From positions 372,001-436,000 of the forward strand of contig NZ_CP093342.1 in the NCBI RefSeq assembly GCF_022637555.1: a stretch of DNA of 64,000 nucleotides, written 5' to 3'. This document shows, in pieces, positions 1 to 64,000 of the stretch; within the stretch, counting starts at the first letter, position 1; each line of letters begins with the position of its first letter. The stretch is from Microbacterium sp. H1-D42. Lineage in GTDB: Bacteria; Actinomycetota; Actinomycetes; Actinomycetales; Microbacteriaceae. The notes under the pieces were generated by a model, which was given only the letters and a program-made list of their open reading frames with translations, made no database searches and had not been told where the DNA came from. A program made the translations under genes and the position numbers.

Positions 1-156
1 ATCCGACGCTCCGGTGCGCTGCTCGATCTTGAGTGGACCCGCGAACGCGGTCTCCATGGGCACCTGCTGGTCGAGCAGCATGCCCACCAGCAGCGCCAGC
101 GGGTTGTCGGTCAGCAGGGTGTCGGCGGCGGTGTCTCCGGTGATGTGAAGGGCCAT
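1..156 (-). CDS. HhH-GPD-type base excision DNA repair protein (N-terminal part)
   Basis: This is the first 52 codons of a minus-strand gene whose remainder lies to the left of the window. The start reads MALHITGD and is followed by an NPLALLVGMLLDQQVPMETA segment, which is the typical opening of the small actinobacterial HhH-GPD glycosylase-like proteins annotated as base excision repair proteins. The catalytic HhH-GPD part with its Lys/Asp residues is not in the window, so activity cannot be judged. It starts 64 bases past a large hairpin that separates it from the upstream MFS gene, so it probably has its own promoter in 157-219. Confidence 0.7.
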   Translation of the reverse strand, partial: MALHITGDTAADTLLTDNPLALLVGMLLDQQVPMETAFAGPLKIEQRTGASD

Positions 157-219
157 GCGTCCAGTGTCGCATCGAGCGGGGTGGCGCGGGGATGCTCGCG
201 CGGATGAGACAGCATCCGA

Positions 220-286
220 CGCGGAGAACAGCGCCTGACGCGGACAGAATCCGTGGATTCATCCGCGTCAAGCGCCGTTCTCCGCG
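220..286 (-). terminator. Large two-tier hairpin, likely terminator of the doxX-MFS operon
   Basis: Two 25-nt arms (220-244 and 262-286) are complementary at 23 of 25 positions. Inside them is a second perfect 6-bp hairpin (GAATCC-GT-GGATTC, 247-260). It lies directly after the stop codon of the minus-strand MFS gene and before the next gene on that strand. It has no T tract, which is usual for high-GC actinobacterial terminators. Confidence 0.6.
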
Positions 287-301
287 CGAAGCGCACGCCG
301 C

Positions 302-1765
302 TCAGGCGGCGAGTGCCGCCTTCTCAGGAGCGGATGCCACTGGCGCCGCGCCGCGGACGAAGAAGCTCCCGACGACGGCGATCAAAGACAGTGCGGCGCC
401 GACAGTGAAGGCGAACGACACGCCGTGTGCCTGGGCGGCGACGTCGGCCACGCCGGAACCCGCCGCCTGCGCGGTGCCGAACGCCAGCACGCTGACGAAG
501 AGAGTCGTCCCGATCGCTCCGGCCACCTGCTGCACGGTGCCGACGATCGCCGACCCGTGCGAATACAGGCTGGGTCCGAGCGAACCCAGGGCCGAGGTCA
601 TCAGCGGGGTCATCATGAACGAGACTCCGAGTGAGATGCCCACCAGAGCCAGTGCGGCGACCGCCGGCGGCGTCTGCTCATCGACGAAGGTCATCGCCCA
701 CAGCACCGCCGAGACGAAGATCGCCCCAGGGATCACCAGCGGACGCGGTCCGTACTTGTCGAACAGGCGGCCGACGAGCGGTGCGACGACCCCCATCACC
801 AGCCCGCCGGGCAGCAGCAGGAGCCCGGTCGTGGCGGCGTCGACGCGCAGCACGTTCTGCAGGTAGAGCGGCAGCAGGATGATGGCTCCGAACATGGCTG
901 CCATCATCACGACGATGAGGCCGGCTGCGAGCGAGAACGAGCGCGAGCGGAAGGTGCGCAGATCGAGCAGAGCCCGTTCGGTGCGCTGCAGTGCGATCTG
1001 ACGCCACACGAACATCGCCAGACCGATAACTCCGGCCAGCAGTGCGACGATGCCAGCCGTGACTGGGGCCTCAGGGCCGCCGCCCACAGTGCTGATGCCG
1101 TACACGAGTCCGCCGAAGCCGATCGCGGCCAGCGGCAGTGACGGCACGTCCAGTGGTGTCCTGCTGCGCTCGCCGACGTTCTTCAGCAGCAGTGCGCCGA
1201 CGGCCGCCATGATGATCGCGACGGGGAGGATCGTCCAGAACAGGAAGTGCCACGACAGCGTGCTCAGGATGAATCCCGACAGTGCAGGGCCGAGCGCGGG
1301 TGCGACGGCCATCACGATCGTGATTCGGCCCATGAAGCGACCGCGCTCGTGCGCCGGCACGACGTTCATGATCGTCGTCATCAGCAGCGGCATCATCATC
1401 GCGGTGCCGACGGCCTGCACGACACGGGCGAACAGCAGCACCGAGAAGTCCGGTGCGAGCGCACCGATCACGGTACCGATCGTGAACGCCGTCATCGCGA
1501 ACAGGAATACCTGCCGGGTGGTGAATCGCTGCAGCACCCATCCTGTGGTGGGGATGACGACCGCCATGGTCAGCATGAACGCCGTCGTCGTCCACTGTGC
1601 GGTGGAGAGCGTGATGTCGAGGTCGGCGACGAGGTGCGGAAGGGCGACGCTCATCACGGTCTCGTTGAGCATCGTCACGAACGCGGCTCCGAGCAGCAGC
1701 CAGATCACGCCGGTGCCGCGGTTCGCGCGCTTCGGCGCCGTGGTGGTCATGGTGGTTCCGGTCAT
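302..1765 (-). CDS. MFS drug efflux transporter, DHA2/EmrB-QacA type
   Basis: The 487-residue product is a major facilitator with about 14 predicted membrane segments, the size and layout of the drug:H+ antiporter-2 family. It has the family motif region WTTTAFMLTMAVVIPTTGW in the second helix area and a VVQAVGTAMMMP segment resembling motif C. The start chosen, MTGTTM at 1765, is 5 bases past the stop of the doxX gene, so the two are translated from one message. A second ATG 15 bases later (1750) is also possible. The divergent HxlR regulator and its palindromic operator suggest that the pair is induced by an electrophile, quinone or drug; the substrate is unknown. Confidence 0.85.
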   Translation of the reverse strand: MTGTTMTTTAPKRANRGTGVIWLLLGAAFVTMLNETVMSVALPHLVADLDITLSTAQWTTTAFMLTMAVVIPTTGWVLQRFTTRQVFLFAMTAFTIGTVIGALAPDFSVLLFARVVQAVGTAMMMPLLMTTIMNVVPAHERGRFMGRITIVMAVAPALGPALSGFILSTLSWHFLFWTILPVAIIMAAVGALLLKNVGERSRTPLDVPSLPLAAIGFGGLVYGISTVGGGPEAPVTAGIVALLAGVIGLAMFVWRQIALQRTERALLDLRTFRSRSFSLAAGLIVVMMAAMFGAIILLPLYLQNVLRVDAATTGLLLLPGGLVMGVVAPLVGRLFDKYGPRPLVIPGAIFVSAVLWAMTFVDEQTPPAVAALALVGISLGVSFMMTPLMTSALGSLGPSLYSHGSAIVGTVQQVAGAIGTTLFVSVLAFGTAQAAGSGVADVAAQAHGVSFAFTVGAALSLIAVVGSFFVRGAAPVASAPEKAALAA

Positions 1766-1770
1766 GATGC

Positions 1771-2136
1771 TCACGCCCCGATCAAGCGCAGCACGACGAT
1801 CGCCAGCGCGACGAGCATCATCACCAGGTTGGGGGTGAAGGACTCGTTGTGCTTGCGGTGGGCGAAGATCGCGAGGAACTGGATGATCGCGATGCCCAGG
1901 GCCGCGAGCGGAGTGAGGAAGGTCAGGGTGCCGGTCAGCGCGGGCAGGATCAGCCCGACGGCGGCGGTGACCTCGGCGATGCCGATCCAGCGCACTTGAG
2001 CGGCGCTGTAGTCGTCGAGGGTCGGCATGGGGCGCTTCCCGCCGTGCGGCTGAATGATCTTCATGCTTCCGGCCATGAGGTTGGCGAGTGCGAGGAGGCC
2101 GGAGAGCGTCCAGGTGATGATCGTGAGTACGAGCAT
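1771..2136 (-). CDS. DoxX-like membrane protein
   Basis: A 121-residue, four-helix membrane protein matching the DoxX/DoxX-like family: MAGSMKI in the first helix loop, RWIGIAEVTAAVGLILP in the second, and a C-terminal NLVMMLVALAIVVL helix. Such proteins are often found beside HxlR regulators and quinone or thiol stress genes. It is the first gene of a two-gene operon with the MFS transporter (5-base gap). Its promoter must lie in the gap shared with the divergent HxlR gene. Biochemical role unproven. Confidence 0.8.
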   Translation of the reverse strand: MLVLTIITWTLSGLLALANLMAGSMKIIQPHGGKRPMPTLDDYSAAQVRWIGIAEVTAAVGLILPALTGTLTFLTPLAALGIAIIQFLAIFAHRKHNESFTPNLVMMLVALAIVVLRLIGA

Positions 2137-2155
2137 GAGGGTGAGAGCCTTTCCG

Positions 2156-2172
2156 AGTTACCTTTCGTAACT
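2156..2172. promoter_or_regulatory. HxlR-type operator in the divergent doxX/hxlR promoter
   Basis: Perfect inverted repeat AGTTAC-CTTTC-GTAACT, 6-5-6, centred between the doxX gene (minus) and the HxlR gene (plus). A -10-like TACGAT follows at 2177-2182 for the rightward gene. A single regulator dimer here could repress both directions. Confidence 0.7.
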
Positions 2173-2268
2173 GATGTACGATGGGTAAGTATTCCCGATG
2201 GGGTGTCAGGAAAAGCAATGTCACCGAGGCACACGCATGTGACCAATGGGGCAGCGAAGGAGTCGAAG

Positions 2269-2670
2269 ATGGTGATCGAGAGCGGCGGGATCCACGAACC
2301 GCGCATGCATGAGATCTGCGGTCATGATCCGGCCGAGGCCGAGGTCTTCCGCTCGATCCTGTCTCGCATCGGCGACAAGTGGAGCATGATGCTCATCGGC
2401 ATGCTTCACGAGGGCCCGCGACGCTTCACCGAGCTCAAGAACATGACGCCGGGGATCTCCGCACGCATGCTGACGCACACCCTGCGTCAGCTCGAGCGCG
2501 ACGGTCTGGTCGAGCGCGAGATGTTCGCCGAGATCCCGCCGCGTGTCGAGTACCGTTCGACACCGCTCGGCAAGAGTCTCGCCGAGCCCGTGCTCGCAGT
2601 CGCCGAATGGGCCTCTGCCAACCAGGCCGGGATCAGCGAGAACCGCGACCGATACGACGCCGCGCTCTAG
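2269..2670 (+). CDS. HxlR-family transcriptional regulator
   Basis: A 133-residue winged-helix protein. The HxlR core is clear: CGHDPAEAEVFRSIL, then IGDKWSMMLIGMLHEGPRRF, the recognition region PGISARMLTHTLRQLERDGLV, and the wing VEYRSTPLGKSL. One cysteine lies near the N-terminus (ICGHDP), the position used for thiol sensing in several HxlR/YodB proteins, so redox sensing is possible but not shown. Start at 2269 is favoured by a good AAGGAG six bases upstream; an in-frame ATG at 2218 would add 17 residues. It is divergent from the doxX-MFS operon it probably controls. Its stop codon overlaps the stop of the convergent arr gene in the palindrome CTAG. Confidence 0.88.
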   Translation: MVIESGGIHEPRMHEICGHDPAEAEVFRSILSRIGDKWSMMLIGMLHEGPRRFTELKNMTPGISARMLTHTLRQLERDGLVEREMFAEIPPRVEYRSTPLGKSLAEPVLAVAEWASANQAGISENRDRYDAAL

Positions 2671-3074
2671 TTGATGATCTCACCGCGGTTCGCCGCGACC
2701 TCGGCGAGGCGATCGCGCCACGTCTGCAGCGCCTCCGGCGTCAGCCTGGTCCAGTCGTGCACCTCGGCGACGACCCGCAGCGGCTCTCTGCTGCGATAGG
2801 AGCGGGTGGGGTTGCCGGGGAACTTCTTGTCGGTGACGTTCGGGTCGTTCTCGAACTCACCGGTCGGCTCGACCAGATACACGTGCGGGTCGCCGTCGCC
2901 CGCCGCGAGCTCTGCTGCGAGCCCCGCACCGTCGCGCAGCGCGGTGAAGTAGATGTGGTTCATCAGGATCTCGGGTCGATAGTTCGACGGGAATCCGGCC
3001 GTGAACAGGCCCCCGACCTGCAGTGCGGCTTTCGTGCCGTGGAAGAACGGGCCCTCATCCAGGATCTCGGTCAT
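2667..3074 (-). CDS. arr: NAD(+)-rifampin ADP-ribosyltransferase
   Basis: The 135-residue product transfers ADP-ribose from NAD to the C23 hydroxyl of rifamycins. It fits the Arr family in length and motifs: [16 protein letters not shown] and [20 protein letters not shown]. The three active-site residues fall at H12, Y42 and D77, with spacings of 30 and 35 residues, the same spacings as H19-Y49-D84 in the mycobacterial enzyme. The start at 3074 follows a GACACT box by 6 nt with no Shine-Dalgarno sequence, so it may be leaderless. It stands alone between the HxlR gene and hemA, with no mobile-element marks beside it, so it looks resident rather than newly acquired. Confidence 0.92.
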
Positions 3075-3114
3075 CGTTCCAGTGTCGCGCGCGCCGCGTC
3101 TGCGCGCGAGCGGC

Positions 3115-4428
3115 TCAGGCGATTGCGCTGTCGGATGCTGCCAGGCTGGCATCCGGAGCTTCGCCGGCCAGCCCGTACAGGGTCTCCAGCGCGGCGGTGA
3201 ACTCGTGCCCGCGGCCTTCTGCGGCGAGCTCGTGCGCCCGTGCCGTGGGGGTGTGCAGCAGCACGCCGGCCAGGTGGCGCATCGCCTGCTCGACCAGTCC
3301 GTCCTCATCACCGCGGCGACGGGCGCGGTCGATCTCGGTCTCGAGCAGTCCGAAGATGTGGGTTCGGAAAGCCACCACCGCCGGTGCCACGCTCTGCCGC
3401 GAGCCGTCGACGTGGAAGCTCTCGGCCGCCTCGCGCACCACGTCGCGTGCGGCGTCGGTGGCCTGCAGCTCCTCCAGCGGGGCGTGCAGCCGGATCGTCT
3501 CCAGATCCAGCAGCGTCACGCCTTCGAGGTGCGCCACCTCAGGGTCGACGTTGCGGGGCATCCCGAGGTCGATCACGAGCTGCGAGTGCGGAGCGCCCGG
3601 CGCTGTCGAGGCGCCCATCGGGCATCCGGCGCCGGCCGCATTCGACAGACGCGACAGCTGGTCTGGACCGAGCACCGGATCGGTCGCGGTCGTGCAGGTG
3701 ATCAGCAGTGTGGAGTGCTGCGCGACGGCCGCGTAGTCCGAGACCGCGCGCAGTCCGTGCTTCTTCGCGAACAGCTCGGCGCGCCCCGAGGGCGAGTACA
3801 CCGAGATGTCGACGGCGCCGCGCTCGCGCAGCGTCGCCAGCGTCACGGCTGCGTACGCCCCGGTGCCGACCAGCAGCACGCGCTCGGCCGACCAGTCCGC
3901 GATGCGGCTGTCGGCGAGTTCGAGCGAGAGGCGCACAAGAGAGCGGCCGGCGCGGTGCAGGGCGGTGACGTTCTTCACCTTGCGCTGAGCTTGACTGGCC
4001 CGTTGGAACAGTCGCTCCAGTTCGGACGATGTGGTGCCCTGCTCGCGGGCATCCGACAGCGCACGACGCACTTGACCAGCGATCTCGCCCTCGCCCGACA
4101 CGACCGACTCCAGTCCGGACGCGACGGCGAACAGGTGCTCGGCGACGTGTCGGTCGTCGACGACGCGGTACGAGCCGTCGAGATCGGATGCCGGGATGCC
4201 GGTGGCCTGTGCGACAGCATCCACCACTGCGTCGTGATCGAGCCCAGTGCCGTGGTCGAGCTCCGCGGTATCGACGTACGCCTCGAAGCGGTTGCACGTC
4301 GCGAGCACCACTGCGCCCTGCGCGCCGGCATCCATCAGGCTCGGCGCGACGATTTCGGGGTTGCGGCTGAGACGTTCCAGCAGTTCGAAGGAGGCGGTCT
4401 TATGACTGGCCGTGACGCAGAGCAGCAC
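3115..4428 (-). CDS. hemA: Glutamyl-tRNA reductase
   Basis: Reduces glutamyl-tRNA to glutamate-1-semialdehyde, the first committed step of C5-pathway heme synthesis. The 437-residue product starts at GTG with [20 protein letters not shown]. The catalytic cysteine is in [13 protein letters not shown] (C45). The substrate loop [14 protein letters not shown], the NADPH domain [21 protein letters not shown] and a C-terminal helical dimer domain follow. The sequence [18 protein letters not shown] is also typical. It is divergent from hemE across 117 bases. A TACACT box ends 6 nt before the GTG, and there is no ribosome site, so the message is probably leaderless. HemL, which uses the product, is encoded at 15.8 kb. 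Confidence 0.96.
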
Positions 4429-4434
4429 GGGGTG

Positions 4435-4440
4435 AGTGTA
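4435..4440 (-). promoter_or_regulatory. -10 box of a leaderless hemA transcript
   Basis: On the minus strand the sequence reads TACACT, then 6 nt, then the GTG start of hemA. This spacing puts the transcription start at or beside the G of GTG. Confidence 0.55.
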
Positions 4441-4545
4441 CCCGCGGCATCTTTGAGCCTGCTCAGCGGCACCGATGTGTGTCCGGTCGTTACGGCAGAT
4501 CGACGCGACAAGGAGACGCATAGGAGCAGATGCCACGATGGCGGC

Positions 4546-5559
4546 ATGAGTGATCTGCTGCGTGCCCTTGCCGGTGAGACCCCCGAGCGCACCCCGGTCT
4601 GGTTCATGCGTCAGGCCGGACGTTCGCTGCCCGAATACCGCGAGCTGCGCGTGGGAACGCGGATGCTGGATGCCTGCCTCACCCCTGACCTCGCCGCTGA
4701 GATCACCCTGCAGCCCGTGCGCCGACACGGCGTCGACGCCGCCGTGTTCTTCAGCGACATCGTCATCCCGCTGCGGCTCGCAGGCGTGGACGTCGTGATC
4801 GAACCGGGGCGCGGTCCGGTGTTCGCGAACCCGGTGCGCACGGCAGCCGACGTCGCCCGCATCACCGCAATCGACCCGGCAGACCTCGATGGCACTGCCA
4901 TCGCGGAAGCCGTGCGGATCACCGTCGCCGAGCTCGGCGACACGCCGCTGATCGGCTTCGCCGGCGCGCCGTTCACCCTCGCGGCCTATCTGATCGAGGG
5001 CGGCCCGTCGAAGGAGCACCTTCGCGCCAGGGCGATGATGCACGCCGACCCCGATTCGTGGAACGCGCTCGCCGGGTGGCTGGCGCGCATCTCGCGTCGG
5101 TTCCTCGAGATCCAGCGTGACGCCGGCGCCTCTGTCGTGCAGCTCTTCGACTCGTGGGCCGGCTCCCTCAGCCCGACGGACTACCGCACGCACATCGCCC
5201 CGCACTCGCATGCCGCACTGGAGGGGATCGGCCTGCCCAGCATCCACTTCGGTGTCGGCACCGGTCCGTTCCTCGCGGACATGCGGCTCGGTGGCATCGC
5301 GGACGCCGTCGGCGTCGACTGGCGGATGCCGCTCGACGAGGCGATCCGCGTGCTCGGCCCTGACGTCGCCGTGCAGGGCAACATCGACCCCGCGCTGCTG
5401 CAGGCGCCATGGCCGGTGCTCGAGGCGCACGTCCTGGATGTCATCGAGCGCGGACGCGGTGCCAAGGGGCACGTGCTGAACCTCGGCCACGGCGTGCCGC
5501 CCGAGACCGACCCCGACCAGCTCACCCGCATCGTCCGCCTCGCCCACGGCGAGCTCTGA
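4546..5559 (+). CDS. hemE: Uroporphyrinogen decarboxylase
   Basis: Decarboxylates the four acetate side chains of uroporphyrinogen III to give coproporphyrinogen III, the branch intermediate of the Gram-positive heme route. The 337-residue product has the family signature [17 protein letters not shown] near residue 15, the second signature [17 protein letters not shown] near residue 140, and the HFGVGTG and [13 protein letters not shown] motifs. The start at 4546 follows a CACGAT box by 6 nt, so the message may be leaderless. In related genomes hemE is normally followed closely by hemY; here about 3.9 kb of unrelated genes separate them. Confidence 0.96.
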
Positions 5560-5609
5560 CGCTGGGCGCGGCGACCCCGTGAGTCCGGTGACCTGACCGT
5601 CGACCCGGT

Positions 5610-5633
5610 CCGATGGGGATTCCTCCCCATCGG
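5610..5633 (+). terminator. Hairpin downstream of hemE
   Basis: Perfect 10-bp stem CCGATGGGGA / TCCCCATCGG with a 4-nt TTCC loop, 50 bases after the hemE stop and before the next start. No U tract. It probably separates hemE from the accessory block that follows. Confidence 0.6.
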
Positions 5634-5684
5634 CGGCTGCTCACCGGTCATGTAAATTCACAGGGGAGTTCACCGGGGGATCGA

Positions 5685-5966
5685 ATGAGTGCAGAGAAGG
5701 TCGAGATCGACTACGACCTGCTGACGGGGGTGCGCGCATCGCTCACGCAGATCATCGCCGAGCTGGAGGATGCGCCTGAGCGCTCCGGCGACGTCGCGGG
5801 GGCTATCGGCGCTCCGTTCGAGCAGTCGCAACTGAGCACCCTGGCCGCCGACTTCCGCGGTGCGTGGGAGCCGAAGCGCGAAGATCTGATCGCCGCACTG
5901 GATGGCATCGCCACACACCTCGACGTCGTGATCGACTCGTACAGCGAGCTGGACGAGGGAGCCTGA
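5685..5966 (+). CDS. Small helical WXG100-like protein, possible type VII secretion partner
   Basis: A 93-residue, all-helical, acidic protein with no signal peptide. Its size and helix-turn-helix layout resemble the WXG100/ESAT-6 group. It has a single tryptophan at residue 61 rather than a strict W-x-G, and it ends with YSELD (Y86 to D90), which fits the YxxxD/E type VII secretion signal. The start at 5685 is supported by GGGGGA a few bases upstream. The calpain-like gene begins one base after its stop, so they form one operon. A role as co-secreted partner or chaperone of the protease is inferred. No secretion machinery genes are in the window. Confidence 0.6.
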   Translation: MSAEKVEIDYDLLTGVRASLTQIIAELEDAPERSGDVAGAIGAPFEQSQLSTLAADFRGAWEPKREDLIAALDGIATHLDVVIDSYSELDEGA

Positions 5967-5967
5967 C

Positions 5968-7287
5968 ATGGGGCACGAGTACGTGGAGGGTGGCACGGCC
6001 GGCGAGGCGGTCGGCGTCGGCGAGCAGATCCGCACGATGACCAGCGAGCCTTCGACGGTCGCTTCGAACGCGCAGAAGATGGAGGACTACGGCAGCCTGA
6101 TGGGCACCGTCAGCGCCCAATTGCAACAGCTCGTCGAGGCGGACCTCACCCAATGGGCCGTCTCCGGCGCCGCGGTCGACAAGCTTCGATCGTCGATCGG
6201 CGAGAGCGCGCAGCTGCTGGCCGTCGCCGGCGCGATCTACTGGCCGATCGGCGCAGCGCTGAGCCGCTATGGACAGGCCGCCGAGGGGTGCCAGGACGAC
6301 CTCAACGGGCTTGCCGTCTCCTGCAAGCTGGCCTGGACCCAGTACCAGGCGGCAGTCGACACGGCGCGCAACGCGACCGCACCAGACCCCGCTGCCGAGG
6401 ACTTCGACCAGGAGAACGCGGACTATGAGCAGGTCCTGAAGTCGGCCGAGAACGCGCGCAGCGCGTGGGGCCAGGTCTCGACGCAGTGGAACAACCGCTT
6501 CGTCGGGTGGCGCGACGAATACGACCAGGCCGTGGCGGCACTCGCCGCTCCTGCGCTCGATGAGATCCGCAAGGGCGACAGAATTCCGGCTGTGGGAGAC
6601 CCTGCGCTGTTCCCGAACGGGATACCGGGCTCGGGGGATGTGACTCAGGGCAGTATCGGCGACTGCTATCTGCTCGCGGCCCTCGCCGGCATCGCGAACG
6701 CCGACCCCGAAAAGATCATGGACATGATCACCATGAACGCCGACGGCTCGTACACCGTGCACTTCGCGGATGGCGATGTCGTCGTGACAGCGGACCAGAT
6801 CTCTGACACCGATCAGGCGCTGTGGGTGCGCATCTTCGAGGGCGCCTACGAGAACCGGATCGGGTACGAGGACCTCAACGACGGCGGCTGGGCGCGCGAG
6901 GTCATGCAGGACATCTACGGCGAGGATGCCGACGTCAAGGACCAGGACTCGGGCTTCTGGGACTTCCTCACCGGCGGAAACGACATCGCCGACAGCTACG
7001 ACGAGATCGACGCCGCGCTGGACGACGGTCTCCCCGTCGTCGCGAGCGCGCAGAACGGTCAACTCGGCTTCGACGGCGGCGGGCACGCCCTCACGGTGCT
7101 CAACACCTATGAGCAGGACGGTCAGCAGGTGATCGTGCTCCGCAACCCGTGGGGGCACAACAGCGGCCACGAAGACGCCATCCGCGCTGCCGGCGGCGAG
7201 CTGACCGAACCGCCGGACGGCACCTTCACCATGACAATGGAAGAGTTCACCAAGTCGTTCAACGTCGTGGAGGTCGGAAACAGATGA
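5968..7287 (+). CDS. Calpain-family (C2) cysteine protease with helical N-terminal domain
   Basis: 439 residues in two parts. Residues 1-200 are helical, with no signal peptide and no transmembrane anchor, and resemble the long N-terminal domains of type VII-exported proteins (tryptophans near 63, 92, 123, 167 and 181). Residues 205-435 carry a complete calpain catalytic core: QGSIGDCYLLAALAG gives Cys233, GGGHALTVLNTY gives His373 and LRNPWGH gives Asn393. The order and context match peptidase family C2. Calcium-binding C2 or EF-hand modules are absent. It is sandwiched between the small YxxxD protein and a lipoprotein whose start overlaps its stop (ATGA). A secreted toxin or effector is the favoured reading; a housekeeping extracytoplasmic protease is the alternative. 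Confidence 0.85.
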   Translation: MGHEYVEGGTAGEAVGVGEQIRTMTSEPSTVASNAQKMEDYGSLMGTVSAQLQQLVEADLTQWAVSGAAVDKLRSSIGESAQLLAVAGAIYWPIGAALSRYGQAAEGCQDDLNGLAVSCKLAWTQYQAAVDTARNATAPDPAAEDFDQENADYEQVLKSAENARSAWGQVSTQWNNRFVGWRDEYDQAVAALAAPALDEIRKGDRIPAVGDPALFPNGIPGSGDVTQGSIGDCYLLAALAGIANADPEKIMDMITMNADGSYTVHFADGDVVVTADQISDTDQALWVRIFEGAYENRIGYEDLNDGGWAREVMQDIYGEDADVKDQDSGFWDFLTGGNDIADSYDEIDAALDDGLPVVASAQNGQLGFDGGGHALTVLNTYEQDGQQVIVLRNPWGHNSGHEDAIRAAGGELTEPPDGTFTMTMEEFTKSFNVVEVGNR

Positions 7288-8138
7288 TCGCGTCCAGAGC
7301 GGCAGGCATCATCGTCGCCGCATCCGTCGCACTGACGCTGACCGCGTGCAGCGCAGGCACTGAGGAGGATCCCATGCCCACCCCCGATTCGTCATCAACG
7401 GCGGCCGTTCAGGACCCGAACCCGGCCGAGCCGATCGCCCAGATCGTCTCCGGAGCCGATGTCATCGTGCGCGGTGTCATCGAATCGGTCGAGCCCGCCG
7501 TCGAAGACGCCGACAAGGACGTCTTCGCCGCGCAGACTGCGACGGTGCGGGTCGAGGCGGTACTGAAGGGCGATGCGCCCGCCGAGATCAGCGTCGTCAA
7601 GCCCGCAGGCACCTACTACTACCTCGTCGACCAGGCGCAGGAGTCGCACGACGCCAAGCACGAGGGACTCTTCGCGCTCAAGAACACCGGTGCGGGGTAC
7701 GAACTGTTCGGCTTCGTTGGGGTGTTCGATGACTCCGCAGCTCCGCGCACCTTCGCGCGTCTGCTGGCCGGCGGGCCGGAGCGTCTGCCGGAGGCCACGC
7801 CCGCGCAGCTGGAGGAGTGGGCGAAGCGCGCCGACATCATCGTGTTCGCCGCGGCACGCGGCGACAGCGACGACATGGTGCTGCACACCCCGCGGATCGA
7901 CTTCTCGGCCTCTGCGACGCTGGAGCCCATCGAGGTGCTGAAGGGCGAGATGCCGGGACCGCTGAGCGTCGTGCAGGGTCCGCAGCCCGAGGTGCCCGGT
8001 GGCACGTGGGCCTTCCCCATCAAGGACTCAGGGCAGACCGGGGTCTACTTCATCGACACCTCTGGCGAGGTTCCCGTGGTCATCAACACCACCGAGCCGA
8101 GCCGCATCAATCAGCGCCGCGTGCCGCTGGGAGACTGA
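7284..8138 (+). CDS. Lipoprotein with two related domains, candidate immunity or partner protein
   Basis: 284 residues. The N-terminus is a lipoprotein signal with lipobox LTAC (Cys22). The mature part has two similar halves: one starts GADVIVRGVIES and contains VEAVLKGDAPAEISVVKPAG; the other starts RADIIVFAAARG and contains LEPIEVLKGEMPGPLSVVQG. This ADxIV...VLKG...ISVV pattern is common in beta-rich extracytoplasmic proteins of unknown function. Its ATG overlaps the calpain stop (ATGA), so the two are translationally coupled. A surface-anchored protein tied to a protease gene fits an inhibitor or immunity protein, but this is inferred from position only. The 3' end overlaps the convergent NAD(P)-binding gene by 32 bases. 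Confidence 0.7.
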   Translation: MIASRAAGIIVAASVALTLTACSAGTEEDPMPTPDSSSTAAVQDPNPAEPIAQIVSGADVIVRGVIESVEPAVEDADKDVFAAQTATVRVEAVLKGDAPAEISVVKPAGTYYYLVDQAQESHDAKHEGLFALKNTGAGYELFGFVGVFDDSAAPRTFARLLAGGPERLPEATPAQLEEWAKRADIIVFAAARGDSDDMVLHTPRIDFSASATLEPIEVLKGEMPGPLSVVQGPQPEVPGGTWAFPIKDSGQTGVYFIDTSGEVPVVINTTEPSRINQRRVPLGD

Positions 8139-9042
8139 CCGCTGCGGAACGGGATCTCCACCACCGCACGATGCGAAGGTCGTCCGCGCCGAAGCGGCCG
8201 TCGGGCAGGGCGGCGCGGATGCGCTCGTCGCTGAACGGTCGCGACGGGCGCAGGCCGACGGGCAGTTCCGGTGCGGGCGGTGCGGCCTCGCTGACGCCCT
8301 CGGACAGCATCTGAGCCTGTGCCTTGGCGACGAGCGGGACGATCATGACCCACTCGGTCAGCTGCGCCAGCACGCGCACGGTCCACACCGGCATCGGAAT
8401 GTACATCGGGCGCCGCCCCGCGACACGTGCGATGCGACGGATGGCCTCGCCGAGCGTCACCTCGTCTGCTCCCATCACGGCCACGGTGGGCTCGACGATG
8501 CGTCCCTCGATCGCGGCGACCAGCACGTCCACGGCGTCACTGACCGGAACAGGACGGGCGGTGCGCTCGCGGAAGCCGACGGTCCAGAAGAACGGCAGCG
8601 TGCGCACGGCCCGGGTGACGTGATCGACCATGTGGTCGCCTTCGCCGTAGATCATCCCCGACTTGAGGATGGTGTGCGGGATGCCGGACTCACGGATGAT
8701 CTGCTCGGCCTGCCATTTGGACTCGTGGTAGGCCGAACCGCAGTCGGGCCGTGCCCGCAGGAAGCTCACCATGACGATGCGCTGCACCCCTGCTCGCCTG
8801 GCCGCCTCGACGACCGCACGAGTGCCCTCGACGTGCACGCGCTGGAAGGTCTGGTCGCCGAGCTCGCGGTTGATCCCGGCGCAGTGCGCCACGACCTGGC
8901 ACCCCTCGAAGGCAGAGGCGAGTGCGTCGACGTCGGTGATGTCCACGCCGCTTCGGCGCGAGATCGGAACCGCCCCGGCGCCGAGGCGCTCGGCCAGGTG
9001 GCGGCCGACGAATCCAGTGCCTCCGGTGATCGCTGTTCGCAT
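8107..9042 (-). CDS. NAD(P)-binding atypical SDR / NmrA-like protein
   Basis: 311 residues with a Rossmann start MRTAITGGTGFVGRHLAERL (TGGTGFVG nucleotide motif, residues 6-13). An AHCAGIN strand and the SAYHESKWQAEQIIRESGIP segment follow, with the atypical-SDR Y-x3-K arrangement. The C-terminal third has a hydrophobic stretch (WTVRVLAQLTEWVMIVPLVA). Proteins of this kind are annotated as NAD(P)H-binding or complex I NDUFA9-like. The substrate is unknown. GAAGGAAGAAG upstream of 9042 is a good ribosome site. It is divergent from the ArsR-type gene, which may regulate it through the paired inverted repeats in the 66-base gap. Confidence 0.8.
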   Translation of the reverse strand: MRTAITGGTGFVGRHLAERLGAGAVPISRRSGVDITDVDALASAFEGCQVVAHCAGINRELGDQTFQRVHVEGTRAVVEAARRAGVQRIVMVSFLRARPDCGSAYHESKWQAEQIIRESGIPHTILKSGMIYGEGDHMVDHVTRAVRTLPFFWTVGFRERTARPVPVSDAVDVLVAAIEGRIVEPTVAVMGADEVTLGEAIRRIARVAGRRPMYIPMPVWTVRVLAQLTEWVMIVPLVAKAQAQMLSEGVSEAAPPAPELPVGLRPSRPFSDERIRAALPDGRFGADDLRIVRWWRSRSAAVSLPAARGAD

Positions 9043-9060
9043 GACTTCTTCCTTCGCTTA

Positions 9061-9102
9061 TTAGCTAGATGGCTAAAGAGTATCTAGCAAGAGTGCTATA
9101 TT
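9061..9102. promoter_or_regulatory. Paired inverted repeats and -10 box of the ArsR-type gene
   Basis: TTAGC-TAGATG-GCTAA (9061-9076, 5-6-5) and TAGCA-AGAG-TGCTA (9085-9098, 5-4-5) are both perfect inverted repeats sharing the TAGC/GCTA half-site. The second overlaps a -10-like TATATT (9097-9102), which ends 6 nt before the ATG. They are probable ArsR binding sites controlling both divergent genes. Confidence 0.65.
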
Positions 9103-9108
9103 GCAACC

Positions 9109-9438
9109 ATGACAGACAGTGCGACCGACATCTTCGCCGCGCTGGCGCATCCGACCAGACGGCAGATCCTGCAGGACCTGAAGGACGGCGAAATGGCCGC
9201 AGGCGAGATCGCGGCACGCTTCCACGTCAGCGGCCCCACGATCTCTCGCCACCTCAGCGTGCTGCGACAGGCGGGACTGGTCAGTGAGCGGCGCGACGCC
9301 AACCGCATCCTCTACTCCCTGGTCGGCGAGAGGCTCGCGCTGTCTGTGGGCGACTTCCTCTCCACGGTCTGCCCCGAGCAGATCGTGCTCCGCGAAGTGC
9401 GCAAGCGTCGCCCCACCAAGGCCGACGCTCCGGCATGA
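9109..9438 (+). CDS. ArsR/SmtB-family transcriptional regulator
   Basis: 109 residues forming a winged helix: IFAALAHPTRRQILQDLKDG, then EIAARFHVSGPTISRHLSVL (recognition helix) and LVSERRDANRILYSLVGERL (wing). No CxC or other metal-thiolate motif is visible and the only cysteine is near the C-terminus (STVCPEQ), so it is more like the non-metal regulators that sit beside oxidoreductase genes. TATATT lies 6 nt before the ATG and there is no ribosome site, so the transcript is probably leaderless. It likely autoregulates and controls the divergent NAD(P)-binding gene. Confidence 0.85.
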   Translation: MTDSATDIFAALAHPTRRQILQDLKDGEMAAGEIAARFHVSGPTISRHLSVLRQAGLVSERRDANRILYSLVGERLALSVGDFLSTVCPEQIVLREVRKRRPTKADAPA

Positions 9439-9496
9439 GTCGGTGGCGTCCCCGCGGAGCCATCGGACGCATAGACACGGGTGAAAGAATCGGGAC

Positions 9497-10981
9497 ATGA
9501 GCGATCACGCCCCCGAACTGGCCGCCCGCGCAGCACAGCAGCACATCGTCGTCATCGGCGGCGGCATCGGAGGGCTGGTCGCGGCGCGCGAATGCGCGAA
9601 GGTCGGCATGGGCGTGACGCTGCTCGAGGCGTCGGATGCCCTCGGCGGCAGCATCCGCTCGGCTCAGCTCGATGACCTGACGATCGATGCCGGCGCTGAG
9701 AGCTTCGCCACCCGCGGTGGGCACGTGCGCGCCCTCGTCGACGAGCTCGGCCTCGCCGATCAGGTGGTGGCTCCCGAAGGGGGAGGGGCGTGGCTCAGCG
9801 GCATCCCCGACGCCCCCGATGCGCCGCTGCCGGCCGGCGGCGTGCTCGGCATCCCCGCCAACCCCTTCGTCGACGACGTGCGCCGCATCATCGGCTGGCG
9901 CGGCGCATGGCGCGCCTACATCGACCGCCTGCGTCCGCCGCTCACCATCGGCCATCAGCAGAGCCTCGGCAAGCTGGTGCGCTCGCGGATGGGCGACCGG
10001 GTGCACGATCGCCTCGTCGCGCCCGTCACCGCCGGCGTCTACTCGGCGCTCCCGGATGATGTCGACACCGATGCGGCAGCCCCAGGGCTGAACGCGACGC
10101 TCACCAGGGTCGGATCGCTCAGCGGTGCGGTCGGCGTGCTGATGGGCGAGCGCGAGAAGAAGGCGCCGGGGTCGGCCGTGCTCGGCCTCGTCGGAGGCAT
10201 GGGGCGCCTCGTCGACGCACTGCGCGCTGACCTCGACACGTACGGTGTCGCGGTGCGCACCGGCGCCCGAGTCACGAGCGTCGAGCGCGACGGCGCGTCG
10301 TGGACCGTCGCCTACGACGAGATGGCTGCTGCGGACGACGTGGATGCTGACGGCGCCGATCCGGCAGATGTCGGCGTGACTCTGACAGCAACCGGCGTCG
10401 TCGTCGCCACGGCCGAACCCGCCGCGCGGGGACTGCTCGACACCCTTGTTCCCGACCTCGGCACGGCTGGTGCGTCCCCCGAGATCGAGATCGTCAGCCT
10501 GCTGCTTGATGCTCCGCAGCTCGATGCCGCTCCGCGTGGCAGCGGAGTGCTCACGGTGCCTGGAAGCCACGTGGCCAAGGCCCTGACGCACTCCACCGCC
10601 AAGTGGGGCTGGCTGCGCTCGGCCGCAGGCGATCGTCATGTCGTGCGCGTGTCGTTCGGCACGCAGGGGGAGCCCGCCGCGACCGCCGCACTCGATGATG
10701 ACGGCGCCGCCCAGCTGGCGCTGTCACAGGCATCCGCTCTGCTCGGTGTAGAGCTGCAGCCGTCTCAGCTGCTCGCAGCGCACCGCGCCAGCTTCGTGCA
10801 GGCTCAGCCCACCTCGCTCATCGGCGCCGCCGAGCGGCGCGCCGCTGCACGCGAGGCCGTGCAGGCGGTGCCCGGGCTGGCCGTGGTGGGAGCGTGGATG
10901 GCCGGAACGGGGCTCGCGCAGGTGATTCCGGATGCCATCGCCGAAACCGACCGGCTGCGCAGCGCCCTGCTCTGGGAGTGA
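9497..10981 (+). CDS. hemY: Coproporphyrinogen III oxidase / protoporphyrinogen oxidase (HemY/CgoX type)
   Basis: 494-residue FAD enzyme with an N-terminal dinucleotide fold IVVIGGGIGGLVAARECAK (near residue 20), the acidic end LLEASDALGGSIRS, and DAGAESFATR, which is typical of the HemG/HemY group. The C-terminal FAD motif is VVGAWMAGTGLAQVIPDAI. In Gram-positive bacteria with hemQ this enzyme oxidises coproporphyrinogen III to coproporphyrin III. hemQ is encoded 1.3 kb downstream, so that role is favoured. An Asp/Ala-rich insertion near residue 275-295 (MAAADDVDADGADPADV) is probably a surface loop. A 59-base gap separates it from the arsR-like gene. Confidence 0.92.
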   Translation: MSDHAPELAARAAQQHIVVIGGGIGGLVAARECAKVGMGVTLLEASDALGGSIRSAQLDDLTIDAGAESFATRGGHVRALVDELGLADQVVAPEGGGAWLSGIPDAPDAPLPAGGVLGIPANPFVDDVRRIIGWRGAWRAYIDRLRPPLTIGHQQSLGKLVRSRMGDRVHDRLVAPVTAGVYSALPDDVDTDAAAPGLNATLTRVGSLSGAVGVLMGEREKKAPGSAVLGLVGGMGRLVDALRADLDTYGVAVRTGARVTSVERDGASWTVAYDEMAAADDVDADGADPADVGVTLTATGVVVATAEPAARGLLDTLVPDLGTAGASPEIEIVSLLLDAPQLDAAPRGSGVLTVPGSHVAKALTHSTAKWGWLRSAAGDRHVVRVSFGTQGEPAATAALDDDGAAQLALSQASALLGVELQPSQLLAAHRASFVQAQPTSLIGAAERRAAAREAVQAVPGLAVVGAWMAGTGLAQVIPDAIAETDRLRSALLWE

Positions 10982-11116
10982 TCTGGGAGAACGCACGCTG
11001 AAGGCGAGGGAGTAGATGCCGAATCGGGCATATGCGACTAGCCTGGAAACCTATCGCGCGGGTCAGGCCAGTACTGACCCGGCGAAGACGCCGCAACAGG
11101 AAGTCAGGAGGCTCCC

Positions 11117-11557
11117 ATGAAAGGGAAGATCGGACTCGTCGTAGGACTCGGCGTAGGTTACGTGCTCGGCACGCGCGCTGGGCGCGAGCGCTATGAGCAG
11201 ATCAAGACGCAGTGGCTGAAGGTGTGGCACCTCGATCCGGTGCAGGCACAGGTCACGCGCGTGCAGGACTTCGCGAAGTCGCAGGCCGCCGCGATCCCAG
11301 GTGCGCTGTGGAACGGCGCCGTCAAGGTCGCCAAGGCCGTCTCGGACTCCGGCACGCCTGGTGAGAAGCTCGACAACGCGGTCGATGCGGCGAAGGATGC
11401 CGCAGGCGACGTGGCGGATGCCGCTGAAGACGCGGCCGAGGCCGTTCAGAAGCGCGCCGAAGCGAACAGCGCGGCCAAGCGCGCCTCGAAGCGCACCTCG
11501 ACGAAGAGCACGGCGAAGCCGGCCACGAAGAGCACGACGAAGAAGAACGGCTCCTGA
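11117..11557 (+). CDS. YtxH-like small membrane-associated protein
   Basis: 146 residues. The N-terminus KGKIGLVVGLGVGYVLGTRAG is a glycine-rich hydrophobic segment followed by RERYEQI, the YtxH-type pattern. The remainder is a long charged, Ala/Lys-rich helical and then disordered tail ending in repeated STKSTAKPATKS units. A strong AGGAGG precedes the ATG. It is the first of three small envelope genes placed between hemY and hemQ. Function unknown; a cell-envelope or stress role is the usual suggestion for the family. Confidence 0.7.
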   Translation: MKGKIGLVVGLGVGYVLGTRAGRERYEQIKTQWLKVWHLDPVQAQVTRVQDFAKSQAAAIPGALWNGAVKVAKAVSDSGTPGEKLDNAVDAAKDAAGDVADAAEDAAEAVQKRAEANSAAKRASKRTSTKSTAKPATKSTTKKNGS

Positions 11558-11558
11558 C

Positions 11559-11966
11559 ATGGGCCGCGGATACCGCGATCGCGCCGATGACAGTCTGCTG
11601 ACACTGCTCGGCGATCTGCCCGAGCTGGTGCGCAACCTCGTCACCGCCGAGGTCGAAGCAGCCAAGGCATGGGTCTCGCGTGTCTCCAAGGACGGACTGT
11701 TCGGCAGCCTCTGGTTCATCATCACCCTGTTCCTGCTGTTCTGGGCGATTCCCGTGCTGCTGGCGTTCGGCATCATCGGTCTGTCGTCGTGGTGGGCTCC
11801 ATGGGTGGCGGCGCTGGCGGTGTTCGGATTCCTGCTGCTGGGCGTCATGATCTTCGCTCTGCTCGGCATCCTGCGTTTCCGCAAGATCATCAAGAGCCAG
11901 AACCCCGGGCAGGCCGTGGCCACTGACATCCGACTCGTGAAGGAGGCCGGAGATGACGAATTCTGA
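11559..11966 (+). CDS. Phage holin superfamily III-like membrane protein (Actinobacterial holin-X type)
   Basis: 135 residues. A soluble helical N-terminus (LLGDLPELVRNLVTAEVEAA) is followed by two long hydrophobic segments near residues 48-75 and 80-108, and then a basic helix RFRKIIKSQ. This matches the holin-X / phage_holin_3_6 family, which in actinobacteria are ordinary chromosomal genes rather than phage lysis genes. It starts one base after the stop of the YtxH-like gene and overlaps the next gene by 14 bases, so the three are one operon. No phage genes are nearby. Confidence 0.75.
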   Translation: MGRGYRDRADDSLLTLLGDLPELVRNLVTAEVEAAKAWVSRVSKDGLFGSLWFIITLFLLFWAIPVLLAFGIIGLSSWWAPWVAALAVFGFLLLGVMIFALLGILRFRKIIKSQNPGQAVATDIRLVKEAGDDEF

Positions 11967-12258
11967 TCCGCGACGATCTGACCTGCAGGGCCGGCCAGTG
12001 AATCTGCCCCGCACAGCCGTGCCAGATGGCATCACCGATCCGGTCGAGTCCGCCCGCGCCGAGCTCAAGGCCGCGCTTGCCGCCATCGAGGTGCGCGGCA
12101 ACTTCCCGCGCCGGATCGAGAAGGCCTCACAGCGCGGCATCGTGCGCGCCCGCGCCTTCGCGCACCGCAACCCCGTCGGCGCGGCTGCTGCCGTCGTGGG
12201 CGTGGCGGCGACGGTCGGCGGGCTGGTCTGGGTGCTCGTGCGCGCCGCCTCTCGCTGA
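11953..12258 (+). CDS. DUF3618-like membrane protein
   Basis: 101 residues. DPVESARAELKAALAAIE followed by NFPRRIEKA resembles the DUF3618 pattern (acidic/Arg helix, then a basic turn). A single C-terminal transmembrane helix runs through AAAAVVGVAATVGGLVWVLV. It overlaps the holin-like gene by 14 bases. The trio of YtxH-like, holin-X and DUF3618 proteins is a common actinobacterial set, so a joint membrane-associated function is likely but undefined. Confidence 0.65.
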   Translation: MTNSDPRRSDLQGRPVNLPRTAVPDGITDPVESARAELKAALAAIEVRGNFPRRIEKASQRGIVRARAFAHRNPVGAAAAVVGVAATVGGLVWVLVRAASR

Positions 12259-12321
12259 CCCGAGCTCGCTGAACCCGACTTCCGGTTCGCCGTCCTCGGA
12301 TATAAGGGGCACACTGGAATC

Positions 12322-12999
12322 ATGTCGGAAGCTCGTGATGACAACCCGTCCGGATTCACTCTTTGGGCCGTGTGGCGCCGCAACCCTGATGCGCCGTCCG
12401 GCGACTCTGACGCGACCGAACTCGAGACCATCGTCGGATACATCGAGGACTCCGGCGTCACGGTCCGCGGGTTCTACGACGTCAGCGGGCTGAAGGCCGA
12501 CGCCGACCTGATGGTGTGGCTGCACGGCGACACCGCTGAGGAGCTGCAGCGGGCTCTGCGCCGTATGCGCCGCACCGACATGCTGAAGTCCCTGCTGCCG
12601 GTGTGGAACGTCATGGGCGTGCACCGCGACGCCGAGTTCAACCGTGCCCACGTGCCTGGATTCCTGCGCGGCATCGAGCCGAAGGGCTGGCTGTGCCTGT
12701 ACCCGTTCGTGCGCACCCCCGAGTGGTACCTGATCGACGAGGCCGACCGACGTCGCATGCTCGCCGACCACGGCCGCAAGGGTGCCGCCTTCACGGGCGT
12801 AATCGCCAACACCGTCGCTGCCTTCGCGCTCGGCGACTACGAGTGGCTGCTGCCGCTCGAGGCGGATGACCCCACAGAGCTCGTCGACCTGATGCGCGAC
12901 CTGCGCTACACCGAGGCCCGCAACTTCGTGAAGGAGGAGGTGCCCTTCTACACCGGGCGCCGCCTGCGCTTCGACGAGATCGCCGACGTCCTGCAGTGA
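12322..12999 (+). CDS. hemQ: Coproheme decarboxylase (chlorite dismutase family)
   Basis: Decarboxylates two propionates of coproheme to give heme b, the last step of the Gram-positive pathway. The 225-residue product is a ferredoxin-like chlorite dismutase family protein. It shows FTLWAVWRR at the start, YDVSGLKADADLMVWLHG in the first half, the LCLYPFVRTPEWYLI segment holding the tyrosine expected to act in decarboxylation, and ALGDYEWLLPLEAD near the end. A CACACT box ends 6 nt before the ATG, so the message may be leaderless. The hemC GTG overlaps its stop. Ferrochelatase, which would make its coproheme substrate, is not in the window. Confidence 0.94.
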   Translation: MSEARDDNPSGFTLWAVWRRNPDAPSGDSDATELETIVGYIEDSGVTVRGFYDVSGLKADADLMVWLHGDTAEELQRALRRMRRTDMLKSLLPVWNVMGVHRDAEFNRAHVPGFLRGIEPKGWLCLYPFVRTPEWYLIDEADRRRMLADHGRKGAAFTGVIANTVAAFALGDYEWLLPLEADDPTELVDLMRDLRYTEARNFVKEEVPFYTGRRLRFDEIADVLQ

Positions 13000-13994
13000 C
13001 CGCTGTCGCACCCGTCCCCATCCGGCTCGGCACGCGCCGCAGCGCGCTCGCGCAGGCGCAGTCCGGTCACGTCGCCGACGCGCTGTCGAAGATCGCCGGG
13101 CGCCCCGTCGAACTCGTGCCGATCGTCTCAGAGGGTGACACCAACCGGGCATCCCTGTCGCAGATCGGCGGCACCGGCATCTTCGCCAACCGCCTGCGCG
13201 AGGCGCTCATCGCCGGTGAGTGCGACATCCTCGTGCACTCGCTCAAAGATCTGCCGACGGCCGTTCCATCGGAACTGGTCATCGCCGCCACCCCGCCGAG
13301 GGCGGATGCCAGAGACGTCGTCATCACGCGCGGCGGCACGCCGCTGCATGAGCTTCGCAGTGGAAGCACGGTGGGTACGGGAGCTCCTCGGCGCATCGCC
13401 CAGGTGCGCCGCCGCGCCCCGCACGCGCAGGTCGTCGACATCCGCGGCAACGTCGACTCGCGTCTGGCCAGGGTCAAGTCCGGCGAGTTGGATGCTGTCA
13501 TCCTCGCCGCCGCTGGGCTGTCACGTCTCGGTTCGGACACGAAACTGCACCGCGAGGAGCTCGGCCTGAGCGAATGGCCGACCGCCCCAGGGCAGGGATC
13601 GCTCGCGGTCGAGACGATCGCCGATGCACCCGCGGATCTGCTCGCGGCCCTCGCCGAACTCGACGACGAGGACACCCGAATCGCCGTCACGGTCGAGCGC
13701 GCGATCCTCGCAGGGCTCGAAGTCGGATGCCAGGCGCCGATGGCCGCGCACGCGATCGTCAAGGGCGACAGCGTCCGCGTCCGCGCCGTCGTCTACGAGC
13801 CGGGCGGCGGGCGCCGGATCGGCCTCGATGTCACCGAGTCCCTGAACCGGGGGTATATTCGGACGAACGGCAGCGGCAACGGTGCGGATGCTGCCGATGG
13901 TGCAGACCCGATGCGCGAAGCCAGTGATATCGGTGATTCTGCAGCCCATCGGCTGCTCGAACAGGGAGCGGCCGACCTCCTCCCGCGAGAGTGA
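12996..13994 (+). CDS. hemC: Hydroxymethylbilane synthase (porphobilinogen deaminase)
   Basis: Polymerises four porphobilinogen units into hydroxymethylbilane. 332 residues, with IRLGTRRSALAQAQSG at the N-terminus, the VHSLKDLPT motif, and GLEVGCQAPMAAHA, where Cys245 carries the dipyrromethane cofactor. The GTG start shares four bases (GTGA) with the hemQ stop, so they are translationally coupled. The C-terminal domain includes a low-complexity spacer (NGSGNGADAADGADP, near residues 290-305) not needed by the fold. It shares another GTGA junction with hemD. Confidence 0.95.
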   Translation: MTAVAPVPIRLGTRRSALAQAQSGHVADALSKIAGRPVELVPIVSEGDTNRASLSQIGGTGIFANRLREALIAGECDILVHSLKDLPTAVPSELVIAATPPRADARDVVITRGGTPLHELRSGSTVGTGAPRRIAQVRRRAPHAQVVDIRGNVDSRLARVKSGELDAVILAAAGLSRLGSDTKLHREELGLSEWPTAPGQGSLAVETIADAPADLLAALAELDDEDTRIAVTVERAILAGLEVGCQAPMAAHAIVKGDSVRVRAVVYEPGGGRRIGLDVTESLNRGYIRTNGSGNGADAADGADPMREASDIGDSAAHRLLEQGAADLLPRE

Positions 13995-14797
13995 TCCTGA
14001 TGACTGCTACCGATACGAAGACGGCCCGGCCGCTGGACGGCTGGCGAGTGCTGGTGCCCCGCGGCGGCCCGTGGGGCGACGGTGTCGCCGCGTCCCTGCG
14101 TGCGCAGGGTGCTGTCCCCGTGGTCGCTCCGCTGATCAATTTCGCCCCCACCACCGACCAGGATGCCCTGGACGGGGCCCTCGGACGACTGGCAGCAGGT
14201 GAGTACGACTGGCTGACCGTCACGAGCGCCACCACGGTCGACGTGCTCTTCGCCCACCGTGTGGAGATCCCTCGCAGCACCAAGATCGCCGCTGTCGGCG
14301 AGACCACCGCCGCAGCCCTGCTCGCGGTCGGCTACGAGGTGGCACTGGTGCCGGACCTCGACAATTCTGCGGCCGGCATGGCCGAGCAGATGATCGCCCT
14401 CGAGCCCGAGCCGCGCCGCGTGCTCTCCCTGCGCAGTGAGATCGCGAAGCCCGTGCTCTCAGTGATGCTGAACGACGCGGGGCACGACGTCGACAGTGTC
14501 GTCGCCTATCGCACGGTGGGGGTGCCTGTCACCGACCGCATCCGCCGCGACGTCGAGAACGGTCGCATCAATGCGATCCTGATCACCAGCGGCTCGGTCG
14601 CAGGTCAAGTGCGCGAGCAGTTCCCCGATATCCCCGACAGCACCCTGCTGGCCGCTATCGGACCGCGCACGGCGAAGGACGCCCGCAAGGCCGGGCTGAC
14701 GATCACGGCGATCGCCGATCGCCAGACCGTCGACGCGCTGATCGAGACCGTCTCGCACTTCACGCTGCCGCACGCGTCCGACGAGTTCGCCCCGTGA
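13991..14797 (+). CDS. hemD: Uroporphyrinogen-III synthase
   Basis: Closes and inverts ring D of hydroxymethylbilane to form uroporphyrinogen III. The family is poorly conserved, but the bilobed fold markers are present: WRVLVPRGGPWGDGVA at the start, YDWLTVTSATTVDVLF, KIAAVGETTAAAL, AILITSGSVAGQVRE and LLAAIGPRTAKDARKAGL. Either the GTG at 13991 (268 residues, GTGA overlap with hemC as at the other junctions here) or the ATG at 14000 (265 residues) could be the start; I prefer the first because of that repeated pattern. The hemB GTG overlaps its stop. Confidence 0.92.
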   Translation: MILMTATDTKTARPLDGWRVLVPRGGPWGDGVAASLRAQGAVPVVAPLINFAPTTDQDALDGALGRLAAGEYDWLTVTSATTVDVLFAHRVEIPRSTKIAAVGETTAAALLAVGYEVALVPDLDNSAAGMAEQMIALEPEPRRVLSLRSEIAKPVLSVMLNDAGHDVDSVVAYRTVGVPVTDRIRRDVENGRINAILITSGSVAGQVREQFPDIPDSTLLAAIGPRTAKDARKAGLTITAIADRQTVDALIETVSHFTLPHASDEFAP

Positions 14798-15771
14798 GCC
14801 GCTTTCCCGACGCGCGCCTGCGCCGCCTTCGGCAGTCGGCGCCTGTGCGCAACCTCCTGCGTGAGACATCGCTCGAGGCGCGGCAGCTGGTGCTGCCGAT
14901 GTTCGTGCGCGAAGGACTGACCGAGCCGGCGTCGATCGGGTCGATGCCCGGCGTCGTGCAGCACTCGCTCGATTCGCTGAAGAAGGCGGCGGCGGATGCT
15001 GCCGAAGCCGGCCTCGGCGGAGTGATGCTGTTCGGTGTTCCCGCGGTGCGGGATGCGCGCGGGACCGGGGCAGATGACCCTGCCGGGATCCTGAATGCCG
15101 CGACGGCCGCGCTGGCATCCGAGGTCGGCGATGCGCTGGTCGTGCAGACCGACCTGTGCCTGGACGAGTTCACCGATCACGGGCACTGCGGTGTGCTCTC
15201 GGCCGAGGGTGAGGTCGATAACGACGCCACCCTGGAGCGGTACCAGTCGATGGCCATCGCGCAGGCGCGAGCGGGCTCTCAGCTGCTGGGTCTCAGCGGC
15301 ATGATGGACGGCCAGGTGGCCGCGGTGCGGCAGGCGCTGGACGCCGACGGATTCACGAATGTGCTGCTGCTGGCCTATTCGGCCAAGTACGCCAGTGCGT
15401 TCTACGGCCCGTTCCGCGAGGCGGTCGACTCGCAGTTGCAGGGTGACCGCCGCACGTACCAGATGGATCCGGGCAACCGTCGCGAGGGCGTGCGCGAAGC
15501 GCTGTTCGACCAGGACGAGGGCGCCGACATCGTGATGGTGAAGCCCGCGATGGGCTTCCTCGATGTGCTGCGCGAGGTGCGCGATGCCGTGGACGTGCCG
15601 GTCTGGGCCTACCAGGTCTCCGGCGAGTACGCGATGATCGAGGCCGCTGCCGCGAACGGGTGGATCGACCGTCGTGCCGCGATCCTGGAGTCGCTGGTGT
15701 CGATCCGCCGTGCCGGCGCCGACGCCGTCCTCAGCTATTGGGCGCTCGAAGCCGCCGACTGGCTCAAGTAG
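14794..15771 (+). CDS. hemB: Delta-aminolevulinic acid dehydratase (porphobilinogen synthase)
   Basis: Condenses two 5-aminolevulinate molecules to porphobilinogen. 325 residues. The two active-site lysines are K198 in LAYSAKYASAFYGPFR and K250 in IVMVKPAMGFLD. The metal-site loop reads DLCLDEFTDHGHCG, with two cysteines and a histidine but also several acidic residues. The GTG start forms a GTGA overlap with the hemD stop, the third such junction in a row. hemL follows after 58 bases with its own promoter-like box. Confidence 0.96.
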   Translation: MSRFPDARLRRLRQSAPVRNLLRETSLEARQLVLPMFVREGLTEPASIGSMPGVVQHSLDSLKKAAADAAEAGLGGVMLFGVPAVRDARGTGADDPAGILNAATAALASEVGDALVVQTDLCLDEFTDHGHCGVLSAEGEVDNDATLERYQSMAIAQARAGSQLLGLSGMMDGQVAAVRQALDADGFTNVLLLAYSAKYASAFYGPFREAVDSQLQGDRRTYQMDPGNRREGVREALFDQDEGADIVMVKPAMGFLDVLREVRDAVDVPVWAYQVSGEYAMIEAAAANGWIDRRAAILESLVSIRRAGADAVLSYWALEAADWLK

Positions 15772-15817
15772 CCGCGTCAGCGTCGACACCCCATAGGACA
15801 GCCATAGCCGTGCGTTC

Positions 15818-15823
15818 TACTGT
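15818..15823 (+). promoter_or_regulatory. -10-like box directly upstream of hemL
   Basis: TACTGT ends 6 nt before the hemL ATG. The intervening bases also contain GGAGG, so either a leaderless transcript or a close ribosome site could apply. Confidence 0.4.
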
Positions 15824-15829
15824 GGAGGC

Positions 15830-17146
15830 ATGACCGATCGCAATGACTCCCTGTTCGACGCTGCGCGCGCGGTGATCCCCGGTGGCGTGAACTCGCCGGT
15901 GCGCGCGTACGGATCGGTCGGAGGGACGCCGCGCTTCCTGGCATCCGCTTCCGGCGCGACGGTGACGGATGCTGCCGGCGCGACGTATCTCGACCTCGTG
16001 GCGTCGTGGGGGCCTGCGCTGCTCGGCCACGCGCATCCCGAGATCGTCGAGGCGGTGCAGGATGCTGCCACGCGCGGTCTGTCGTTCGGGGCGCCCACCG
16101 AGGGGGAGGTCGAACTCGCCCAGGTGATCGCCGATCGCGTGCGCGTCGGCGACGCCCGTCCCGTCGAGCGGGTGCGCCTGGTGTCAACAGGCACCGAGGC
16201 GACCATGACGGCGATCCGCCTGGCCCGCGGCGCCACCGGGCGCGACCTGCTGGTGAAGTTCGCCGGGCACTACCACGGGCACTCGGACGGGCTGCTGGCC
16301 GCCGCAGGCTCCGGCGTCGCGACGCTCGCGCTGCCGGGCTCCGCCGGAGTGCCGGCGCCCATCGCCGCGCAGACCCTGGTCATCGACTACAACGACCCGG
16401 ATGCCCTGGCTGCCGTGTTCGCCGAGCACGGCGACCGCATCGCGGCTGTCATCGTCGAGGCCGCGGCGGCCAACATGGGCGTCGTCGCCCCGCAGCCTGG
16501 ATTCAACAAGCTGATCGCCGACACCGCTCACGCACACGGCGCGCTGCTGATCCTCGACGAGGTGCTCACCGGATTCCGCGTGCACCGCGCCGGGTTCTGG
16601 GGGCTGCAGCAGCAGGCGGGCGAGCAGTACCTGCCCGACATCATCACGTTCGGCAAGGTCGTCGGCGGAGGCATGCCCCTGGCAGCCCTCGGCGGGCGCG
16701 CCGAGGTCATGGACCTGCTCGCCCCTGTCGGCCCGGTGTACCAGGCTGGGACGCTGTCGGGGAACCCGCTCTCGGTCGCCGCTGGCCTCGCGACGCTGCG
16801 GCTCGCGACCGACGACGTGTACGCCCGCATCGACGAGGCCGCGGCGCGGCTGACATCCGCTCTCGATTCCGCGCTGTCGGATGCCGGAGTCGAGCACGCC
16901 GTCCCTCGAGCCGGCAACCTGTTCGGCGTCGCCTTCGCCGCCGAGGCGCCGCGCGACTACGCGCAGGCCCAGGCGCAGGCGTCGTTCCGGTACGCGCCGT
17001 TCTTCCACGCCATGCGCGAGCAGGGTGTCGCTCTGCCGCCGAGCGTGTTCGAGGCGTGGTTCCTCACCGCCGCGCACGGCGAGGACGAGCTCGCTGCGAT
17101 CGAGGCTGCGCTGCCCGCGGCTGCTGCGGCCGCGGCGACCGCCTGA
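15830..17146 (+). CDS. hemL: Glutamate-1-semialdehyde 2,1-aminomutase
   Basis: PLP enzyme converting glutamate-1-semialdehyde (the HemA product) to 5-aminolevulinate. 438 residues. N-terminal [18 protein letters not shown] and [14 protein letters not shown] are characteristic, followed by [36 protein letters not shown] and the PLP lysine K276 in [18 protein letters not shown]. The C-terminus ends in a poly-Ala stretch. It is the last gene of the heme locus. Confidence 0.96.
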
Positions 17147-17238
17147 CTCCGGAGTTTGTAGACGCCCACAGAATGATCGTTGCGGTCCTGTGAGCAAGTC
17201 GCAGGCATCAATCAGGACTGCGCTGGCAGACTGGATGC

Positions 17239-17688
17239 ATGGTGACGCTGCTACTGGATCAGACACGACTCGAGGTCGTGCTGTCTCCTATCGAGCGGGC
17301 TTCGACCTTCCATCGTGACAACTTGCGCATCGAGCGCGAGCACATCACCAAGGTGCAGCTCACCGAAGACGCCTGGACGTGGATGCGCGGGGTACCGGGG
17401 CCCGGCACGTACATCCCCGGAATCCTCGCCGCCGGCACCTGGAAGGGTGCAGGGACGACCGATTTCGTGCTGATCCGCCGCCGTCGGCCCAGCGTCGTGA
17501 TCGACCTCGACGGCGACCCGCAGTACCAGCGCCTCATCCTCACCACGCGGCACGGCCTCGCCCTGACCCAGGCACTGCGCCTGGACGTCACCGAGCACCC
17601 TGCCGATGTCGTCGACATCGCCTCGACCGCGCCGGTGCCGGTGTCGAAGCCGCGTCAGCGGCCGGTCATCCGCCCTCGCCCGGCCTGA
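17239..17688 (+). CDS. Conserved hypothetical protein, small cytoplasmic
   Basis: 149 residues with no signal peptide or membrane segment. The sequence alternates beta-type strands (RLEVVLSPIERAS, HITKVQLTEDAW, FVLIRRRRPSVVIDLDG, RLILTTRHGLALTQAL), suggesting a PH-like barrel. The C-terminus is Pro/Arg-rich. I do not recognise a named family. A CAGACT box ends 6 nt before the ATG, so it is probably expressed alone as a leaderless transcript. It converges on the long ABC ATPase gene. Confidence 0.65.
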   Translation: MVTLLLDQTRLEVVLSPIERASTFHRDNLRIEREHITKVQLTEDAWTWMRGVPGPGTYIPGILAAGTWKGAGTTDFVLIRRRRPSVVIDLDGDPQYQRLILTTRHGLALTQALRLDVTEHPADVVDIASTAPVPVSKPRQRPVIRPRPA

Positions 17689-17698
17689 ACGCCGGGCG
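17677..17698. terminator. Short bidirectional hairpin between convergent genes
   Basis: Perfect 8-bp stem CGCCCGGC / GCCGGGCG with a 6-nt loop that contains the stop codon of the preceding gene. It lies between that gene and the end of the convergent ABC ATPase gene. Confidence 0.45.
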
Positions 17699-17705
17699 TC
17701 CGGCC

Positions 17706-19982
<2,277 letters not shown>

Positions 19983-20026
19983 GATGACTCCCCCTGTTGT
20001 CTGCCAGTTCCTCCCATCTTGGTGGA

Positions 20027-20039
20027 ATTCTCTGAGAAT
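20027..20039. promoter_or_regulatory. Palindrome in the ABC ATPase / HIBCH divergent gap
   Basis: ATTCTC-T-GAGAAT is a perfect 6-1-6 inverted repeat, flanked on both sides by direct GGTGG words. It lies 45 bases upstream of the ABC ATPase start and 77 upstream of the hydrolase start. It is a possible operator; the regulator is not known. Confidence 0.4.
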
Positions 20040-20103
20040 GGTGGTTTCACCTGCCGAAAATGCTCATCCTGACGCGCGAATGGGGGCTTAACGGGAAGCG
20101 GAG

Positions 20104-20109
20104 TAGCCT
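20104..20109 (+). promoter_or_regulatory. -10 box of a leaderless HIBCH transcript
   Basis: TAGCCT ends 7 nt before the GTG at 20117, with no ribosome site between them. Confidence 0.5.
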
Positions 20110-20116
20110 GACGAGC

Positions 20117-21211
20117 GTGACCGACGTCGAAGAAGCCTCTGTTCAAGCCCCCGTGCCGGCCGCCGCCGAGCCCACTGTGCTGGTGCGCACCGAGAACTCC
20201 CTCGGCTGCATCACGCTGAATCGACCGAGGGCGATCAACGCTCTCGACCTCGGCATGATCGAGCAGATCATCGCCGCGCTGACGGCGTGGGTGCACGACA
20301 CGGACGTGCAGACGGTGCTGATCGATGGCGCCGGCGATCGCGGACTGTGCGCCGGTGGCGACGTGCGCGCGCTGTACGAGCAGATCGTCGGAGGCAACCC
20401 GGAGGGCGCTGCCGATTTCTTCCGCGCCGAGTACGCCATGAACGCGCTGATCGCCGAGTACCCGAAGCCGATCGTCGTCTTCGCCGACGGCATCACCATG
20501 GGCGGCGGCATCGGCCTGGCCGGCCACGCCGCGGTGCGCATCGTCACCGAACGCTCGCGGCTCGCGATGCCCGAGACCCGCATCGGCTTCACCCCCGACG
20601 TCGGCGGCACGTGGCTGCTCGGCCGCGCGCCGGGCCGGCTGGGGGAGTACTTCGGCCTCACCGGGCAGAGCATGAGCGGTGCGGATGCTGTTTACATGGG
20701 CTTCGCAGACCACTTCGTCCCGTCGCAGAACCTCGAGGCGCTGCGCGAGGCGCTGGCGTACCGTGCCGACCCCGGCACTCCGAACGAGATGACGCTGCTG
20801 TTCGATGAGACGCCGGAGCCGTCCGAGCTGCCGGCCGCGCGCGCGTGGATCGACGAGGTGTTCTCCGCCGACACGGTGGGCGAGATCGTGCAGCGGCTGC
20901 GTGAATCGGATGCCGCGGATGCAGCATCTGCTCTGGCGACGCTCGAGGAGCTCGCCCCGACCGGCCTCGCCGTCACTCTCGACGCCGTCCGAGAGGCCCG
21001 CGCGATGAGCGGAGTGCGCGAAGCGCTGGAGGGCGAGTACCGCCGCGTGATGTGGTTCGGTCACAACCACCCCGACCTCGTCGAGGGCATCCGCGCGCAA
21101 CTGGTCGACAAGGACCGTCAGCCGAAGTGGCAGCCCGCCACGATCGCCGAGCTGGGGGAGGACCCAGGCCGTCCGGCCCGCGAATTCGTGCCAGAGGTGC
21201 CCCTGTTCTGA
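20117..21211 (+). CDS. 3-hydroxyisobutyryl-CoA hydrolase (enoyl-CoA hydratase superfamily)
   Basis: 364-residue crotonase-fold protein. LGCITLNRPRAINALDLGMI and GAGDRGLCAGGDVRALYEQI are the substrate and oxyanion-hole regions, followed by ADGITMGGGIGLAGHA and MPETRIGFTPDVGGTWLLGR. The C-terminal RRVMWFGHNHPDLVEGIRA extension and total length distinguish 3-hydroxyisobutyryl-CoA hydrolases (valine breakdown) from simple enoyl-CoA hydratases. The GTG start at 20117 is chosen over an ATG 57 bases upstream because TAGCCT sits 7 nt before it and conservation starts after it. The gene stands alone. Confidence 0.85.
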   Translation: MTDVEEASVQAPVPAAAEPTVLVRTENSLGCITLNRPRAINALDLGMIEQIIAALTAWVHDTDVQTVLIDGAGDRGLCAGGDVRALYEQIVGGNPEGAADFFRAEYAMNALIAEYPKPIVVFADGITMGGGIGLAGHAAVRIVTERSRLAMPETRIGFTPDVGGTWLLGRAPGRLGEYFGLTGQSMSGADAVYMGFADHFVPSQNLEALREALAYRADPGTPNEMTLLFDETPEPSELPAARAWIDEVFSADTVGEIVQRLRESDAADAASALATLEELAPTGLAVTLDAVREARAMSGVREALEGEYRRVMWFGHNHPDLVEGIRAQLVDKDRQPKWQPATIAELGEDPGRPAREFVPEVPLF

Positions 21212-21216
21212 CAGGG

Positions 21217-22419
21217 TCAGACCGAGGCGATGAGCTCCTGCAGTCGGGCGACGTGCGCGCCCGCCACGCGGTCGCGGGCGTAGGCCACAGCGGACTCCCG
21301 GCGCGGGGCCAGCAGGCTGCGCGAGCCTTCGAGCTGCACGATCAGATCGGCCAGACCCTCAGCATCCGACGTCAGCGTGCCGAGAGCTGCGTCGCCGAAC
21401 TCCTTCGCCAGCACCGGATCGCTGACGATCACCGGGCGTCCGTGCGCGAACGCCTCCAACGCCACCATCGGCTGATTGTCGAAGCCGAGTGACGTGATGA
21501 GCGCGGCATCCGCGGCGTCCATCAGCTCGCCGACGCGCTCGCCAGACACCGGTCCATGGAAGGTGACCCCAGGAACCGGGCGGTGCGTGCCGCCTGCCAC
21601 ATCGAGATGCACGCGACCCTGCCCGAGCCGGTCGGCGACCAGCCGCATGGCGTCGAGGGCGACGTCGACGCGCTTCTCGGGCGCGAAGCGCGCCACCCAC
21701 AGCAGCCGCAGCGGTCCGTCATCGGCGGGAGCGGATGCCACACGCAGCGGCTGCGCCACGTTCGAGAAGGCCTCGACGCGTCCGGCGCCGGCCGCGCGCA
21801 GCGCCTCGGCCTGATGCCGCGACGGCGAGAGGACGATGTCGGCGCGCTGCGCGACGCGCAGGGTCATCGTGCGCAGAGCGTTGTTCATCGGGTGGCTGCC
21901 GGTGAAGCGATCGCCGCCGCGGATGCCGGTGAGCGAGCTGTGCACGCGCGAGACGACCGGTGCGAACGGCGCGAGCGCGGCCGGCGCCCGCCAGAAGAAG
22001 GTGTGCACCGTGTGCAGGGAGGGGATGCCGAGACGCCGGGCGACCGTGATCGCCGCCGTCGCGAGGGCGAACTCGGAGTGCACGATCACCGCACCGATGC
22101 CGTGTCGGCGGATCGTGGCGGCGACCAGCGGCTCGAGATCCGCGGCGCGGCCGAGCAGGGGCAGATCGAGGACGGGGATGGTCCCTCGGCGCGGCGGTGC
22201 GATGGTGATGAGCGGATGCTGGGGGGCATCCGACTTCTCGCGGTGAGCGGGCTGGGTCTCGACCGCGTCGGCGTCCGGCGCCAGCACGACCACGCGCACT
22301 CCCTCGCTCGCCAGCGCCTCGGCCTGCCGCAGGAAAGCGGTCTGGGCGCCGCCGAGGTATCGCAGCGAGTAATCGCACACCATCAGCACCGCAGGTGCGG
22401 TCGTGTCGTCCTCGTGCAT
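21217..22419 (-). CDS. Glycosyltransferase family 4-like protein
   Basis: 400 residues with a GT-B fold. The N-terminal domain begins VLMVCDYSLRYLGGAQTAFLRQAEAL (GGAQ is the usual glycine loop) and includes AVIVHSEFALAT. The C-terminal domain starts LRLLWVARFAPEKRVDVALDAM and includes LITSLGFDNQPMVALEAFAHGRPVI, the E-x7-E type donor-binding region in which D-N-Q-P-M-V-A-L-E replaces the common EGFGL form. Acceptor and sugar are unknown; cell-wall glycan or glycolipid synthesis is plausible. AAGGGAA precedes the ATG. It converges on the HIBCH gene with a 5-base gap. Confidence 0.82.
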   Translation of the reverse strand: MHEDDTTAPAVLMVCDYSLRYLGGAQTAFLRQAEALASEGVRVVVLAPDADAVETQPAHREKSDAPQHPLITIAPPRRGTIPVLDLPLLGRAADLEPLVAATIRRHGIGAVIVHSEFALATAAITVARRLGIPSLHTVHTFFWRAPAALAPFAPVVSRVHSSLTGIRGGDRFTGSHPMNNALRTMTLRVAQRADIVLSPSRHQAEALRAAGAGRVEAFSNVAQPLRVASAPADDGPLRLLWVARFAPEKRVDVALDAMRLVADRLGQGRVHLDVAGGTHRPVPGVTFHGPVSGERVGELMDAADAALITSLGFDNQPMVALEAFAHGRPVIVSDPVLAKEFGDAALGTLTSDAEGLADLIVQLEGSRSLLAPRRESAVAYARDRVAGAHVARLQELIASV

Positions 22420-22571
22420 CGGTTCCCTTCGCGTCGCCTCTGCGAGTCTATTCGGGCGTTTCGCTGTCAGCGAAGGTCATCCCCTGGGGGGAGACGAATG
22501 TCGGAAGTTCGTGGCACGCTATCGTGTGGCCGATTTTCGGCCCGCTCTGAAACTCCCAAGGAAGTCCGCCT

Positions 22572-24299
22572 GTGCTGGGAAAACTCCTCATCCGCTATCT
22601 CAGAAGATACTGGCTGCTGCTGGTCATCATCGTCGTGCTGCAGTTCGCGAGTGTCATGGCATCGCTGAACCTGCCCGCGATCAACGCCGACATCATCGAC
22701 AACGGTGTCGCCAAAGCCGATATCGGCTACATCTGGAACCGCGGCGCCTTCATGCTGCTGGTCTCCCTGGGGCAGATCCTCGCCTCGATCGTCGCCACCT
22801 ACTTCGCCGCCCGCATGGCGATGAGCGCAGGGCGCGACATCCGCGCCGACGTGTTCGCCCGCGTCAGCGGCTTCTCCGAGCGTGAGGTGTCGCAGTTCGG
22901 CGCCGGTTCGCTCATCACCCGCAACACGAATGACGTGCAGCAGGTGCAGATGCTGGCGATGATGGGCGCGACGATGTTCGTCACCGCGCCGCTGCTCGCC
23001 ATCGGCGGCATCATCTACGCCGTGCGCACCGACGTCGGACTCAGCTGGCTGATCGCCGTGTCGGTGCCGTTGCTGCTGGTCATCGCCGTGCTCATCATCG
23101 GACGCATGGTGCCGCTGTTCCGCGCCAACCAGCGCAAGCTCGACAGCATCAACGGCATCATGCGCGAGCAGCTCACCGGCGTCCGCGTCGTCCGCGCGTT
23201 CGTCCGCGAGCAGATCGAAGAGCAGCGGTTCCGCCTGGTCAACACCGACCTGATGGTGCTCGGCCGCCGCATCGGCTCGCTGTTCGTGCTGATGTTCCCG
23301 CTGTTCATGCTGGTGCTCAACGTGACCGTCGTCGCCGTGATCTGGTTCGGCGGCGTCGAGATCAACGCCGGCAACGCCGAGATCGGCACGATCTTCGCCT
23401 TCATGCAGTACATCGGTCAGATCATGATGGGCGTGATCATGTCGAGCTTCATGGCGATGATGATCCCGCGCGCAGCCGTATCGGCAGAGCGCGTCGGCGA
23501 GGTGCTCGACGCCGAGTCGTCGATGACCCGCACCGAGAACGGCACGACCGAGTTCCCCACTCCGGGGTCCGTCGAGTTCGTCGATGCGGAGTTCACCTAC
23601 CCCGGTGCCGAGGTGCCGGTGCTGACCGGCATCAGCTTCAGTGCCGCGCCGGGTGAGACCGTCGCGATCATCGGATCGACCGGCTCGGGCAAGACGACGC
23701 TCGTCTCGCTCATCCCGCGACTGTTCGACGCCACGGGCGGAACCGTCCGCGTCGGCGGTGTCGACGTCCGCGAGGCTGACCTCGACGAACTGTGGAAGGG
23801 CATCGGCCTGGTGCCGCAGCGTCCGTTCCTGTTCACCGGCACCGTGGCATCCAACCTGCGCTACGGCAGGGAGGAGGCCACCGATGAAGAGCTCTGGAAG
23901 GCGCTCGAGATCGCGCAGGGCCGGGACTTCGTCGAAGAGATGCCCGAAGGGCTCGAATCGCGCATCGCGCAGGGCGGCACGAACGTCTCGGGCGGTCAGC
24001 GCCAGCGTCTCGCCATCGCCAGGGCCATCGTGCATCAGCCGCAGATCCTCGTCTTCGACGACTCGTTCTCGGCGCTCGATCTGACCACGGATGCGAGATT
24101 GCGACAAGCGCTCTGGCGAGAGCTGCCGCATGTGACCAAGATCGTCGTCGCGCAGCGCGTCTCGACCATCACCGATGCTGACCGCATCGTGGTGCTCGAG
24201 GACGGCGCGGTGGTGGGTGTCGGCACGCACGATGACCTGCTCACCACGAGCACGACCTACCGAGAGATCGTCGAATCGCAGCTGGGGGTCGAGGCATGA
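22572..24299 (+). CDS. ABC exporter half-transporter with degenerate catalytic site (subunit 1 of a heterodimer)
   Basis: 575 residues: six membrane helices (1-320) fused to a nucleotide-binding domain. Walker A GSTGSGKTT is at 368-376, signature VSGGQ at 472-476, Walker B ILVFDD at 492-497. The residue after the Walker B aspartate is Asp497 instead of the catalytic glutamate, which marks the non-hydrolysing site of asymmetric exporters such as BmrCD or TM287/288. The GTG start has AAGGAA upstream. Its stop overlaps the next start (ATGA). Substrate unknown, probably drugs or lipids. Confidence 0.9.
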   Translation: MLGKLLIRYLRRYWLLLVIIVVLQFASVMASLNLPAINADIIDNGVAKADIGYIWNRGAFMLLVSLGQILASIVATYFAARMAMSAGRDIRADVFARVSGFSEREVSQFGAGSLITRNTNDVQQVQMLAMMGATMFVTAPLLAIGGIIYAVRTDVGLSWLIAVSVPLLLVIAVLIIGRMVPLFRANQRKLDSINGIMREQLTGVRVVRAFVREQIEEQRFRLVNTDLMVLGRRIGSLFVLMFPLFMLVLNVTVVAVIWFGGVEINAGNAEIGTIFAFMQYIGQIMMGVIMSSFMAMMIPRAAVSAERVGEVLDAESSMTRTENGTTEFPTPGSVEFVDAEFTYPGAEVPVLTGISFSAAPGETVAIIGSTGSGKTTLVSLIPRLFDATGGTVRVGGVDVREADLDELWKGIGLVPQRPFLFTGTVASNLRYGREEATDEELWKALEIAQGRDFVEEMPEGLESRIAQGGTNVSGGQRQRLAIARAIVHQPQILVFDDSFSALDLTTDARLRQALWRELPHVTKIVVAQRVSTITDADRIVVLEDGAVVGVGTHDDLLTTSTTYREIVESQLGVEA

Positions 24300-26503
24300 G
24301 CTCTTCAGCAAGCGCGAAGGCGCAGAACGACGAAGTCACGATGACTGCCGCAGAGAAGGAAGAAGCGGAGCTCGCTGAGAAGGCGCGCCTTGAGGGCGGT
24401 GGCATGTTCGACGGCCCGGCTCCGGGCAAGGCCGACCACTTCGGGCCCAGCTTCCTGCGCATGCTGGGGCTGCTCAAGCCCTCAGCCATCTGGTTCGTGC
24501 TGGTCTCGATCGCCGGCGCCATCGGCGTCGTGCTCTCGGTCGCGGCACCGAAGGTGCTCGGCGAGGCGACCAACATCGTCTACGAGGGCTTCATCTCCAA
24601 CGTGCTCGGCAAGGGCATCGGGGGCAGCCCCGGCTTCCCCGCGGGCACCAGTCAGGAGCAGGTCGTCGAGGCGCTGCGCGCCGCCGGCCAGGACGAGTAC
24701 GCCAACATGGTCGGCGCGATGGCCGACTTCTCGGTCGGCGGCGGCGTCGACTTCGAGCGGTTGCGCTGGATCATCGTGGCGGTGATGGTGATCTACATCG
24801 GCTCGGCGCTGCTGAGCTGGGTGCAGGGCTACGTCATCAACGTGATCATGGTGCGCACCATGTGGCGCCTGCGCGAAGACGTGGAGGCGAAGATCAACCG
24901 TCTGCCGCTGTCGTACTTCGACAAGGTGCAGCGCGGTGAGCTGATCTCGCGCGTCACGAACGACATCGACAACATCACCCAGACCATGCAGCAGTCGCTG
25001 TCCGGGGCGCTGACCTCGGTGCTGACCGTGATCGGCGTGCTGGTGATGATGTTCTCGATCTCGTGGCAGCTCGCGCTGGTCGCTCTCGTCTCGCTGCCAC
25101 TGATGGGCGTCATCTTCGGCGTCATCGGTCCGCGTTCGCAGAAGGCATTCGGAATCCAGTGGCGCAAGGTCGGCCGGCTCAACGCCCGCGTCGAGGAGGC
25201 CTTCTCCGGCCACGCCCTCGTCAAGGTCTTCGGCCGCGAACAGGATGCCCTCGACAGCTTCCAGGTCGAGAACGAAGAACTGTTCCAGGCGAGCTTCAGG
25301 GCGCAGTTCCTGTCGGGCATCATCATGCCCGCCATGACCTTCGTCGGAAACCTCACCTACGTCGGCATCGCCGTGCTCGGCGGGCTGATGGTCGCGAACG
25401 GCAACCTGCGACTCGGTGACGTGCAGGCCTTCATCCAGTACTCGCAGCAGTTCAGCCAGCCGCTGAGCGAGCTCGGCGGCATGGCCGCTGTGGTGCAGTC
25501 CGGTACGGCGTCGGCGGAGCGCGTCTTCGACTTCCTGGATGCTGAAGAGCAGGAGCCGGATGCTGAGGACGCTCCTACGGTGACCGACGGGCGTGGTGTG
25601 ATCGAGTTCGAGCACGTCGCGTTCTCGTACAGCGAGGATCGTCCGCTGATCAAGGATCTGTCGTTCCAGGTGGAACCGGGGCAGACGGTCGCCATCGTCG
25701 GGCCCACCGGTGCCGGCAAGACGACGCTGGTCAACCTGATCATGCGGTTCTACGAGCTCGACTCCGGGCGCATCCTGCTCGACGGGCAGGACATCTCGCA
25801 GATGACGCGCGACGACCTGCGTGGTCGCACGGGCATGGTGCTGCAGGATCCGTGGCTGTTCGGCGGAACGATCCGCGAGAACATCCGGTACGGCAACGAG
25901 TCGGCATCCGATGAGGAGATCATCGCGGCCGCCGAGGCGACCTACGTCGACCGGTTCGTGCACTCCCTGCCGGAGGGCTATGAGACCGTGCTCGACGAGG
26001 ACGCGTCGAACGTGTCAGCCGGTGAGCGCCAGCTGATCACAATCGCCCGCGCGTTCGTGGCGCGTCCCTCGATCCTCATCCTCGATGAGGCGACCAGCGC
26101 CGTCGACACTCGCACCGAGCTGCTGCTGCAGCACGCGATGGCGGCGCTGCGTCAGGGTCGCACCTCGTTCGTGATCGCGCACCGTCTGTCGACGATCCGC
26201 GACGCCGACCTCATCCTGGTGATGGAGCACGGCGACATCGTCGAGCAGGGCGACCACGAAGAGCTGATCGCCAAGCAGGGCGCGTACTGGCGGCTGTACC
26301 AGTCACAGTTCGAGCAGGCCGCGGCCGACATCGACGCCGAGGATGCGCTCACCGGCTCGACGCCGGTGATCGTCACCGGCGAGGCTGAGGCTGCGGCCGA
26401 GGCGGTCGCCGAGCAGGCCATCGCTCAGGCTCCGGACGCCGCGCAGCTGGCGGAGGCCGTGAAGGACGCCGAGTCCACGGCATCCGACCCCGCTCGCGAC
26501 TGA
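24296..26503 (+). CDS. ABC exporter half-transporter, catalytic partner (subunit 2)
   Basis: 735 residues. A charged N-terminal extension of about 50 residues precedes six membrane helices, with a long extracellular insertion near residues 105-150. The nucleotide-binding domain has Walker A GPTGAGKTT (469-477), an altered signature VSAGE (573-577) and an intact Walker B ILILDE with Glu598. Paired with subunit 1, the altered signature faces the degenerate Walker B, giving one dead and one live ATP site, as expected for a heterodimer. The C-terminal 70 residues are Ala/Glu-rich and probably disordered. A strong terminator follows. Confidence 0.9.
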   Translation: MSSSASAKAQNDEVTMTAAEKEEAELAEKARLEGGGMFDGPAPGKADHFGPSFLRMLGLLKPSAIWFVLVSIAGAIGVVLSVAAPKVLGEATNIVYEGFISNVLGKGIGGSPGFPAGTSQEQVVEALRAAGQDEYANMVGAMADFSVGGGVDFERLRWIIVAVMVIYIGSALLSWVQGYVINVIMVRTMWRLREDVEAKINRLPLSYFDKVQRGELISRVTNDIDNITQTMQQSLSGALTSVLTVIGVLVMMFSISWQLALVALVSLPLMGVIFGVIGPRSQKAFGIQWRKVGRLNARVEEAFSGHALVKVFGREQDALDSFQVENEELFQASFRAQFLSGIIMPAMTFVGNLTYVGIAVLGGLMVANGNLRLGDVQAFIQYSQQFSQPLSELGGMAAVVQSGTASAERVFDFLDAEEQEPDAEDAPTVTDGRGVIEFEHVAFSYSEDRPLIKDLSFQVEPGQTVAIVGPTGAGKTTLVNLIMRFYELDSGRILLDGQDISQMTRDDLRGRTGMVLQDPWLFGGTIRENIRYGNESASDEEIIAAAEATYVDRFVHSLPEGYETVLDEDASNVSAGERQLITIARAFVARPSILILDEATSAVDTRTELLLQHAMAALRQGRTSFVIAHRLSTIRDADLILVMEHGDIVEQGDHEELIAKQGAYWRLYQSQFEQAAADIDAEDALTGSTPVIVTGEAEAAAEAVAEQAIAQAPDAAQLAEAVKDAESTASDPARD

Positions 26504-26513
26504 GCCCGCACAT

Positions 26514-26551
26514 GCAGAACGCCCGCCCCGAGTTCGGGGCGGGCGTTCTGC
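26514..26551. terminator. Strong bidirectional hairpin terminator
   Basis: Perfect 17-bp stem GCAGAACGCCCGCCCCG / CGGGGCGGGCGTTCTGC around AGTT, followed by GTTTCGG. It lies between the end of the ABC exporter (plus) and the end of the carboxypeptidase gene (minus). Confidence 0.85.
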
Positions 26552-26566
26552 GTTTCGGCCCCGCGG

Positions 26567-28384
26567 TCAGTCGTTGTCGAGGCCGAGGAGCTCGAGCGGG
26601 TGGGTCAGGCGCCACCAGATGCTCGGCGGGGTGATCTCCTCCGCAAGCGAGACCGACGTCTCGGCGGTGCCGATGGGCCCTTCGGCGGTCAGGGTGCCCA
26701 CCCTCGCGCCAGCATCGGTCTTGTCGCCGAGCTTCAGATCGGTGACCGCGGTCGCGGTGGCGCCGTTCCACAGCACGACCTGCGCGTCAGCATCCGTGAC
26801 CACGTTGATCCGCTCGCCCCACTCGGTCGACACATGGCCGACGACGGTGCCCTTCGGAACGGCGATCGGCTGCTCGGCAAGGGACTTCTCGACATCAGCG
26901 AAGAGCTGTCGCGTCGCGGCGAGGCGAGCCTTGTTGTCGTCCTGGCCGAGTACCGAGGTGTACACCCGCACCGTGGAGTCGCCGACCGGCACGTCCTTGG
27001 CGGTCAGCAGGTTCCAGTGCGAGAGCGTGCCCGTCTTGATGCCGACGACGCCGGGATCGTCGAGCATCTGATTCGTGTTCGTGACGTTGCCGACCCCGGG
27101 GATCTCAGCCGAGCGGGTGCCGACGATCTCGGCGAAGACCGGGTTCTTCATGGCGAGCTCACCCAGCTTGAGAAGCGCAGCGGGCGAGGCGATGTTGTCC
27201 TCGTTGAAGCCGGACGGCGACTCGATCCTGATGTCCTTGAGCCCGTGGTCGGCCAGCCACTCGTCGGCGGCCTGCGAGAAGCCCCACTCCGAACCCCACA
27301 CCTCGTCGGCGAGACGGTCGATGTAGTTGTTGGCGGAGCCGAGCAGCACGCCCTGCAGCATCTGATACTCGGTGAGGCTGCCGCCCACCGGCACATCGAG
27401 CGAGGACTGGTCCATGCTGCGGTACTGCCAGTAGTCGTTCGCGTCGCTCCAGTCGAAGTCGAAGCTCGGTCCCTGCTCGCCCGGCTGCAACGGCAGCTCA
27501 TCGAGCACCATCAGCACGCTGACGACCTTCGAGATGCTGGCGATCTCGTCGCGGTCGGTGGTGGATGCTGCCGGGGCGATGCCCTGCACGCCGACGGCGG
27601 CGCTGCCCTTCGCCGGCCACGTGACCGAGGCGGCGGCAGCCGGTGCGATCTCGACCTTCGCGGTCGCCGCCGTCGGCGCCACCGCGTTCAACGGCCACAG
27701 CAGGGTGGTGGCGGCGTAGGAGCCGCACACGGCGGCCACGATCCCCACGGGGATGAGCACGCGGGGGCGCAGCCATCCTGGAACCAGTCGCGCGCCGGCG
27801 AACAGATCGGGTGCGTTCTGCCGCTCTGGCACCGACTCGGGTGACACGGTCGATGCGTCGAGCCACGTGAGTGCCGTCGGCGGGCGGTTCTCATCCGCCC
27901 AGGCGGTCTGCGGCGCTTCCGGCTCCTGCGAGACATCCGGCACGATGACGTTCTCGCGGGTCGGCGGCTCTGCGAGCAGCGCAGCGAGATCAGTGGTCTC
28001 GTCGTCATGATCGTCGCCGGGCAGGTCAGCTTCGGCCTGCTCGCGCTGCTCGTCGAGGACATCGTCCGCAGCATCCTCCGCGGCAGCGTCAGCAGTCTCG
28101 TCTGCGCGCATGCCGAGGAGGTCGGGCTCAGCGTCCGGCTCGACGGGGTTCACAGTCATAGTCTCTGGGTACCGGCGCGAAAGCGGGGGATCTGAGGGCT
28201 GAACGGCGGTTTCCGTGTCGTCGCCCACGAAGGGCACCTTCTCGATGAGGCCAGGGGCAGGGGGGCGCAGCGCGTTGCCGAACGCAGGCAGTGGAGCGTC
28301 GAAGGCGTCCGTCGTCTGCGAGTGCGAGCGCTCGCGCAGTTCACGGCGCGTCGCTGGGCGCGTGGACTCGGGGGAGGTGGTCAC
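26567..28384 (-). CDS. D-alanyl-D-alanine carboxypeptidase (PBP5 type) with long cytoplasmic N-terminus
   Basis: 605 residues. Residues 1-205 are acidic and probably disordered and cytoplasmic. One membrane helix follows (near 208-230), then the extracellular peptidase S11 domain: SISK (Ser283, Lys286), SAN (350-352) and KTG (450-452). It trims the terminal D-Ala from peptidoglycan stem peptides. There is no cleavable signal peptide; it is a type II anchored form, unlike classical DacA with its C-terminal amphipathic anchor. The GTG start sits 6 nt after a TAGCGT box, so the transcript is probably leaderless. Confidence 0.88.
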   Translation of the reverse strand: MTTSPESTRPATRRELRERSHSQTTDAFDAPLPAFGNALRPPAPGLIEKVPFVGDDTETAVQPSDPPLSRRYPETMTVNPVEPDAEPDLLGMRADETADAAAEDAADDVLDEQREQAEADLPGDDHDDETTDLAALLAEPPTRENVIVPDVSQEPEAPQTAWADENRPPTALTWLDASTVSPESVPERQNAPDLFAGARLVPGWLRPRVLIPVGIVAAVCGSYAATTLLWPLNAVAPTAATAKVEIAPAAAASVTWPAKGSAAVGVQGIAPAASTTDRDEIASISKVVSVLMVLDELPLQPGEQGPSFDFDWSDANDYWQYRSMDQSSLDVPVGGSLTEYQMLQGVLLGSANNYIDRLADEVWGSEWGFSQAADEWLADHGLKDIRIESPSGFNEDNIASPAALLKLGELAMKNPVFAEIVGTRSAEIPGVGNVTNTNQMLDDPGVVGIKTGTLSHWNLLTAKDVPVGDSTVRVYTSVLGQDDNKARLAATRQLFADVEKSLAEQPIAVPKGTVVGHVSTEWGERINVVTDADAQVVLWNGATATAVTDLKLGDKTDAGARVGTLTAEGPIGTAETSVSLAEEITPPSIWWRLTHPLELLGLDND

Positions 28385-28390
28385 CAGCCA

Positions 28391-28396
28391 ACGCTA
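28391..28396 (-). promoter_or_regulatory. -10 box of a leaderless carboxypeptidase transcript
   Basis: The minus strand reads TAGCGT, then 6 nt (TGGCTG), then the GTG start. Confidence 0.55.
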
Positions 28397-28440
28397 CCCA
28401 ATGTCCCTGTGTGCGCCCGTCCGGCTATGATCGAAGGATC

Positions 28441-28530
28441 ACCACGGGAGTCCGGCAAGCCGGGCTGAGAGGAAGCGAAAAGCGCTTCGACCGTCGAACC
28501 TGATCCGGATAATGCCGGCGCAGGGAGGAG
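28441..28530 (+). promoter_or_regulatory. TPP (THI-box) riboswitch
   Basis: The conserved thiamine pyrophosphate aptamer elements appear in order: CGGGAG near 28445, CTGAGAGG at 28465-28472, then ACCTGATCCGGATAATGCCG with GGGAG at its 3' end by 28527. A -10-like TATGAT lies just upstream (28426-28431). The 3' end of the aptamer runs directly into the GGAGGAG ribosome site of ykoE, so TPP most likely blocks translation initiation, as usual for actinobacterial THI boxes. Confidence 0.93.
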
Positions 28531-28535
28531 TTCAG

Positions 28536-29174
28536 ATGAACACGTCCACGACCATTTCCGCCCCGGCGAGCACGGGACTGCTGCGACCGGAGATCTGGCG
28601 CTGGCGCATCGTCGACATCGTCGTCGCCAGCGTTCTCGGTGTCGCCTGCGGATTCCTGTTCCTCGCCTGGAACGTCGGCTACCTCGGCCCGAAGGCCCTG
28701 CTCGAGCCGCTGCTGCCCGGAGTGCAGGGACTGCTCGACGGACCATGGCTGATCGCCGGTGTGCTCGGGGGCCTGATCATCCGCAAGGTCGGTGCGGCGA
28801 TCTTCGTCGAGACCATCGCCGCGGTCGTCTCAGCGCTCGCGGGCGCGCAGTGGGGCGGATTCCTCACGATCGAGGCCGGTCTGGTGCAGGGCCTCGGTGC
28901 AGAGCTGATCTTCCTGCTGTTCGCCTACCGGGTCTGGACGCTGCCGGTCGCGATGCTCGCCGGCGCCGGCGCCGCTCTGCTGGGCGGAATCAACAACCTG
29001 ATCCTGTGGTTCGCCGGGTCGGGTGCCGCTTTCACCGCCGTCTACCTGGTGTGCACCGTCATCTCGGGTGCCGTTCTCGCCGGCCTCCTCGGCTGGCTGC
29101 TTGCCCGTGGCCTCGCATCGACCGGGGCGCTGGACCGCTTCGGCTCTGGCCGCGAGGTGCGGGCGCGCGTCTGA
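28536..29174 (+). CDS. ykoE: ECF transporter substrate-binding (S) component, YkoE type
   Basis: 212 residues with about five membrane helices. WRIVDIVVASVLGVACGFLFLAWN and VETIAAVVSALAGAQWGG are typical of YkoE, the predicted hydroxymethylpyrimidine-specific S component of a thiamine-precursor importer. Start at 28536 has GGAGGAG seven bases upstream and directly follows a TPP riboswitch, which supports the substrate. The ATPase gene follows after 11 bases. Confidence 0.9.
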   Translation: MNTSTTISAPASTGLLRPEIWRWRIVDIVVASVLGVACGFLFLAWNVGYLGPKALLEPLLPGVQGLLDGPWLIAGVLGGLIIRKVGAAIFVETIAAVVSALAGAQWGGFLTIEAGLVQGLGAELIFLLFAYRVWTLPVAMLAGAGAALLGGINNLILWFAGSGAAFTAVYLVCTVISGAVLAGLLGWLLARGLASTGALDRFGSGREVRARV

Positions 29175-29185
29175 GCGGGGCTGAT

Positions 29186-30655
29186 ATGAAGTCCGCCGAG
29201 ACGCGGCCCGCGACCGTCGAGGCCCGCGGGTGGGGCTGGCGGCACGCGAGCCGGCTCGCCTGGGCGCTGCGCGACGTCTCGCTGCGCATCGAACCAGGCG
29301 AGCGGGTGCTGCTGCTCGGGGCATCCGGCGCCGGCAAGTCGACCCTGCTGCACGGCCTGGCAGGCGTGCTCGGCGGCGACGAGGAGGGCGAGTCCGAGGG
29401 CGAGCTGCTCATCGACGGCATCCCCGCCGCCGCTGCGCGCGGACGCGCTGGGCTCGTACTGCAGGACCCCGATGCGCAGGTGATCCTCGCGCGCGTCGGC
29501 GACGATGTCGCGTTCGGATGCGAGAACCTCGGCATCCCGCGAGACGAGATCTGGCGACGGGTCGACGCGGCACTGGATGCCGTGGGCCTCGACGTCCCAC
29601 TGGACCGGCCGACCAAGGCGCTCTCCGGCGGACAGAAGCAGCGCCTCGCGCTGGCGGGTTCCCTCGCCATGCGCCCTGGTCTGCTGCTGCTCGATGAGCC
29701 GACCGCGAACCTCGACCCCGACGGCGTCGTCGAGGTGCGCGAGGCGGTGGAGAGGATGCTGCAGACGCAGCGCGCCACGTTGATCGTCGTGGAGCATCGG
29801 CTGGACGTCTGGCTGCCGCTGATCGACCGTGTGATCGTGATCGGCGATGACGGCGGCGGGACCGGGGTCATCGCCGACGGGCATCCCGATGTCGTGCTCG
29901 CCGCCGAGGGGGAGCGGTTAGCCCGAGCAGGAGTGTGGGTGCCGGGGTTCCCGCCCCAGCATCCGACGCCGCCGGCGTCTGCGCCGGGGGAGGCGCTGCT
30001 GCGCGGTGCGGGACTCGCCGTCGCGCGCGTACGCGGCAAGACGGTGGCATCCGGAATCGACGTCGCCGTGCACGCCGGGTCGGTGCTCGCGATCACCGGC
30101 CCGAACGGCGCGGGCAAGTCGACCCTCGGGCTGACGCTGGCCGGACTCCTGCCGCCGGCAGCGGGGGCGGTGACGGCGTCGGATGCTCTGGCGGGCGGCG
30201 CCGGCCCGCAGCCGATCCGCTGGACGTCGCGCCAGCTGCTGACCCGCATCGGCACGGTGTTCCAAGAGCCAGAGCATCAGCTGCTGGCATCCACCGTCCG
30301 CGACGAACTCGCGATCGGTCCTCGGTCGCTGGGGCTGTCGGATGCCGAGATCGCCTCCCGCAGCGATGAGCTGCTGCAGCGCCTGCGCCTCGACCGCCTC
30401 GCGAAGGCGAACCCCTACACGCTCTCCGGCGGCGAGAAGCGGCGGCTGACGGTCGCGGCGGCGCTGGCCACCCGGCCGCGCGTGCTGGTGCTTGATGAGC
30501 CGACCTTCGGGCAGGACGCGCGCACCTGGCAAGAGCTCGTCGCGATGCTCGCCGAACTGCGCGACGAGGGTGCGGCGCTGGTGACCGTCACGCATGACCT
30601 CGACGTCGTGACCGCGCTGCGTGCCGAGACCTTCACGATGGGGCTGGCGCCATGA
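29186..30655 (+). CDS. ykoD: ECF transporter duplicated ATPase, YkoD type
   Basis: 489 residues with two ABC ATPase domains in tandem, the layout of YkoD/CbiO fusions. Domain 1: Walker A LLGASGAGKST, signature LSGGQKQRLALAG, Walker B LLLLDEPTANLDPDG. Domain 2: Walker A ITGPNGAGKST, signature LSGGEKRRLTVAAA, Walker B VLVLDEPTFGQD. Both sites look intact. It powers YkoE through the YkoC membrane subunit. Its stop overlaps the ykoC start (ATGA). Confidence 0.9.
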   Translation: MKSAETRPATVEARGWGWRHASRLAWALRDVSLRIEPGERVLLLGASGAGKSTLLHGLAGVLGGDEEGESEGELLIDGIPAAAARGRAGLVLQDPDAQVILARVGDDVAFGCENLGIPRDEIWRRVDAALDAVGLDVPLDRPTKALSGGQKQRLALAGSLAMRPGLLLLDEPTANLDPDGVVEVREAVERMLQTQRATLIVVEHRLDVWLPLIDRVIVIGDDGGGTGVIADGHPDVVLAAEGERLARAGVWVPGFPPQHPTPPASAPGEALLRGAGLAVARVRGKTVASGIDVAVHAGSVLAITGPNGAGKSTLGLTLAGLLPPAAGAVTASDALAGGAGPQPIRWTSRQLLTRIGTVFQEPEHQLLASTVRDELAIGPRSLGLSDAEIASRSDELLQRLRLDRLAKANPYTLSGGEKRRLTVAAALATRPRVLVLDEPTFGQDARTWQELVAMLAELRDEGAALVTVTHDLDVVTALRAETFTMGLAP

Positions 30656-31440
30656 CCCTGCTGGAGACGCGAGCCCGCACCGGCGCGATGGCGCGGATCA
30701 ACCCGGTGGCGAAGCTCGGCGCGAGCGTGCTGATCGCCGTGCCGCTGATCCTCACGCTCGACATGGTCTCCGCCGCCGTCGCGCTGGCACTGGAGTGCGT
30801 GCTGTTCCTGTTCGCCGGCATCGGCTGGCGCGAGTTCTGGGTGCGCACCTGGCCGGTGTGGCTGGCGGCCCCCCTGACGGGCGTCACGATCGCGCTGTAC
30901 GGCGAGGCGAGTGGCACCGTCTACTTCGACTGGTTCCTGGTGCACGTCAGCGACGGATCGTTGGCGCTCGCCGGAGCCACCATGCTGCGCGTGCTGGCCA
31001 TCGCCCTGCCCTCGGTGGTGCTGTTCATCACCGTCGACCCGACCGACCTCGCCGACGGACTCGCGCAGACCTGGCGCCTGCCGGCGCGATTCGTGCTCGG
31101 GGCTCTGGCCGGCCTGCGGATGGTGGGGCTGTTCCTCGATGACTGGCGCGCGCTCGAGCTGGCGCGTCGCGCCCGCGGGGTCGCCGATCGCGGCCGGGTG
31201 AGGCGCTTCGTGGGCATGGCTTTCGCGCTGCTGGTGCTCTCGATCCGCCGAGGCGCCAAGCTGTCGACTGCCATGGAGGCACGTGGCTTCGGCGCGCAGG
31301 TGCGGCGCACGTGGGCGCGCCCTGCGCATTTCGGCAGGAACGAGTGGATGCTGCTGCTCGTGGGTGCGGTGATCTCAGCATCCGCCATCGCCGCTGCCGT
31401 CGCGACCGGCTCCTGGAACTTCATCCTCGGTCCGGGGTGA
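30652..31440 (+). CDS. ykoC: ECF transporter transmembrane (T) component, YkoC type
   Basis: 262 residues with about six membrane helices. The two coupling motifs expected in EcfT proteins are present: ARRARG near residue 175 and AMEARGFG near residue 205, which contact the ATPase grooves. NPVAKLGASVLIA near the N-terminus is also typical. It is the last gene of the riboswitch-controlled ykoEDC operon. Confidence 0.9.
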   Translation: MTLLETRARTGAMARINPVAKLGASVLIAVPLILTLDMVSAAVALALECVLFLFAGIGWREFWVRTWPVWLAAPLTGVTIALYGEASGTVYFDWFLVHVSDGSLALAGATMLRVLAIALPSVVLFITVDPTDLADGLAQTWRLPARFVLGALAGLRMVGLFLDDWRALELARRARGVADRGRVRRFVGMAFALLVLSIRRGAKLSTAMEARGFGAQVRRTWARPAHFGRNEWMLLLVGAVISASAIAAAVATGSWNFILGPG

Positions 31441-31452
31441 CCGCCGGTCGGG

Positions 31453-32190
31453 TCAGGTGGCGTTCCAGAGGTCGCGATAGTACGCGAGGCGCTCGCGGTC
31501 GGGTTCCAGTCCGTACGCCTCGATGAGGGTGTCTTCCCAGCCGGGGCCGTAGTTCCACTCGGTGCTCATGGATGCCACGGCGAGGTCCGCCCAGCGATCC
31601 GCGGTGCCCATCAGGCCGAGGTCGACATGCGCGAACCAGCGTCCGTCCGCGTCGAGCAGGGTGTTCGGGCAGCACGCGTCAGCATGCGAGACGACGAGAC
31701 GATCGATCGGGGGCGTGTCGCGGAAGCGGTCGGGGACTCGGATGCCACGCCGCTCAGCGTTCTCGATGCGAGTGGCCACGCTCCACTCCCACGGGCACTC
31801 CTCGGTCGGCAGCGCGTCGTGCAGGGCGCGCAGTCCCTCGCCGACGGCGCGCACGGCGAGCTCGGGCCTGGTCTCCCACTGCGGTGCGACGGCGCTCTCG
31901 CCATCGAGGGCTGCGGTGACCAGCCACTCGTGCTCGGCATCCGATCCCTGTTCGAGCACGATCGGCACGCGGATCCACTGACGTGCCCAGCGCATCCGCT
32001 CGGCCTCATCGCGCAGGTTCGACTCGTCCTGCAGCGGTCCCCACTTGATGAAGAACGGTTCGCCGGCATCCGGCGTCGCGCGGAAGGTCAGTCCGCCGTA
32101 GTCGTTGTGCCAGACGCAGACCAGGGCGGCGCCGCCGGCCAGGTCGCGCACGCGGTCGGGGACGGCCACCGGCTCGAGGGGAATCGACAC
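31453..32190 (-). CDS. Aminoglycoside 3'-phosphotransferase-like kinase
   Basis: 245 residues with an APH fold. The catalytic loop reads VVSHADACCPNTLLD, that is HAD instead of the usual HGD; the base Asp and the metal-binding Asn are kept. The metal DFG-equivalent region is AHVDLGLMGTADRWADLAVA, and the end STEWNYGPGWEDTLIEAYG closely matches APH(3') enzymes. FFIKWGP holds the ATP-contacting lysine. Start GTG at 32190 lies 6 nt after CAGACT, suggesting a leaderless message. It may phosphorylate aminoglycosides or another small molecule; resistance is not proven. Confidence 0.8.
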   Translation of the reverse strand: MSIPLEPVAVPDRVRDLAGGAALVCVWHNDYGGLTFRATPDAGEPFFIKWGPLQDESNLRDEAERMRWARQWIRVPIVLEQGSDAEHEWLVTAALDGESAVAPQWETRPELAVRAVGEGLRALHDALPTEECPWEWSVATRIENAERRGIRVPDRFRDTPPIDRLVVSHADACCPNTLLDADGRWFAHVDLGLMGTADRWADLAVASMSTEWNYGPGWEDTLIEAYGLEPDRERLAYYRDLWNAT

Positions 32191-32206
32191 CCCACCAGTC
32201 TGCCTG

Positions 32207-32659
32207 CTATTGCGTGCCGGCGGCGCGACGCACGATCTCGGCAAGGCGCTCCCACGCGTGATCCGTCGGGTCTGTGAGGGCATAGGCCGTGGGCCACAGG
32301 CCGCTGTCGTCATCGAGCGCGGCCAAGTTGCTGACGCCGAAAGTCGAGTAGCGCTCCTTGTCCATCTGCCCGCTGCGGAAGAAGACCACGACCTTGCCGT
32401 CGCGGCTGTACCCGGGCTGGCCGTAGTAGAGCTTGGGTGAGAGGTCCGGTGCGACCTCGGCGACGATGTCGTGCAGCCGCTGGGCCATCTCACGGTCGCC
32501 GTCCGGCATCTGAGCGATCAACGCCTGCAGTTCCTTCTTCTCGGCAGCAGCCTTGGCCGCTCCCTTCTCCCGCTTGGCGTCAGCCTTCAGCTCGGCCGCA
32601 CGCTGCTTCATGGCTGCGCGCTCCTGCGCCGAGAATCGTCCCTGGGTGTCGCTGGTCAT
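32207..32659 (-). CDS. DUF1801 domain protein
   Basis: 150 residues. A charged Lys/Ala/Glu helix (residues 10-45) precedes a DUF1801 domain: ALIAQMPDGDREMAQRLHDIVAEVAP, KLYYGQPGYSRDGKVVVFFRSGQ and RYSTFGV. The domain is related to the YdhG/Fra fold, sometimes called iron chaperone-like, but the function here is unknown. GAGAGAGAGG upstream gives a ribosome site. It ends 16 bases before the APH gene start on the same strand. Confidence 0.75.
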   Translation of the reverse strand: MTSDTQGRFSAQERAAMKQRAAELKADAKREKGAAKAAAEKKELQALIAQMPDGDREMAQRLHDIVAEVAPDLSPKLYYGQPGYSRDGKVVVFFRSGQMDKERYSTFGVSNLAALDDDSGLWPTAYALTDPTDHAWERLAEIVRRAAGTQ

Positions 32660-32788
32660 GATCGCCTCTCTCTCTATTCGGTGACGGGTCGTCTTCTGGT
32701 GTCCTTTCACGGTAGTGAGACACCTGTGAGCAGGGCTTCTCGATTCCTGACCGATGCGGTCCGGTCCGGCCGCTGGCAGGATGGAAGC

Positions 32789-33220
32789 GTGGGCGAAGCA
32801 GGCGATCGAGCGGACATCACGGTCATGCGCCGCGTGCGCGACCGCATCGACCGCGAGTTCGCGCAGCCGCTGAACGTCGAGGACCTCGCTCGCGGCGCGC
32901 ACATGTCGGCAGGCTTCCTGAGCCGCGAGTTCCGGCGCATCTACGGTGAGCCTCCCTATTCGTATCTGATGACGCGCCGCATCGAGCGTGCGATGACGCT
33001 CCTGCGGCGAGGCGACCTGTCTGTAACCGACATCTGCTTCGCTGTCGGGTTCTCGTCGCTCGGCACGTTCAGCACGCGATTCTCGCAGCTCGTCGGCGTC
33101 TCGCCGAGCGCGTACCGGGAGGACCCGTCGCGATCGGTGGAGGGCATTCCGCCGTGTCTGGCGAAGCAGATCACCCGACCGGTCAGGAATCGAGAAGCGT
33201 CCGATACCCCGCGGCCGTAG
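32789..33220 (+). CDS. AraC-family transcriptional regulator (DNA-binding domain only)
   Basis: 143 residues, essentially just the two helix-turn-helix motifs: VEDLARGAHMSAGFLSREFRRIYGEPPYSYL and LSVTDICFAVGFSSLGTFSTRF. No ligand-binding domain is visible. The GTG at 32789 is preferred because CAGGAT lies 6 nt upstream and homologues start near here; a GTG at 32726 would add 21 residues. It is followed after 10 bases by a VOC dioxygenase-like gene. This AraC/VOC pairing is common in actinobacteria and suggests it regulates that gene. Confidence 0.82.
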   Translation: MGEAGDRADITVMRRVRDRIDREFAQPLNVEDLARGAHMSAGFLSREFRRIYGEPPYSYLMTRRIERAMTLLRRGDLSVTDICFAVGFSSLGTFSTRFSQLVGVSPSAYREDPSRSVEGIPPCLAKQITRPVRNREASDTPRP

Positions 33221-33223
33221 CGT
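33218..33223 (+). promoter_or_regulatory. -10 box of a leaderless VOC-protein transcript
   Basis: TAGCGT, overlapping the end of the araC-like gene, lies 7 nt before the ATG at 33231. No ribosome site is visible. Confidence 0.45.
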
Positions 33224-33230
33224 GGGCGGC

Positions 33231-33635
33231 ATGAACATCTCGATCCACAACACGTTCCTGCCGCACACCGACGCCGAGGCCGCGCTCGCGTTCTACCGAG
33301 ACCTGCTCGGCTTCGAACTGCGTCAGGACGTCGGCTACAACGGCCTGCGCTGGCTCACCGTCGGGCCGGTCGGCGACTCGACCTCGATCGTGCTGCATCC
33401 GCCGGCAATCGACCCCGGCATCACCGACGCCGAGCGCGAGACGATCCTGAACCTCATCGCCAAGGGCGTCTACACCGCGCTGACGCTCGGCAGCGACGAC
33501 CTCGACGGGCTGTTCGAGCGTCTCGAGGCCGGCGGCGCCGACATCGTGCAGGAGCCCACCGACCAGGACTACGGCGTGCGCGACGCCGCGTTCCGAGACC
33601 CGTCGGGCAACCTCATCCGCGTGAACCAGCTCTGA
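33231..33635 (+). CDS. VOC-family (glyoxalase/bleomycin resistance-like) protein
   Basis: 134 residues with two beta-alpha-beta-beta-beta halves: NTFLPHTDAEAALAFYRDLLGFELR and TALTLGSDDLDGLFERLEAGGADI, ending YGVRDAAFRDPSGNLIRVNQL. Metal-site residues are plausible (His near the first strand, Asp/Asn near the end) but the reaction cannot be set. It is adjacent to and probably regulated by the AraC-type protein. Confidence 0.82.
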   Translation: MNISIHNTFLPHTDAEAALAFYRDLLGFELRQDVGYNGLRWLTVGPVGDSTSIVLHPPAIDPGITDAERETILNLIAKGVYTALTLGSDDLDGLFERLEAGGADIVQEPTDQDYGVRDAAFRDPSGNLIRVNQL

Positions 33636-33798
33636 CCGCGCGCGGCTGGGCGGGCGGAAGGGGGTGCCGTAGGCTCTGGGCGACGCCTCAGCATCCGAGA
33701 TGAGCGCCGAAACCGGCGGAACTCGGAACCACGTATGCTGAGACCCAGTCGCACACGACGCCGGGTTCAGGTGCCGTGTCGTTTCGAAGGAGAACACG

Positions 33799-34560
33799 AT
33801 GCAGATCACGGGACAGGGCGCACTCATCACCGGAGGCGCCAGCGGTCTTGGCCTTGCCACCGCGCGCCGACTGGCCGCCGCGGGTGCGCAGGTCACGATC
33901 ATCGACCTGCCGAACTCGAACGGCACCGAGGTCGCCGCAGAACTCGGCGGCATCTTCGCCCCTGCCGATGTGACCAGCGCTGACGAGGTCGCCGCGGCCG
34001 TGGCATCCGCCCAGGCGATCGCGCCGCTGCGGGTCGTCGTCAACTGCGCAGGCATCGCGCCGCCGGCGAAGGTCCTCGACCGCGACGGCAATCCTGCCGA
34101 CCTCGCCGCGTTCGAGCGCATCATCCGCATCAACCTCGTCGGCACCTTCAACGTCATCTCACGGGCATCCGCCGTCATCTCGCAGAACGAGCCGACGGAC
34201 AGCGGCGACCGCGGCGTCATCGTCAACACCGCCAGCGTGGCGGCGTTCGACGGGCAGATCGGGCAGCCCGCCTACTCGGCCTCGAAGGGCGGCGTACACG
34301 CCATGACGCTGCCGATCGCCCGTGAACTCGCGCGCTACGGCATCCGCGTGTGTACGATCGCACCCGGCATCATGGAGACCCCGATGCTCGCCGGCCTTCC
34401 CGAGGCGGCGCAGGCGTCGCTCGGCGAGCAGGTGCCCTACCCGGCGCGACTCGGCAAGCCCGACGAATACGCGGCCCTGGTCGAGAGCATCGTCGCCAAC
34501 GGCTACCTCAACGGCGAGACGATCCGTCTCGACGGCGCCATCCGGATGGCCCCGAAGTAA
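33799..34560 (+). CDS. SDR oxidoreductase, 3-hydroxyacyl-CoA dehydrogenase type II-like
   Basis: 253 residues of a classical short-chain dehydrogenase: GALITGGASGLGLATARRL (cofactor), IDLPNSNG (acidic end, favours NAD), VNCAGIA, the NTASVAAFDGQIGQPAYSASK catalytic stretch (Ser, Tyr-x3-Lys) and APGIMETPML. The overall sequence resembles HSD17B10-type enzymes that act on short hydroxyacyl-CoA. GAAGGAGA is a good ribosome site. The 163-base upstream gap holds a -10-like TATGCT at 33734-33739. A second SDR follows after 116 bases. Confidence 0.85.
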   Translation: MQITGQGALITGGASGLGLATARRLAAAGAQVTIIDLPNSNGTEVAAELGGIFAPADVTSADEVAAAVASAQAIAPLRVVVNCAGIAPPAKVLDRDGNPADLAAFERIIRINLVGTFNVISRASAVISQNEPTDSGDRGVIVNTASVAAFDGQIGQPAYSASKGGVHAMTLPIARELARYGIRVCTIAPGIMETPMLAGLPEAAQASLGEQVPYPARLGKPDEYAALVESIVANGYLNGETIRLDGAIRMAPK

Positions 34561-34585
34561 AGCCAGCCCACCCCCGCCACTCGCT

Positions 34586-34640
34586 CCCGTATGAGTTCTT
34601 GTCGCCTGCACGCCCTTCGAGCGACAGAAACTCATATGGG
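34586..34640. repeat. Long imperfect inverted repeat between two SDR genes
   Basis: Two 20-nt arms (34586-34605 and 34621-34640) match at 18 of 20 positions around a 15-nt loop. The arm contains CCCRTATGAGTT and ends GTCGC next to the loop. It lies 25 bases after one SDR stop and ends 36 bases before the next SDR start. It may be a terminator, but its words differ from the main REP-like family of this window, so a separate repeat family is possible. Confidence 0.6.
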
Positions 34641-34676
34641 AAGCAGTGCGGTTGCAGGACGAACCAAGGAGAGAAC

Positions 34677-35507
34677 ATGTCCCTCGCAGGCAAGACCATC
34701 CTCATGTCGGGCGGCAGCCGCGGCATCGGCCTCGCCATCGCGCTGCGCGCGGCGGCCGACGGCGCGAACATCGCGATGCTCGCGAAGACCGACACCCCGC
34801 ATCCGAAGCTCGAGGGCACGGTGCACAGCGCAGCCGAGGCGATCCGCGCCGCTGGTGGCCAGGCGCTGCCCATCGTCGGCGATGTGCGCGACGACGACGA
34901 TGTGACCGGTGCGGTGCTGAAGGCACAGGGCGAGTTCGGCGGCATCGACATCGTCATCAACAACGCCAGCGTCATCGACCTGTCGCGCTCGCTCGACCTC
35001 GCGCCGAAGAAGTACGACCTGATGCAGGACGTCAACGTCCGCGGCACGTTCATGCTCTCGCGCGCTGCCGTGCCGCTGCTGACCGAGGCCGAGAACCCGC
35101 ACATCCTCTCGCTGTCGCCGCCGCTGAACCTGTCGCCGAAGTGGCTCGGCGCGCACACCGGCTACACGCTCGCGAAGTACGGCATGACGATGGCGACGCT
35201 GGGTCTCGCGGCCGAGTTCGCGGATGCCGGCATCGCGGCCAACACGCTGTGGCCGCGCACCACGATCGCCACCGCCGCCGTGCAGAACCTGCTCGGCGGC
35301 GACCGCGTCATGGCCGCCAGTCGCACGCCGGAGGTCTACGCCGACGCCGCGTACGCCGTGCTCACCAAGCCGGCCCGCGAGTACACCGGCCAGACGCTGA
35401 TCGTCGAGGACGTGCTCGAGGCCGACGGCGTGACCGACTTCTCGAAGTACGCCGCGGTGCCGGGCACCCCCGACAACCGCCTGTTCCCGGACATCTTCCT
35501 GGACTGA
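34677..35507 (+). CDS. SDR oxidoreductase, HSDL2-like
   Basis: 276 residues. KTILMSGGSRGIGLAIALRAA binds the cofactor. The segment AMLAKTDTPHPKLEGTVHSAAEAI is the hallmark of the hydroxysteroid dehydrogenase-like 2 group. INNASVIDL and SLSPPLNLSPKWLGAHTGYTLAK complete the active site, with Tyr-x3-Lys. The C-terminus TDFSKYAAVPGTPDNRLFPDIFLD fits the family. Substrate unknown; a lipid-related role is usual. AAGGAGAG precedes the ATG. The stop codon lies inside a short tandem repeat. Confidence 0.85.
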   Translation: MSLAGKTILMSGGSRGIGLAIALRAAADGANIAMLAKTDTPHPKLEGTVHSAAEAIRAAGGQALPIVGDVRDDDDVTGAVLKAQGEFGGIDIVINNASVIDLSRSLDLAPKKYDLMQDVNVRGTFMLSRAAVPLLTEAENPHILSLSPPLNLSPKWLGAHTGYTLAKYGMTMATLGLAAEFADAGIAANTLWPRTTIATAAVQNLLGGDRVMAASRTPEVYADAAYAVLTKPAREYTGQTLIVEDVLEADGVTDFSKYAAVPGTPDNRLFPDIFLD

Positions 35508-35550
35508 GCGCCTTCTTGGACTGAGCGCTTTCCTGGACTGAGGGTTCCTG
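35502..35550 (+). repeat. Three tandem 17-bp units across the SDR stop codon
   Basis: Units at 35502-35518, 35519-35535 and 35536-35550 all begin GGACTGAG and end in a CTT/CCT-rich part; the third is 15 bases. The first includes the real stop codon, and the sequence coding for F-L-D-stop is repeated three times, consistent with slipped-strand duplication of the gene end. Confidence 0.75.
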
Positions 35551-35575
35551 CCGGCTCGCGCCCCGGGCTGTTCTA

Positions 35576-35666
35576 GTCGCAATTTCTCCCGCATCCGCAT
35601 CGCCGGTGCGGGAGAAATTGCGACCGGAATGACCCGGTCGGGTGTCGTTGCGGGAGAAAGTGCGAC
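35576..35666 (+). repeat. Composite REP-like repeat, copy A
   Basis: Left arm GTCGCAATTTCTCCCG (35576-35591), 17 nt, complementary arm CGGGAGAAATTGCGAC (35609-35624), 26 nt, then a second copy of that arm with one mismatch (35651-35666). The hairpin gains CA/TG pairs inside the loop. It lies between the convergent HSDL2-like SDR and trpF. Confidence 0.85.
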
Positions 35667-35687
35667 GGGAGGGGACACCCCGCCCGG

Positions 35688-36299
35688 TCACTGCGCAGCC
35701 GCCCGCGCGGCGGCGATGAATGCGCGCACCAGGGCGGGGTCCTTCACACCAGGGGAGGCTTCAACGCCGCTGGAGACGTCGACTCCCCATGGCCCGGTGG
35801 TCTCGATGGCCGCGGCCACGTTCGCGGGGGTGAGGCCACCCGCCAGCATCCAGTCGCCGGCAGGGGCCGCCGCGGCCAGGGGTGACAGGTCCCACGCGAT
35901 TCCGGAGCCCGGATCCGGCGCATCCAGCAGCAGCGTCTCCTCATGCATGCTGCCGACCGGCTCACCCGCGTAGTCACGCCACGAGATGGCACGCCAGATG
36001 CGGGGAAGGATGCCGGCTGCCTGTTCGAAATCGGTGACGGCGTACCTCGGGCCGTGCAGCTGCAGCACGTCGCCCCCGACCTCGATGGCCAGTCGGGCAG
36101 CATCCAGCGCCGCCATCTTGTTCACGACCACGACACGGTCGGCAGCGCTGCCGGCGAATGTGAAGATCTCGGCGGCCTTCGCAGGGGCGAGGTCGCGCTT
36201 GCTGCCGGGGCTGAACACGACGCCGATCGCGTCGGCACCCGCATCGAGGGCATCCCGCGCAGCGTCGATCGTCGTGATGCCGCAGATCTTGACGTACAT
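35688..36299 (-). CDS. trpF: Phosphoribosylanthranilate isomerase
   Basis: 203-residue TIM barrel. MYVKICGITTIDAARDALDAGADAIG contains the catalytic cysteine (C6) at the end of strand 1. GVVFSPGSKRDL is the phosphate-side loop. LQLHGPR, LLLDAPDPGSGIAWDL, MLAGGLTPANV and WGVDVSSGVEASPGVKD (catalytic Asp and the phosphate-binding glycines) are all typical. It converts N-phosphoribosylanthranilate to the CdRP intermediate of tryptophan synthesis. No other trp gene is near; it ends an operon with eda and a TSUP permease. Many actinobacteria use bifunctional PriA instead, so a separate TrpF is notable. Confidence 0.9.
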   Translation of the reverse strand: MYVKICGITTIDAARDALDAGADAIGVVFSPGSKRDLAPAKAAEIFTFAGSAADRVVVVNKMAALDAARLAIEVGGDVLQLHGPRYAVTDFEQAAGILPRIWRAISWRDYAGEPVGSMHEETLLLDAPDPGSGIAWDLSPLAAAAPAGDWMLAGGLTPANVAAAIETTGPWGVDVSSGVEASPGVKDPALVRAFIAAARAAAQ

Positions 36300-36316
36300 G
36301 TCTTCCGTCTCTTTCG

Positions 36317-37045
36317 TCAGAACAGCAGGTACACCGCACCGAGCACCGTCAGCACGATCACGAGCCGGTCGAACAGCTGCTGTGGCATCCGCTTCGCCAG
36401 CGCGATGCCCAGCAGTGCTCCGACGACGACCAGTGGTGCGAGCACCAGGTCCATCAGCAGCACGCTCGGGGTGATCAGCCCGATGCTCGCCAGCATCGGC
36501 ACCTTCACGATGTTCACGATCGCGAAGAACCACGCCGACGTGCCGAGGAACACCTTGATGGGCGTGCGTGTCGCGAGGAAGTACATCGACATCACAGGCC
36601 CGCCGGCGTTGGCGACCATGGTCGTGAAGCCCGCGAGCGTGCCGTAACTGGTGGCGGCGAGCGGACCGGACGCCTTCGCCGCCTTGCGCCTGCGCCACAG
36701 CGTCACGGCGATCATCGCGAGCAGGATCACGGCGATCGTGCGCCGCACCAGCTCGTCGGTCCCGACCGCGAGGAACAGGAACCCGAGCAGCAGACCGGCG
36801 ACCACGGCCGGCGCGAGCCGCAGCAGCGTGCGCCAGTGCGCGTGCCGCCGATAGGCGATCAGCGCGAACACGTCGCCGACGATGAACAGCAGCAGCATCG
36901 CCGCCGTCGACGTCCGCGCCGGAAGGATGGATGCCAGGATCACCACCGACACCGTCGAGGCTCCGGGAACCGCGGTCTTGCCGAGCCCGGCGACGAGCGC
37001 AGCAAGACCGAGCAGCGCCCACGCCCAGGGTGCGAGATCGATCAC
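36317..37045 (-). CDS. TSUP-family (TauE/SafE) membrane permease
   Basis: 242 residues with about seven to eight membrane helices in two related halves. VAGLGKTAVPGASTVSVVILASILP near the start and GFTTMVANAGGPVMSMYFLATRTPIKVFLGTSAWFF in the second half are the two conserved TSUP loops. The family exports or imports sulfonates, sulfite or organic anions. The GTG at 37045 is the likely start. It lies 25 bases after eda and 17 bases before trpF on the same strand. A sugar-acid or organosulfur anion is a reasonable guess given eda. Confidence 0.82.
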   Translation of the reverse strand: MIDLAPWAWALLGLAALVAGLGKTAVPGASTVSVVILASILPARTSTAAMLLLFIVGDVFALIAYRRHAHWRTLLRLAPAVVAGLLLGFLFLAVGTDELVRRTIAVILLAMIAVTLWRRRKAAKASGPLAATSYGTLAGFTTMVANAGGPVMSMYFLATRTPIKVFLGTSAWFFAIVNIVKVPMLASIGLITPSVLLMDLVLAPLVVVGALLGIALAKRMPQQLFDRLVIVLTVLGAVYLLF

Positions 37046-37070
37046 TGCGGCATCAGCATGTCGGCGCGGC

Positions 37071-37709
37071 TCAGCCGCGCACGGCGGCGAGAGCTGCGGT
37101 GAAGCGCGCGGCGCGCGCCTCGAGGTCGTCCCAGTCGGAGGCTGCGATCGAGGTGCCGTTCGCCAGATCGCCCCCGGCGCCGACGGCCACCGCACCGGCA
37201 GCGAACCAGTCAGCGAGGTTGTCGGGCTTCACGCCGCCGGTCGGCATGAGCGGGGCGTCGGGGAACGGTCCGCGCAGCGCGCCGAGGAACGACGGGCCGC
37301 CGAGCGAGGCGGGGAAGATCTTCACGACGTCGACGCCCAGATCCAGCGCCACCATCACCTCGGTGGGCGTGAGGGCCCCCGTCATGACCACCCGGTCGGT
37401 GTCGAGCATCGCGCGGGTGAGGTCGGGCAGCGTGCCGGGGCTGACCAGGAACTCCGCGCCGGCTTCGGCGGCCGCGAGCGCCTGGGCGGGCGTGGTGACC
37501 GTGCCGGCGCCGATGTGCGCGGCAGCGCCGTGGCGGGCGATGAGCTCGCGGATCACGGCAGGGGCGTCCGGGGTCGAGTACGTCACCTCGATGCCGGTGA
37601 TGCCACCGCGGATGATCGCCTCGGCGGCGTCCAGCGCCGCCGCAGGCGTCGGGGCGCGCAGCACGGCGAGGACGCCGCTGTCGCGGGTGCGGGTGAGGCG
37701 GTCGGTCAT
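37071..37709 (-). CDS. eda: KHG/KDPG aldolase (2-keto-3-deoxy acid aldolase)
   Basis: 212-residue class I aldolase that splits 2-keto-3-deoxy-6-phosphogluconate or related keto acids to pyruvate. The Schiff-base lysine is K130 in LGVDVVKIFPASLGG and the general-base glutamate is E41 in GITGIEVTYST. HIGAGTVTTPAQA and LMPTGGVKPDN form the phosphate and pyruvate sites. First gene of an eda-TSUP-trpF operon. A palindromic operator lies 56 bases upstream of the start and shares its core with the rbsK/transaldolase gap. Confidence 0.92.
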   Translation of the reverse strand: MTDRLTRTRDSGVLAVLRAPTPAAALDAAEAIIRGGITGIEVTYSTPDAPAVIRELIARHGAAAHIGAGTVTTPAQALAAAEAGAEFLVSPGTLPDLTRAMLDTDRVVMTGALTPTEVMVALDLGVDVVKIFPASLGGPSFLGALRGPFPDAPLMPTGGVKPDNLADWFAAGAVAVGAGGDLANGTSIAASDWDDLEARAARFTAALAAVRG

Positions 37710-37765
37710 CGGGGCTCCGTCTGTCGACTCGGGCGGGTTCGTCTGATCCATTCTCGACCCCGACG

Positions 37766-37779
37766 GTTGTAATGACAAC
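37766..37779. promoter_or_regulatory. Operator-like palindrome upstream of eda
   Basis: GTTGT-AATG-ACAAC, a perfect 5-4-5 inverted repeat. Its core TGTAATGACA occurs again, on the opposite strand, at 56212-56221 and with one change at 56239-56248. It is probably bound by a GntR-type regulator. Confidence 0.55.
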
Positions 37780-37846
37780 TTTGTGACGCCGAACCCCCTG
37801 GTGCGGGTTCGCCGGGGTCACCAGCCCCTTCCCTGGTGCGCTCCCG

Positions 37847-37852
37847 TACCCT
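37847..37852 (+). promoter_or_regulatory. -10 box of a leaderless rlmN transcript
   Basis: TACCCT, then 6 nt (TGATAC), then the ATG of rlmN. There is no ribosome site. Confidence 0.5.
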
Positions 37853-37858
37853 TGATAC

Positions 37859-39130
37859 ATGCCTGCATCCGATGAGACCTCGCGCCCCCGCTCCACCCCG
37901 GTGCGCGCCACCGGACCGGCCAAGACGGCGCAGGTGCGCCCGGCGACAGAGGGCTGGACGCAGAAGAAGGATGCCGAGGGGCGTCCGATGCTGCAGTTCG
38001 CCAGCCCCAAGCGCGGCAAGCCGCCGGTGCACATGGCCGACCTGACCCCCGCCGAGCGCGTCGAGAAGATCAAAGAGCTCGGGATGCCCGGCTTCCGCGC
38101 CAAGCAGCTGTCGACCCACTACTTCACGCACTACACCTCGGATCCAGCTGAGATGACCGACCTGCCGGCCGCGCAGCGCGAAGAGCTCGTGGCCGGAATG
38201 CTGCCGCCGCTGCTCACCGAGGTCAAGCGCCTCGAGACCGACAAGGGCGACACGATCAAATTCCTCTGGCGCCTGCATGACGGCGCGCTCGTCGAGTCGG
38301 TGCTCATGCGCTACCCGGGCCGGATCACCCTGTGCGTGTCGAGCCAGGCCGGCTGTGGCATGAACTGCCCGTTCTGCGCCACCGGCCAGGCCGGCCTGAC
38401 GCGCAACATGTCGACTGCCGAGATCATCGAGCAGATCGTCCGCGCCAACCGCTTGATCGCCGAGGGGGGCCTCGGTGGCAAGAAGGCCACCGACCACTCC
38501 ATGGAGCGCGTCAGCAACATCGTCTTCATGGGCATGGGTGAGCCGCTCGCGAACTACAAGCGCGTGATGGATGCCGTCCGCTGCATGGTCGCCCCGCAGC
38601 CCGACGGCCTCGGTATGAGCGCCCGCGGCATCACGGTGTCGACGGTGGGGCTGGTGCCGGCGATCCGCAAGCTGAGTGACGAGGACATCCCGGTCACCTT
38701 CGCCCTGTCGCTGCACGCTCCGGATGACGAGCTGCGCGACGAGCTGATCCCGGTGAACTCGCGCTGGAAGGTCGGCGAGGCGCTGGATGCTGCACGCGAG
38801 TACTTCGACAAGACTGGTCGCCGCGTCTCGATCGAGTACGCGCTGATCAAGGACATGAACGACCACCCGTGGCGCGCCGACCTGCTCGCCTCGAAGCTCA
38901 ACTCGCGTGGCCGCGGCTGGGTGCACGTCAACCCGATCCCGCTGAACCCGACGCCAGGGTCGATCTGGACGGCATCCGACAAGGTCGTGCAGGACGAGTT
39001 CGTTCGGCGTCTCAATGACGCTGGGATCCCGACCACCCTGCGCGACACCCGCGGCAAGGAGATCGACGGGGCCTGCGGCCAGCTGGTCGCGACCACCGAG
39101 GACGAGGTCGCCGCCGCCGCTATGGCGTGA
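37859..39130 (+). CDS. rlmN: 23S rRNA (adenine-2503-C2)-methyltransferase
   Basis: Radical SAM enzyme methylating A2503 of 23S rRNA (and A37 of some tRNAs). 423 residues. The [4Fe-4S] motif is CGMNCPFC in [44 protein letters not shown] and [17 protein letters not shown] follow, and the second catalytic cysteine is in [13 protein letters not shown] at the C-terminus. The N-terminal 45 residues form a variable extension. A TACCCT box is 6 nt upstream of the ATG. Confidence 0.95.
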
Positions 39131-39151
39131 GCAGGCTCGGGCACCTGCAGC

Positions 39152-39955
39152 TCAGTGCGGTGAGCGCAACCGGTCGGCCGGAAGCAGAGCGGTCTCTGCA
39201 CGGCAGCCGAGCTCACCCGGCTGCAGCAGCACGCGCGGCACGCTCAGCACCTCGACTTCGCCGCTGGCGCGACGGGTGACGAGCAGGCAGTCGTCGACAT
39301 CGCCCATCGCGAAGCCGATCTGCTGTTCCGAGACGACGGCAGACGGGTCGAATGCGACCTCGCGATCACCGGTCGGCTCCGGCATCCGCGCCTTGACGGC
39401 CGCCACGATGTCGGCGGGCGAGGCATCGGGCGCCGCAGTACCCAGCACTTCGACCACGACGGCCTCCGTGCCGTCGGGCACGACGGGTACCGGGCGGGTG
39501 TCGACGGGCGGAGGGATCGGCTTCGCGTCTGAGGTGCAATCGACGGGGAGCGCCACCGCGTCGTCGTCCTCCCAGTCCCCGAATTCTTCGGTGGCGACAC
39601 CCCAGTAGTCGAACTTCGACTCGAAGCAGGCTGTGTATGGGTCGACCTGGCCCCCCAGCATCACACGCACCTGCAGTGCACCGAAGGGCTCGCCGTGCAC
39701 GGCGCCGGAGTATGCCTCGTAGCCGATCAGCTCGACGGACGGATGCGTCGCCAGCTTCTCGTCCGCCCAGCGGGCGTAGTCATCGATCGTGTCAGTGGGG
39801 CCGCGGTAGAGATCGCGGGCGAAGTCGGCAGCATCCGCCTGCGCACGAGCTGCCAGCACGGCTTCGTATGCGTCTGCGGGGGTGACGGCGCATCCGGCGA
39901 GCGCGCCGGCGACCAGGAGCACGACGCCCACGGCGGTGGATGCGCGCGCGTTCAC
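39152..39955 (-). CDS. Lipoprotein of unknown function
   Basis: 267 residues. N-terminal signal VNARASTAVGVVLLVAGALAGC with lipobox LAGC. The mature protein has a helical region (YEAVLAARAQADAADFARDLY) and then beta-type sequence with two further cysteines (TACFESK, PVDCTSD) and a C-terminal DDCLLVTRR. I do not recognise a family. The GTG start overlaps the stop of the phosphatase gene (GTGA), so the two are coupled. Confidence 0.7.
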   Translation of the reverse strand: MNARASTAVGVVLLVAGALAGCAVTPADAYEAVLAARAQADAADFARDLYRGPTDTIDDYARWADEKLATHPSVELIGYEAYSGAVHGEPFGALQVRVMLGGQVDPYTACFESKFDYWGVATEEFGDWEDDDAVALPVDCTSDAKPIPPPVDTRPVPVVPDGTEAVVVEVLGTAAPDASPADIVAAVKARMPEPTGDREVAFDPSAVVSEQQIGFAMGDVDDCLLVTRRASGEVEVLSVPRVLLQPGELGCRAETALLPADRLRSPH

Positions 39956-40431
39956 GCGTCGCCCGGAACTCGCAGTCTCAGCATCCGACCGCTGCCCTCG
40001 ATCAGTTCCGCCCATGACCCGACCTCGATCGCGCACTCTGCGATCGCACACGTCGGGAATTCGACGAAGTCGCCGGTCAGCTCGGCCACGGCGTCCTGCA
40101 TGCCGGGGTTGTGCCCGACGAGCATCGCGATGTCGGCATCGTCAGGAAGGTTCGCGGCGACGGCGAGGATGGAGCGGGCGGATGCGGCATACAGCAGTGG
40201 CTCATCGGCGACCTCGATCCCGTACGCTGCCGCATACTCGTCGGCGGTGCTGCGGGCCCGAAGTGCCGTACTCGCAACGATGTGGGTGAGTCGGATGCCC
40301 TCATCGCGCAGCCTGCGGGCCATCACCGGTGCGTCCCGGCGTCCGCGGGCGTTCAGCGGCCGATCGTGGTCGGCGAGGGCGGGATCGCCCCAGTCGGACT
40401 TCGCATGACGGGCCAGCAGCAGCGTCTTCAT
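39952..40431 (-). CDS. SixA-type histidine phosphatase
   Basis: 159 residues of the histidine phosphatase superfamily. LLLARHAKSDWGD holds the catalytic histidine in the RHxK form typical of SixA-like proteins. DHDRPLNARGRRDAPVMARRL, HIVASTALRARST and MLVGHNPGMQD (second catalytic histidine) follow. The substrate is a phosphohistidine protein or small phosphate ester; not predictable. A CAGAAT box lies 7 nt before the ATG. It is co-transcribed with the lipoprotein gene. Confidence 0.88.
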   Translation of the reverse strand: MKTLLLARHAKSDWGDPALADHDRPLNARGRRDAPVMARRLRDEGIRLTHIVASTALRARSTADEYAAAYGIEVADEPLLYAASARSILAVAANLPDDADIAMLVGHNPGMQDAVAELTGDFVEFPTCAIAECAIEVGSWAELIEGSGRMLRLRVPGDA

Positions 40432-40525
40432 GCGGTCCATTCTGTCGCCGTGGCAGCGGCGGGCGCGAGCCTTTCCTGTGAACCGCCCTCAGCGATCATC
40501 CGGGAGTCCCACAGGCGCGCCTTTC

Positions 40526-40531
40526 TAACCT
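40526..40531 (+). promoter_or_regulatory. -10 box of a leaderless DUF4407 transcript
   Basis: TAACCT, then 6 nt (CGAAGG), then ATG at 40538. The purine-rich word touches the ATG and is too close to act as a ribosome site. Confidence 0.5.
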
Positions 40532-40537
40532 CGAAGG

Positions 40538-42229
40538 ATGTCGTATTCCGCACATCGCCCTGGCCGGATGGATTCGCAGGGGCGGATCTCGTTCGAAGCC
40601 GATGGTCCTCAGGGCCCAGACGGGCAGCCCGGCGACGACGATCTCGACTTCCTGCGCGACTACGAGCCGACCGGCAGCACCCCACCCGAAGCGGACGAGC
40701 ACGACACGGCGACGCGCCCGCATGACGTCATCGGACCCGACTCCGGCCCGGTGACCGAAGCAGACGCGAGCGCGGCCGAGCCCGTGGCATCCACTGGCCG
40801 CCAGGCTCGACCGAAGCGCGAGCGGATGCCGCGCGCCGAGCGCACCCCTCGGCCCAAGCGCGAGCGCATTCCTGGCTCGCGCCTGCGCACCCTCGCCATC
40901 CTCGGCGGCGCCGAAGGCGAGATCCTCGACCGCGTGCCCGGCGAGACCCCGCGTTTCGTGCAGATGTTCTTCGTGCTGCTCGGCACCGCCCTCGTCTCGG
41001 CGATCTCGATGATGTTCGCCCTCACCACCGGCGTGCAGGTCGCGATCTGGGTGGCCGTGCCACTGGCGCTCGTGTGGGCGGCGATCATCTTCAATCTCGA
41101 CCGCTTCCTCACCTCGACCATGACGTCGACTCGCAGCGTCTTCAAGATGATCGCTCTCGCGCTGCCGCGCGTGGCGATGGCCGCGCTGATCGGCTTCCTC
41201 GTCGCCGAGCCACTGGTGCTGCAGGTGTTCCACAACGACATCGCGCGCGAGGTGGCATCCACCAACATCACCCAGTCGCAGTCCGACCAGGAGGCCCTGG
41301 AATCCGGCCCTGAGAAGCTCGCTCTCGATGCGGCGTCCGACCGCGTCGCGACGCTGGAGAACCAGGCCGCCACCGGCATCGTCGACGGCACCGACGCGGG
41401 CTCCGCGTCGACCTCGGCGGCCAAGTCGACGGTCGATGAGATCACCGTCAAGATGGCCGACCAGCAGAAGGTCATCGACGGTGCCCGCGCGCTGTACCAG
41501 TGCGAGCTGACCGGTGAGGGCGCTGGCACCGTGCCCGGCTGCACCGGCGTGAACGGGCAGGGGTCGAGCTCGGATGCCGCCAAGGCGCAGCTCGCGCAGG
41601 CGCAGCAGACCTACGACGCGCTCTCCGCGCAGCTGCGTAGCGCGAACGATGACCTCTCCGCGGCTGAGACCTCTGCGAAGCAGAACACCTCGTCGTCCGA
41701 GGCCACCAACCGCGAGCAGGCGAAGGACCAGCTGCCCGCCGCGCAGCAGACCTACCAGCAGGCGCTCGCCGCTTATAACGCGCGGGCCGACTCGGTCGCC
41801 TCGGGCAACGCGCAGGCGGTCGGACTGCTCAGTCAGATCACCGGGCTGAACAGGCTCGCCGCGAAGGAGCCGACCATCTGGTGGGCGCACTGGCTGATCG
41901 CCGCGCTGTTCTTCATGATCGAACTGCTGCCAGTGCTCGTGAAGGTGCTCACCAGCTGGGGAGACCCGTCGCTGTACGAGAAGGCGAAGGCGATCCGCAA
42001 GCAGGTGGACCTCGATCGGGTCACCGCCGACGGCTTCCGCGATCGGGCTGCGATCGTCGCCGAGCATGCTGCGCCGAGGACAGGAGCGAGCGCGGTCGGG
42101 GTGTCGGATGCTGCAGCATCCGATCCCGCCGACGCGGCCACCCGTGCGATCGACACGGCGCCCTCTGACGCCGGTCCGCCCACCGAGCCGGTGACGCGCG
42201 CCGACTTGCGCGAGCCCGCCGGCGTCTGA
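40538..42229 (+). CDS. DUF4407 membrane protein with coiled-coil extracytoplasmic region
   Basis: 563 residues. The N-terminal 115 residues are acidic then Arg/Pro-rich and probably cytoplasmic. Membrane helices follow near 140-190 (FFVLLGTALVSAISMMFAL, VAIWVAVPLALVWAAIIFNLDRFL) and 205-230. A roughly 200-residue helical, Gln/Ala-rich region with one C...C pair (YQCELTGEG, PGCTGVNG) follows. A final membrane helix (WWAHWLIAALFFMIELLPVLVK) and a C-terminal tail end it. NLDRF and IELLPVLVKVL are typical of DUF4407. Function unknown. It is probably expressed from its own leaderless promoter. Confidence 0.85.
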   Translation: MSYSAHRPGRMDSQGRISFEADGPQGPDGQPGDDDLDFLRDYEPTGSTPPEADEHDTATRPHDVIGPDSGPVTEADASAAEPVASTGRQARPKRERMPRAERTPRPKRERIPGSRLRTLAILGGAEGEILDRVPGETPRFVQMFFVLLGTALVSAISMMFALTTGVQVAIWVAVPLALVWAAIIFNLDRFLTSTMTSTRSVFKMIALALPRVAMAALIGFLVAEPLVLQVFHNDIAREVASTNITQSQSDQEALESGPEKLALDAASDRVATLENQAATGIVDGTDAGSASTSAAKSTVDEITVKMADQQKVIDGARALYQCELTGEGAGTVPGCTGVNGQGSSSDAAKAQLAQAQQTYDALSAQLRSANDDLSAAETSAKQNTSSSEATNREQAKDQLPAAQQTYQQALAAYNARADSVASGNAQAVGLLSQITGLNRLAAKEPTIWWAHWLIAALFFMIELLPVLVKVLTSWGDPSLYEKAKAIRKQVDLDRVTADGFRDRAAIVAEHAAPRTGASAVGVSDAAASDPADAATRAIDTAPSDAGPPTEPVTRADLREPAGV

Positions 42230-42261
42230 ACCCCGACATCGCGCCGGCCGTGCCCGTCCAG

Positions 42262-42352
42262 GTCGCAATGGATGTCGTCATTCGCCAGGAATAGCGGCAT
42301 CCATTGCGACCCGGAGTGCGAGACGAAGCCGGATGACAGCAGCGGTTGCGAC
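42262..42352 (+). repeat. Composite REP-like repeat, diverged copy E
   Basis: Left arm GTCGCAATGGATGTCG (42262-42277), 17 nt, complementary arm CGGCATCCATTGCGAC (42295-42310), 26 nt, then a decayed third arm ending TTGCGAC (42337-42352). Outer GTCGCAAT/ATTGCGAC is shared with the other copies while the inner half differs, yet both arms changed together. It lies between the DUF4407 gene and the small membrane protein gene. Confidence 0.75.
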
Positions 42353-42380
42353 CAGAACGGCCTTCGGAGAGGATGACGGC

Positions 42381-42863
42381 ATGATGAGCACGAAACGGGT
42401 CGCCATGATCGGAGTGGCGGTCGTGACCGCCTACGCGGCCTTGGCGGCCGTGCAGATCCTGGTGCTGAACCCACTCGCCGCTGTTCCCGGCGCCCAACTC
42501 GGTGCGATCTACGCTGAGATGGCAGCGGCCGGCGAGACGATGCCGGTCGTGCAGACGCTGGTGTTCCTCGCACTCGGCGTCGTCATCGCCGTGGTCGTGG
42601 CGGTGCTCAGCATCCGATCCCGCCTCGACGCGCTCGTGACGGCACTGCTGTTCTGCATAGTGCTGGCACTGGGAGTGCCGGCGTACTTCGTCGCCTCGTT
42701 CGGCCCGGGCATGAACCTCGCAGATACGTTCGCGATATCCGGGGCGGACGGGTCGCCATGGGCGGCGCCGCTGTACATCGTGAGCCTGCTCGCGTCGGGT
42801 GCGATCGTCGGCCTCGCCGTGCGCCTTGCGCGCCGTCCGTCTCCGGCGGCCGCGACTGTCTGA
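42381..42863 (+). CDS. Small integral membrane protein, hypothetical
   Basis: 160 residues with four predicted membrane helices (VAMIGVAVVTAYAALAAVQILV, VVQTLVFLALGVVIAVVVAVL, ALVTALLFCIVLALGVPAYFVA, APLYIVSLLASGAIVGLAVRL). No family recognised. The ATG at 42381 (or 42384) has GGAGAGGA upstream. It starts 29 bases after repeat copy E and ends 19 bases before the aldo/keto reductase. Confidence 0.65.
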   Translation: MMSTKRVAMIGVAVVTAYAALAAVQILVLNPLAAVPGAQLGAIYAEMAAAGETMPVVQTLVFLALGVVIAVVVAVLSIRSRLDALVTALLFCIVLALGVPAYFVASFGPGMNLADTFAISGADGSPWAAPLYIVSLLASGAIVGLAVRLARRPSPAAATV

Positions 42864-42870
42864 CCGGCAG

Positions 42871-42876
42871 TAGCGT
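42871..42876 (+). promoter_or_regulatory. -10 box of a leaderless aldo/keto reductase transcript
   Basis: TAGCGT, then 6 nt (TGTGAC), then ATG at 42883. No ribosome site. Confidence 0.55.
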
Positions 42877-42882
42877 TGTGAC

Positions 42883-43896
42883 ATGGTCAACTATCGCTTT
42901 CTCGGCAACAGCGGTCTCAAGGTCTCGGAGATCACGTACGGCAACTGGGTGACGCACGCGTCGCAGGTCGATGACTCGGCGGCGGTCGCGACGGTGCATG
43001 CCGCGCTGGATGCCGGAATCACCACCTTCGACACCGCGGACACCTACGCGAACACCGCCGCCGAGGTCGTGCTCGGCAAGGCGCTCGCGGGCCAGCGTCG
43101 TGCGAGCCTCGAGATCTTCACCAAGGTCTACTTCCCGACCGGCCCGCAGGGCCCGAACGACACCGGCCTCAGCCGCAAGCACATCTTCGAGTCGATCAAC
43201 GGATCGCTCGAGCGTCTAGGCACCGACTACGTCGACCTGTACCAGGCGCACCGCTACGACTACGAGACGCCGCTCGAGGAGACGATGCAGGCCTTCGCCG
43301 ACGTCGTCCGGCAGGGCAAGGCGCTCTACATCGGCGTCTCGGAGTGGACCGCAGAGCAGCTGCGCGCTGGACACGAGCTCTCGACGCAGCTGGGGTTCCA
43401 GCTGATCTCGAACCAGCCGCAGTACTCGATGCTGCACCGCGTGATCGAGGGCAAGGTGGTGCCGGCCTCTGAAGAGCTCGGCATCTCGCAGATCGTCTGG
43501 TCGCCGATGGCGCAGGGCGTGCTGAGCGGCAAGTACCTGCCGGGTCAGCCCGTGCCTGACGGCTCGAGGGCGACCGACCCGCACTCCGGGGCGCACTTCA
43601 TCAAGAGCTTCCTGCGTGACGAGATCCTCGAGGCGGTGCAGCGGCTGAAGCCCATCGCTGCCGAGGCCGGGCTCACCATGCCGCAGCTTGCGATCGCCTG
43701 GGTGCTGCAGAACCCGAATGTCGCGGCGGCCCTGGTGGGCGCTTCGCGCCCCGAGCAGCTCGCCGACACCGTCAAGGCATCTGGCGTGGTGTTGGATGCC
43801 GGCACGATGGCCGCGATCGACAATGCGCTTGCGGGCGTGGTGAACGAGGACGTCGAGCACACCTACACGGTGTCGCCGAAGGCCCGCCTGACCTGA
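42883..43896 (+). CDS. Aldo/keto reductase, Kv-beta/YghZ-like
   Basis: 337-residue NADPH-dependent TIM-barrel reductase. MVNYRFLGNSGLKVSEITYGNW is the standard start. FDTADTYANTAAEVVLGKAL contains the catalytic Asp and Tyr, IFTKVYF the Lys and LYQAHRYD the His. QIVWSPMAQGVLSGKYLPGQPVPDGSRA is the cofactor loop of the Kv-beta-like AKR group. The substrate is unspecified. Expressed from its own TAGCGT box. Confidence 0.9.
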   Translation: MVNYRFLGNSGLKVSEITYGNWVTHASQVDDSAAVATVHAALDAGITTFDTADTYANTAAEVVLGKALAGQRRASLEIFTKVYFPTGPQGPNDTGLSRKHIFESINGSLERLGTDYVDLYQAHRYDYETPLEETMQAFADVVRQGKALYIGVSEWTAEQLRAGHELSTQLGFQLISNQPQYSMLHRVIEGKVVPASEELGISQIVWSPMAQGVLSGKYLPGQPVPDGSRATDPHSGAHFIKSFLRDEILEAVQRLKPIAAEAGLTMPQLAIAWVLQNPNVAAALVGASRPEQLADTVKASGVVLDAGTMAAIDNALAGVVNEDVEHTYTVSPKARLT

Positions 43897-43942
43897 GGCC
43901 GGGGCTTGGGCGCGGCCGCTTTCGCTCCAGCTGCTCATTCCG

Positions 43943-43991
43943 GTCGCAATTTCTCCCGCTCGCGTGGCTGCGCAACGGGAGAAATTGCGAC
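43943..43991 (+). repeat. REP-like repeat, copy B (hairpin only)
   Basis: Left arm GTCGCAATTTCTCCCG (43943-43958), 17 nt, complementary arm CGGGAGAAATTGCGAC (43976-43991); pairing extends outward four more bases (TCCG/CGGA). The third arm expected at 44018 is missing; the stop codon of the permease gene lies there. Located between the convergent aldo/keto reductase and permease genes. Confidence 0.85.
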
Positions 43992-44022
43992 CGGAGTGGC
44001 GTGAGCCCGGCCGGGTCGGGGG

Positions 44023-44931
44023 CTATTCCTTCACGGCGCCGGACGTGAGCCCTGCGACGATCCAGCGGCTGGCGAGGGCGAACATCACCATGGTCGGCAG
44101 GATCGTCAGCACGGCGGCCGCGGCCATGGGACCCCACTCGATGTTGAACGTCGAGATGAAGCCGTTCAGCGCCGAAGGCACCGTGCGCTTGTCGTCGCTG
44201 TTGATGAGCACGACCGACAGGAACAGCTCGTTCCAGCAGTTGACGAAGTTGAAGATGAACGCCGCGATGATGCCGGGGCCCATCACCGGCACGATCACCC
44301 GGAACAGCGCGCCGATGCGCGAGCATCCATCGATCATCGCCGCCTCTTCGAGCGCATCCGGCACGTTCTCGAAGAAGCCGCGCAGCATGATCGTCGAGAA
44401 CGGGATGCAGATCGCGACGTACACCAGCATCAGGCCGGGCCTGGTGTCAACCAGGCCGAGGTCGGACATCATCGAGTACAGCGGGCCGAGAGCGATGAAC
44501 GCTGGGATCATCTGCGTCACCAGGAATGCGATCATCACCGCACCCTTGCCGCGGAATTCGAAGCGTGCGATCACATAGGCGCTCAGCAGTGCGACGAGCG
44601 TCGCCGCGACACCGGCGACCAGCGCCACGAGCGCCGAGTTGCCGAGGAAGACGCCGAACGAGCTGTCCTGGAACAGGCCGATGTAGTTCTCCACCGAGGG
44701 GTCACTCGGCCAGTACTCGATCGGGTAGCTGTTCACCGTCGCCGGCGACTTGAACGAGGTCAGCGTGATCCAGTACAGCGGGAACATCGTGATGATCAGC
44801 CAGAGGCCGAGGCCGACGAAGCGCACGACCCCTCCGACTGTGACCTTGCGCGGGCCGCGGCGCTGGTTCGCCGTGCTGTGTCGTGCGCTCTTCGAAGCGC
44901 CGGCCGTGGTGACGACCATTGTCGTGCTCAT
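44023..44931 (-). CDS. Carbohydrate ABC transporter permease, MalG type
   Basis: 302 residues with six membrane helices. The ATPase-coupling EAA loop reads EEAAMIDGCSRIGALFRVIVPVMGPG near residue 205. LWLIITMFPLYWITLTSFK and the FEFRGKGAVMIAFLVTQMIP region are typical of CUT1 inner-membrane subunits. The start overlaps the stop of the MalF-type gene (ATGA). No ATPase gene is in the operon, so a shared MsiK-type ATPase encoded elsewhere is expected, as is common in actinobacteria. Confidence 0.93.
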   Translation of the reverse strand: MSTTMVVTTAGASKSARHSTANQRRGPRKVTVGGVVRFVGLGLWLIITMFPLYWITLTSFKSPATVNSYPIEYWPSDPSVENYIGLFQDSSFGVFLGNSALVALVAGVAATLVALLSAYVIARFEFRGKGAVMIAFLVTQMIPAFIALGPLYSMMSDLGLVDTRPGLMLVYVAICIPFSTIMLRGFFENVPDALEEAAMIDGCSRIGALFRVIVPVMGPGIIAAFIFNFVNCWNELFLSVVLINSDDKRTVPSALNGFISTFNIEWGPMAAAAVLTILPTMVMFALASRWIVAGLTSGAVKE

Positions 44932-45869
44932 CGCTGCACCCTCTTCATCACCATCAGGTAGAAACCGCAGAACACGAACAGGAAGGCGACGACGATCAGG
45001 CCGATGGCGCTCGCCACGCCGTAGTTGCCCTGCTGGGTGAAGTTGATCATCCACGTGGTCACGATCTGGGTCTGGTTCGCAGGTCCACCGCCGGTCATCG
45101 CCCAGATGATGTCAGGGAAGTTGAAGATCCAGATGATCCGCAGCAGCACTGTCAGGAACAGCGTGGTCGCGATGTACGGGATGATCACCGAGAACAGCTG
45201 TCGCGCCTTTCCGGCACCGTCGAGGCTGGCGGCTTCGAGCACATCGTCAGGAACGGACTGCAGCGCGGCGAGGATCATGATCGCGAAGAAGGTGACGCCG
45301 TACCAGATGTTCGCGGTGATCACGGCGGTCATCGCCAGCGTCGGATCCGCGAGCCATGGCAGCGGCTGCGAGATGAGTCCGACCTTCATGAGCAGGTCGT
45401 TGATCACGCCGAACTCTGCGTTGAACATCCAGCGGAACAGCATCCCGATCAGGAAGCCGGACACCGCCCACGGGAAGAACACCAGCGCCTGGTAGACGCC
45501 GCGGAACCGGAAGCGCTTGCGCAGCGCGAGCGCGATGAGGAATCCGAGCACGAACTGCGGCACGAGCGAGCAGACCACCCAGAGCACGGAGTTCCAGGCG
45601 ACGGTCGGGAACACCGGATCGCTGAACACTGTGACGAAGTTGTCGAACCCGACGAACGGCGTCGAGGTCAGGTCCCACAGGTTCCAATCCAGGAACGCCA
45701 TCCGCGCGCCCTGAAGCATCGGCACGTAGGTGAACCAGCACACGAACACGATCGCCGGCGAGAGGAACGCCAGGATCGTCAGTGCATGCCGTGCGCGGAA
45801 CGGGCGACGGCGGCCCGCCGGGGAGGCCCCGCTGATCGCGGGGCCTCCCTTCGCAGTGCGAGCGGACAT
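44928..45869 (-). CDS. Carbohydrate ABC transporter permease, MalF type
   Basis: 313 residues with six membrane helices. N-terminal ALTILAFLSPAIVFVCWFTYVPMLQG, then FVGFDNFVTVF and the EAA loop LEAASLDGAGKARQLFSVIIPYIATT. This is the larger CUT1 permease subunit. It starts 3 bases after the substrate-binding protein stop. A perfect 12-bp hairpin lies within its first 50 bases of coding DNA and may lower its expression relative to the binding protein. Confidence 0.93.
   Translation of the reverse strand: MSARTAKGGPAISGASPAGRRRPFRARHALTILAFLSPAIVFVCWFTYVPMLQGARMAFLDWNLWDLTSTPFVGFDNFVTVFSDPVFPTVAWNSVLWVVCSLVPQFVLGFLIALALRKRFRFRGVYQALVFFPWAVSGFLIGMLFRWMFNAEFGVINDLLMKVGLISQPLPWLADPTLAMTAVITANIWYGVTFFAIMILAALQSVPDDVLEAASLDGAGKARQLFSVIIPYIATTLFLTVLLRIIWIFNFPDIIWAMTGGGPANQTQIVTTWMINFTQQGNYGVASAIGLIVVAFLFVFCGFYLMVMKRVQR
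45821..45849 (-). promoter_or_regulatory. Hairpin in the 5' coding end of the permease gene
   Basis: Perfect 12-bp stem GGGAGGCCCCGC / GCGGGGCCTCCC with a 5-nt loop, encoding residues 7-16 of the permease, just downstream of the binding-protein stop. Its position suits partial termination or mRNA processing that keeps the binding protein in excess. Confidence 0.5.
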
Positions 45870-45872
45870 GGA

Positions 45873-47180
45873 TCAGCCCTTGCTCGACGCGTACTTGTCC
45901 GTCCAGTACGTGTCCCATGCCTTCAGCAGCTCGCTGGTCGTCATGTTGCCGAGCAGCACGTTCTGCACGTCCTCGTCGGACTTCTGGATCCACTCCGTCC
46001 ACCAGCTCTCACCACGCGGCTCCTGCACCGTGATGTAGGTCTCGGGGTCGTCGGTCATCTCGACGTAGCTGGCCCACGCGCCCGTCGAGTAGAACGGGTC
46101 CTCCGAAGCGGACGTGATGGTCGGCACGAGGCTGTTGCCCTTGGCGAACTCGGTGGCGGGACCGGCAGAGGAGAGGTATTCGACGAGCTTGATCGCCGCC
46201 TCCTTCTGCGTGCTGCCCTCGGCGATGCCCCAGCCGGCGGTCGCGAACGGCTGAGCGGCCTTGCCGCTCGGCCCGACGAGACGCGGAGCGGTGCTCCACT
46301 GCTCAGGCGTGAGTGACGAGTCGTTGACCGCGGCGATCACCTCGGGGTCCTGCAGCAGGAACGCCGTCGAGCCGTTGGTGAAGCCTGCCACCATCTCGGG
46401 GTAGCCCCACGAGACGGAGGAGGGTGGGGAGGCCTCCTTGAACAGGTCGAAGTAGGTGTCGACGGCGTCCTGCGCCTCGGGGGCGGCGAAGATCGTCGAG
46501 CCGTCCTTCATCAGGAACGCGTTCTTCACATCGATGTCATCGGCCACGTACGCCTCGATCGCGACGACGACGTTGGTGTTGCCGTTCTTGCCGCCGCGGA
46601 ACGCGTACCCGAACTGGTTCTTCGCCGGGTCCTGGATCGCCGAGGCCTGCTCGAGCAGCTCCTCCCAGCTGGTGGGAGGGCCGTCGAAGCCGGCTTCCTT
46701 CACGAGGTCGGTGCGGTAGAACAGCGACAGACCGTAGAAGCCGTACGGCAGGAAGTACGCCTTGCCGTCGATGTCTGCGGCGGCCTTCGCGTTGTCGGTG
46801 AGGTCGTCCCAGCCCTTCCAGCCGTCGAGATCCTTCTTCATGTCGTAGATCCAGCCGTTGTTCGAGAACGGCCCGACGGTGATGTCGCGCACCTCGAGCA
46901 CGTCGACGCCCTTGCCGGACTGCAGCATCTGCTGGATCTTCTGGTCGGCCTGCTCTGTGGGCGGTGAGACCAGGTTGACCTTGATCTTCGGGTTCTCCTT
47001 CTCGAAGTCGGCGAGAAGGCTCTTGATCAGGTCGGTGCGGGCCGGGTTGGTCAGGCTCTCGACCATCTGCAGGGTGACGGTGCCGTCAGCTGCCGGTCCG
47101 TCACTGGACGAGCATCCGGTGAGGGCGAGGGCGGCAACGGTGCCGATCCCCACGGCGGTCATCAGGATCTTGTTCTTCAC
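45873..47180 (-). CDS. Sugar ABC transporter substrate-binding lipoprotein
   Basis: 435 residues. Lipoprotein signal with lipobox ALTGC followed by SSSDGPAADG. The mature protein is a cluster B (extracellular solute-binding family 1) type: VTLQMVESLTNPARTDLIKSLL, PPTEQADQKIQQMLQSGKGVDVLEV, AYFLPYGFYGLSLFYRTDLVKEAGFDGPPTSWEELLEQ and AAIKLVEYLSSA. The ligand is a mono- or oligosaccharide; which one is not visible. It is 40 bases downstream of the aminotransferase gene, same strand. Confidence 0.93.
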   Translation of the reverse strand: MKNKILMTAVGIGTVAALALTGCSSSDGPAADGTVTLQMVESLTNPARTDLIKSLLADFEKENPKIKVNLVSPPTEQADQKIQQMLQSGKGVDVLEVRDITVGPFSNNGWIYDMKKDLDGWKGWDDLTDNAKAAADIDGKAYFLPYGFYGLSLFYRTDLVKEAGFDGPPTSWEELLEQASAIQDPAKNQFGYAFRGGKNGNTNVVVAIEAYVADDIDVKNAFLMKDGSTIFAAPEAQDAVDTYFDLFKEASPPSSVSWGYPEMVAGFTNGSTAFLLQDPEVIAAVNDSSLTPEQWSTAPRLVGPSGKAAQPFATAGWGIAEGSTQKEAAIKLVEYLSSAGPATEFAKGNSLVPTITSASEDPFYSTGAWASYVEMTDDPETYITVQEPRGESWWTEWIQKSDEDVQNVLLGNMTTSELLKAWDTYWTDKYASSKG

Positions 47181-47219
47181 GATGTGCCTTTCGGTGTGTG
47201 TGGTGGTGTTCGGGTGCAG

Positions 47220-48455
47220 TCAGGAGACGATGGTGGATGCCGGGGCGCCGACGCCCGCTCGCTGCAGCAGCAGCGGGACGCAGCGTTCGACGAAGGCGTC
47301 GAAGTCGCCTCTCTCGGTGTACAGGTGCGCCGAGAGGCGGAAGTAGCCGGTGCCGCGGAAGCTGGTGAACGCGGTCTCGACGCCGGTCTCGTCGAGGAAC
47401 TGCATCCGCAGCTCGTCGGCCTCTTCGCGGGTTCCGCCGAGCCCGAGGGGGAGACGGATCAGTCGCATCGATGGCACCGGTGCCGGGATCGGCGTCAGGG
47501 GCTCCTCTTCGCTGTGCGGACGCAGTGCTGCCGCGATGGCCTCAGCGCCGGCATCCGCCATCGCCGTCATCGCGACGCGGGTCTCGGCCCAGCCGAACTC
47601 GGATTCGATGAAGTCGATCGCCGCGGGAGTGCTGATGTAGGTGGTCGCGTCGATCGTGCCCTGGGTGTCGAAGCGGTGCGGGTACGGCTCGGGAGCACCC
47701 CACGAGTCGATCAGCGGCCACAGTTCCTGACGATCGGATGCTGTGGTGACGAGCATGGCTGAGCCGCGCGGCGCGCAGGGCCACTTGTGCAGGTTGCCGA
47801 ACCACCAGTCGCCGCCGCCGTGTGCGGCCGGGTCGACGAGCAGGCCGGGGGCGTGCGCGCCGTCGACGAGGGTGCGGATGCCGTGTGCGGCCGCGTCGTC
47901 GGCGAGGCGCCTGGTCGGCAGCATCCGCGCTGTGGGAGAGGTGATCTGGTCGACCACGATGAGTCGCGTGGCCGGGGTGCGCGCATCGGCGAACCGCTGC
48001 ACGATCTCGTCGTCGGATGCCAGCAGCGGCAGCTCGACGATCTTGACCCTCGCTCCGAACCGACGGGCGAGGCGCTCGGCGCCCATCGTGATGGCGCCGT
48101 AGCCGTGGTCGGTGGCGAGGATCTCATCGCCGGCCTCAAGTCGCAGTGCGTTGAACACGACAGTGGCCGCCGCGGAGGCATTGGGCACGAAGACGCTGTC
48201 GTCGGCATTCGCTCCGAGGAACGGAGCGGTGCGCTCGCGTGCTTCGCGGACGAGATCGGCGATGCGCGGGAACCAGCCGACGGGGCTGAGATCGGCTTGA
48301 CGCTGCAGGTCGCGCTGATGCTCGACGACGGCGGTGGGGACGGCCCCGAAGGATCCGTGGTTGAGGTGGATGACCTCGGAATCCAGCGGCCAGGCATCGC
48401 GTGCGCGCGCGAAGGACTTCAGCCGTGGTGGGGCCGGGAAGGGGATGCTCGTCAT
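47220..48455 (-). CDS. Class V aminotransferase-fold PLP enzyme (isopenicillin N epimerase-like)
   Basis: 411 residues. VIHLNHGSFGAVPTAVVEHQRDL is the start of isopenicillin N epimerase-like proteins. FVPNASAATVVFN, LIVVDQITSPTARMLP (PLP ring Asp), LVDGAHAPGLL and FGNLHKWPCAPRGSAMLV (PLP lysine) follow. The family also includes cysteine desulfurase-like and ergothioneine lyase-like members, so the reaction is open. It leads an operon with a sugar ABC importer, an unusual partner. Two FadR-type operator sites lie between it and the divergent FadR gene. Confidence 0.82.
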   Translation of the reverse strand: MTSIPFPAPPRLKSFARARDAWPLDSEVIHLNHGSFGAVPTAVVEHQRDLQRQADLSPVGWFPRIADLVREARERTAPFLGANADDSVFVPNASAAATVVFNALRLEAGDEILATDHGYGAITMGAERLARRFGARVKIVELPLLASDDEIVQRFADARTPATRLIVVDQITSPTARMLPTRRLADDAAAHGIRTLVDGAHAPGLLVDPAAHGGGDWWFGNLHKWPCAPRGSAMLVTTASDRQELWPLIDSWGAPEPYPHRFDTQGTIDATTYISTPAAIDFIESEFGWAETRVAMTAMADAGAEAIAAALRPHSEEEPLTPIPAPVPSMRLIRLPLGLGGTREEADELRMQFLDETGVETAFTSFRGTGYFRLSAHLYTERGDFDAFVERCVPLLLQRAGVGAPASTIVS

Positions 48456-48479
48456 TGATCCTCATCGACTGATCGGGGA

Positions 48480-48555
48480 GTTGTTGCACAACCTTGCCAC
48501 ATATGTGCCGGTCGCGCGACCGAATTACCGCACAGCCGGGAAACTTGTTATACGA
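48480..48555. promoter_or_regulatory. Two FadR-type operator sites between the aminotransferase and FadR genes
   Basis: GTTGT-TGC-ACAAC (48480-48492) is a perfect palindrome fitting TNGTNNNACNA and lies 25 bases before the aminotransferase start. A second match, TTGTTATACGA, is at 48545-48555, 66 bases before the FadR start. This arrangement suits repression of both divergent genes by the FadR-type protein encoded at 48622. Confidence 0.6.
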
Positions 48556-48621
48556 ATTGGTGGTAGACCTGGTATCCGTCAGAATCAGGACACCGCTGGC
48601 ACCGCATCGAGGAGGTTCGGG

Positions 48622-49317
48622 ATGACCGCACGGGATACCGCGCTCCATGGACTGCGGGCACTGATCGCCGATGGCACGCTGCGGCCGGGGGACCGGCTGC
48701 CAAGCGAGGGCGAGCTGTGTGAGCGGCTGGGCGTCTCGCGGGGGTCGCTGCGCGAGGGCATCCGCATGCTCGCGGCGCTGGGTGTTGTCGAGACCCGGCA
48801 CGGCTCGGGCAGCTACGTCAGCGATCTTAATGCCGGCGACCTCATCGGGAGCCTCTCGCTGACGGTCGGTCTGCTGCCCTTGGAGTCGATCCTCGAGCTG
48901 TTCGAGGTGCGCAGATCACTCGAGGCGCACGCGGCCGCACTCGCGTCGGCCCGCATCGGCGAGGACGAGCTGGCGGAGCTCGATGCTCTGCTGGTCGAGC
49001 TCGAGGCCACCGACGACGACGAGGGTCAGTCGCGGCTGGACTACCGGTTCCATGCCCGCATCGCCGAGATCGCCGGCAACGCCGCGCTCGCCAGCCTGCT
49101 CGAGGTCTTCCGCGCGCGGTCGCGCGCCTACCGGATCTTCCGCACCGACAGTGCGGCCGACATCAAGGTGCTCTCGGATGCCGGACATCGGGCGATCCTG
49201 CGCGGGATGCAGTCACGCGACCCGGTCGCCGCCTCCGCCGCCGCTGCAGGGCACGTCGCCCAGACCGAGCACTGGCTGCGCCGACTGCAGCCCGAGGCCA
49301 TCGGCCTCATCGACTGA
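48622..49317 (+). CDS. GntR-family regulator, FadR subfamily
   Basis: 231 residues. Winged helix at 1-75 (ALIADGTLRPGDRLPSEGELCERLGVSRGSLREGIRMLAALGVV, then ETRHGSGSYVSD). The FCD ligand-binding domain follows, with VRRSLEAHAAALASARI and DYRFHARIAEIAGN (metal or ligand residues D-x3-H). GAGGAGGTTCGGG is a strong ribosome site. It is divergent from the aminotransferase-ABC operon and next to a GlcD-type oxidase, so its ligand may be an organic acid or sugar acid. Confidence 0.88.
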   Translation: MTARDTALHGLRALIADGTLRPGDRLPSEGELCERLGVSRGSLREGIRMLAALGVVETRHGSGSYVSDLNAGDLIGSLSLTVGLLPLESILELFEVRRSLEAHAAALASARIGEDELAELDALLVELEATDDDEGQSRLDYRFHARIAEIAGNAALASLLEVFRARSRAYRIFRTDSAADIKVLSDAGHRAILRGMQSRDPVAASAAAAGHVAQTEHWLRRLQPEAIGLID

Positions 49318-49320
49318 ACA

Positions 49321-50697
49321 TCAGATCGCGCCGAAGACCGCACCGGGGTTCATGATGCCTGCCGGATCGAGGGCGCGCTTGATGCGCAGGTTCAGCTCGA
49401 GCACGTCGTCGCCGAGGTAGTCGGCCAGCCACGGCTGCTTCAGCCGGCCGACGCCGTGCTCGCCGGTGATCGTGCCGCCGAGGGCGATGGCGAGATCCAT
49501 CACCTCGCCGAAGGCGATCTCGGCGTTCGCACGCTGCTGCGCGTCCGTCGGATCCAGCACGATCAGCGGATGCGTGTTCCCGTCACCGGCATGTGCGACG
49601 ACAGCGATCTCCACCCCGCGGGTCTGCGCGATCGCGCGCATCCCGTCGATCAGGTCCCCCAGCCGCGGCAGCGGCACGCCGACGTCCTCCAGCAGTAGGG
49701 CGCCGCGCTTCTCGACCGCAGGGATCGCCTGCCGGCGCGCCTCGATCAGCGCCGCGCTCTCGTCGGGGTCGCTGGTCGCGTAGACCTCGGATGCCCCGTG
49801 CAGTCCGCACGTCTGCTCGATCGTCTCGATCTGCTGTGCTGCGACCTCGACGGACTCGTCGGACTGCACGATCAGCATCGCGGCCGATTCGCGGTCGAGA
49901 TCCATCCGCATCATGTCCTCGACGGCGTTGATGGTGACGCGGTCCATGAACTCCAGCATCGAGGGGCGCATCGCCGCCTTGATGTCGACGACAGCCTTGA
50001 TCGCCCCATCGACCGTGGGGAACATCGCCACCAGGGTCGTCGGCGTCTGCTGCGCCGGCACGAGCCGCAGGACCGCCTCGGTCACGATGCCGAGCGTTCC
50101 CTCACTGCCGACGAAGAGTTTCGTCAGCGACAGCCCTGCGACATCCTTCAGGCGCGGTCCGCCGAGTTTCACCGCTCTGCCGTCGGCGAGCACGACGGTG
50201 AGACCCAGCACGTAGTCGGTCGTCACGCCGTACTTCACGCAGCACAGTCCGCCGGCGTTGGTGGCGACGTTGCCGCCGATCGAGCAGAAGTCCTGCGAGG
50301 ACGGGTCAGGTGGGTACCAGAGGCCGTGCTCGGATGCTGCTGCCTTGACCTCCGAGTTGAAGGCGCCGGGCTGCACGACTGCCATCTGCAGCCCCTGGTC
50401 GATGCGGATCTCGCGCATCCGCTCCAGCGAGATCAAGATCGCCCCGTCGACGGCCGACGAGCCACCGGACAGGCCGGATCCGGCGCCACGAGGCACGATC
50501 CCGACGCCGGCGCCGGCTGCGACGCGCACGGCGGCCTGCACGTCCTCGGTCGACGTCGCCCGCACGACCGCGAGCGGCGTGCCGGCATCCGGGTCCTCCG
50601 CGCGGTCGCGGCGGTACGCCTGCAGCGAGTCGGGGTCGGTGATGACCGCCCCTTCTGGCAGGGCGGCGAGCAGGTCGGAGACGACGTCGGAGGTCAC
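49321..50697 (-). CDS. FAD-linked oxidase, GlcD/D-lactate dehydrogenase type
   Basis: 458 residues. The PCMH FAD-binding domain shows VVRATSTEDVQAAVRVAAGAGVGIVPRGAGSGLSGG, PPDPSSQDFCSIGGNVATNAGG and LFVGSEGTLGIVTEAVLRLVP. The C-terminal FAD_oxidase_C domain has VVAHAGDGNTHPLIVLD, ITGEHGVGRLK and KRALDPAGIMNPGAVF. It oxidises a 2-hydroxy acid such as glycolate or D-lactate. The GTG at 50697 has AAAGGTG upstream. Convergent with FadR (3-base gap) and followed upstream by the ACT gene on the same strand. Confidence 0.9.
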   Translation of the reverse strand: MTSDVVSDLLAALPEGAVITDPDSLQAYRRDRAEDPDAGTPLAVVRATSTEDVQAAVRVAAGAGVGIVPRGAGSGLSGGSSAVDGAILISLERMREIRIDQGLQMAVVQPGAFNSEVKAAASEHGLWYPPDPSSQDFCSIGGNVATNAGGLCCVKYGVTTDYVLGLTVVLADGRAVKLGGPRLKDVAGLSLTKLFVGSEGTLGIVTEAVLRLVPAQQTPTTLVAMFPTVDGAIKAVVDIKAAMRPSMLEFMDRVTINAVEDMMRMDLDRESAAMLIVQSDESVEVAAQQIETIEQTCGLHGASEVYATSDPDESAALIEARRQAIPAVEKRGALLLEDVGVPLPRLGDLIDGMRAIAQTRGVEIAVVAHAGDGNTHPLIVLDPTDAQQRANAEIAFGEVMDLAIALGGTITGEHGVGRLKQPWLADYLGDDVLELNLRIKRALDPAGIMNPGAVFGAI

Positions 50698-50755
50698 AGA
50701 TGCACCTTTGCAAAGAGGGGGGGCGGATGCCAGAGACGGGCGCTGGATCGGAAGG

Positions 50756-51280
50756 TCAGTCCAGCGTGATGTCGACCTGGATCTCGGTGGCGAGGCGCTC
50801 CAGCGCTGCGCGAAGGGCATCCAGGTCGGCGGATGCCGGAACGGTCGCGGTCACGGACGACTCGAACAGTCGTCCCCCGGCCATCGCCGCGTCACGCGTC
50901 TCGGTCGTCATGCTCTCGATGCTCAGCGCGTGCGCGTGCAGCACTCCCGACACCTCGCGAACGATGCCGGGGCGGTCGTTGCCGAGCACGGTGAGTGTGA
51001 TGCGCTGCGCGGTCGGTGAGGCACTGGCATCCGATCCGGCGTTCGAGGTCACGGCGTGCACTGTCACCGTGAGCAGTCCGTCCAGCACACCGAGCGCTGC
51101 GCGCAGGTCGTCGACGCGGTCCGGTGCGACGGAGATCTCGATCACGCCGGCGAAGGTGCCGGCCAGCTCGGCGAGCCGGCTGTTCTCCCAGTTGCCGCTG
51201 TGGGCATCGACGACATCGGCGACGGCGGAGACGAGTCCGGGGCGATCCGCTCCCGCGACCGTGAGGATGAGCGTGGTCAT
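50756..51280 (-). CDS. Double ACT-domain regulatory protein (GcvR-like)
   Basis: 174 residues with two ACT domains: MTTLILTVAGADRPGLVSAVADVVDAHSGNWENSRLAELAGTF and RITLTVLGNDRPGIVREVSGVLHAHALSIESMTTE. The layout resembles the glycine cleavage repressor GcvR and related amino-acid sensors. Ligand unknown. A TACGCT box ends 6 nt before the ATG. It lies 58 bases upstream of the GlcD-type oxidase on the same strand. Confidence 0.82.
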   Translation of the reverse strand: MTTLILTVAGADRPGLVSAVADVVDAHSGNWENSRLAELAGTFAGVIEISVAPDRVDDLRAALGVLDGLLTVTVHAVTSNAGSDASASPTAQRITLTVLGNDRPGIVREVSGVLHAHALSIESMTTETRDAAMAGGRLFESSVTATVPASADLDALRAALERLATEIQVDITLD

Positions 51281-51286
51281 GCGATC

Positions 51287-51292
51287 AGCGTA
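51287..51292 (-). promoter_or_regulatory. -10 box of a leaderless ACT-protein transcript
   Basis: The minus strand reads TACGCT, 6 nt (GATCGC), ATG. Confidence 0.55.
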
Positions 51293-51333
51293 GCCCGGTG
51301 CCTGCCGTCGTCGCGCCACAACTCCGCAGACAC

Positions 51334-51372
51334 CCCCGCCCCGAAGTCAGTGGATTCGACTTCGGGGCGGGG
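51334..51372 (-). terminator. Hairpin terminator of the MHS transporter gene
   Basis: Perfect 15-bp stem CCCCGCCCCGAAGTC / GACTTCGGGGCGGGG with a 9-nt loop. It lies 29 bases after the transporter stop and before the ACT gene on the same strand. Confidence 0.8.
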
Positions 51373-51400
51373 ACGGGTCAGTTTCGCGCAGTGGTGGTGG

Positions 51401-52717
51401 TCACTGCGATTCGACGCGTGCCAGTCGCTTCCATCCGATCAGCGCGGTGCCGGCGGCGACGACGGCGGCGATCGCGAAGAACAGTGTGATCGGCCAGGTC
51501 GCACCTCCTGCGGTGAGCACGAGCCAGGCGGCGAACGCGGGGGTCGGCCCGGCGATCAGGGCGGCGGTGGGCTCGCGGACCAGCACGACGGCCGACAGGC
51601 GGTGCTGCGGGTCGAACAGGGCAGTGAGGATGGCGCCCTGGGTGGCGTACATGGTGGCGAGGCCGACCGAGATGCCGAGCACCATGGCGAGGATGATGAT
51701 CGCCTCGTTGCCGGTCGCGAACATCGGGAAGACGAGCGCGCCGAAGACCAGGAACACGCCGGAGCCGAAGAGCCAGATGCGGCGTCGGCCGAGGATGTCG
51801 CCCAGGTGGCCGGTGAGCGGGACGATGCCGATCGCGAGCACGGACGAGATCAGGTTCGCCGTGAGGCCGAAGGAGGGCGGGTAGCCCAGCGTGCCGGTGA
51901 GGTACGACAGCAGGTACACCTGCGTGAGGGACGAGAACGCCAGGTACGGCCCGTTGATGCCGATGCCGATGAGGATCTCACGCCACTGCGAGCGGATCGC
52001 GTCCACGATGGGGAAGCGCGCGATGTTGCCCTTGGCGCGGATCGCGCGGAACTCCTCGGTCTCGTGGATGCCGGTGCGGATCCAGAGGCCGACACCGAGG
52101 GTGACCACGCTCATCAGGAACGGCACACGCCAGCCCCAGCTGAAGAGATCCGCCTCGGGCAGCAGCGAGATGAGCGCGAACACGCCGGTGGCGATGACGA
52201 TGCCGCCGAAGACGCCCATTCCGGGGAGCGCGACGCGCAGACCGAACCGCTTGCGGTCACCGGACTCGGCCATCATGACCAGCGAGCCGACGTACTCGGC
52301 TCCGGCGCCCATGCCCTGAAGGATGCGGCACCCGGCCAGCAGCACCGGCGCCCAGAGGCCGATCTGCGCGTAGGTCGGCAGCAGGCCGATCGCGAGGGTC
52401 GACACGCCCATCAGCATCAGCGTCATGACGAGCATCGGCTTGCGGCCGATCCGGTCGCCGAAGTGGCTGAAGAGCACGCCGCCGATCGGGCGACCGAAGT
52501 ATCCGATCGCGAAGGTCAGCAGCGAGTTGATCACCTGGGTGGCGGGGTCGGCACCGGGGAAGAACAGCGGGCCGAACACGAGCGCGGCGGCGAGGCCGAA
52601 CAGGGTGAAGTCGTAGTACTCCACGACGCTGCCGACGATGCCGGCCCAGGCGGTGCGGCGGATATTCCGGGCGCGTTCAGGAGAATCCTCCGTGATAGCG
52701 GGGGCTTCAGTGGACAT
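51401..52717 (-). CDS. MFS transporter, metabolite:H+ symporter (MHS) family
   Basis: 438 residues with 12 membrane helices. IVGSVVEYYDFTLFGLAAALVFGPLFFP is the MHS hallmark (E/W-Y-D-F). YFGRPIGGVLFSHFGDRIGRKPMLVMTLMLMG is the MFS A motif and RILQGMGAGAEYVGSLVMMAE the central motif. Members take up carboxylates, shikimate, proline and similar compounds. AGGAG precedes the ATG. Its promoter region carries a palindrome shared with the fuconate dehydratase/FAH gap at 63.3 kb, so it may import a compound of that pathway. Confidence 0.88.
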   Translation of the reverse strand: MSTEAPAITEDSPERARNIRRTAWAGIVGSVVEYYDFTLFGLAAALVFGPLFFPGADPATQVINSLLTFAIGYFGRPIGGVLFSHFGDRIGRKPMLVMTLMLMGVSTLAIGLLPTYAQIGLWAPVLLAGCRILQGMGAGAEYVGSLVMMAESGDRKRFGLRVALPGMGVFGGIVIATGVFALISLLPEADLFSWGWRVPFLMSVVTLGVGLWIRTGIHETEEFRAIRAKGNIARFPIVDAIRSQWREILIGIGINGPYLAFSSLTQVYLLSYLTGTLGYPPSFGLTANLISSVLAIGIVPLTGHLGDILGRRRIWLFGSGVFLVFGALVFPMFATGNEAIIILAMVLGISVGLATMYATQGAILTALFDPQHRLSAVVLVREPTAALIAGPTPAFAAWLVLTAGGATWPITLFFAIAAVVAAGTALIGWKRLARVESQ

Positions 52718-52807
52718 GGGTCACAACTCCTATGTTTCTGACGGGGACTCTCAAGGGGCACGTCGAAGATCCGCAGGAATCCGCGGGTCGACGGGGGATC
52801 CGTCCAT

Positions 52808-52826
52808 TAGAACATCGGATGTTTAC
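52808..52826. promoter_or_regulatory. Operator-like palindrome upstream of the MHS transporter
   Basis: AACATC-G-GATGTT (52811-52823) is a perfect 6-1-6 inverted repeat inside TAGAACATCGGATGTTTAC. The 12-nt word TCGGATGTTTAC recurs at 63322-63333 in the FAH/fuconate dehydratase gap. Confidence 0.55.
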
Positions 52827-52853
52827 GGATGCCAAATCCGCTCTGTCACGACC

Positions 52854-53915
52854 TCAGAGCTGCGGATCCCAGGCGCCACCGGCCAGGAACTGCTCCATCC
52901 GGGCGCGGTGCGGTGCCAGATCCCAGCCCTGAGCTGCCACCCACTCATCGGAGTAATAGGTCTGCGCGTAGCGGATGCCGCTGTCGCAGATCAGCGTCAC
53001 GACGCTGCCGGTCTGGCCGGCATCCCGCATCCGCCCGATCAGCTCGAATGCGCCGTAGAGGTTGGTGCCGGTGGATCCGCCGGCCAGGTGCAGACTGCGC
53101 TTGCGCAGCAGCCGGATCGCGGCGATCGAGGCGGCATCTGGCACCTGGATCATCTCGTCGATCACGCTCGGCACGAACGAGGGCTCGACACGAGGGCGCC
53201 CGATGCCCTCGATCCGGCTCGGCGCGCCCGTGGCATCCGCTTCGCCCTTCCAGGCGGCGTAGAACGCCGAGCCCTCCGGGTCGACGACGGCGACCTGAGT
53301 GGGGTGGCGGCGGTAGCGCACGTAGCGGCCGAAGGTCGCGCTCGTGCCACCAGTGCCGGCGCCGACGACGATCCAGCGCGGGATCGGATGCCGCTCCTGC
53401 GAGAGCTGGCTGAACACGCTCTCGGCGATGTTGTTGTTGCCGCGCCAGTCGGTCGCGCGCTCGGCGAACGTGAACTGGTCGAGGTAGTGGCCGTTGCATC
53501 CGGCGGCGAGGCTGCGCGCCTCGGGCGAGATGTCCTCGGCGCGGTCGACGAGGTGACAGCTGCCGCCGTAGAACTCGATGAGGTCGATCTTCTCCTGGCT
53601 GGTGGAGCGCGGCACGACGGTGATGAACTTCAGCCCCAGCATCCGCGCGAAGTACGCCTCGGAGACCGCCGTCGACCCGCTCGAGGACTCCACGAGCGTC
53701 GTGCCCTCATCGATCAGACCGTTGACGAGTCCGTACAGGATCAGCGAGCGCGCGAGGCGGTGCTTGAGCGAGCCGGTCGGGTGCACCGACTCGTCCTTCA
53801 GGTACAGGTCGATGCCCCACTCCGCAGGCAGCGGGAAGAGATGCAGGTGCGTGTCGGCCGAGCGGTTGGCATCCGCCTCGAGCACCTGGATGGCGGAACT
53901 GACCCATTCGCTCAT
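52854..53915 (-). CDS. PLP-dependent cysteine synthase-family protein, Cds1-like
   Basis: 353 residues of PLP fold type II. The PLP lysine lies in [37 protein letters not shown] binds the cofactor phosphate region, followed by [23 protein letters not shown]. The sequence fits Cds1, the actinobacterial L-cysteine desulfhydrase group, better than O-acetylserine sulfhydrylases. The start at 53915 lies 6 nt after TACGCT, so it has its own leaderless promoter although it follows gntR by 22 bases. Role: cysteine breakdown to pyruvate, sulfide and ammonia, if the assignment holds. Confidence 0.8.
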
Positions 53916-53921
53916 GGTTCG

Positions 53922-53927
53922 AGCGTA
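53922..53927 (-). promoter_or_regulatory. -10 box of a leaderless cds1-like transcript
   Basis: The minus strand reads TACGCT, 6 nt (CGAACC), ATG at 53915. Confidence 0.55.
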
Positions 53928-53937
53928 GTCGGCGCTC

Positions 53938-54705
53938 TCACGCGATGCGGATGAGCGCGCCCCGCGAATTCTCGGCATTCAACTGGAACTCGAACCGCGA
54001 GCGGTCGCCGCGGTGGTACGCCACGAAGTACTCGATGGGCCGGCCTGACTCATCGCGGCTCACGCTGCGCAGCCGCAGCAGCGCGGCGCCGGTGCTCACG
54101 CCGAGCAGCTGGGCCTGTTCGTGGGTGGCGACCGTCGCCTCGGCAGAGCGCACGCCGTGGGTGGCGATGACGCCGTGGTCGGCGAGAAGGCGGTACAGCG
54201 ACGAGTCGCGCAGGTCGGCATCGAGAGAGTGGATGCCGATGGCATCGGGCATCCACGTCGTCGACAGCGACCACGTGTCACCGTCGACGTGCCGCAGGCG
54301 CTCCAGCACGATCACCGGATCGCCTTCGCCGAGTTCGAGGGCGGCGGCGACCTCGGCATCCGCCGTGATGCGCTCGTGCCGCAGGACGTCACTGCGCACG
54401 TGCCCGCCGCGGCGCTCCACCTCGTCGTACAGGCCGACCAGGGTGTGCACCAGCGACTCGGGGGTGCGAGGATGCGCGACGAACGTGCCCTTGCCCTTGA
54501 CCCGCTCGATCAGCCCCTCGTGCTCCAACTGGCCGAGCGCCTGCCGTACGACGGTGCGCGAGACGCCGTACTGCTCGCAGAGTCGGTGCTCGCCGGGCAG
54601 CGGATCGCCGGGCTGCAGACCTTCCTGCGCGATGTGGTCGATGATCAGCTGGCGCAGCTGGTCGTACATCGGTGCGGCGGAGTGGCGGTCGATTCCCTCG
54701 ATCAT
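53938..54705 (-). CDS. GntR-family regulator with UTRA domain (HutC subfamily)
   Basis: 255 residues. Winged helix at 1-80: [64 protein letters not shown] read in segments. A UTRA effector domain follows ([66 protein letters not shown] read in segments), which usually binds a sugar phosphate or other small acid. GGAGAA precedes the ATG. It is the third gene of an rbsK-rbsD-gntR operon and probably controls it through the palindromes at 56.2 kb. Confidence 0.88.
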
Positions 54706-54733
54706 GGCTGTTCTCCGATGGTGGGGCGGCGAG

Positions 54734-55132
54734 TCAGTACGCCACGCCGGCGTGCAGGATCACGTTGGCGTACGGCGTGAACTCGCCGGAGCGCACGAAG
54801 GCGCGCGCCGACTGCGTCTGCTTCTTGAACTCGACGTGCGGCACGAGTTCGATCTCGATGCCCGGCAGTCGCTCGCGCAGCGCCGCGAGCACGTGCGGGC
54901 TCTGCTCGGCGACCTCGGCCGACACCGTCGCGCCCTCCACCGCCAGCTCGGCGAGCACGGTGTCGAGCACGTCGAAGAACGCCGGAGCGCCAGGGCGGTA
55001 GGCGAGGTCGATGCGCTCGGCGCCGGTGGGGATCGGCAGGCCGGCGTCGGTCACGACGATGAGGTCGGTGTGGCCGGTCTCGCTGATGACGCGCGAGAGT
55101 GCGGGGTTGATCGTGGTGTTCGTCTTGCGCAT
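54734..55132 (-). CDS. rbsD: D-ribose pyranase
   Basis: 132 residues of the RbsD/FucU family. INPALSRVISETGHTDLIVVTDAGLPIPTGAERIDLAY (catalytic His20) is characteristic. The C-terminal FKKQTQSARAFVRSGEFTPYANVILHAGV matches RbsD more than FucU. It interconverts pyran and furan (and anomeric) forms of ribose or a similar sugar. It lies 9 bases after rbsK on the same strand. Confidence 0.9.
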   Translation of the reverse strand: MRKTNTTINPALSRVISETGHTDLIVVTDAGLPIPTGAERIDLAYRPGAPAFFDVLDTVLAELAVEGATVSAEVAEQSPHVLAALRERLPGIEIELVPHVEFKKQTQSARAFVRSGEFTPYANVILHAGVAY

Positions 55133-55141
55133 GTTCGTCTC

Positions 55142-56149
55142 TCAGCTCTCTGACACTGGTACGGGACTCTCGGATGCGGGGTTCTCGGATGCCCGCGGGT
55201 GGCGCGCTGCGCCGGTGGAGGCCAGCAGGGCATCCACCTCGTCTCGACTCGGCAGGCTGGGGGATGCGCCCTGGCGGGTGACGGCGATCGCTCCGGCGGC
55301 GCTGGCGAGCCGGGTGGCATCGGTCAGCGACCAGCCCTCGGCCAGTGCCGCGCCCAGGTAGCCGGCGTAGGCGTCGCCCGCCGCTGTCGTGTCGACCGGC
55401 TCGACGGGGATCGGATCGATGAAGGTCGTGCCGTCCGGGGTGACCACGCAGGATCCCTTCTCCGCCATCGTGATCACGGCGGCGCCGGCGCCCTGCTCGA
55501 GGAACCAGCGGCCGGCGCGTTCGGCGGAGGACGCGTCAGTGACCTCGATGCCGCTGATCAGCGTCGCCTCGGTCTCGTTCGGGGTGACGATGTCGATGTT
55601 CGCCCAGACGGCGGCATCCAGGGTCGCGGCCGGGGCCGGGTCGAGTACGACGGTCATGCCGTGCTCGCGGGCGCGGGACGTGATGTGCAGGGTCAGGGCT
55701 GCCGGTGTCTCGAGCTGGGTGAGCAGCACTGACGTCGTGGGTGCGAGCGTTGCGAGTGCGGCGTCGACCTGCTCGGGGCTGAGGTGCGCGTTGGCCAGCG
55801 GCACCATGACGATGTCATTCTGCGCGGAGGCGTCGACGCGGATGTGGGCGATGCCGGTCGGGCCCGGCACGGTGCGCAGATGTGTGAGGTCGATGCCGGC
55901 GCCGCTCAGTCCGTCGACGACGAGGTCGTGGAACAGGTCGTCGCCGACGCAGCCGACGAAGCTCGTTCTGGCTCCGGCGAGCCCGGCGGCGACCGCCTGG
56001 TTCGCTCCCTTGCCGCCCAGCAGCAGGGTGAACTCGTCGCCGAGGATCGTCTCGCCCCGCGCCGGCAGGCGCTGCGAGAAGGTGGTCACGTCGGCGGTCA
56101 CGCTGCCGACGATCACGACGCCGGTGCGGCTGGACTGGTCGCTGGTCAT
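55142..56149 (-). CDS. rbsK: Ribokinase (PfkB family)
   Basis: 335 residues. PfkB signature regions: LLLGGKGANQAVAAGLAG near residue 45 and the C-terminal PVDTTAAGDAYAGYLGAALAEG with the catalytic Asp. VVIVGSVTADVT at the start and VTPNETEATLISGIEV are typical of ribokinases. It phosphorylates ribose or a related sugar at C5. GGGAGA precedes the ATG. It leads the rbsK-rbsD-gntR operon, divergent from the transaldolase gene. Confidence 0.88.
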   Translation of the reverse strand: MTSDQSSRTGVVIVGSVTADVTTFSQRLPARGETILGDEFTLLLGGKGANQAVAAGLAGARTSFVGCVGDDLFHDLVVDGLSGAGIDLTHLRTVPGPTGIAHIRVDASAQNDIVMVPLANAHLSPEQVDAALATLAPTTSVLLTQLETPAALTLHITSRAREHGMTVVLDPAPAATLDAAVWANIDIVTPNETEATLISGIEVTDASSAERAGRWFLEQGAGAAVITMAEKGSCVVTPDGTTFIDPIPVEPVDTTAAGDAYAGYLGAALAEGWSLTDATRLASAAGAIAVTRQGASPSLPSRDEVDALLASTGAARHPRASENPASESPVPVSES

Positions 56150-56210
56150 GTTCTCCCGATCGTCTTCGACGCGGCATCCTCTTTGACACGCTCTTTGACA
56201 TGGACGGATG

Positions 56211-56251
56211 CTGTCATTACATTAGCCGCATCCCCACCTGTAACGACAGGT
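56211..56251. promoter_or_regulatory. Inverted operator pair between rbsK and the transaldolase gene
   Basis: CTGTCATTACA (56211-56221) and TGTAACGACAG (56239-56249) are inverted copies with one mismatch. The second is also part of ACCTGT-AACG-ACAGGT (56236-56251), a perfect 6-4-6 palindrome. The core TGTAAYGACA is shared with the eda promoter. Confidence 0.6.
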
Positions 56252-56272
56252 TGGCGTGTGTGAGGAGACCGG

Positions 56273-56929
56273 ATGACCGCGCCGCGGCTGTATGTGGACA
56301 GTGCTGACATCGATCGGGTCGGGCGACTGCTCGCATCCGGCGTGGTGCACGGCGTCACGACGAACCCGACCATCCTCGAGCGCGGCGGTCGCACCGCCGC
56401 CGGGATCCCTGCGCTCTACGAGCGCTGGGTCGAGGAGGGTGCGCGTGAGGTGTTCTTCCAGACCTGGGGCGGCGATCGCGACGCGTTCCTGCGCAACGCT
56501 GACGGGCTGCTGTCGCTGGGTGACCGCGTCGCCGTGAAGGTGCCGGCCACCGCGGAGGGCTTCGCGGCAGCATCCGCTCTCGTGCGCGACGGCGCCTCGG
56601 TGCTCGTCACGGCGGTCTACTCGGTCGCACAGGCGCTCGCCTGCGCGAGCATCGGCGTGCGGTACATCGCGCCGTACCTCGGACGGATGCGCGATGCCGG
56701 TCTCGACGGCGATGCCCTGATCGCCCAGATGCAGGCGGTGTGCGAGGGCAGTGACACGAACGTGCTCGCAGCCAGCCTGCGCTCGCCCGATGACATCGTC
56801 GGCCTGCGGCTAGCCGGAGTGCCTTACTTCACAGCAGCGCCCGATGTGCTCGACGCGACGCTGTTCGACGCGGTGAGCGACAGCTCTGCCGCCGAGTTCG
56901 ACGCGGCCATGGGGCGCCTCGACGCCTGA
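56273..56929 (+). CDS. Transaldolase/fructose-6-phosphate aldolase family protein
   Basis: 218 residues, the short (subfamily 3A/FSA-like) transaldolase form. LYVDSADIDRVGRLLASGVVHGVTTNPTIL is the N-terminal signature. The Schiff-base lysine is K89 in GDRVAVKVPAT, followed by TAVYSVAQALACASIGVRYIAPYLGRM and VLAASLRSPDDI. It probably splits or transfers a dihydroxyacetone unit in sugar phosphate metabolism. GAGGAG precedes the ATG. Divergent from rbsK with a shared operator region. Confidence 0.88.
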   Translation: MTAPRLYVDSADIDRVGRLLASGVVHGVTTNPTILERGGRTAAGIPALYERWVEEGAREVFFQTWGGDRDAFLRNADGLLSLGDRVAVKVPATAEGFAAASALVRDGASVLVTAVYSVAQALACASIGVRYIAPYLGRMRDAGLDGDALIAQMQAVCEGSDTNVLAASLRSPDDIVGLRLAGVPYFTAAPDVLDATLFDAVSDSSAAEFDAAMGRLDA

Positions 56930-57027
56930 CGGCGCTCGGCCGCCTTCAGGCGCCGAGGCCGTCCGTCAGGCGGCCACCGCTTGCTCGCACCTGAGCGAGT
57001 GGCGGGTGGAGTTCCAGGTGTGCGCCG

Positions 57028-57723
57028 CTAAGCCTGGGTCGCAATACCCTGGGTCGCCTGGCGCAGCCAGCGCTCGACGCCGGCGACATGTGCGGTCGCG
57101 AGCGATGACGCAAGTCCCGAGTCGTGCTGGGCGATGGCCTCGGCGATCGCCTGGTGCTCCGACAGGGTCCGCGCGACGGCGCCCTGCTCGGTGAGACCGC
57201 GCCACACGCGCGCACGGATCGTCTGGCTGCTGAGCCCGTCGATGAGGCTCGCGAGATAGCCGTTGCCCGCCAGACGCGCCACCTCGCGGTGGAAGCGGAT
57301 GTCGTGCTCGACCAGGTCGTCGATGCTGACAGTGCCCTGGTCGACCGAGCCGATCTCATCGAGCAGCACCTGGGCCGCGTCGGGGGTGGCATTGCCCGCC
57401 GCGAGACCGGTGGCCTGTGATTCCAGCATCCGACGCACCGCGAAGAGCTCGAGGAGCGAGTCATCGTCGTGCATGTCGACGACGAAGCTGATCGCCTCCA
57501 GCAGCAGGTGCGGCTCGAGACTGGTCACATAGGTGCCGTCACCGCGGCGCACGTCGAGCACGCGGATCACCTCGAGCGCCTTCACCGCCTCGCGCATCGA
57601 GTTGCGGGAGAGGCCGAGACGCTCGGCGAGCTCTTTCTCGGGGGGAAGCCGGTCGCCCGGGTTCAATTCGCCCGACACGATCATCGCTTTGATCTTCTCG
57701 ATCGCATCGTCAGTGACAGCCAT
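57028..57723 (-). CDS. GntR-family regulator, FadR subfamily (candidate fucose-pathway regulator)
   Basis: 231 residues. Winged helix (VSGELNPGDRLPPEKELAERLGLSRNSMREAVKALEVIRV, then DVRRGDGTYVTS) followed by a FCD domain with VRRMLESQATGLAAG and VEHDIRFHREVARLAGN (D-x3-H ligand/metal residues). It starts at 57723, divergent from the lactonase gene with 68 bases between. TCGGATGT at 57745-57752 resembles the shared site of the MHS and fuconate dehydratase promoters, so it is the best candidate regulator of the fucose-type cluster. Confidence 0.86.
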   Translation of the reverse strand: MAVTDDAIEKIKAMIVSGELNPGDRLPPEKELAERLGLSRNSMREAVKALEVIRVLDVRRGDGTYVTSLEPHLLLEAISFVVDMHDDDSLLELFAVRRMLESQATGLAAGNATPDAAQVLLDEIGSVDQGTVSIDDLVEHDIRFHREVARLAGNGYLASLIDGLSSQTIRARVWRGLTEQGAVARTLSEHQAIAEAIAQHDSGLASSLATAHVAGVERWLRQATQGIATQA

Positions 57724-57791
57724 GGCGCCATCTTCGCACAGTGGTCGGATGTCTGGGCCTGGTTCATGCCGAAATGCGGCAGGATGGGCGC

Positions 57792-58670
57792 ATGCGCGTC
57801 GTCGATTCACATCTGCACCTATGGGACCCCGCTGTCCTCACCTACGACTGGCTCGAAGGGGCACTCGACGCAGCCTTCACCGAGATAGAGCTCATCGAGG
57901 ATCAGATCCAGGATGCTGAAGAGGAGGTCGCGATCTTCGTGCAGGCGGGGACCGTCGCGGGTGACTATCTGGCTGAGGTGCGCTGGGTCGACTCGATCGC
58001 TCTCTCCACCGGCGTCGTCGCGATCGTCGCCGGCGCCCGACTCGACAGCGGCGCCGAGATCGAAGAGCACCTCGAGGCGCTCGCCGAGCACGAGCGCGTG
58101 GTCGGGGTGCGCCACCTGCTGCAGGGCGAGGCGGACGGCTTCGCCCGCACGGCGGAGTTCACCGCAGGCGCCCGCGCCGTGGCATCCCGCGGCTGGACCT
58201 TCGACGCCTGCGTCAGCGCACGGCAGATCCCCGACGTCACAGCGCTCGCCGCGGCCGTCCCCGACCTGCGGATCGTGCTCGACCACCTAGGCAAGCCGGC
58301 CGTCGGCACGGACGACGCCCCGCTGCGCCCGAGTGCGGAGTGGCTGCGCGACATCGCCGATCTCGCGCAGCACCCGCAGGTGCACGTCAAGCTCTCCGGC
58401 CTGCCCGCCGAGGCGGGCGGGCACTGGGACGCCGACCAGGTGCGGCCGTTCCTCGATGCGGTGCTGACGGCGTTCGGCGAGGATCGGGTGATGTGGGGGA
58501 GCGACTGGCCCGTGTCGGCCATCGACTTCACCGCCCCCGACGGAGGCGCCTTCATCGAGGGCGGCCGCGACGACTGGTGCCGCACGGTGGCCGACTGGGC
58601 CGCGGATCGCGGACTCGACGTCGACAAGGTCCTCTGGTCGAACGCGCTGGCCTTCTACGGCATCCGCTGA
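57792..58670 (+). CDS. Amidohydrolase-family lactonase, L-fuconolactonase-like
   Basis: 292-residue TIM-barrel amidohydrolase (amidohydrolase_2). RVVDSHLHLWDPAVLTYDWL carries the first HxH metal motif. VGVRHLLQGEADGFA, IVLDHLGKPAVG and DRVMWGSDWPVSAID (final Asp) complete the pattern of L-fucono-1,5-lactonases and other sugar lactonases. A CAGGAT box lies 6 nt before the ATG. The sulfatase start overlaps its stop (TGATG). With the downstream fuconate dehydratase, hydrolysis of L-fuconolactone to L-fuconate is the likely reaction. Confidence 0.85.
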   Translation: MRVVDSHLHLWDPAVLTYDWLEGALDAAFTEIELIEDQIQDAEEEVAIFVQAGTVAGDYLAEVRWVDSIALSTGVVAIVAGARLDSGAEIEEHLEALAEHERVVGVRHLLQGEADGFARTAEFTAGARAVASRGWTFDACVSARQIPDVTALAAAVPDLRIVLDHLGKPAVGTDDAPLRPSAEWLRDIADLAQHPQVHVKLSGLPAEAGGHWDADQVRPFLDAVLTAFGEDRVMWGSDWPVSAIDFTAPDGGAFIEGGRDDWCRTVADWAADRGLDVDKVLWSNALAFYGIR

Positions 58671-60241
58671 TGAGCACGCCGACGTCGTCTCCGGTGCCGT
58701 CCTCGCAGGCCGGTCGCCCGAATGTCGTGCTGATCTGCGTCGACCAGTGGCGCGGGGACTGTCTGTCGGCAGACGGGCATCCGATCGTCCGCACGCCCTA
58801 CCTCGACGCGCTCGCCGCGCGCGGGGTGCGCTTCCGCAACGCCTACTCGGCGACCCCCACGTGCGTGCCGGCGCGGATGGCGCTGCTGACAGGGCTGTCG
58901 CAGGAGCGGCATCGCCGCGTCGGCTACCAGGACGGCGTCGACTTCGACATCGCCGAGACGCTGCCGCGCTCGCTCGCCGAGGACGGCTACCAGACGCAGG
59001 CGATCGGCAAGATGCACTACTCGCCCGAGCGGATCCGGATCGGCTTCGACGACGTGATCCTGCACGACGGGTACCTGCACCATTCGCGGTGGCGCGAGCG
59101 CGACCCGCGGTTCTACGACGACTACCTGACCTGGCTGCGCGCGCAGGCCGGCTCCAGCGCCGTCGATGACTATCTGGAGAACGGCATCAACTGCAACTCG
59201 GTGGTGGCGCGTCCGTGGGACAAGCCAGAACGACTGCATCCGACGAACTGGGTCGTGACCGAGGCGGAGAACTGGCTGTACCGGCGCGATCCCACCCGGC
59301 CCTTCTTCCTCTATCTGTCGTTCCACCGTCCGCACGCGCCGTATGACCCGCCTGCGTGGGCTTTCGAGCAGTATCTCGACGCGCCGTTCGAAGAACCGCC
59401 GGTCGGCGACTGGGTGGGCGAGTTCGCGCACCTGCGCAACGACGCCCTTCCGGATGCCAATGTCGCGCGCTACGACGCGCGCACCTCGCACCGGGCGCGC
59501 GCGGGCTACTACGGACACATCAGCCACATCGACGCGCAGATCAACCGCTTCCTCGAGATCCTGGCGGAGTTCGGCGTCGCTGATGACACGTACATCCTGT
59601 TCACCTCGGATCACGGCGACATGCTCGGCGATCACGACATGTGGCGCAAGGGGTACCCGTACGAGGGATCGGCGCGCGTGCCGATGATCCTCGCAGGCCC
59701 CACGATCGCGCCTGGACAGGTGAGCGACGACATCGTCGAACTGCGCGACGTGATGCCGACGCTGCTCGGCTGCGCCGACGTGGCCGCGCCCGATCTCGAT
59801 GGGCGCGATCTGCGGGCGACGGTCGGCGTGCGCGAGCCGGAGGCGTGGACCGGCGTGCCGCCGGCACCTGGTGTGGCGGGGACGGCTACGGCCGCGGCGT
59901 CGGCGTCGGATGCTGGGCGCGGGCTCTCCCCGGACGAGCCGCACCTGCACGGCGAGCACGTCATCCTCGGGCAGTCGATGCAGTGGATCCGGGCCGGTCG
60001 CTGGAAGTACGTCTGGCTGTCAGCATCCGGTCGGGAGCAGCTCTTCGATCTCGTCTCCGACCCCGGCGAACTGCGCAACCGCGTGCATGACGACGCGGCA
60101 TCCGAGGCGCTGCGCGCTTGCCGTGACCGCCTCATCGCCGACCTGCGCGGCCGGCCAGAGGGCTTCGTCGACGGCGACGCTCTGGTGCCCGGCCGTCCCG
60201 TGCAGGCGCTGCTCCCCGAGCAGCACGTCTCGCGCGCCTGA
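58670..60241 (+). CDS. Type I sulfatase (alkaline phosphatase fold)
   Basis: 523 residues. The formylglycine motif CVPAR (Cys65) lies in ATPTCVPARMALLTG. Metal residues are in NVVLICVDQWRGD (first Asp) and ILFTSDHGDMLGDHDM. HRPHAP and KYVWLSASGREQLFDL are also typical of S1 sulfatases. There is no signal peptide, so it acts in the cytoplasm, presumably on an imported small sulfated sugar. A formylglycine-generating enzyme is needed but not in the window. It is translationally coupled to the lactonase (TGATG). An Ala/Gly-rich insertion near residue 400 is probably a loop. Confidence 0.9.
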   Translation: MSTPTSSPVPSSQAGRPNVVLICVDQWRGDCLSADGHPIVRTPYLDALAARGVRFRNAYSATPTCVPARMALLTGLSQERHRRVGYQDGVDFDIAETLPRSLAEDGYQTQAIGKMHYSPERIRIGFDDVILHDGYLHHSRWRERDPRFYDDYLTWLRAQAGSSAVDDYLENGINCNSVVARPWDKPERLHPTNWVVTEAENWLYRRDPTRPFFLYLSFHRPHAPYDPPAWAFEQYLDAPFEEPPVGDWVGEFAHLRNDALPDANVARYDARTSHRARAGYYGHISHIDAQINRFLEILAEFGVADDTYILFTSDHGDMLGDHDMWRKGYPYEGSARVPMILAGPTIAPGQVSDDIVELRDVMPTLLGCADVAAPDLDGRDLRATVGVREPEAWTGVPPAPGVAGTATAAASASDAGRGLSPDEPHLHGEHVILGQSMQWIRAGRWKYVWLSASGREQLFDLVSDPGELRNRVHDDAASEALRACRDRLIADLRGRPEGFVDGDALVPGRPVQALLPEQHVSRA

Positions 60242-60373
60242 CCCGGCTGGGTGGCTCGCCTCCGGCATCCACCGCCTGCCCCGCGGCCGCCCGGCTCGGG
60301 GCTCCGCCGTGCCCGGCGACGACTGCCGGTCGTCTTACCCACCACAGTGTCATCCGTACGGACAGCTGCTCCG

Positions 60374-60464
60374 GTCGCAAATTCTCCGGCCTGAGCCGAC
60401 GACAGGCGGGAGAAATTGCGACCGCAATGGCGTGGGTGGACTCGCATGCGGGAGAAATTGCGAC
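60374..60464 (+). repeat. Composite REP-like repeat, copy C, downstream of the DUF559 gene
   Basis: Left arm (60374-60389) has two changes from the consensus; complementary arm CGGGAGAAATTGCGAC at 60407-60422, and the same arm again at 60449-60464. Spacings are 17 and 26 nt as in other copies, and the loop ends CCTG/CAGG also pair. The last arm ends 14 bases before the DUF559 stop codon. Confidence 0.87.
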
Positions 60465-60478
60465 CGGAGCGTCGGATG

Positions 60479-61444
60479 CTACGCGCGCAGCGCGTCCTGG
60501 ATGCGCGCGATCAGCTCGTCCGGGCGGCGGTATAGCGCGTCGGTGACTTCGATGACAGTCCAGCCCGCGGCGCGCAGGGCCGCGATCCGCTCGACGTCAG
60601 CGGCATAGCTCGCGTGATGGAGTCTGCCCTGGTACTCGATGGCGATTTTCAGAGATGGATAGGCCAAGTCGACGCAGCCCAGGAACCTGCCGTGCTGGTC
60701 GAAGACGTCTTGATTGAGCAGCGGCTCGGGCAGACCTGCCAGCACGATCCGGCACCGCAGCATCGATTCGCGCGGGGACCAGGAGTCCTCGCGGATCAGC
60801 GTGACTGCTTCTCTCAGCCGCCCGATGCCGACCCGCCTGCTGTTCGAGACGAGTGCGCCCAGCTCTTCCACAGTGGTCCATGGGGCTGTACCGACGAGCT
60901 TCCGACCGAACCCGGGCCGATGCACCCGGCAGAGGTAGTCGCCGAGGGCGACGAGGTCAAGCAGACCCAGCGACGCCGACTGCGCCCAGGCGATGCTCGG
61001 ATGCACGGCCGTCATCGCGCCTTTGCGAATACACGGAGTATCGGCGGAGATGCGATGCCCCTTGACGCCGACGGTGCGCACCAGCGGACCGGTGCCGCGA
61101 GTGCTGACGTGCACGGGTAGTGTGCCGCCGTCGACAGGTACGTCGTCCTCAAGCACGAGGGGGAGCGGGCCGCCGATCAGCGCGATGGCAGTCTCATGGC
61201 TGAAGAAGTGTTCCGGCCCGAGCCGCGGAGCGTAGTCGGATGCCCGGCTTTTGCGCTCGAATCGCTGTCGAGCGAAGGCATCAAGAGGGTTGTGGTCGGG
61301 CTCGTGCGGTCGAACGCGAACGCCTTGGAACGGCCGATCGAGGTCTGATCGATGAAGCCGGCCGCGGTTGACTCCCGCAGAGGTGGCTTCCTTCACCGTG
61401 AAACGTGTGCCGAGCTGCGCTGGTAGGGGGCGAGGGCGTGGCAT
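60479..61444 (-). CDS. DUF559 (Vsr-like) endonuclease-domain protein
   Basis: 321 residues. The N-terminal 45 residues (FTVKEATSAGVNRGRLHRSDLDRPFQGVRV) look like a small winged helix of the AbiEi antitoxin N-terminal type. The middle part has no clear family. Residues 222-318 form a DUF559/PD-(D/E)xK domain: SPRESMLRCRIVLAGLP, then CVDLAYPSLKIAIEYQG with Asp259, Glu270 and Gln272 at metal or catalytic positions, HHASYAADVERIAALRAAGW and VTDALYRRPDELI. It interrupts the fucose-type cluster and is bracketed by two direct copies of the composite repeat. AATCGT lies 6 nt before its ATG. A nuclease linked to repeat movement is inferred. Confidence 0.8.
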   Translation of the reverse strand: MPRPRPLPAQLGTRFTVKEATSAGVNRGRLHRSDLDRPFQGVRVRPHEPDHNPLDAFARQRFERKSRASDYAPRLGPEHFFSHETAIALIGGPLPLVLEDDVPVDGGTLPVHVSTRGTGPLVRTVGVKGHRISADTPCIRKGAMTAVHPSIAWAQSASLGLLDLVALGDYLCRVHRPGFGRKLVGTAPWTTVEELGALVSNSRRVGIGRLREAVTLIREDSWSPRESMLRCRIVLAGLPEPLLNQDVFDQHGRFLGCVDLAYPSLKIAIEYQGRLHHASYAADVERIAALRAAGWTVIEVTDALYRRPDELIARIQDALRA

Positions 61445-61511
61445 CCGCCCACGATTCCACCTTCGGCTCGTCTGTCGCCGCGGTTATCCACAACCCAAGT
61501 GCGGCGCTCCA

Positions 61512-61602
61512 GTCGCAATTTCTCCCGTTCACCCGGTGAGCGAACGGGAGAAATTGCGACCTGAATGGTGACGCGACCCGCCGAGGCGGGAGAAATTGCG
61601 AC
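61512..61602 (+). repeat. Composite REP-like repeat, copy D, upstream of the DUF559 gene
   Basis: Left arm GTCGCAATTTCTCCCG (61512-61527), complementary arm at 61545-61560, direct repeat of that arm at 61587-61602; spacings 17 and 26 nt. Pairing extends into the loop with TTC/GAA, giving a perfect 19-bp stem. It has the same orientation as copy C on the other side of the DUF559 gene. Confidence 0.9.
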
Positions 61603-61647
61603 CGGAAGGGCACAGACTGCAGCGGGCGGCTGCTGCCGCAGCCCGGA

Positions 61648-62400
61648 CTACTCCGAGCGGAGGCGCAGCGCGGCCATGCCGCCGTCGACCTCGATGAACG
61701 TTCCCGTCGTCGAACCGGACAGCGGGCTGACCAGGTACAGCACGGCGCCGGCGACCTCGTCGGGCGCGACCAGGCGGCCGTGCGGCTGGCGGGCGTTCAG
61801 CGCCGCGCGCTCGGCGGCGGGGTCCGCAGCCGAGTCGAGCAGACGACCGACCCACGGGGTGTCGGCGGTGCCGGGGTTGACGGCGTTGACGCGGATGCCC
61901 TCGCGCAGGTGATCCGCGGCCATGGCGCGGGTCAGTGCCGAGACGGCACCCTTCGACGCCGAGTACAGCGCGCGCTGCGGCAGGCCCGTCGTCGAGGCGA
62001 TGGATGCTGTGTTGCAGACCGCCGCCGAAGGCGACTTCCGCAGCCAGGGCAGAGCGGCCGCGGTCACGCGGGCGATGCCGGTGACGTTGATCGAGAGCAC
62101 GCGGGCCCACTCGGCATCGTCGTTCGCCGAGATGTCACCCTGGGCGCCGATGCCGGCGTTGTTGATGACGATGTCGATGCGCCCGAACTTTTCGGCAGCA
62201 GCTGCGACGGCGGCATCCACCGACTCGCGGTCGGAGACGTCGGCCGTGAACGCTGCGAAGCGCTCGTCGGCTCCCGCGATGTCGCGATCGAGAACCGCGA
62301 TCTGCGCGCCCTCGTCGTACAGCTTTGCCGCGACCGAGGCGCCGATGCCGGATGCTCCGCCGGTGACGATCGCCACCAGTCCGTCAAGCTGTCCGCTCAC
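61648..62400 (-). CDS. SDR oxidoreductase, probable sugar or 2-keto-3-deoxy-fuconate dehydrogenase
   Basis: 250-residue classical SDR: LVAIVTGGASGIGASVAAKL (cofactor), VLDRDIAG (acidic end, NAD preference), INNAGIGAQG, the NTASIASTTGLPQRALYSASK catalytic stretch and NPGTADTPWV. The GTG start overlaps the stop of the FAH-family gene (GTGA). With lactonase, dehydratase and FAH hydrolase nearby, it fits L-fucose dehydrogenase or, more likely given its coupling to FAH, 2-keto-3-deoxy-L-fuconate 4-dehydrogenase. Confidence 0.85.
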   Translation of the reverse strand: MSGQLDGLVAIVTGGASGIGASVAAKLYDEGAQIAVLDRDIAGADERFAAFTADVSDRESVDAAVAAAAEKFGRIDIVINNAGIGAQGDISANDDAEWARVLSINVTGIARVTAAALPWLRKSPSAAVCNTASIASTTGLPQRALYSASKGAVSALTRAMAADHLREGIRVNAVNPGTADTPWVGRLLDSAADPAAERAALNARQPHGRLVAPDEVAGAVLYLVSPLSGSTTGTFIEVDGGMAALRLRSE

Positions 62401-63257
62401 TTCGAGGCCTCCCATGCCACGAACTCCTGGCGCTGCGCGCCGAGGCCCTCGATCTCGATGTCGACGACGTCGCCAGCCTTCAGATAGGGGAACTTGCCGC
62501 CGAAGGCGACGCCCTGCGGGGTGCCGGTGAGGATGAGGTCGCCGGGCTCGAGGGTGACGTACTGCGACAGGTGGTGCACGATGGTGCGCACGTCGAAGAT
62601 CATGTCGTCGGTGTTCGAGTCCTGACGGGCCTCGCCGTTGACGAAGCTCTTCAGCCGCAGGTTGTCGACGTCCACCTCGTCCGGCGTCACCAGCCATGGG
62701 CCGGTCGGGTTGAAGCCGAAGGCGATCTTGCCCTTCGACCACTGTCCGCCGGAGACCTCCATCTGGTACGCGCGCTCCGAGACATCGTTGGCCACGACGT
62801 AGCCGGCGATGTGGGCATCCGCCTCGTCCACCGAGTCGAGGTACGCGGCCCGCTTGCCGATGACGATGCCGAGTTCGACCTCCCAGTCGGTCTTCTCGCT
62901 GCCGCGCGGGATCGTCACGTCATCGTTCGGGCCGACGACGGTGTTGGGCGTCTTCAGGAACATGATCGGGATCGTGGGCGGCTCGGCGCCAGACTCCCGC
63001 GCGTGGGCGGCGTAGTTCTGGCCGATGCAGATGACGGCGCTGGGACGGGCGATCGGTGCGCCGATGCGCAGCGAGTCAGCATCCGACAATTCGGTGAGCG
63101 TGCCGGCATCCAACGCCGCCTGCGTGCGTCCGATCGGGTCCTCGGCGAGGAAGTCGCCGTTCACATCGGATGTCACGGGGCGCAGGTCGAAGGTGCGACC
63201 GTGGTCGATGACGACCGGAATCTCACTCCCCGGCTCGCCAAGTCGAGCGAACTTCAT
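62397..63257 (-). CDS. Fumarylacetoacetate hydrolase-family protein (2,4-diketo-3-deoxy-L-fuconate hydrolase-like)
   Basis: 286 residues of the FAH fold. AVICIGQNYAAHARESGAE, PIMFLKTPNTVVGPND, TDWEVELGIVIGKRA (metal-binding Glu residues), AGYVVANDVSERAYQ, KSFVNGEARQDSNTDDMIF and DLILTGTPQGVAFGG are the standard FAH signatures. In non-phosphorylative fucose breakdown this family hydrolyses 2,4-diketo-3-deoxy-L-fuconate to pyruvate and L-lactate. AAGGAGAA precedes the ATG. It leads an operon with the SDR and is divergent from the dehydratase. Confidence 0.88.
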   Translation of the reverse strand: MKFARLGEPGSEIPVVIDHGRTFDLRPVTSDVNGDFLAEDPIGRTQAALDAGTLTELSDADSLRIGAPIARPSAVICIGQNYAAHARESGAEPPTIPIMFLKTPNTVVGPNDDVTIPRGSEKTDWEVELGIVIGKRAAYLDSVDEADAHIAGYVVANDVSERAYQMEVSGGQWSKGKIAFGFNPTGPWLVTPDEVDVDNLRLKSFVNGEARQDSNTDDMIFDVRTIVHHLSQYVTLEPGDLILTGTPQGVAFGGKFPYLKAGDVVDIEIEGLGAQRQEFVAWEASK

Positions 63258-63313
63258 GATTCTCCTTCAGGTCTTCCTGACGGATGCCATCGACGGCCAC
63301 CGTCAATTGACAG

Positions 63314-63333
63314 TATAGACGTCGGATGTTTAC
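63314..63333. promoter_or_regulatory. Operator-like site between FAH and fuconate dehydratase genes
   Basis: TATAGACGTCGGATGTTTAC contains TCGGATGTTTAC (63322-63333), identical to the word in the MHS transporter promoter. Arms TAGACGTC and GATGTTTA around a central G match as an imperfect palindrome (6 of 8). Confidence 0.55.
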
Positions 63334-63378
63334 ACTCCAAGTATCTGCGTCAGATCCGCGACGCATCGAAGGAGCATC

Positions 63379-64000
63379 GTGAGCCGTATCGTCGCGCTGG
63401 ACACCAGCGACATCCGCTTTCCCACGTCGCTGAGCCTTGACGGCTCAGATGCCATGAACCCCGATCCCGATTACTCGGCGGCGTACGTGATCGTACGCAC
63501 CGACGCCGATGATGACGTCGAGGGTCACGCCTTCGTGTTCACGATCGGCCGCGGCAATGACGTGCAGGTCGCAGCGATCGACGCGCTGGCCGGACACCTC
63601 GTCGGGCGTGAGCTCGAGCCGATGCTCGATGACATGGGCGGTATCTTCCGCGAGATCATCGGCGACTCGCAGCTGCGCTGGCTGGGACCCGAGAAGGGCG
63701 TCATGCACATGGCCATCGGCGCCGTGATCAACGCGCTTTGGGATATCAAGGCCAAGCGCGCAGGGCTCCCCCTGTGGCAGCTGCTCGCCCGCATGACGCC
63801 GGAGCAGATCGTCGACCTGGTCGACTTCCGCTACCTGACCAATGCGCTGACCCGCGACGAGGCGCTCGAGATCCTCCGCGCTGCCGTCCCCGGTCGGGAA
63901 GAGCGCGAAGCGCAGCTGCTGGCCACCGGCTACCGCGCGTACACCACCAGCCCCGGCTGGCTCGGCTACTCCGACGAGAAGCTGGAGCGGCTCGCCCGCG
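63379..64000 (+). CDS. fucD: L-fuconate dehydratase (enolase superfamily), N-terminal part
   Basis: The first 207 codons are in the window; the gene continues to the right. The GTG start has AAGGAGC upstream. The translation begins [20 protein letters not shown] and contains [36 protein letters not shown] and [21 protein letters not shown], which are hallmarks of L-fuconate dehydratase/ENOSF1 proteins. It dehydrates L-fuconate to 2-keto-3-deoxy-L-fuconate. The metal ligands and catalytic Lys/His lie beyond the window. Divergent from the FAH-SDR operon, with a shared operator. Confidence 0.9.

Follow-up and report, generated by a model that had tools for sequence, protein, structure and literature searches.

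The genome of Microbacterium sp. H1-D42 carries a gene for a DUF559 nuclease between two copies of one repeat, C and D, in the middle of a catabolic cluster, and this arrangement raises the question of whether gene and repeats form a mobile unit and, if so, which of the two it is that moves. The window referred to below is the whole stretch of 64,000 nucleotides that was analysed. An earlier note, made from the letters of this stretch, had proposed a mobile unit driven by the nuclease and had drawn a parallel to the REP-associated tyrosine transposases (RAYTs), which lie between the palindromes that they move.

A nuclease gene between two composite repeats

Repeats C and D each consist of a 59-bp interrupted palindrome, with 18/22 outer pairs matched in C and 19/22 in D, and of one additional half-site (Table 1), so that the two repeat copies of the earlier note stand, refined to a fixed 59-bp inverted pair of half-sites with a third half-site. 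The copies are identical at 69/101 positions in direct and at 53/101 in inverted orientation, which agrees with the same orientation ascribed to them; they lie 9 bp from the gene on its stop side (C) and 62 bp on its start side (D), near the 14 and 67 bases given before. The unit lies, as had been stated, inside a fucose-type catabolic cluster, between a sulfatase gene and an SDR gene whose stops are 1406 bp apart, and beyond these neighbours follow genes for an amidohydrolase-type lactonase and an FAH-type protein (all by Pfam). With at most one mismatch, the 3.66-Mb genome has 24 occurrences of the repeat core, GGGAGAAATTGCGACC, grouped into 11 clusters of which C and D are two, and none of the reversed pattern used as a control. 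Upstream of the gene, the motif TTATCCACA (TGTGGATAA in gene direction), which we take to be DnaA-box-like, was found within 130 nt in 34/41 close homologues, 6/40 distant homologues and 0/337 control genes.

Table 1. Features of the nuclease locus and solo palindromes elsewhere in the window (positions are those of the window)
Feature	Position	Strand	Remarks
Nuclease gene	60479..61444	-	321 aa
Palindrome C	60369..60427		59 bp, ends CTC...CAA; right end deviates from GAR
Extra half-site of repeat C	60448..60469	+	22 bp
Palindrome D	61507..61565		59 bp, ends CTC...GAA
Extra half-site of repeat D	61586..61607	+	22 bp
Sulfatase gene, neighbour outside the element	58667..60241	+	start approximate; Pfam
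SDR gene, neighbour, convergent with sulfatase	61648..62391	-	Pfam
TTATCCACA motif	61484..61492	+	reads TGTGGATAA in gene direction; about 50 bp upstream of the start codon
Solo palindrome, same type as C/D	35571..35629		59 bp; further half-site-like match at 35650-35667
Solo palindrome, same type as C/D	43938..43996		59 bp
Solo palindrome, different type (CTCCCGTATGAGTT)	34584..34642		59 bp; this type brackets the G014 nuclease

The DUF559 match of the protein is barely above the Pfam cut-off (21.1 vs 20.6 bits) and no sequence relatives were found in the PDB at E <=1. Residues ~223-321 form a Vsr/I-Bth0305I-like nuclease (DUF559): a VIA-align re-examination of the Foldseek ranking gave the catalytic domain of the homing endonuclease I-Bth0305I as the top structural match and agreement with the I-Bth0305I/Vsr fold, and E240, D259, E270, H276, D283 and R286 do not vary across 54 aligned homologues. 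The PD-(D/E)xK nuclease of the earlier note is upheld, and the N-terminal part of residues ~2-218 is, from the structural comparison, probably AbiEi-like. A plasmid or phage gene was considered as well and rejected, tblastn having returned three plasmid records and one phage record, every one below 40% identity. Among the seven DUF559 matches in the window's genome, only the gene of Table 1 lies between copies of the C/D repeat; a paralogue at 89 kb, 37% identical, is flanked on either side by copies of another sequence (score 54).

Bracketed homologues and their repeats

A protein search of 149 genomes of the same genus rendered 138 with a match at E <=1e-10. Two sets of loci were taken from the matches listed, namely the 40 best-scoring after the window's own (close loci, 46-70% identical) and 40 distant loci (33-42% identical), made up of the 20 next in rank and 20 picked lower, and the 230 nt upstream of each gene were compared with the 230 nt downstream, a score of 40 being the threshold for bracketing. 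The same sequence lies on both sides of 33/41 close homologues, the window included, and of 21/39 distant ones (one further locus ended at a contig edge), against 0/254 further genes taken from the 40 close loci by the same criterion. Bracketing of the close homologues is therefore far above chance, and genes of this DUF559 type are associated with their cognate repeats, a link that the earlier note had proposed to test. Outside the genus but within the same order, 12/18 loci pass the bracketing test, and profile matches are present in 188/297 genomes of the order, representing 61/94 genera. A contig scan with the single protein gave nine loci, six of which were inspected by eye; loci with Microbacteriaceae and Lacisediminihabitans names are, by eye, likewise bracketed. 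In one locus (L071) the nuclease stop codon lies inside the downstream palindrome, and in a distant relative from Bifidobacterium avesanii (L185) a longer inverted repeat was seen by eye directly downstream of the gene.

The repeat sequences vary between species, and the left and right copies of one locus match. Across 62 loci, the matrices of protein and repeat similarity are correlated (Mantel rho 0.20, reached in 0/2000 permutations), a value from which relatedness has not been removed. Repeats were alike in 13/13 pairs of very similar proteins and in 1-3% of the pairs with a relative score <0.5. The centres of the two flanking palindromes have a similarity of at least 0.8 in 7/23 loci, against 0.0045 of random pairs, which indicates that in some loci duplication or conversion links the two copies.

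A fixed span between two half-sites

The palindromes of different lineages have little sequence in common and share a geometry, with a YTC start, a GAR end, inverted half-sites of about 20 bp each and mostly a span of 59 bp. In the flanks of close homologues, 49/65 palindromes span 59 bp and are spread over 29/41 loci; in those of distant homologues the span is 59 bp in 21/56 and 49 bp in 14/56, the latter being about one helical turn shorter. Mononucleotide shuffling, repeated ten times, yielded 14 palindromes in total, none of 59 bp. A count that used sequence anchors placed 45/54 at 59 bp; the span is likewise 59 bp in 30/45 palindromes in the repeat-bearing loci of four further genomes and, away from the genes, in 15/34 YTC/GAR palindromes in 597 kb. 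Among the distant homologues, seven loci (L142, L144, L145, L146, L149, L155 and L178) have 49-bp palindromes and L179 has one of 48 bp.

Within each genome the half-sites are conserved and the centre is variable, and the distance between half-sites is constant in 24/25 copies with both anchors intact. Compensatory change as a means of keeping the arms paired was considered and rejected: real and re-dealt arms scored 0.822 vs 0.842 in 15 copies of G036 and 0.896 vs 0.891 in 10 copies of G021, and covariation of the arms within a copy was not seen in either set. Since the arms pair no better than re-dealt ones, pairing within the copy is not visibly the thing that is kept. Conserved half-sites, a constant distance and arms that do not covary together favour two half-sites that would be recognised on duplex DNA over a hairpin maintained for its pairing. 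The downstream palindromes of L062 and L065, from two species, have an identical centre (CATTTCGTCGCGGAG) and a different right half-site, as though one half-site had been exchanged within an existing palindrome.

Palindromes away from the nuclease gene

Each of four palindrome types, all derived from bracketing repeats, was looked for in the 149 genomes of the protein search, where up to four matches per genome come from a bracketed unit itself. The window's type (exact) was found 17 times in the window's genome (G000), 5 times in G033 and twice in G071, and in none of the remaining genomes. Exact matches to CTCMSGTATGAGTT numbered 29 in G021, 28 in G036, 17 in G014, 5 in G000 and 4 in G108; TTCGAATCGCGCACTTTGC, with at most one mismatch, gave 37 in G074, 26 in G102, 8 in G130 and 1-2 in three others; and TTCACTTGCGCTGAACGTACG, with at most two mismatches, 25 in G049, 22 in G052, 14 in G101, 10 in G028 and 1 in G141. 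At least five matches were thus present in 7/7 pairs of genome and type with a bracketed nuclease (G000, G021, G036, G014, G074, G130 and G049) and in 6/589 others (G033, G000 with its second type, G102, G052, G101 and G028; Fisher p 3e-13), so that repeat number follows the bracketed gene, with exceptions, in the comparison that the earlier note had proposed. In the seven bracketed pairs the palindrome is present at about 5 to 20 other places of the genome. G033 carries a nuclease bracketed by one variant of the window's type, and G071, with only two matches, has one bracketed by another such variant.

Five pairs of genome and type lack a bracketed nuclease and yet contain 5 to 26 copies, and no DUF559-family gene was found at the 41 copy loci fetched from G102, G052, G101 and G028; some of these orphan copies occupy orthologous places. 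Such orphan families weigh most heavily against a simple rule tying copies to the gene. A former loss of the nuclease would explain them; a decay of the palindromes after such a loss was looked for and is suggestive in G102 (10/26 matches exact) and inconsistent in the TTCACTTGCGCTGAACGTACG type. The copies of the CTCCCGTATGAGTT type in the window's genome are far from the DUF559 matches of that genome, which also has 59-bp palindromes of several other sequences with no matching bracketed nuclease seen (window 34584-34642; G000:C1:562906, 572459-572517 and 3140033; L007:4024; L009:4051). These look as if they were older cohorts left by past specificities of the enzyme.

Occupied and empty sites

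An SDR neighbour of at least 81% identity is present in 51 genomes, 14 of which carry the unit beside it and 35 do not, while two loci are unreadable because they run off a contig. The gene is thus not always at this position, and the empty site that the earlier note would look for in related strains exists. No nuclease match (E <=1e-5) was found in the fetched stretch of any of the 35 readable loci without the unit, and in 30 of these a lactonase or sulfatase gene lies within 350 bp of the SDR gene. G129, with an SDR 93% and a sulfatase 84% identical, has about 67 bp between the two genes where the window has 1406 bp; this genome has two homologues elsewhere among the matches listed. Lone palindromes were also seen behind the SDR gene, with the strict 59 bp in G002, G052 and G115 (where the next gene is not the lactonase) and, by eye, in G117, G040 and G069 with a different span or end. 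In other species, repeat-like types GTTGAGCGAGC...GAAACG and CTTCGACAGGCTCAGCGACC were noticed by eye at the fucose junction (L104, L106, L117, L118 and L134).

Solo copies, too, are present in some species and not in others. A solo palindrome of G036 was not found in any of 24 comparable loci, of which 16 have at most 39 bp at the site and the remaining 8 another sequence of 87-176 bp. G021, G014 and G064 each have, at a different intergenic spot, the palindrome type of their own nuclease, and six relatives have 23-49 bp there. The order in G130 is pheT, an epimerase-like gene, the unit and an argC-like gene, and in G074 it is pheT, the unit, the same epimerase-like gene, a lone palindrome and the argC-like gene (Pfam names), with flanks 78-86% identical and the unit on opposite sides of one gene; this swapped order indicates that the unit and a lone palindrome take each other's place. 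The species compared at these sites are too far diverged to show exact insertion junctions or a target-site duplication of the insertion-sequence kind.

On a tree of the 41 close homologues, the 14 beside the SDR gene need 4 label changes, compared with a mean of 11.9 after shuffling and none as low in 500 rounds. The nuclease gene has therefore mostly been inherited in place, and a freely hopping gene finds no support in the same count. The mobile unit of the earlier note is thus to be revised, in that it is mainly the palindromes that move and the gene largely stays; the nuclease would be their putative mobiliser. At the SDR site, identity to the window is 51-70% for the nuclease, 84-92% for SDR, 76-91% for FAH and 53-71% for the lactonase, and the idea that the nuclease evolves faster than all its neighbours was dropped because the lactonase is equally diverged.

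Alternative explanations and proposed mechanism

The nuclease could be a selfish enzyme of the homing type, which would cut a solo palindrome as its target so that the unit is copied in by recombination, the dispersed palindromes being landing sites spread in some other way. The catalytic domain of I-Bth0305I as top structural match would fit, and so would the lone palindromes present where relatives have the unit (in G074 compared with G130, and at the fucose junction in G002 and G052), those of other span or end at the junction in G117 and G040 (by eye), and the likeness of centres in flanking pairs. Classical homing genes split their own target, however, whereas here a whole palindrome lies on each side and would remain cleavable; the arrival of palindromes at unrelated places would be left unexplained, and at one site the gene has mostly been inherited vertically, so that we consider homing unlikely. 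It could also be the case that another, unseen enzyme disperses the palindromes, and that the nuclease gene is a passenger caught between copies or uses them as operator or terminator sites by an AbiEi-like autoregulation. In PMC7319586, AbiEi proteins are described as binding to inverted repeats within their own promoters, and the existence of orphan families and the position of 4/9 copies of the window's genome between convergent genes are consistent with such a role. Promoter sites alone, however, would need no dispersed, species-specific copies, and they would not lead one to expect palindromes on both sides that change together with the protein and whose number is tied to the bracketed gene. 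A RAYT is rejected as the mobiliser, the RAYT-type Y1 transposase family PF01797 being present in only 1/149 genomes of the genus and absent from that of the window, and the passenger role as a whole appears quite unlikely to us. Vsr/DUF559-type nucleases occur in restriction-linked proteins, so that a nuclease attacking invading DNA, with palindromes that mark or regulate the host genome, might be thought of; the sole PADLOC match is weak (ZorE, E 0.018) and the neighbours seen are catabolic or housekeeping genes, which makes defence highly improbable.

We favour, with a probability of roughly 0.6, a system of nuclease and palindrome that resembles RAYT/REP and is built on an unrelated enzyme, in which the nuclease would bind and cut the palindrome and repair would spread the copies. 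The probably AbiEi-like part would bind the half-sites in duplex form, probably through a dimer that spans the 59 bp, and the C-terminal nuclease would nick or cut at or near the palindrome ends; subsequent repair could then copy palindromes to new places and homogenise those already present. The mobile item would mainly be the palindrome rather than the gene, and the unit would move rarely, collapsing to a solo palindrome, or arising from one, by recombination between the flanking copies. We give about even odds to a wider reading taken as a whole, namely that these genes represent a class of nucleases, widespread in Actinobacteria and so far undescribed, that disperse palindromes, with DNA binding of AbiEi type fused to a nuclease of Vsr/homing type; that the enzyme measures a fixed inverted pair of half-sites of 59 bp (49 bp in some distant homologues); that convergence on RAYT/REP was achieved through duplex recognition and nuclease-templated repair, not through HUH single-strand chemistry; and that each lineage has its own pair of enzyme and palindrome, older cohorts recording past specificities.

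No description of DUF559 genes with flanking palindromes was found in the open literature searched, a body of text outside which most subscription papers and preprints fall and which includes parts of PMC8266576, PMC2817692, PMC7319586, PMC11879112 and PMC3733652. If the favoured reading is true, a second, unrelated enzyme family would follow the logic of RAYT/REP, a case of convergent evolution of palindrome-dispersing systems; species-specific repeats would be explained in a large group of Actinobacteria, bracketing having been tested in 18 loci outside the genus; and a recognition code could be worked out on numerous natural combinations of a nuclease with its recognition site.

Relation to known systems

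Several known systems share single traits with this one. Homing endonuclease genes are inserted in their target, which they split, usually in an intron or intein; the nuclease has the fold of the I-Bth0305I/Vsr-like homing endonucleases and differs from them in its intergenic gene with a whole palindrome per side and in an extra N-terminal part of ~200 residues. Unlike the AbiEi antitoxin of the type IV system AbiE, the protein is fused to a nuclease, its gene has no adjacent AbiEii nucleotidyltransferase toxin, the flanking genes in the window being those of the sulfatase and the SDR (Pfam), and its repeats are scattered over the genome. Imperfect palindromes of similar size also adjoin genes in integrons, where these attC sites, or '59-base elements', are recombined by the integron integrase.

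The parallel to the RAYT/REP systems is borne out by flanking palindromes, concerted change and copy number. The spread of small palindromic repeats by RAYTs has been worked out, incompletely, according to PMC8266576, and PMC2817692 describes an enzyme gene flanked by cognate palindromes, change of the two together and a presence tied to palindrome abundance, with REPs usually in more than 100 copies. The system studied here differs in its enzyme, a Vsr-like PD-(D/E)xK nuclease instead of an HUH/Y1 tyrosine enzyme, in its palindrome, mostly a fixed unit of 59 bp (or 49 bp) with YTC/GAR ends, and in its tens of copies against the REP number just cited. The GTAG foot that marks one REP group was found in 0/33 palindromes (up to 12 nt outside or 6 inside), as was a control tetramer. 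It is alike in that two cognate palindromes flank the enzyme gene (33/41 close homologues vs 0/254 controls), in that enzyme and palindrome change together (rho 0.20, relatedness not removed) and in that presence of the gene correlates with palindrome abundance (7/7 vs 6/589, with five pairs lacking a bracketed gene). A RAYT gene evolves faster than its neighbours; the nuclease diverges faster than SDR and FAH, not than the lactonase. With a stable enzyme and dispersing palindromes, the gene behaves like a RAYT more than like a jumping gene.
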